DNA of 15,371 nucleotides from Blastocatellia bacterium. Lineage in GTDB: Bacteria; Acidobacteriota; Blastocatellia; Pyrinomonadales; Pyrinomonadaceae. The notes beneath the pieces were generated by a model. The model did not search any database and had not been told where the DNA came from. It saw nothing but the letters and a program-made list of their open reading frames with translations. Shown one piece after another: positions 1 to 15,371 of this stretch (position 1 is its first letter; each line of letters opens with the position of its first letter). Both the position numbers and the translations under genes were made by a program. The stretch covers positions 1 through 15,371 of the forward strand of contig PSRF01000177.1 of NCBI GenBank assembly GCA_003175865.1, given 5' to 3'.

Positions 1-1380
1 CGAACGATTTGTGCTGTGCTTCCTTTTAATTTGCTAAACGCACCAGAGGGCGAGCACTTTCAGGGCGCGGGAATGGCTGACACTCTGATCACAAAGCTTA
101 GTGGTCTGAAGAAACTAGTCGTACGACCCACATCGGCAGTTCTCCGCTACGCTGAGACAATAGACGATCTGAGAACAATCGGCCGGCAGTTGCAGGTTGG
201 CTCCGTACTGGACGGTACGATTCAACACATGGGCGATCGCGTCCGCGTGAATGTTCGGTTAACCGATGTTAATGACGGAGCGACGATTTGGGCTGCGGGA
301 TTTGATGAGCAGTACTCAAATATTTTTGCTGTGCAGGATTGCATCGCTAATCAAGTAGTGCGAGCCCTTCAACTCAAGCTTAATACGGACGAGAGGCTCC
401 AGTTGGAAAAAGGCCTAACTAACGACATCGACGCCTACACCCTCTATATCAAAGGCAGATATTTCTGGGACTCTAGAACCGAACAGGGACTATTGAAGGG
501 AATTCAGTTTGCTCGAGAAGCAATTGCTGCCGATGAGAACAACGCGATGGCCCACGTTGGTCTCGCCGATTCTTATGCTCTGTTGGGTGAATATTTATAT
601 CTTGCACCGGAGAATGCCTTTCCTGCTGCGCGAGCCGCTGCGTTGAGAGCACTTGAATTAGACTCTACGTTGGCAGAGGCCTACGCTTCGTTGGGTGAAG
701 TGAAACTCTTTTACGACTGGAATTGGTCAGAGTCTCAAGAAGACTATGTGACTGCTATAGAGATGAAACCGAATTATGGTACCGCGCGTCACTGGTATGC
801 ATGGTGGCTTTTGCTTAGAGGAAGATTCGACGACGCCCTTGAAAACTTGATGGAGGCGCAGTCGATCGATCCTGGCTGTCTGATACTGAACACCGTTAGA
901 GGTTTACCTTTTTATTACCGGGGCGACTACGAAAGTGCAATTCAACGCTTTCAGACAACTCTCGAGATGGAGCCACATTTTTCTCAAGCCCTGTACTATC
1001 TCGGATCTGCGTTGGCCCAGGCTGGTCGTCCTACGGAAGCAATAGCGCAGTTTGAAAAGATCAGATCGAGTGAATATGTGCAACAAACGATAGCGGTAGT
1101 TGGGTATACGTACGCAATGTCCGGCCAGGTGGATAGAGCACTCACCAAACTCGGCCAGTTACACACCTTGGCGAAGAAGCGATACGTGTCGCCTTATCTC
1201 GAAGCAATTGTGCATGCTGGTCTAAGACAGAAGGACAAAGCGCTAACGTGTCTGGAAAGGGCGTTTCGCGAAAGAGCCTGCTGGATGGTTTTTCTTAACG
1301 TAGATCCGTTTTTCGAGTCGTTACGAGATGAACCACGCTTTGCTGCGTTGGTGCGGCGAATGGGTTTAGAACCGCGCTAA
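1..1380 (+). CDS. TolB-like domain / TPR-repeat protein, 5' partial
   Basis: The reading frame is open from base 1, and the codons before the first GTG (16) read R-T-I-C-A-V-L-P-F. This matches the 'AVLPF' opening strand of the TolB-like amino-terminal domain found in CadC/adenylate-cyclase-type regulators, so the gene starts upstream of the window. The first ~125 codons fit that domain (VRPTS, GRQLQVGSVLDGTI, GDRVRVNVRLTD, TIWAAGFDEQYSN). From about base 430 to the end there are consecutive TPR-like helical pairs (YIKGRYFW, HVGLADSYALLGEY, ALYYLGSALAQAGRPTEA). The C-terminus DPFFESLRDEPRFAALVRRMGL is the usual end of this family. Full-length relatives usually carry an N-terminal winged helix or a Ser/Thr kinase domain, which cannot be seen here. 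The role is probably regulatory or scaffolding, with TPRs for protein contacts; the ligand is unknown. Its stop overlaps the stop of the convergent downstream gene by a few bases. Confidence 0.85.
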   Translation, partial: RTICAVLPFNLLNAPEGEHFQGAGMADTLITKLSGLKKLVVRPTSAVLRYAETIDDLRTIGRQLQVGSVLDGTIQHMGDRVRVNVRLTDVNDGATIWAAGFDEQYSNIFAVQDCIANQVVRALQLKLNTDERLQLEKGLTNDIDAYTLYIKGRYFWDSRTEQGLLKGIQFAREAIAADENNAMAHVGLADSYALLGEYLYLAPENAFPAARAAALRALELDSTLAEAYASLGEVKLFYDWNWSESQEDYVTAIEMKPNYGTARHWYAWWLLLRGRFDDALENLMEAQSIDPGCLILNTVRGLPFYYRGDYESAIQRFQTTLEMEPHFSQALYYLGSALAQAGRPTEAIAQFEKIRSSEYVQQTIAVVGYTYAMSGQVDRALTKLGQLHTLAKKRYVSPYLEAIVHAGLRQKDKALTCLERAFRERACWMVFLNVDPFFESLRDEPRFAALVRRMGLEPR

Positions 1381-1979
1381 CGCGTGGAAGAATCAGGAAC
1401 TGGATGAAGCACTTCGTGCCAAATGAGTAGTCGACCTGGTTGTCCACGTTTCCCGAGAGTCATCGTGCCGAGTTCTGCTGCCTGACAAATATGAAAGAAG
1501 GTAATAACGGCCGCCGTTAGATCTTCTTCGGCAGACTTGACGAACGCCCATGGACATTCCTCTCGCCAGTAAGAGCCGAGTTCGTCTTGTGTGAGCACAT
1601 CAAGGTGCTCACGCTCGATCCACTCCACAGCAGCCCGGTAAATCGAAACACTCTCTAACAACTCCCGATACGCCCGCGCTTCCGGATCGAGGCTGTGCGC
1701 AAACTGCCAACCAAGATGCGTCAGGACGAGCCGGCCTCGATTCACACTCACCAGACCCCAAAACTGATAACACTCGATCTTGGTTGGGTGAAACACGCGC
1801 TTCTTAAGTGGTTGAGGAATCTCATGAGTGCTGACTCCATGTGGCCTCCGCTTCAAAAATTGGACCAGTTCGCGAATGTCGTTAGCTGTCGCGAGCCTCG
1901 GCGGCAGCTCGGTCATATTGGAGCCATTTCCCGCCACAAGGAGTTGCTGGGATTCGAGTGGTTCTGCAATCGGAGTCAT
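1377..1979 (-). CDS. Hypothetical protein, winged-helix-like
   Basis: 200 residues, not assigned to a named family. Residues ~33-95 look like a winged helix: helices around NDIRELVQFLKRR and STHEIPQPLKKR, then the wing-like strand pair GRLVLTHLGWQFA, as in the L-T-x-x-G-x-x-x-A pattern of MarR-like or AAA-associated winged helices. A helical second half ends in TFFHICQAAELGTMTLGKRGQPGRLLI, a segment that looks conserved and may be a second small domain. No catalytic motif, signal peptide or membrane segment is visible. The ATG overlaps the TGA of the upstream Fis-type gene as ATGA (1976-1979), so the two are very likely co-transcribed and translationally coupled. It may be a DNA-binding or partner protein for the Fis-type protein. 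Its 3' end meets the end of the TolB/TPR gene with a 4-base overlap. Confidence 0.7.
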   Translation of the reverse strand: MTPIAEPLESQQLLVAGNGSNMTELPPRLATANDIRELVQFLKRRPHGVSTHEIPQPLKKRVFHPTKIECYQFWGLVSVNRGRLVLTHLGWQFAHSLDPEARAYRELLESVSIYRAAVEWIEREHLDVLTQDELGSYWREECPWAFVKSAEEDLTAAVITFFHICQAAELGTMTLGKRGQPGRLLIWHEVLHPVPDSSTR

Positions 1980-2260
1980 AGAAGTTTGTGTTTCTTGATC
2001 TTCGAGTTGAGGGTCGTAACCTTGATACCCAACATCTGCGCCGCGCGCTTTTGATGGTTCCTCGTCAGTCGCAATGCAGCTCGAATCAGATCGATCTCAT
2101 AACGTAGAACCTCATCACGGATTCGTATTCCGCCGTTCAAATTCAACGCGGGTAAGGGACCAACTCCGTCGAGCTCAGTCACTAATCTGTGTACGAGATC
2201 TCTCGCGGTTTCAAGTCGATGTCCTACAGTGGTTGGGATTTGTGAATTTTCGTATGTCAT
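1976..2260 (-). CDS. Stand-alone Fis-type HTH DNA-binding protein
   Basis: 94 residues. The C-terminal ~42 residues (YEIDLIRAALRLTRNHQ, then KRAAQMLGIKVTTLNSKIKKHKL) form the Fis-type helix-turn-helix normally found at the end of NtrC-family activators. A-A-x-x-L-G-I starts the turn and T-T-L-x-x-K-I-K-K-H forms the recognition helix. There is no receiver or AAA+ domain, so it cannot activate sigma54 by itself; a DNA-bending or repressor role is more likely. The N-terminal half has a helical stretch (RLETARDLVHRLVTEL) that could dimerise. A weak GAAG lies just ahead of the ATG. It is the first gene of a two-gene minus-strand unit and is divergent from the TonB receptor across ~350 bases, so control of that receptor is possible but unproven. 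Confidence 0.8.
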   Translation of the reverse strand: MTYENSQIPTTVGHRLETARDLVHRLVTELDGVGPLPALNLNGGIRIRDEVLRYEIDLIRAALRLTRNHQKRAAQMLGIKVTTLNSKIKKHKLL

Positions 2261-2609
2261 ATTCGTACTTCAATCATCTGCAACAGCGATTCAAAAGTCT
2301 TTGTAGTGAGTTCAATATTTCTCAAAGCCACTAGGGCGTTGAGGTACGTCCCAAAGATTCTTCAATCGTCCGCTTCGCAGACTTCATAAGCGCTCGGTGA
2401 CACGTACGCTATTGAAGCCGAACGAATTCACGACTTGATAATTAATAACAAAGGTTGGGCTCTCTTCCTGCAACCGAAGAGTTTCTCACTACTCTAACTC
2501 TTTATCTCCCAAGCAATTCCATTTTTGCCCGGAGTAGGGAACAACTGTTGCGCCTGTCTCGCCTCGCTGTCCCCAGACCTCAAAGAGATCTTCAGAGAAA
2601 GGCAACGTC
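2261..2609. other. Divergent intergenic region upstream of TonB receptor
   Basis: These 349 bases hold the promoters of the minus-strand Fis/winged-helix unit and of the plus-strand receptor. An AT-rich patch (GATAATTAATAACAAAG, about 2436-2452) is the best visual candidate for a core promoter or upstream element. A sequence with GG and GC at sigma54 spacing occurs at 2458-2471 but matches the rest of the consensus poorly. The receptor's ribosome binding site AAAGG (2598-2602) lies 7 bases before its ATG. I see no convincing gene, hairpin terminator or palindrome here. Confidence 0.5.
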
Positions 2610-5600
2610 ATGAACAATTTTGTAACGACACGAAATCAATGGGTCCCTCGATTTGCACTCTTGATTACAGTTGGCCTGGCCACGATTGCCTCAATGTACG
2701 CTCAAGTCACGACTGGCAACATTCGTGGCGTCGTGAAAGATCAAAATGGTGCGCTGGTCCAGGGCGCCAGCGTGGAACTGGCAAACAAACTGAACGGCTC
2801 GACTCGTACAACTCAAACATCAGAAGCCGGTGAGTTTGAATTTCCGACGCTGCTGCCCGGTGACTACACAATCACCGTTGCAGCGACGACCTTCAAGTCA
2901 GTCACTCTTAACGACGTCAAAGTTGAATTGAACAAAACAACTGACATACCAGTTCTATTAGCAGTTGGGTTACAGACGGAGACAATTAACGTCTCTGCCG
3001 CTGGCAGTGAATTGATCCAAACCACCACAACGACGCTTTCGAAGAATTTCAGTGAGCGTCAGGTGGTTGATCTGGCGCAGACGGGCCTGAATGTTGTGAT
3101 CGGTTCGCCAACCGGTGTGAACAATCTCTCTTTGCTGGCGCCGAATGTTTCGAGTAGCGGTGGGGTTGGAGTTGGCTTTGGTGGTTCAGTCGGTGGACAG
3201 CGCCCACGCAACAACAACTTCATTGTCGATGGCGTTGACAATAACAACAAGGTCGTGACTGGTCCTCAGGTTTACATCACACCGGAAGCAGTCTCAGAGT
3301 TTTCTCTCCTGCAAAACCAATTCTCGGCTGAGTACGGTCATTCGACTGGCGGTCAGTTCATTACTGTCACCAAAAGCGGTACAAACGAGTTTCATGGTCG
3401 TGCATACGAGTTTCTGCAGAACAGAAGACTGATTGCTCTCGACACGCTTCAAAAAAACGCAGGGATCGTGCGTGATCCAAACGCTGGTGACAGTGCTTAT
3501 CCGCGTTTCGACTTCAATCGCTGGGGCGGAAATGTTGGTGGTCCTATTTTAAAGAACAAGCTTTTCTTCTTTTCCTCATGGGAGCAATTCGCACTCGGGC
3601 AGGCAGCGTCGCCAGGTGGAATTTCGGCACCCACTGCTGCCGGACTTGCGACACTTGCGGGATTACCAGGAATTTCGCAGTCAAACCTCGGCGTGTTTAA
3701 GCAGTACGTTCCAGTCGCGCCGACAAACAACGCCGGCACAATTAAGGTCGCGGGCGTTGATATACCGGTTGGCACAGTTGCGTTTGCGGCCCCGAACTTT
3801 TCAAATCAGAAGAATTTCATGTTGAACATCGATTACACGCAGAGCAGCAACACACAGCATCGCGGACGATTCACCATGAATAATCTCTCAACGATCGACA
3901 ACACAGCTAACCTGCCCGTGTTTTTCACTGACGCGCCAGTCAAGGGTCGCTTGTTTTCGTATACCCTAACGCACAACTTCTCCCCAAATTTGATGAATGA
4001 AACGCGGCTTGCCTATCGTCGGTTCGACCAGAATATTGTGACTCCGAACATTAGCTTCCCGGGTCTGGATCAGTTCCCCAATATCGGGTTACTCGATTTG
4101 GGAATTAACATTGGACCAAATCCATTCGCGCCTCAGTTTACAATCGAGAATAATTATCAAGTTGTAGACAATGTGACGCTCCTTCACAGAAACCATTCGC
4201 TCAAGTTTGGCGGAGACTTCCGCAAGTTGATCTCACCACAGTCTTTTGTCCAACGTGCGCGTGGAGACTATGAGTACAACACGTCTGATCTATACTTCCG
4301 CGACATCGCTCCAGACTTTCTCGGCCAGCGATCGGTCGGTTCCTCACCATTCTACGGAGATCAGATTCTCTGGTTTGCCTTCGCACAAGATGATTGGCGC
4401 TTTCGACCGAACCTAACATTCAATCTCGGTCTAAGTTACGTGTATCAGCAGGTGCAGTTTGGTGGTCGACAGCAGAAGTTAAACGCGATCGCGTCTGTTC
4501 CTGGTCTGATTACTTTTGATGAACCTAAATCGCAGAAGACGAACTTCGCGCCGCGAGTCGGTCTTGCGTGGTCGCCGAGTTACACCTCAGGTTACCTGGG
4601 ACGCATCTTTGGTGGACCAGAGAAGAGTTCTATTCGCGCTAGTTTTCAGATGGCTTATGACGTGATCTTCGACAACATCCCGATTTTGTCCCTGCCGCCA
4701 CAGTTCAACCAAACAATTGACGTTGGCCAGAATGGACCAGGCATTCCTGGAGTGTCGCCGAACTTTTTAAAGAATGGTGGTATTGGTCCGAACCCGCTGC
4801 CGACTGGCAACGATCCCGCAGCCGCGAGAGCTGCAACCACTGCGTGGATTCCAGATCAAAAAGTTCCGTATTCAATCTCGTGGAGTTTGGGTTGGCAACG
4901 CGAGTTCAACAAGGATTGGGCGCTCGAAACTCGATATGTAGGATCGCGTGGTATTCATCTGCCAACTCAGAGTCGTTTGAACGCGCAGCCGCGAGTCTTT
5001 AATGGTCCGGGAGGTTTTTTGCCAACGTTCTTAACGGCGCCATCGCAATCCACGATTGATTCGCTCACATTAACATTGCGCCAGATTCAAGCGAGGTCAA
5101 ATATTCTCCCCGCATTTGCTGCCGCCGGATTCAATGGAAATATCGTGACCTGGCTACCTAATGGCAACTCAACGTATCACGGGGGATCTGTCCAGTTGAC
5201 GCGCCGTTTCACCAATGGGTTTCAAATGTCGGCCGCATACACGTTGAGTCATCTAATTGATGATTCAACTGCTGAAGTGTTTTCGACGGTTCTCAGTCCG
5301 CGTCGCGTCCAGGACTTTCAAAACTTGAGACCTGAGCGAGCGACCTCAGCGTTAAATCATACTCACCGATTTGCTGCTTCCAGCTTGTATGACTTGCCGT
5401 ACTTTACTCATAGTCGAAACTTCTGGACCAGGACGCTGCTTGGAGGTGTCAGTCTGGCTGGAACGTTGACGATCGAGTCGGGCGAGTACGTAACGGTTTT
5501 GAGTGGAAACGATGCAAACCAAAATGGGGATTCGGCCGGCGATCGCACGATAATTAACGAGAGCGGCAATGCCAACCAAGCGAGCGCAGTCGTCGCACTC

Positions 5601-6020
5601 CTGAAGACCTGTCCAAGTTTCACACCTGGCGGAAGTTGTACTCTGACCAACGCGCAGCGCACAGTCGGTTATGTTGCAACAAATCCAAACGCCCGATACA
5701 TCCAAACGGGTAATGGAGCACTATCCAATGCTGGCCGCAACACATTCTTGTCGCCCGCGATTCAGAATGTCGATTTTTCGGTCTTCAAGAATTTTGCGGT
5801 CACGGAGACAAAGAAGATTCAGATTGGCGCTGATTTCTTCAATCTGTTCAACCATCCGCAATACGTTCCCGGGTCAATCAGTACGGTTGATCCGATCAAT
5901 TCAGCGGCGGTCTCGCAGTACAACACGATCGCGCAAGGTCTCTCGAATTTATTCGTACCTTCTCACGTGTTTAGCAGTCACCCGAGACTCGTTCAGTTGC
6001 GACTAAGATTTACGTTCTAG
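2610..6020 (+). CDS. Oar-like TonB-dependent outer-membrane receptor
   Basis: 1136 residues, typical of the oversized TonB-dependent transporters of Acidobacteriota. A basic/aromatic N-terminus and hydrophobic core (FALLITVGLATIASMYA) form a signal peptide, with likely cleavage after residue 31. Residues ~35-115 are a carboxypeptidase-regulatory-like beta-sandwich (GNIRGVVKDQNGALVQGA, then GEFEFPTLLPGDYTI). The plug domain follows at ~140-260 with GGQRPRNNNFIVDGVDNNN and a Y-G-H-S-T-G-G-Q segment. The rest is the beta barrel, closing with LRLRFTF and a terminal Phe, the usual outer-membrane insertion signal. AAAGG sits 7 bases before the ATG. The role is TonB/ExbBD-energised uptake of a large ligand such as a peptide, glycan or siderophore; the substrate cannot be told from sequence. 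No SusD-like partner or degradative enzyme is adjacent. The gene stands alone, divergent from the Fis-type regulator. Confidence 0.93.
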   Translation: MNNFVTTRNQWVPRFALLITVGLATIASMYAQVTTGNIRGVVKDQNGALVQGASVELANKLNGSTRTTQTSEAGEFEFPTLLPGDYTITVAATTFKSVTLNDVKVELNKTTDIPVLLAVGLQTETINVSAAGSELIQTTTTTLSKNFSERQVVDLAQTGLNVVIGSPTGVNNLSLLAPNVSSSGGVGVGFGGSVGGQRPRNNNFIVDGVDNNNKVVTGPQVYITPEAVSEFSLLQNQFSAEYGHSTGGQFITVTKSGTNEFHGRAYEFLQNRRLIALDTLQKNAGIVRDPNAGDSAYPRFDFNRWGGNVGGPILKNKLFFFSSWEQFALGQAASPGGISAPTAAGLATLAGLPGISQSNLGVFKQYVPVAPTNNAGTIKVAGVDIPVGTVAFAAPNFSNQKNFMLNIDYTQSSNTQHRGRFTMNNLSTIDNTANLPVFFTDAPVKGRLFSYTLTHNFSPNLMNETRLAYRRFDQNIVTPNISFPGLDQFPNIGLLDLGINIGPNPFAPQFTIENNYQVVDNVTLLHRNHSLKFGGDFRKLISPQSFVQRARGDYEYNTSDLYFRDIAPDFLGQRSVGSSPFYGDQILWFAFAQDDWRFRPNLTFNLGLSYVYQQVQFGGRQQKLNAIASVPGLITFDEPKSQKTNFAPRVGLAWSPSYTSGYLGRIFGGPEKSSIRASFQMAYDVIFDNIPILSLPPQFNQTIDVGQNGPGIPGVSPNFLKNGGIGPNPLPTGNDPAAARAATTAWIPDQKVPYSISWSLGWQREFNKDWALETRYVGSRGIHLPTQSRLNAQPRVFNGPGGFLPTFLTAPSQSTIDSLTLTLRQIQARSNILPAFAAAGFNGNIVTWLPNGNSTYHGGSVQLTRRFTNGFQMSAAYTLSHLIDDSTAEVFSTVLSPRRVQDFQNLRPERATSALNHTHRFAASSLYDLPYFTHSRNFWTRTLLGGVSLAGTLTIESGEYVTVLSGNDANQNGDSAGDRTIINESGNANQASAVVALLKTCPSFTPGGSCTLTNAQRTVGYVATNPNARYIQTGNGALSNAGRNTFLSPAIQNVDFSVFKNFAVTETKKIQIGADFFNLFNHPQYVPGSISTVDPINSAAVSQYNTIAQGLSNLFVPSHVFSSHPRLVQLRLRFTF

Positions 6021-6142
6021 TTGAAAATAGCTAGACACCACGCTGAGGCCTCGTCGAGCTTCAACTTGAACCTGGATCGAGCAGCTATGTTTTTAAAAGG
6101 ACACCACCGCCTTCAGAGATGTTGTGAAAGTAGAAGGGCTTT

Positions 6143-6299
6143 ACTCCGTAGGAGTGAAATGTTTATAGCTCGCCGCCACATAGTTTGCACCGTTCGGAAG
6201 AGCGGCAAAACGAATGGCTAGCTGCGCGTAACTGTGCCGCTCTTCCGAACGAAGGTGCTTAGGTCGAGAGCTGTTTTAAACATTGCACTCCTACCGCGT
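6143..6299. repeat. Nested-palindrome intergenic element, copy 1
   Basis: The outer arms are ACTCCGTAGGAGTGAAATG followed by TTTATAGCTC (6143-6171) and an imperfect inverted partner at 6267-6299 that contains TTTAAACATTGCACTCCTAC. The inner arms are a perfect 17-bp inverted repeat: CGTTCGGAAGAGCGGCA (6191-6207) against 6235-6251, with a 27-base loop. Each outer end is itself a small palindrome (ACTCC-GTA-GGAGT). The same architecture, with the same spacing within about a base, recurs at 15155-15317. It encodes no protein. It fits a MITE- or REP-like non-autonomous repeat that folds as a long cruciform or RNA hairpin. It could also act as a bidirectional terminator between the two converging genes. 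Confidence 0.75.
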
Positions 6300-6358
6300 G
6301 AAGCAGGCATCACGGTGGTGTTTTACAAAACACGGTGCATTCAAGAAAGTTGGACGCT

Positions 6359-6381
6359 CCACGAGGCTGAAGCCTCTGGTG
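6359..6381. terminator. GAGGCT/AGCCTC hairpin, possible terminator
   Basis: A six-base perfect stem (GAGGCT-GA-AGCCTC, 6363-6376) is extended by flanking CCAC and GGTG with one unpaired base. On the plus strand a run of six Ts follows at 6387-6392. It lies between the converging TonB receptor and deformylase genes, where a terminator would be expected. However, the T-run is ~10 bases beyond the core stem and the receptor stop is ~340 bases upstream. It may instead be a separate short palindromic repeat. Confidence 0.35.
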
Positions 6382-6428
6382 ACTACTTTTTTCACATTTT
6401 CCCCCCGACTAGATTCTGTTTTTCTGAG

Positions 6429-7001
6429 TTAAGAACTTTCCATCTCTTGAGCAGTCTTCCAGAATTGAACAAGGTTCTCATTGGTCGTGAAGGTCCTCGT
6501 GTTCATTCGGTCGATATACAAATGTCCATCGAGATGATCGATCTCATGCTGGAGTATACGAGCGTACCACCCTCTCGCATTGATCGTAATCGGTTCTGCT
6601 CGCTCATTGAGGCATTCAACATGCACTTCGAGAGCACGACGGACGACAGCCTGAAAGCCTTCCACGCTGAGGCAGCCTTCGAAAAACTCTGCCGACGACT
6701 CACCCACGACAGAAAGCTTCGGGTTGATGATTACGTGAAAGTCGACAGGCGAACGTTCACGCGCGACAACTTCCTCTTCGGGAAGGTGCGAGATGAATTC
6801 TGAAGGGTCCTCAATGACTGCAAGTTGGAGTGATTCGCCAATCTGAGGGGCCGCGAGACCGACACCGGGCGCCTCCCGCATTGTCTCTCGCATCGACTCG
6901 ATCAAATTTTGAATCGATCCGCTCAGGATTTCTTCTCGCGTTAATTCTCGACCACGTTGTCGTAAAACCGGATCGCCTGTTTGAATGAGTTTTAGCTTCA
7001 T
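6429..7001 (-). CDS. def: Peptide deformylase
   Basis: 190 residues. The enzyme removes the formyl group from the N-terminal formyl-methionine of nascent proteins at the ribosome exit. All three signature motifs are intact. Motif 1 is [10 protein letters not shown] (~residues 46-55). Motif 2 is EGCLS, with the metal-binding Cys. Motif 3 is HEIDHLDG, with the two metal-binding His and the catalytic Glu. The segment between motifs 1 and 2 carries a ~10-residue acidic insertion ([12 protein letters not shown]), which I recall as common in this lineage's deformylases. The length is normal. AGGAAA lies ~9 bases before the ATG. The usual partner gene fmt (methionyl-tRNA formyltransferase) is not adjacent, so this is either a relocated sole copy or a second paralogue. 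Confidence 0.95.
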
Positions 7002-7046
7002 CGATCTTGTTTCCTGCTATTTGGTAAGTTTCGCGTCCCAGGGATC

Positions 7047-7073
7047 CACAGATAACACAGATTCCGCAGATTG
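7047..7073. repeat. Three-unit 9-bp tandem repeat (CACAGATAA-like)
   Basis: The units are CACAGATAA, CACAGATTC and CGCAGATTG. The last unit plus the next base gives GCAGATTGC (7066-7074), whose exact reverse complement GCAATCTGC recurs at 7122-7130, so the repeat could form a long-loop stem. It lies 40-70 bases upstream of the deformylase start on the minus strand. The function is unknown: a degenerate dispersed repeat or a regulator site. Confidence 0.5.
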
Positions 7074-7290
7074 CTAACGCGTTTGATAGTGACTTGTTTG
7101 TGCCAAAATTAGGTAAACGGTGCAATCTGCAGATGTCTTGTCCGGTCTGGAAAGAAAGCGTGGCGAGTTTGCTCAGCGGTGCGTAGATGCCTCACTTTTT
7201 CGTTCGCCAAGCCCTCCGAAGCAGAGTCTCTCGCATTCAAAAGAGTAAATTTACGGATCATGCTCCATTGGTCCAGCTTAACTCCACCGC

Positions 7291-7306
7291 TGGCATATCG
7301 CTTGCC
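7291..7306 (+). promoter_or_regulatory. Candidate sigma54 (-24/-12) promoter for the 7424 gene
   Basis: TGGCATATCGCTTGCC has GG and GC at the exact sigma54 spacing and matches TGGCA-N6-TTGC fully. The implied transcription start is near 7317, giving a leader of ~107 bases to the GTG at 7424. The site is partly palindromic (TGGCA...TGCCA), so the minus strand also has a weaker match pointing toward def. It shares the TGGCAT core with the two other sites in this window, all close to a sigma54-activator gene. Confidence 0.55.
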
Positions 7307-7423
7307 AAGGACTAGTACGTTTCGAGGTCAGCGATGGCGATATCTGGGAACCTTAAAGAGACTTGACTGGTACAGCTTCTCTTCTTATCCCTTTGCATTT
7401 CATAGCGTGAAAGGCGCTCGAAC

Positions 7424-7918
7424 GTGCGGCCCTTAATGTTCGGTGAAGATTACAATCCGAATAGCAGACGTCGAATCATCTTTTACTATACCTTGTCACT
7501 TTGTGCCGTGATCGTGCTAATGGACGTCTTCTCGTCGTGGCGAACGAGACCACTTGAAGAAACGATTACCGTAGATGCTAATCGAACCAAACCCGTCGCA
7601 ATTGCACCCATTCAAACACCCACTGAATTGCCCACTGCTGATCGCGACATTGAAACAGCCGGTGATCGTATCGCCGCAGCGGTCATTTATTTGAAACGCA
7701 AGCAGAACGAACCAGCACTGAACGCTTTGGAACAGGCAAGTGCCGCGACTCAACGAGCTCTGGCGCGAAACCCAGACAAAGGCGTCATCAGAGAGCAATT
7801 GCAGGCGACGAACCAACAACTCGAAACCGTGAAGGACCTCATTAGAAGCGGAAGGATTGGTACTGCGACTATTGCACTAAAGGAAGTGGACCAGAAACTT
7901 GAAGCAGTTAGTTATTGA
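7424..7918 (+). CDS. Hypothetical membrane-anchored protein
   Basis: 164 residues with no recognised family. After a basic stretch (NPNSRRR) there is one hydrophobic segment (IIFYYTLSLCAVIVLMDVF, ~residues 18-36). A Pro/Thr-rich linker follows (~55-75), then an alanine/glutamine-rich helical C-terminal half (ALNALEQASAATQRALAR, IREQLQATNQQLETVKDLI, ATIALKEVDQKLEAV) that looks like a coiled coil or helical bundle. The Arg run before the membrane segment suggests an inside N-terminus and a periplasmic helical domain. GAAAGG (7409-7414) lies 9 bases before the GTG, which favours that start over the ATG at 7436, 21 bases from it. It converges with the sigma54-activator gene with only 4 bases between stops, and a sigma54-type promoter lies upstream. 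It may be an envelope-associated output of the same regulator. Confidence 0.75.
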   Translation: MRPLMFGEDYNPNSRRRIIFYYTLSLCAVIVLMDVFSSWRTRPLEETITVDANRTKPVAIAPIQTPTELPTADRDIETAGDRIAAAVIYLKRKQNEPALNALEQASAATQRALARNPDKGVIREQLQATNQQLETVKDLIRSGRIGTATIALKEVDQKLEAVSY

Positions 7919-7922
7919 GAAC

Positions 7923-9293
7923 TTACTCTCCACTTAGATCAATTCCATATCTCTCAGCCATTCGGTAAAGAGTGCGTCGATCAATTCCCATCACTTCGGC
8001 TGCACGCGATCGATTGCCACTCAGGCTATCGAGTACATAGATTAAATAGCGTCGCTCGACCTCAGCCAGAGAAGGTAGGTCGCCGTAAAGAGTTGTGAGT
8101 GGTGATTGGGCCGCATCTCTCAGGTCGGCAGACTGAAACTTTTCTGGCAGATCGTGAGGTGTGATCTCTTTTCCACGCGCACGCAGCGTCGCATGTTCGA
8201 CGGCCGATTCAAGCTCTCTCACGTTTCCTGGCCAGTCGTAGGCTACAAGAGTCCTAATCGCTTCCTCAGTGATACGAAACGGACCACGTTCCACTCTTTC
8301 AGATGCCAACATCAAGAATCGATCGGCAAGCAGAGGAATATCAGTGCGTCGTTCTCTTAGTGGTGGCACGCGAAGCGTCACTACGCTTAAACGATAGAAA
8401 AGATCTTCGCGAAAGCTTCCGCTCTTAACTTCCTTCTCCAAATTCCGATTGGTGGCTGCGATAACGCGAGTGTCAATCCGTTCAGTTTTCGAGGCACCAA
8501 CACGTCGAATCTCTCCTTCTTGCAATGCGCGCAAGAGTTTCACCTGCATAGCGGAACTGGTTTCACCAATTTCATCGAGAAACAGTGTTCCGCCATCGGC
8601 CTCGGCCCATAACCCTTTTCGATCGCTCGCCGCTCCAGTAAATGCGCCGCGCACATGACCGAACAGTTCGGCCTCGAGTAACGTTTCCGTCAGCGCACCG
8701 CAATTAACTGGAACAAACGGATGGTTAGCTCGCGGACTGTGTTTGTGAATTGCGCGTGCGACGAGTTCCTTACCGGTGCCAGAGTCGCCAACAATCAGGA
8801 CCGTCGCTTTCGTGGGGGCAACTCGCGCGATTGCCTTGTAGAGCTCGATCATTGCAGGCGAGCGTCCAATCAAACCCATGTTTTCATAACTGAGTGAGGC
8901 TGGAAGCGGAGCGACTTCATCCTGATCCCGGCTTGCTCTTGTTTGATTCAGAGCCTGTTGAGCGACAGCAATGACCTCTTCGACTTTGAACGGCTTTGAG
9001 ATGAAATCCCACGCGCCTTCGCGAGAGGCTGTTACAGCAGAGTCAAGACTCCCAAATGCGGTGACGAGAATCACCGGGCATTGACCACGTAACTCCTTCA
9101 ACAGGTCTAGTCCATTTTTCTCCGCTTCGAGATTTATGTCGCTCACAACTAAATCAAAATTGTCCAGCTGAGCTTTCTGAAGTGCTTCATCTGGCGTGAG
9201 TGCTGTGTCCACGAGCCAGTCCTGACTGACAAAGATCTCGCGCAACAACTCACACGAAGCGCGATCATCATCGACGACTAAAACTCGTTTCAC
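7923..9293 (-). CDS. NtrC-family sigma54-dependent response regulator
   Basis: 456 residues with the complete three-domain layout. The receiver domain (~1-117) has the acidic pocket D8-D9-D10, phosphoacceptor D52 (LVVSDINLE), T78 and K100. The AAA+ domain (~140-375) has Walker A GDSGTGKE (169-176), the sigma54-contacting GAFTGA loop (216-221), Walker B with D240-E241, and an arginine-finger region (FREDLFYRL). The C-terminal Fis-type HTH is GNRSRAAEVMGIDRRTLYRM. When phosphorylated by the kinase encoded just upstream it should oligomerise, hydrolyse ATP and open sigma54-RNA polymerase promoters. Its ATG overlaps the kinase's stop as ATGA (9290-9293), so the two are translationally coupled. 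Candidate target promoters lie at 7291, 11512 and 11681. All key residues are present, so it should be an active sigma54 activator and not a sigma70-type derivative. Confidence 0.96.
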   Translation of the reverse strand: MKRVLVVDDDRASCELLREIFVSQDWLVDTALTPDEALQKAQLDNFDLVVSDINLEAEKNGLDLLKELRGQCPVILVTAFGSLDSAVTASREGAWDFISKPFKVEEVIAVAQQALNQTRASRDQDEVAPLPASLSYENMGLIGRSPAMIELYKAIARVAPTKATVLIVGDSGTGKELVARAIHKHSPRANHPFVPVNCGALTETLLEAELFGHVRGAFTGAASDRKGLWAEADGGTLFLDEIGETSSAMQVKLLRALQEGEIRRVGASKTERIDTRVIAATNRNLEKEVKSGSFREDLFYRLSVVTLRVPPLRERRTDIPLLADRFLMLASERVERGPFRITEEAIRTLVAYDWPGNVRELESAVEHATLRARGKEITPHDLPEKFQSADLRDAAQSPLTTLYGDLPSLAEVERRYLIYVLDSLSGNRSRAAEVMGIDRRTLYRMAERYGIDLSGE

Positions 9294-10945
9294 GCGCTCA
9301 CCTCAGTCTCAAGATTCGAATTCAAGTTCGATTCGTTGGCGATATGACCATTTCTGTCGGCAGGAAAGATCAGGCGGAAACGCGTGCCTTCTCCGGGATT
9401 ACTTTGAACTTCGACGTCACCACCATGCTCTTTGACTATCTGATTAACGATCACAAGCCCTAATCCTGTGCCTTGTCCCGGTGCTTTTGTTGTGTACAAC
9501 GGGTCAAAAATTCGAGCCATGGTCTCCGGATTCATACCTGAGCCATTATCCGCAAAATCGACTATTGCAGTTGGCGTACCGGTTTCGTTCTGCTCGGTGC
9601 GAGTAGAAACAGTCAACCCACCACCGCGTGGCATTGCATCAAGAGCATTGTTAATCAAATTAAGAAATAATTGCTGTAGTCGATCCGACGAGCCGCTTAT
9701 TGTGGGAAGTTCGGGATCGAATTTCTCGACTAACGTTACGTTACGTTTATCGAGAGTCGCTGAAGTCGCGTCAAAGAGATGACGTAAGAGTTGGTTCAAA
9801 TCAACAGGAGTCAGCTCCGTTTCAAAGTGTGTTCGATCGAGCATGCTACGCACAATTCGCTCGATGCGTTCTATTTGTTCGCTGATAATTTTTAGTCGAG
9901 CTTCGCCACGCGGACTCCGAGCTAGATCCAAACCTAACAACTGCACGTGACCACTAATCAAATTGAGCGGTGTCCCGACTTCATGCGCAAACTGCGCGGC
10001 CATCTGACCTGCGGCTGCAAGTCGCCCGAGCTCGTTCATTCGTCGAGTTGTACGCCACAATTCGAGGTTCGTCTCTTTCAATTGACGGTTGCGTTCTTCT
10101 AGTTCTGCTGTTGCCTCATGAACCCGACGTTTGAGGATAGCCTGTTGGGCCTCGCGCTCCTGGGTCATCTCGCGGACCTGTTGAATCATGCTGTTGAACT
10201 CATTCGAAAGTAAGCCAAGTTCGTCAGCAGCGCGCGGTGGCACGTGCGCTTCCAGGTCACCTGACTTGGCTCGCGACATCGCCGCCAGCAGATGGTCGAT
10301 AGGTTTGTAAACGAGATGTCGAAACAGCAGATGGTTGCCAAGAGTGATGAGCACTATCGCAATGAGTGGCATCCAGAAAGTTTTTCTCGCGTAACGCAAC
10401 GCCACTGTCCAGTTGCTGTCGAATCGTTCAGTTACTTCTACTGCACCGCTTAGTCGCCCCTCTGTGGTCACGGGCACAAAGATTCGATAAAGATATTTAT
10501 CGTTGCCGTAAGGTCGTGTGCTTACCACCTTTGATGCCAGTCCACTACGCAAAGCCTCTTTAGTATCGTCGGACATTCCTTCAACAGGTGCACTGCCGGA
10601 CGAAGCGACTCGCTCAATGAATTCGCCTCCGGAGCGCTCCCAAATCCGTACGCTGACAAAATTGGGCCGCGCGCCCATAACCAGGTTGACTGCCCGCTCT
10701 AATGCTTCCATGTCGCGAGGGGCTGCCATGTCGCTGACTTCCGCCGCCAGATTGACCGCCTGTAGCTCGGCGAACGCTTTATCGTCGTCGCGTTCTAGAT
10801 TTGCAATACCGGCACTCGTTATGAACAGGGCGGCCGTGAGCATGCCAATCGTTACGGCAGAAGCAACCAGCGTTGCCTTTGTATGGAGTTTTAGAGGTCG
10901 CATCTTTCGAGACAGATTATGCTCGTTTGAAGTCTTTCTAGCCAC
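9290..10945 (-). CDS. Membrane sensor histidine kinase
   Basis: 551 residues. TM1 is ~26-47 and TM2 ~191-211, enclosing a ~140-residue periplasmic sensor. The sensor ends in [21 protein letters not shown], a pattern typical of Cache/PDC-like folds. HAMP covers ~210-262 ([33 protein letters not shown]), followed by a Glu/Arg-rich coiled coil (~262-303). The H-box [15 protein letters not shown] places the phospho-histidine at H321. The ATPase domain has the N-box [16 protein letters not shown], and GQGTGLGL. This is the NtrB/ZraS-like class that pairs with NtrC-type regulators. The GTG start lies inside the 3' end of the dedA-like gene (8-base overlap). No clear ribosome binding site precedes it or the alternative ATG at 10903, which suggests reinitiation from the upstream gene. 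The signal is unknown; the gene neighbours point to metal or envelope stress. Confidence 0.95.
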
Positions 10946-11495
10946 TTTGGGTTTGCCGCTGAGCCACGACTTTCAGTAGATGAAAGACGACGACGGTGCC
11001 AACAACAACCAACAACAGGAATAGTTCAACTCTTTTGACGTGACCAATGATCAATGACGCGCTGTCACTGAACAGGAAGCCGAGACCCGCCAGGCTTGTT
11101 GTGAAGAAGGCGCAGCCTAAGAGATCAACAAGTGCGAACTTTATGAACGACACCTTCTCGATTCCGGCAAAGAGCATAGTGGCTATTCGAGTTCCGTAAA
11201 CGATGTGTGAAGCGGGTATCTGCCAAACGCCAAGTTGCTGATTCAAGTTCTGCGTTACCTTCTTTGTGCGCGCATAAAAACGAGTGCTGCGGATCCATTC
11301 GGAGCGGCCACGCCCAATCCAAAACCAAAGACAATCTCCGCCAAACGCTCCAGCGCTTGCGGCCATGATCGCTTTAACGAATCCGAAGTACCCGAGATGT
11401 GCAATCACACCTGTCAACACGGGGACTACGTCTGCTTCGAGCAACGCTGAGATGAAAACTGCTATTAGTCCGAACTTTGTAAGAAAGCTCTCCAT
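10938..11495 (-). CDS. DedA-family (SNARE-associated) inner-membrane protein
   Basis: 185 residues from the ATG at 11495. Multiple hydrophobic segments and the DedA layout are visible: ALLEADVVPVLTGVIAHLGYFG near the N-terminus with an acidic residue in the re-entrant region, then GAFGGDCLWFWIGRGR (the G-x-x-x-G-D-x-x-x-[FY] motif). HIVYGTRIATMLFAG sits where typical members have R-F-x-P-G-x-R. The first Arg and the Pro of that motif are replaced (His, Tyr), so this is a divergent member. DedA proteins are implicated in membrane lipid (undecaprenyl phosphate, phosphatidylethanolamine) translocation and envelope homeostasis. A longer reading from TTG at 11516 is possible but unlikely: that codon lies in the candidate sigma54 -12 element. 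It is the first gene of the operon with the kinase and activator, an unusual position for a DedA gene. Confidence 0.88.
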   Translation of the reverse strand: MESFLTKFGLIAVFISALLEADVVPVLTGVIAHLGYFGFVKAIMAASAGAFGGDCLWFWIGRGRSEWIRSTRFYARTKKVTQNLNQQLGVWQIPASHIVYGTRIATMLFAGIEKVSFIKFALVDLLGCAFFTTSLAGLGFLFSDSASLIIGHVKRVELFLLLVVVGTVVVFHLLKVVAQRQTQSG

Positions 11496-11511
11496 TGATA
11501 TTGGATCTATC

Positions 11512-11527
11512 CGCAACGAACATGCCA
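11512..11527 (-). promoter_or_regulatory. Candidate sigma54 promoter for the dedA-kinase-activator operon
   Basis: Read on the minus strand the site is TGGCATGTTCGTTGCG, a full match to TGGCA-N6-TTGC with GG and GC 10 bases apart. The implied start of transcription is near 11501, only ~6 bases before the dedA ATG at 11495, so the transcript would be nearly leaderless. That agrees with the lack of a clear ribosome binding site. It implies positive autoregulation by the operon's own activator. Confidence 0.6.
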
Positions 11528-11551
11528 GCTATCTTCGGTCTCGTTGTTCTT

Positions 11552-11568
11552 GAAGATTACGTATCTTC
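11552..11568. promoter_or_regulatory. Palindrome, candidate activator-binding site
   Basis: GAAGATTACGTATCTTC has perfect 6-bp arms (GAAGAT/ATCTTC) around a 5-base centre. An extra half-site ATCTTC lies at 11531-11536. The palindrome sits between two divergent sigma54-type promoters, centred about 59 bases upstream of the implied dedA start and about 147 bases upstream of the implied His-rich-gene start. Both distances are compatible with an enhancer-type site for an NtrC-family regulator. Binding by the neighbouring regulator is inferred. Confidence 0.5.
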
Positions 11569-11680
11569 GCTGATCACCACTGTGGCGGTTCTGCCAATTC
11601 AAACAAAGGCGTCACACCGCATCAGTCGTTAAACAATCAATTCAGCAAAGAATCAATGAGACAACACACGACGGGTTTGT

Positions 11681-11696
11681 TGGCATGGTCATTGCG
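11681..11696 (+). promoter_or_regulatory. Candidate sigma54 promoter for the His-rich/lipid operon
   Basis: TGGCATGGTCATTGCG matches TGGCA-N6-TTGC fully, with correct GG/GC spacing. It is almost the same sequence as the divergent minus-strand site (TGGCATGTTCGTTGCG). The implied transcription start is near 11707, giving a ~49-base leader that contains AGGAGAG (11744-11750) just before the ATG at 11756. Confidence 0.65.
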
Positions 11697-11755
11697 GTTG
11701 CAAGGATCGGCAATCAAATCTCCCGAGCCTTACAAATCATGTTAGGAGAGAAAAA

Positions 11756-11971
11756 ATGATCAATGCAAAGCAAATGCTTACGATTGCGTTAACCAGTGCG
11801 TCTTTGTTAGTTCCGGCGGCTACCGCGTTTGGCAGCAGTTCGCACAATCAAACCCTTCAGTCAGCCATGGCGAACCAAGGGGTGGCCTATCATCATCGTC
11901 ACCACCATCATCGTCATCACAGATCCAAGCGCGTCCCAAATGCTAAGTCACTAAGTAAAGAGAGTTATTGA
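11756..11971 (+). CDS. Small secreted His-rich protein
   Basis: 71 residues. AGGAGAG lies 5 bases before the ATG, the strongest ribosome binding site in the window. A clear signal peptide occupies residues 1-24 (TIALTSASLLVPAATA), with likely cleavage after A24. The mature part is ~47 residues and carries a dense cluster at 46-55 with 8 His in 10 residues, followed by a basic tail (RSKR, PNAKSLSK). There are no Cys or Met clusters. His clusters of this kind bind zinc, nickel or copper, so a periplasmic metal buffer or sensor accessory is the natural guess, though no family is recognised. It is the first gene behind a sigma54-type promoter and is followed after 49 bases by the lipid-lysylation genes. 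The arrangement recalls zraP, the small periplasmic zinc-binding protein divergent from zraSR, but there is no sequence similarity I can claim. Confidence 0.8.
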   Translation: MINAKQMLTIALTSASLLVPAATAFGSSSHNQTLQSAMANQGVAYHHRHHHHRHHRSKRVPNAKSLSKESY

Positions 11972-12020
11972 TAGCGAGGTTGTAATGCTCGATGTTTGAT
12001 TCGTCATTCTGTGTGAACTT

Positions 12021-13193
12021 ATGCAACTCATGAAGCGGTCTTCCATCACTGGGAGGACCTACGCCAAACCTATCTTTCAAATTCATCCGGGTCGCGAAAG
12101 ACTCGAGGCCTGGATACGAAAGTATGGGACCAATTCAAGTTCCTACGTGTTGCTCGAGGGACCAAAACGGTATTTCACTTCGCCGCGCGTCGACGGGTTT
12201 ATCGCCTATCAACTCAGCGCTGGTGTCGCAGTAATTGGTGGAGATCCGATCTGCTCGCCGGAAAAAATGGACCACCTCCTGGAAGACTTTTCATTTTCAA
12301 TGTCCGGACGAGCTGTTTGCGCCTATCAGATAACGCCAGAGACATTGAATGCTTTTCGTCGGACGGGCTTCAAGGATGTCCAGATCGGCAGGGAAGCGGT
12401 TTTTGATCTCACCAAATTCACGCTGGCGGGTGGCGAGATGGAGTTGGTGAGGGCTGCAACCAACAAAGCAAAGCGGGAAGGCGTGGTGGTTTTTGAACAT
12501 CACCCTTTTGCTCTTGGGTCGGAGAGCATAAACAGCGAGCTGCAAGAGGTATCCAGCGAATGGCTAAGAGTGAAAGGCAATCACGAGATGGGGTTCCTGC
12601 TCGGATCTCCTTCGCTCGAACGTCGTACCGCGAAACGCTACTTTGTCGCTAGATCCGGGGGAGGGAAGGGAAGAATCGAGGGTTTCATCGTTTGTGAACC
12701 CATTTATGGTCGGAATGGTTTTTACCTCGACTGCACGCGTCGCCGCACAGATGCGGTACGCGGAACGATGGAACTACTAACGTCAGAGATCTTTCGCCGA
12801 TTACGAGATGAAGGATATGCGATCGGCTCAATGGGCCTGGCCCCATTGGCGAAGTTAGACGACCCGGATCTTCGTCTTCATCCGCGCCTCGCGAAGTTAA
12901 TGCAGTTCACCTACGAGAGAGTTGAAGGTGCTTACGACTTCAAACACCTCTACCGCTACAAAGCCAAGTATCACCCGCATGCATGGGAGCGACGCTATCT
13001 CTGTTTCAACCAACCTCGACTCTCACCACGAATGTTGTATGCGACTGTACAAGTGCGCAATGCCATTTCGATCCGCGGAATCTTTAGCGGAGAGAAATAT
13101 AAATCAGGAATCGAATTAACAAAGAGAATGGACTCATGGAAACACTCGATCTCGTTCGTCATCGGTCTTTGCTCGGCTCTATTGCTATCGTAG
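12021..13193 (+). CDS. Soluble DUF2156 / phosphatidylglycerol lysyltransferase-type protein
   Basis: 390 residues matching the C-terminal catalytic domain (two GNAT-like folds, LPG_synthase_C/DUF2156) of MprF/LpiA enzymes. These move an amino acid, usually lysine, from aminoacyl-tRNA to phosphatidylglycerol on the cytoplasmic side. Family features seen are SSSYVLLEGPKRYF, the AVIGGDPICSPE segment, FLLGSPSLE, GFYLDCTRRR near the C-terminal domain, and the end motif LYRYKAKYHPHAWERRYL. The large N-terminal flippase/membrane domain of MprF is missing. The C-terminus overlaps the next gene by 58 bases and ends in a hydrophobic tail (ISFVIGLCSALLLS) that might attach it to the membrane. The start is uncertain: ATGs at 12021 and 12030 both lack a clear ribosome binding site. 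The two VirJ/AcvB genes downstream support a role in aminoacylated-lipid metabolism. The amino acid and lipid are not determined. Confidence 0.87.
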   Translation: MQLMKRSSITGRTYAKPIFQIHPGRERLEAWIRKYGTNSSSYVLLEGPKRYFTSPRVDGFIAYQLSAGVAVIGGDPICSPEKMDHLLEDFSFSMSGRAVCAYQITPETLNAFRRTGFKDVQIGREAVFDLTKFTLAGGEMELVRAATNKAKREGVVVFEHHPFALGSESINSELQEVSSEWLRVKGNHEMGFLLGSPSLERRTAKRYFVARSGGGKGRIEGFIVCEPIYGRNGFYLDCTRRRTDAVRGTMELLTSEIFRRLRDEGYAIGSMGLAPLAKLDDPDLRLHPRLAKLMQFTYERVEGAYDFKHLYRYKAKYHPHAWERRYLCFNQPRLSPRMLYATVQVRNAISIRGIFSGEKYKSGIELTKRMDSWKHSISFVIGLCSALLLS

Positions 13194-14110
13194 CCGTTGT
13201 CGCTTTCGCGTTTAGCCTGGGAACGCTGTTGGCCCAGACGCCAGCGGCTGGCTCCGCTACTGAACAAACAAAGACTGAACGGGGACAAATACCCGCTGAT
13301 CATTATGACCCGGACGATATCAAGACCTACGAAGATGTAGTCACTGAGGACCGTCAGGTCTCGGTGCGAGATCAGACGTTTACGGTCCATTTTTATCGAC
13401 GGCGAGACGAAACCGCACGTACCCTGGCGATCTATGCTTGTGGTGACGGCGGGTGGCGTGGATTAGCACCGCGCACTGCCCAGCAATTAGCGCACGTTGG
13501 TTTTGCTGTTGCCGGTATCGATTCGAAAATCTATTTGCGAGAGCTATCGTCAGCACAAAACCCTTTGACGTTTAAACAGATCGCGAGCGACTACGCTGTA
13601 ATTGCTGCTGCGTTAAGAAGCTACGCTGCCGTCGATGCCAAGGCGCCCGTGTATGTTTACGGTTGGTCCCTTGGTGCGGGTCTTGCAATCGCAGTCGGCT
13701 CTGATATTGACACACGTGCAAACTGGGCCGGCATTGTTGCCATTGGATTGCCTGCGCAGAACCAGCTCGTCAGTGGTGTTGGTGGCAACTATACGGACCT
13801 AAAGAATCCAGCGAACTCACGCTTTGGTTTTCGTTCTGATGCTCTGTTATCCGGACTCTCTCCGGTGCCGCTCGTCATGATTGAAAGTACTTCCGACTCC
13901 GCTAGTCCGCAGAAGGTAAGCAGAAAATTATTTGCAGCGGCGCGCGACCCCAAGCAGTACGTTCTGATCAAGGCGGAGAATCATCGGTTCACTGGCGCGC
14001 GCAATGAATTTTATTCAGCACTGTCGAATGCAGTCGCTTGGATTCGACAGGTACGCGGGGATGCGAACACCGCCGCACAAGTTACCAGTTTGAAAAAACA
14101 GGATCAGTGA
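13136..14110 (+). CDS. VirJ/AcvB-type periplasmic serine hydrolase, copy 1
   Basis: 324 residues. A basic N-terminus (RHR) and hydrophobic run (LLGSIAIVAVVAFAFSLGTLLA) form a signal peptide, probably cleaved near residue 33. The alpha/beta-hydrolase domain (~70-310) has the VirJ signature ACGDGGW (101-107), nucleophile S178 in YGWSLGAG, likely acid D254 (STSDSASP) and likely base H283 (ENHRF). In Agrobacterium, AcvB hydrolyses lysyl-phosphatidylglycerol in the periplasm and its gene is paired with the LPG synthase gene lpiA; the same pairing here supports that activity. The start overlaps the DUF2156 gene by 58 bases, so the genes are translationally coupled. The family's usual S-G-D-G-G-W reads C-G-D-G-G-W in this copy. 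It has one VirJ domain, unlike the longer two-domain AcvB. Confidence 0.88.
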   Translation: METLDLVRHRSLLGSIAIVAVVAFAFSLGTLLAQTPAAGSATEQTKTERGQIPADHYDPDDIKTYEDVVTEDRQVSVRDQTFTVHFYRRRDETARTLAIYACGDGGWRGLAPRTAQQLAHVGFAVAGIDSKIYLRELSSAQNPLTFKQIASDYAVIAAALRSYAAVDAKAPVYVYGWSLGAGLAIAVGSDIDTRANWAGIVAIGLPAQNQLVSGVGGNYTDLKNPANSRFGFRSDALLSGLSPVPLVMIESTSDSASPQKVSRKLFAAARDPKQYVLIKAENHRFTGARNEFYSALSNAVAWIRQVRGDANTAAQVTSLKKQDQ

Positions 14111-14985
14111 TGAGTGCGGTTGGAGAGAATGTCATGGTTCGTTTCATTTATCGCTTGCGCTGGGTGATTTGCGCGTTGCTAATTGTGTTCGGTGCTGCTG
14201 TTCTAAAGGGCGCGATTTGGTATCACCAGTTTTATAACCATGTAACTCCACAGGAGGTCTCGCACGAAGTAGGCCACACCACTTTCGATGCTACGCTTCG
14301 CGATCGTGGAGTGAAGCTTGAACTGTATCAACAGGCAAATGCGAAGGAGCAGCCGCTTGTATTTTTCAGCAGTGGTGATGGTGGTTGGAGTCCATTCTGC
14401 GCTGACATTGCTGCGCACATCGCCGCGACAGGACACACAGTAGTTGGCTTCAATGTAAAAGATTATCTGACGACCTTTGCGAGCTCACAAAAACCTGTAA
14501 CGCCTGAAGAGTTGGTTCGTGACTATGGACAGTTGATGAGTGCGGCGCTGGCTCGTCCCGGAGTTGATGCGAAATCGCCGGTTACTTTAGCCGGATGGTC
14601 CATAGGTGCCGGATACAGTGTTCTGATTGGCTCGAGCGACACTTTGAAGAATCGGTTCAATCGAGTAATAGCCATTAGCCTCCCAAATTATAACGAGCTT
14701 GCCTGGAAGCCGACAGATGCCGTCATCTACCTAACGCATGGTACTCCGCGCGAAAAGGTTTTTGAGGCTCAGAACTATCTGCCGAAAGTCGCACCGCTTG
14801 CATTGGTGATGTTGAATGCAACGAACGACGACACCTCTCCCTTAGATGATGCGAAGAAGTTGTTTAGCAGGGTGACTGGTCCACGTTTGTTCTTTGCTGT
14901 AGAAGCGACAGGTCATCATTTCGAGGGAGGCGAGGGAGAGTTTTATCGCGATCTCGACGAAGGTTTGTCGAGGCGGGCACTGTGA
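14110..14985 (+). CDS. VirJ/AcvB-type periplasmic serine hydrolase, copy 2
   Basis: 291 residues from the ATG at 14110, which overlaps the preceding stop as TGATG; AGGA lies ~7 bases ahead. An in-frame ATG at 14134 is preceded by GGAGAGA and is an equally good start. The N-terminus (RFIYRLRW, then VICALLIVFGAAVLKGAIWY) is a signal anchor, with no obvious cleavage site, so this copy may stay attached to the membrane. Catalytic features are SSGDGGW (87-93), S164 in AGWSIGAG, D240 (ATNDDTSP) and H269 (TGHHFEGG). It is a diverged paralogue of the preceding gene: the motif order and spacing agree, but the sequences differ widely. It is probably an aminoacyl-phospholipid hydrolase with a different lipid or amino acid preference; that is inference. 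Confidence 0.88.
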   Translation: MSAVGENVMVRFIYRLRWVICALLIVFGAAVLKGAIWYHQFYNHVTPQEVSHEVGHTTFDATLRDRGVKLELYQQANAKEQPLVFFSSGDGGWSPFCADIAAHIAATGHTVVGFNVKDYLTTFASSQKPVTPEELVRDYGQLMSAALARPGVDAKSPVTLAGWSIGAGYSVLIGSSDTLKNRFNRVIAISLPNYNELAWKPTDAVIYLTHGTPREKVFEAQNYLPKVAPLALVMLNATNDDTSPLDDAKKLFSRVTGPRLFFAVEATGHHFEGGEGEFYRDLDEGLSRRAL

Positions 14986-15371
14986 AAGTTTTCCCTTTTC
15001 GAACTCTCATCGCCAGACGAAAAACCACCGGCTTCAGCTGCCCGGAACCTCAACTTAAAGCCTACAACGATCACAACATCGTTCCTGATGGACACCACTG
15101 ACGTTAGTCGAGTCTTTCAACGTTCACAGCTAAACTAAGGTGTTGTCGCCATCTCACTCCGTCAGGAGTGGGATGTTTATAGCTCGCGACGTTAACTCCG
15201 ACTCCGTTCGGAAGTGCGGCAATGTTAGGGGCAAATGAGCCATCGTTTTCCGCTCTTCCGAACGAGCGCGTTATGAAGAGGCTGCCTGGCTATAAACATC
15301 GCACTCCTGACGGAGTGAAACCGCCCGCGATGTCGGCTAGACTGTACTCATCAAACGGTCAGGTCGAAAAG
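14986..15371. other. Gene-free tail with repeat element
   Basis: These 386 bases follow the second hydrolase gene. The first ~170 bases show no gene; a CCACCGGCTTCAGC stretch (15025-15038) resembles half of a common short hairpin repeat, but its other half is degraded. The rest is the nested palindromic element (copy 2). No terminator hairpin with a T-run is evident right after the operon. Confidence 0.55.
15155..15317. repeat. Nested-palindrome intergenic element, copy 2
   Basis: The outer arms at 15155-15182 and 15290-15317 are inverted repeats matching at 27 of 28 positions (ends CACTCCGTCAGGAGTG, then ATGTTTATAG). The inner arms CGTTCGGAAGTGCGG (15205-15219) and 15250-15264 match at 14 of 15. 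Compared with copy 1 (6143-6299), arm sequence and arm spacing are kept while the spacer bases differ freely, so pairing appears to be what is conserved. No coding capacity is visible. Confidence 0.8.

Follow-up and report, generated by a model that had tools for sequence, protein, structure and literature searches.

In E. coli, the ZraSR-ZraP system is laid out around divergent sigma54 promoters that serve its own operon and a small secreted protein. The window, by which we mean the whole 15,371-nucleotide stretch of Blastocatellia DNA analyzed here, shares this layout, with divergent sigma54 promoters, an NtrC-type regulator, an operon of its own and a small secreted protein, but differs from ZraSR-ZraP in lacking a ZraP domain, in carrying lipid enzymes in the target operon and in having several target promoters. 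For these lipid genes the closest precedent is lpiA-acvB of Agrobacterium, which controls lysyl-PG and in which loss of acvB leads to acid sensitivity, with AcvB using Ser336, probably together with His433 (PMC13197417, in the portion available); VirJ of Agrobacterium is likewise described as hydrolyzing lysyl-PG (PMC13135905, in the portion available). Like lpiA-acvB, the window has an aminoacyl-PG synthase gene followed by a gene for an AcvB/VirJ-type hydrolase; unlike lpiA-acvB, its synthase has no MprF flippase domain, there are two hydrolases, sigma54 sites and an oppositely oriented DedA gene, and a polycation gene comes first.

Control of the bacterial exterior is an established theme for sigma54 (PMC3162934, presumably Francke et al. 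2011), and the window fits that theme insofar as sigma54 would act on envelope genes. The main text of that paper, as far as available, has 0 occurrences of "acidobacteri" and does not describe the Blastocatellia enhancer and gene set, and the same string is absent from the available main text of a 2025 sigma54 regulon survey (PMC12316311). Among titles and opening portions of abstracts in the open-access literature, we found no description of lpiA-acvB under sigma54 control and none of the Blastocatellia regulon, an absence that such a search tests weakly. We consider it rather probable that the window belongs to a lineage-specific sigma54 two-component regulon, with a 36-bp inverted repeat as its enhancer, that makes the envelope reversibly more positive. 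Such a regulon provides, for an environmental lineage, an enhancer, a regulator and a set of targets that can be put to the test; it also ties sigma54 to the aminoacylation of lipids and would offer a natural pairing of a DedA protein with a flippase-less lysyl-PG synthase.

Table 1. Features of the window, in order of position
Feature	Position	Strand	Basis
Degenerate inverted-repeat copy	7159-7194		2 mismatches; PWM 19.0, below threshold 24
Third sigma54 promoter, upstream of P164	7291-7305	+	Exact TGGCA-N6-TTGC
P164: N-terminal hydrophobic helix and predicted four-helix bundle	7424-7918	+	Alignment; model pLDDT 80.6
NtrC-type response regulator	7923-9293	-	PF00158, PF00072, PF02954: sigma54-interaction AAA+, REC, Fis-type HTH
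Sensor histidine kinase	9290-10945	-	PF00672, PF00512, PF02518
DedA/VTT-domain membrane protein	10938-11495	-	PF09335; ATG 11495
Sigma54 promoter, DedA-kinase-regulator operon	11513-11527	-	Exact TGGCA-N6-TTGC
Palindrome GAAGATTACGTATCTTC of the sequence-only reading	11552-11568		Exact presence; judged incidental
36-bp inverted repeat, candidate UAS (enhancer) of the two divergent promoters	11581-11616		One mismatch; PWM 33.3
Sigma54 promoter, polycation-synthase-hydrolase-hydrolase operon	11681-11695	+	Exact TGGCA-N6-TTGC
71-aa secreted His/Lys/Arg-rich polycation	11756-11971	+	ORF; relatives under same promoter type
Aminoacyl-PG synthase catalytic domain	12021-13193	+	PF09924, 222 bits, cut-off 27.5
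VirJ/AcvB-type hydrolase 1	13136-14110	+	PF06057, 33.5 bits, cut-off 22
VirJ/AcvB-type hydrolase 2	14110-14985	+	PF06057, 32.6 bits, scored on longer ORF 14038-14985

Divergent promoters and a split inverted repeat

Exactly three matches to TGGCA-N6-TTGC occur in the window, compared with a mean of 0.15 per dinucleotide shuffle, and 0 of 200 shuffles reached three. An earlier reading of the sequence alone (the sequence-only reading) had claimed two divergent full matches and a total of three, above chance, and both claims are confirmed; two of the checks that it proposed also came out in its favor, with the genome encoding RpoN (196 bits) and the -24/-12 bases of the sigma54 sites kept at relatives' loci. 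Its placement of all three sites in gene-free DNA holds for the 7291 site, which ends 119 bp 5' of the GTG of the P164 ORF, only if an overlapping, mechanically called 85-aa ORF (7179-7436) is spurious, as it probably is. Since the minus-strand promoter would drive the operon of the kinase and regulator themselves, autoregulation is implied, and this part of the sequence-only reading is borne out as probable; divergent, probably autoregulated sigma54 control of the window is well supported. Counting against our reading is the predicted leader of only ~6 nt that this promoter leaves in front of DedA, whose mechanically called TTG start (11516) falls inside the promoter.

Sigma54-like sites that hug the first start codon were seen both in the window (11495-11527) and upstream of the kinase at five other loci (L044, L050, L052, L058 and L060). 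Across 15 starts, predicted leaders measure ~4-18 nt at six and 81-101 nt at three, with no site at the other six; four of the six short-leader sites carry one mismatch, and the short leaders possibly reflect near-leaderless translation.

The sequence-only reading had proposed GAAGATTACGTATCTTC, a palindrome between the two promoters, as a control element. The palindrome is present, but we rejected it as an operator: palindromes with 6-bp perfect arms and a 5-nt spacer number two in the window against ~3.8 expected (15371/4^6), and it therefore carries no weight alone, nor is it among the perfect palindromes at 29 sigma54 sites of relatives. A better candidate is the inverted repeat at 11581-11616.

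This repeat first emerged when the sequences upstream of 32 sigma54 sites were set side by side; it follows the pattern TGTGGC-N24-GCCACA with the half-site consensus TGTGGCRNTTTTGY. In 309,801 bases, the exact hexamer pair is found 8 times at a gap of 23, 10 times at 24 and once at 25, and 0 times at the remaining ten gaps within 18-30. We trained a weight matrix on 46 half-sites from part of the 41 loci considered below, setting a score of 24 as the threshold for statistics; position 13 of the half-site is G in 44 of the 46, although it was not a selection criterion. The window repeat is centered 72.5 bp from GG(-24) on the side of the minus promoter and 83.5 bp from GG(-24) on the side of the plus promoter, and the degenerate copy is centered 116 bp from the GG(-24) of the 7291 promoter. 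Judged by its sequence, 11581-11616 is likely an enhancer for the flanking sigma54 promoters. A search of Rfam gave no match at gathering score, and the window's own genome holds no exact copy of the extended pattern. Two further points tell against our reading, namely the single mismatch in the window repeat and the frequency of the hexamer pattern at one mismatch in its own genome, which is no higher than that of a reversed control (5 places vs 5).

Pairing, spacing and distribution in relatives

In the main set of 41 loci (438,832 bases), 45 distinct repeats were counted at scores of 24 or more, with 33 of the 41 loci holding one, and eight dinucleotide shuffles of all loci yielded 0 repeats. 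For 39 of the 45, a sigma54 site lies 55-140 bp away on the downstream side, giving 42 sites (28 perfect and 14 with one mismatch), compared with 1 perfect and 11 one-mismatch sites at the remaining positions within ±400 bp of the repeats. The 21 loci outside matrix training, most of them chosen because they hold the exact pattern, contain 19 repeats; sigma54 sites at 55-140 bp number 11 perfect and 5 one-mismatch, and those elsewhere within ±400 bp number 1 perfect and 7 one-mismatch. Kept outside the 41-locus count are 20 later stretches (L213-L232), picked for a kinase, DedA or synthase gene, which add three repeats in two stretches and one more in-range site; the 61 loci together hold 48 repeats in 35 loci, with 28 perfect and 15 one-mismatch sites in range and 1 and 12, respectively, elsewhere. 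That 18 of these 20 stretches have no repeat at scores of 22 or more speaks against our reading; degenerate copies 5' of the kinase were seen by eye in L219 and L220 and are uncounted.

The 42 repeat-promoter distances cluster near 62, 72, 82, 93, 105 and 115 bp, and another three of them lie at 130.5 bp. The recurring spacing fits looping to sigma54 holoenzymes. At a period of 10.5 bp their phasing reached R 0.54, a strength attained by 0 of 5000 random sets (p<2e-4), and the best period was 11.3 bp. Without the polycation promoters, R was 0.40 (p 0.028) at 10.5 bp and 0.52 (p 0.0022) at 11.0 bp, and with each rounded distance used once, p was 0.0007 at 10.5 bp. Because the 55-140 bp range and the periods were picked after the data were seen, and because the loci are related, we term this helical phasing apparent; its weakness among the 16 distances from non-training loci, where p is 0.12 for a period of 10.5 bp and 0.013 for one of 11.0 bp, counts against our reading. 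The 130.5-bp spacing is off helical phase and belongs to L175, L176 and L177, from three genomes of one family, where a TatA-like gene follows the repeat and its sigma54 site.

Kinase matches at E <1e-90 occur in 20 of 119 family genomes, the window's own included, and 19 stretches were taken from the other 19. The regulator is present on 16 of these, and P164 is a recurrent neighbor of the two-component genes, with a tblastn match on 10 of the 19 and an eleventh (L056) added by eye. At E 1e-120 or better, the kinase is matched in 49 of 162 class genomes, own included, and all 18 such matches in a phylum draw of 396 evenly spread genomes fall in its own class. The exact extended pattern is found in 16 of the 119 family genomes and 26 of the 162 class genomes (reversed control pattern: 7 of 162), and it is concentrated in genomes with the kinase: 13 of 20 kinase-bearing vs 3 of 99 other genomes in the family (Fisher 4.6e-10) and 23 of 49 vs 3 of 113 in the class (Fisher 1.7e-11), the genomes in both comparisons being nonindependent. 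Against our reading, the exact pattern is absent from 26 of the 49 kinase-bearing class genomes, and three genomes have the pattern with no kinase match (G076, 84% complete; G018, 74% complete; G140, with a copy scoring 20.6). G056, G159 and G140 hold no exact copies other than ones with low matrix scores (14.7, 23.1 and 20.6, respectively), which may be there by chance; a further point against our reading is that G056 and G159 are among the 23 supporting genomes.

A kinase alignment search returned at least 80 loci at 24-40% identity only, with no named orthologue among them, and the DedA protein as a probe of named genomes gave no match. For some synthase and kinase relatives the source is Pyrinomonadaceae. 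Ten contig sizes other than 15371 (80012, 381736, 60884, 15228, 6182, 4147, 39128, 109378, 13839 and 151290) are common, by eye, to the best 120 of 400 synthase matches and the best 120 of 1401 kinase matches; these are putatively the same contigs, which suggests linkage of the synthase and kinase genes in many uncultured relatives.

Candidate target genes and a proposed role in envelope charge

We assigned the genes downstream of the 42 sites ourselves, counting the window synthase and hydrolases under the polycation. Twenty sites precede a secreted polycation gene (one, in L057, split between frames), two precede genes for other small secreted basic proteins, three P164, four a GH18-deacetylase-GT2 protein (one partial and by eye), one LPG_synthase_C, one a PepSY-like protein (by eye, with no such Pfam match), one DUF1003 and three TatA (Pfam tested in L176 only), while one serves the DedA-kinase-regulator operon of the window, four serve three small membrane-protein genes that run divergently from the kinase gene and two are unassigned. 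A PP2C gene in L178, at 161 bp, is beyond the 55-140 bp range and not included in the 42. The TatA, DUF1003 and small membrane proteins do not obviously suit a charge theme, which weighs against our reading. In L047, L051 and L053, the proteins divergent from the kinase have a single membrane helix and a GDPxxLERxY tail, and their genes are preceded by a repeat and one-mismatch sigma54 sites.

The sequence-only reading had described a lineage-specific module driving a small His-rich secreted protein and lipid genes. The module itself is borne out, in that what lies downstream includes lipid genes and the gene of a small, basic, secreted protein, but histidine as the shared trait is not: the window polycation has 9 His after residue 20, whereas its relative in L044 has none there. 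Among 15 polycations examined, some of them start-trimmed, net charge after residue 20 is always +5 to +21, with 0-2 acidic residues, and charge rather than histidine is thus the common feature of these sequences. Pfam and NCBIfam each gave 0 families for the window polycation.

Among solved structures, the window synthase best matches the lysyl-PG synthase 4v36 (E 1.5e-31), with the alanyl enzyme 4v34 at E 4.2e-20; against the bifunctional MprF model it scores 179.7 vs 600, matching the C-terminal part of the model only. A close homologue was found in just 1 of 58 other genomes searched, a rarity that counts against our reading. The sigma54 site of a close synthase in G028 (58-61% identity) has one mismatch and, at 160 bp from the repeat shared with the polycation of that genome, is likewise not counted among the 42. 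The window synthase ORF has a hydrophobic C-terminal stretch, as does its G028 relative, and shares its last 58 bp (13136-13193) with the ORF of hydrolase 1; the enzyme is possibly tail-anchored. Hydrolase 1 has a solved relative in AcvB (9xhm, E 9.2e-7), with the GWSLGAG of hydrolase 1 aligned with the GYSFGAD of AcvB, which we take as the Ser336 motif, and with a late His aligned between hydrolases 1 and 2 only. A Gly in hydrolase 1 opposite AcvB Asp340 is a further point against our reading. Hydrolase 2 is 29% identical to hydrolase 1 and has no solved relative at E 0.01.

Relatives of the DedA protein are tied to the same system in G028 and G129, and the G129 relative (49% identical) follows a GH18-deacetylase-GT gene under a repeat and sigma54 site. 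In G056, the kinase-regulator pair has a GH18-deacetylase-GT gene and two genes of the LPG_synthase_C type as neighbors, at a locus with no repeat at score 22. Because fusions of DedA to MprF soluble domains are mentioned (PMC11980842, in the portion available), the window DedA might, by analogy, supply the flippase activity that the synthase lacks.

From the sites, their recurring spacing, the co-occurrence with the kinase and the gene content, all read directly from sequence, we infer regulator binding, a phosphorelay, lipid specificity and a purpose. The kinase would sense an envelope condition and phosphorylate the regulator, which would bind 11581-11616 and loop to both flanking sigma54 holoenzymes. 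Looping would open the two divergent promoters, one for the DedA-kinase-regulator operon (autoregulation) and one for the polycation operon, the latter adding the synthase and two AcvB/VirJ-type hydrolases, while the 7291 promoter would add P164. Polycation outside and lysyl-PG in the membrane would then raise the positive charge of the envelope and the hydrolases would remove lysyl-PG, such that its level would be set by synthase vs hydrolases, with DedA perhaps flipping it. The three exact sigma54 sites, rpoN, the constant half-site, the promoter pairing, the apparent phasing, the kinase co-occurrence, the near-invariant recognition helix of the regulator, the lipid genes, the gene neighborhood in G056 and the lysyl-PG hydrolysis by Agrobacterium VirJ all argue for this reading. 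Both promoters together probably co-induce a secreted polycation and membrane-lipid enzymes, perhaps with altered cell-surface charge under stress as the purpose. We propose only tentatively that one Blastocatellia system raises the charge of every envelope layer, through polycations, aminoacylated lipid (with DedA in place of the MprF flippase) and deacetylated polysaccharide.

The same genes could instead form an acid-tolerance regulon responding to low pH, with an LpiA/AcvB-like lipid branch and an Asr-like disordered periplasmic polycation, an alternative that we regard as possible but doubtful. Asr of E. coli is basic in composition, and the window polycation resembles it in being small, secreted and basic, a likeness of composition only; control and lineage differ, the window protein has no Pfam match, and none of six polycations tested, the window's included, has the Asr Pfam domain. 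The sensor, too, shows no diagnostic feature, and to our knowledge TatA, DUF1003 and GH18-deacetylase-GT are not acid genes. In favor of acid tolerance, the window synthase and hydrolases belong to LpiA/AcvB-type families, loss of acvB leaves Agrobacterium acid-sensitive (PMC13197417, in part), and in E. coli the disordered periplasmic chaperone Asr, which acid induces strongly, helps to keep the outer membrane intact (PMC10746267, in the portion available).

We think it unlikely that the regulon builds a matrix or biofilm, with polycations gluing deacetylated polysaccharide and the lipid genes as a side branch. The presence of GH18-deacetylase-GT2 downstream in 4 of the 42 pairs (one partial and by eye) and the broad link of sigma54 to the bacterial exterior (PMC3162934, in part) are consistent with such a role, but no GH18-deacetylase-GT2 gene stands beside the window promoters, and a search of the window's own genome (62% complete, 436 contigs) gave only a 35% match, to the glycosyltransferase domain.

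Regulator, kinase and the signal

The minus-strand operon does encode the NtrC-type regulator with an intact GAFTGA loop that the sequence-only reading described; its REC, AAA+/GAFTGA and Fis-type HTH domains, together with RpoN, are those of a predicted sigma54 enhancer-binding two-component system. Twenty aligned regulators share GAFTGA and a near-invariant recognition helix, IDRRTLYRMAER, which fits a constant binding site. We know of no NtrC-type site that resembles this 36-bp split inverted repeat, and textbook NtrC-type sites are narrower than half-sites ~30 bp apart. This width and the many kinase loci with no repeat at score 22 would suit a repeat bound by another protein, with the two-component genes mere neighbors. 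Such an arrangement is improbable given the class-wide co-occurrence with the kinase, the near-invariant helix and the proximity of repeats to the kinase gene, which they adjoin in family f1 and from which they lie 0.2-1.7 kb away in f2.

For the kinase, an ATG at ~10903 fits the alignment of relatives better than the start in Table 1. Its model (pLDDT 72.3, moderate) has two long helices, which we take as membrane-spanning, on either side of a single domain of mixed alpha/beta structure, and the best 50 of 1310 Foldseek matches are mostly kinase cores or whole kinases, with nothing clear on the sensor. The sensor region has no invariant or nearly invariant His/Cys in 46 kinases chosen among the best 120 listed, which is suggestive evidence against a zinc response.

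Among solved kinases, ZraS (9jfj) scores best by sequence and ranks fifth by fold among the matches listed, and the window kinase reaches 156.4 bits against the NCBIfam ZraS equivalog (cut-off 479, kinase core only), with the regulator at 402.3 bits against the ZraR equivalog (cut-off 760). That the window holds a counterpart of ZraSR/ZraP that responds to zinc, with a periplasmic protein rich in His and able to bind zinc, is very improbable despite the divergent sigma54 promoters, the ranking of ZraS and the 9 His of the window protein. We rejected membership in that system on scores far below both cut-offs; the lack of a ZraP domain, the His-free L044 relative and, suggestively, the sensor residues also speak against it. 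In outline, then, the sequence-only reading stands (divergent sigma54 control, activator and targets), and as far as tested its operator and ZraP identity do not; its zraP/zraSR comparison survives in the loose sense of working somewhat like that system, with ZraS as best solved kinase, but not as a claim of counterparts, since the small proteins of relatives share charge and not histidine. ZraR, too, has been proposed to act more widely in envelope stress (PMC7657598, in the portion available), and the loose analogy therefore holds.

Elsewhere in the window, an element of ~165 bp (15154-15318) has 30-bp inverted-repeat ends that are 97% complementary, with matches, some partial, on nine other contigs of its own genome and one at 74% in the window itself (6137-6301); given these ends and the multiple genomic copies, the element is MITE- or REP-like.
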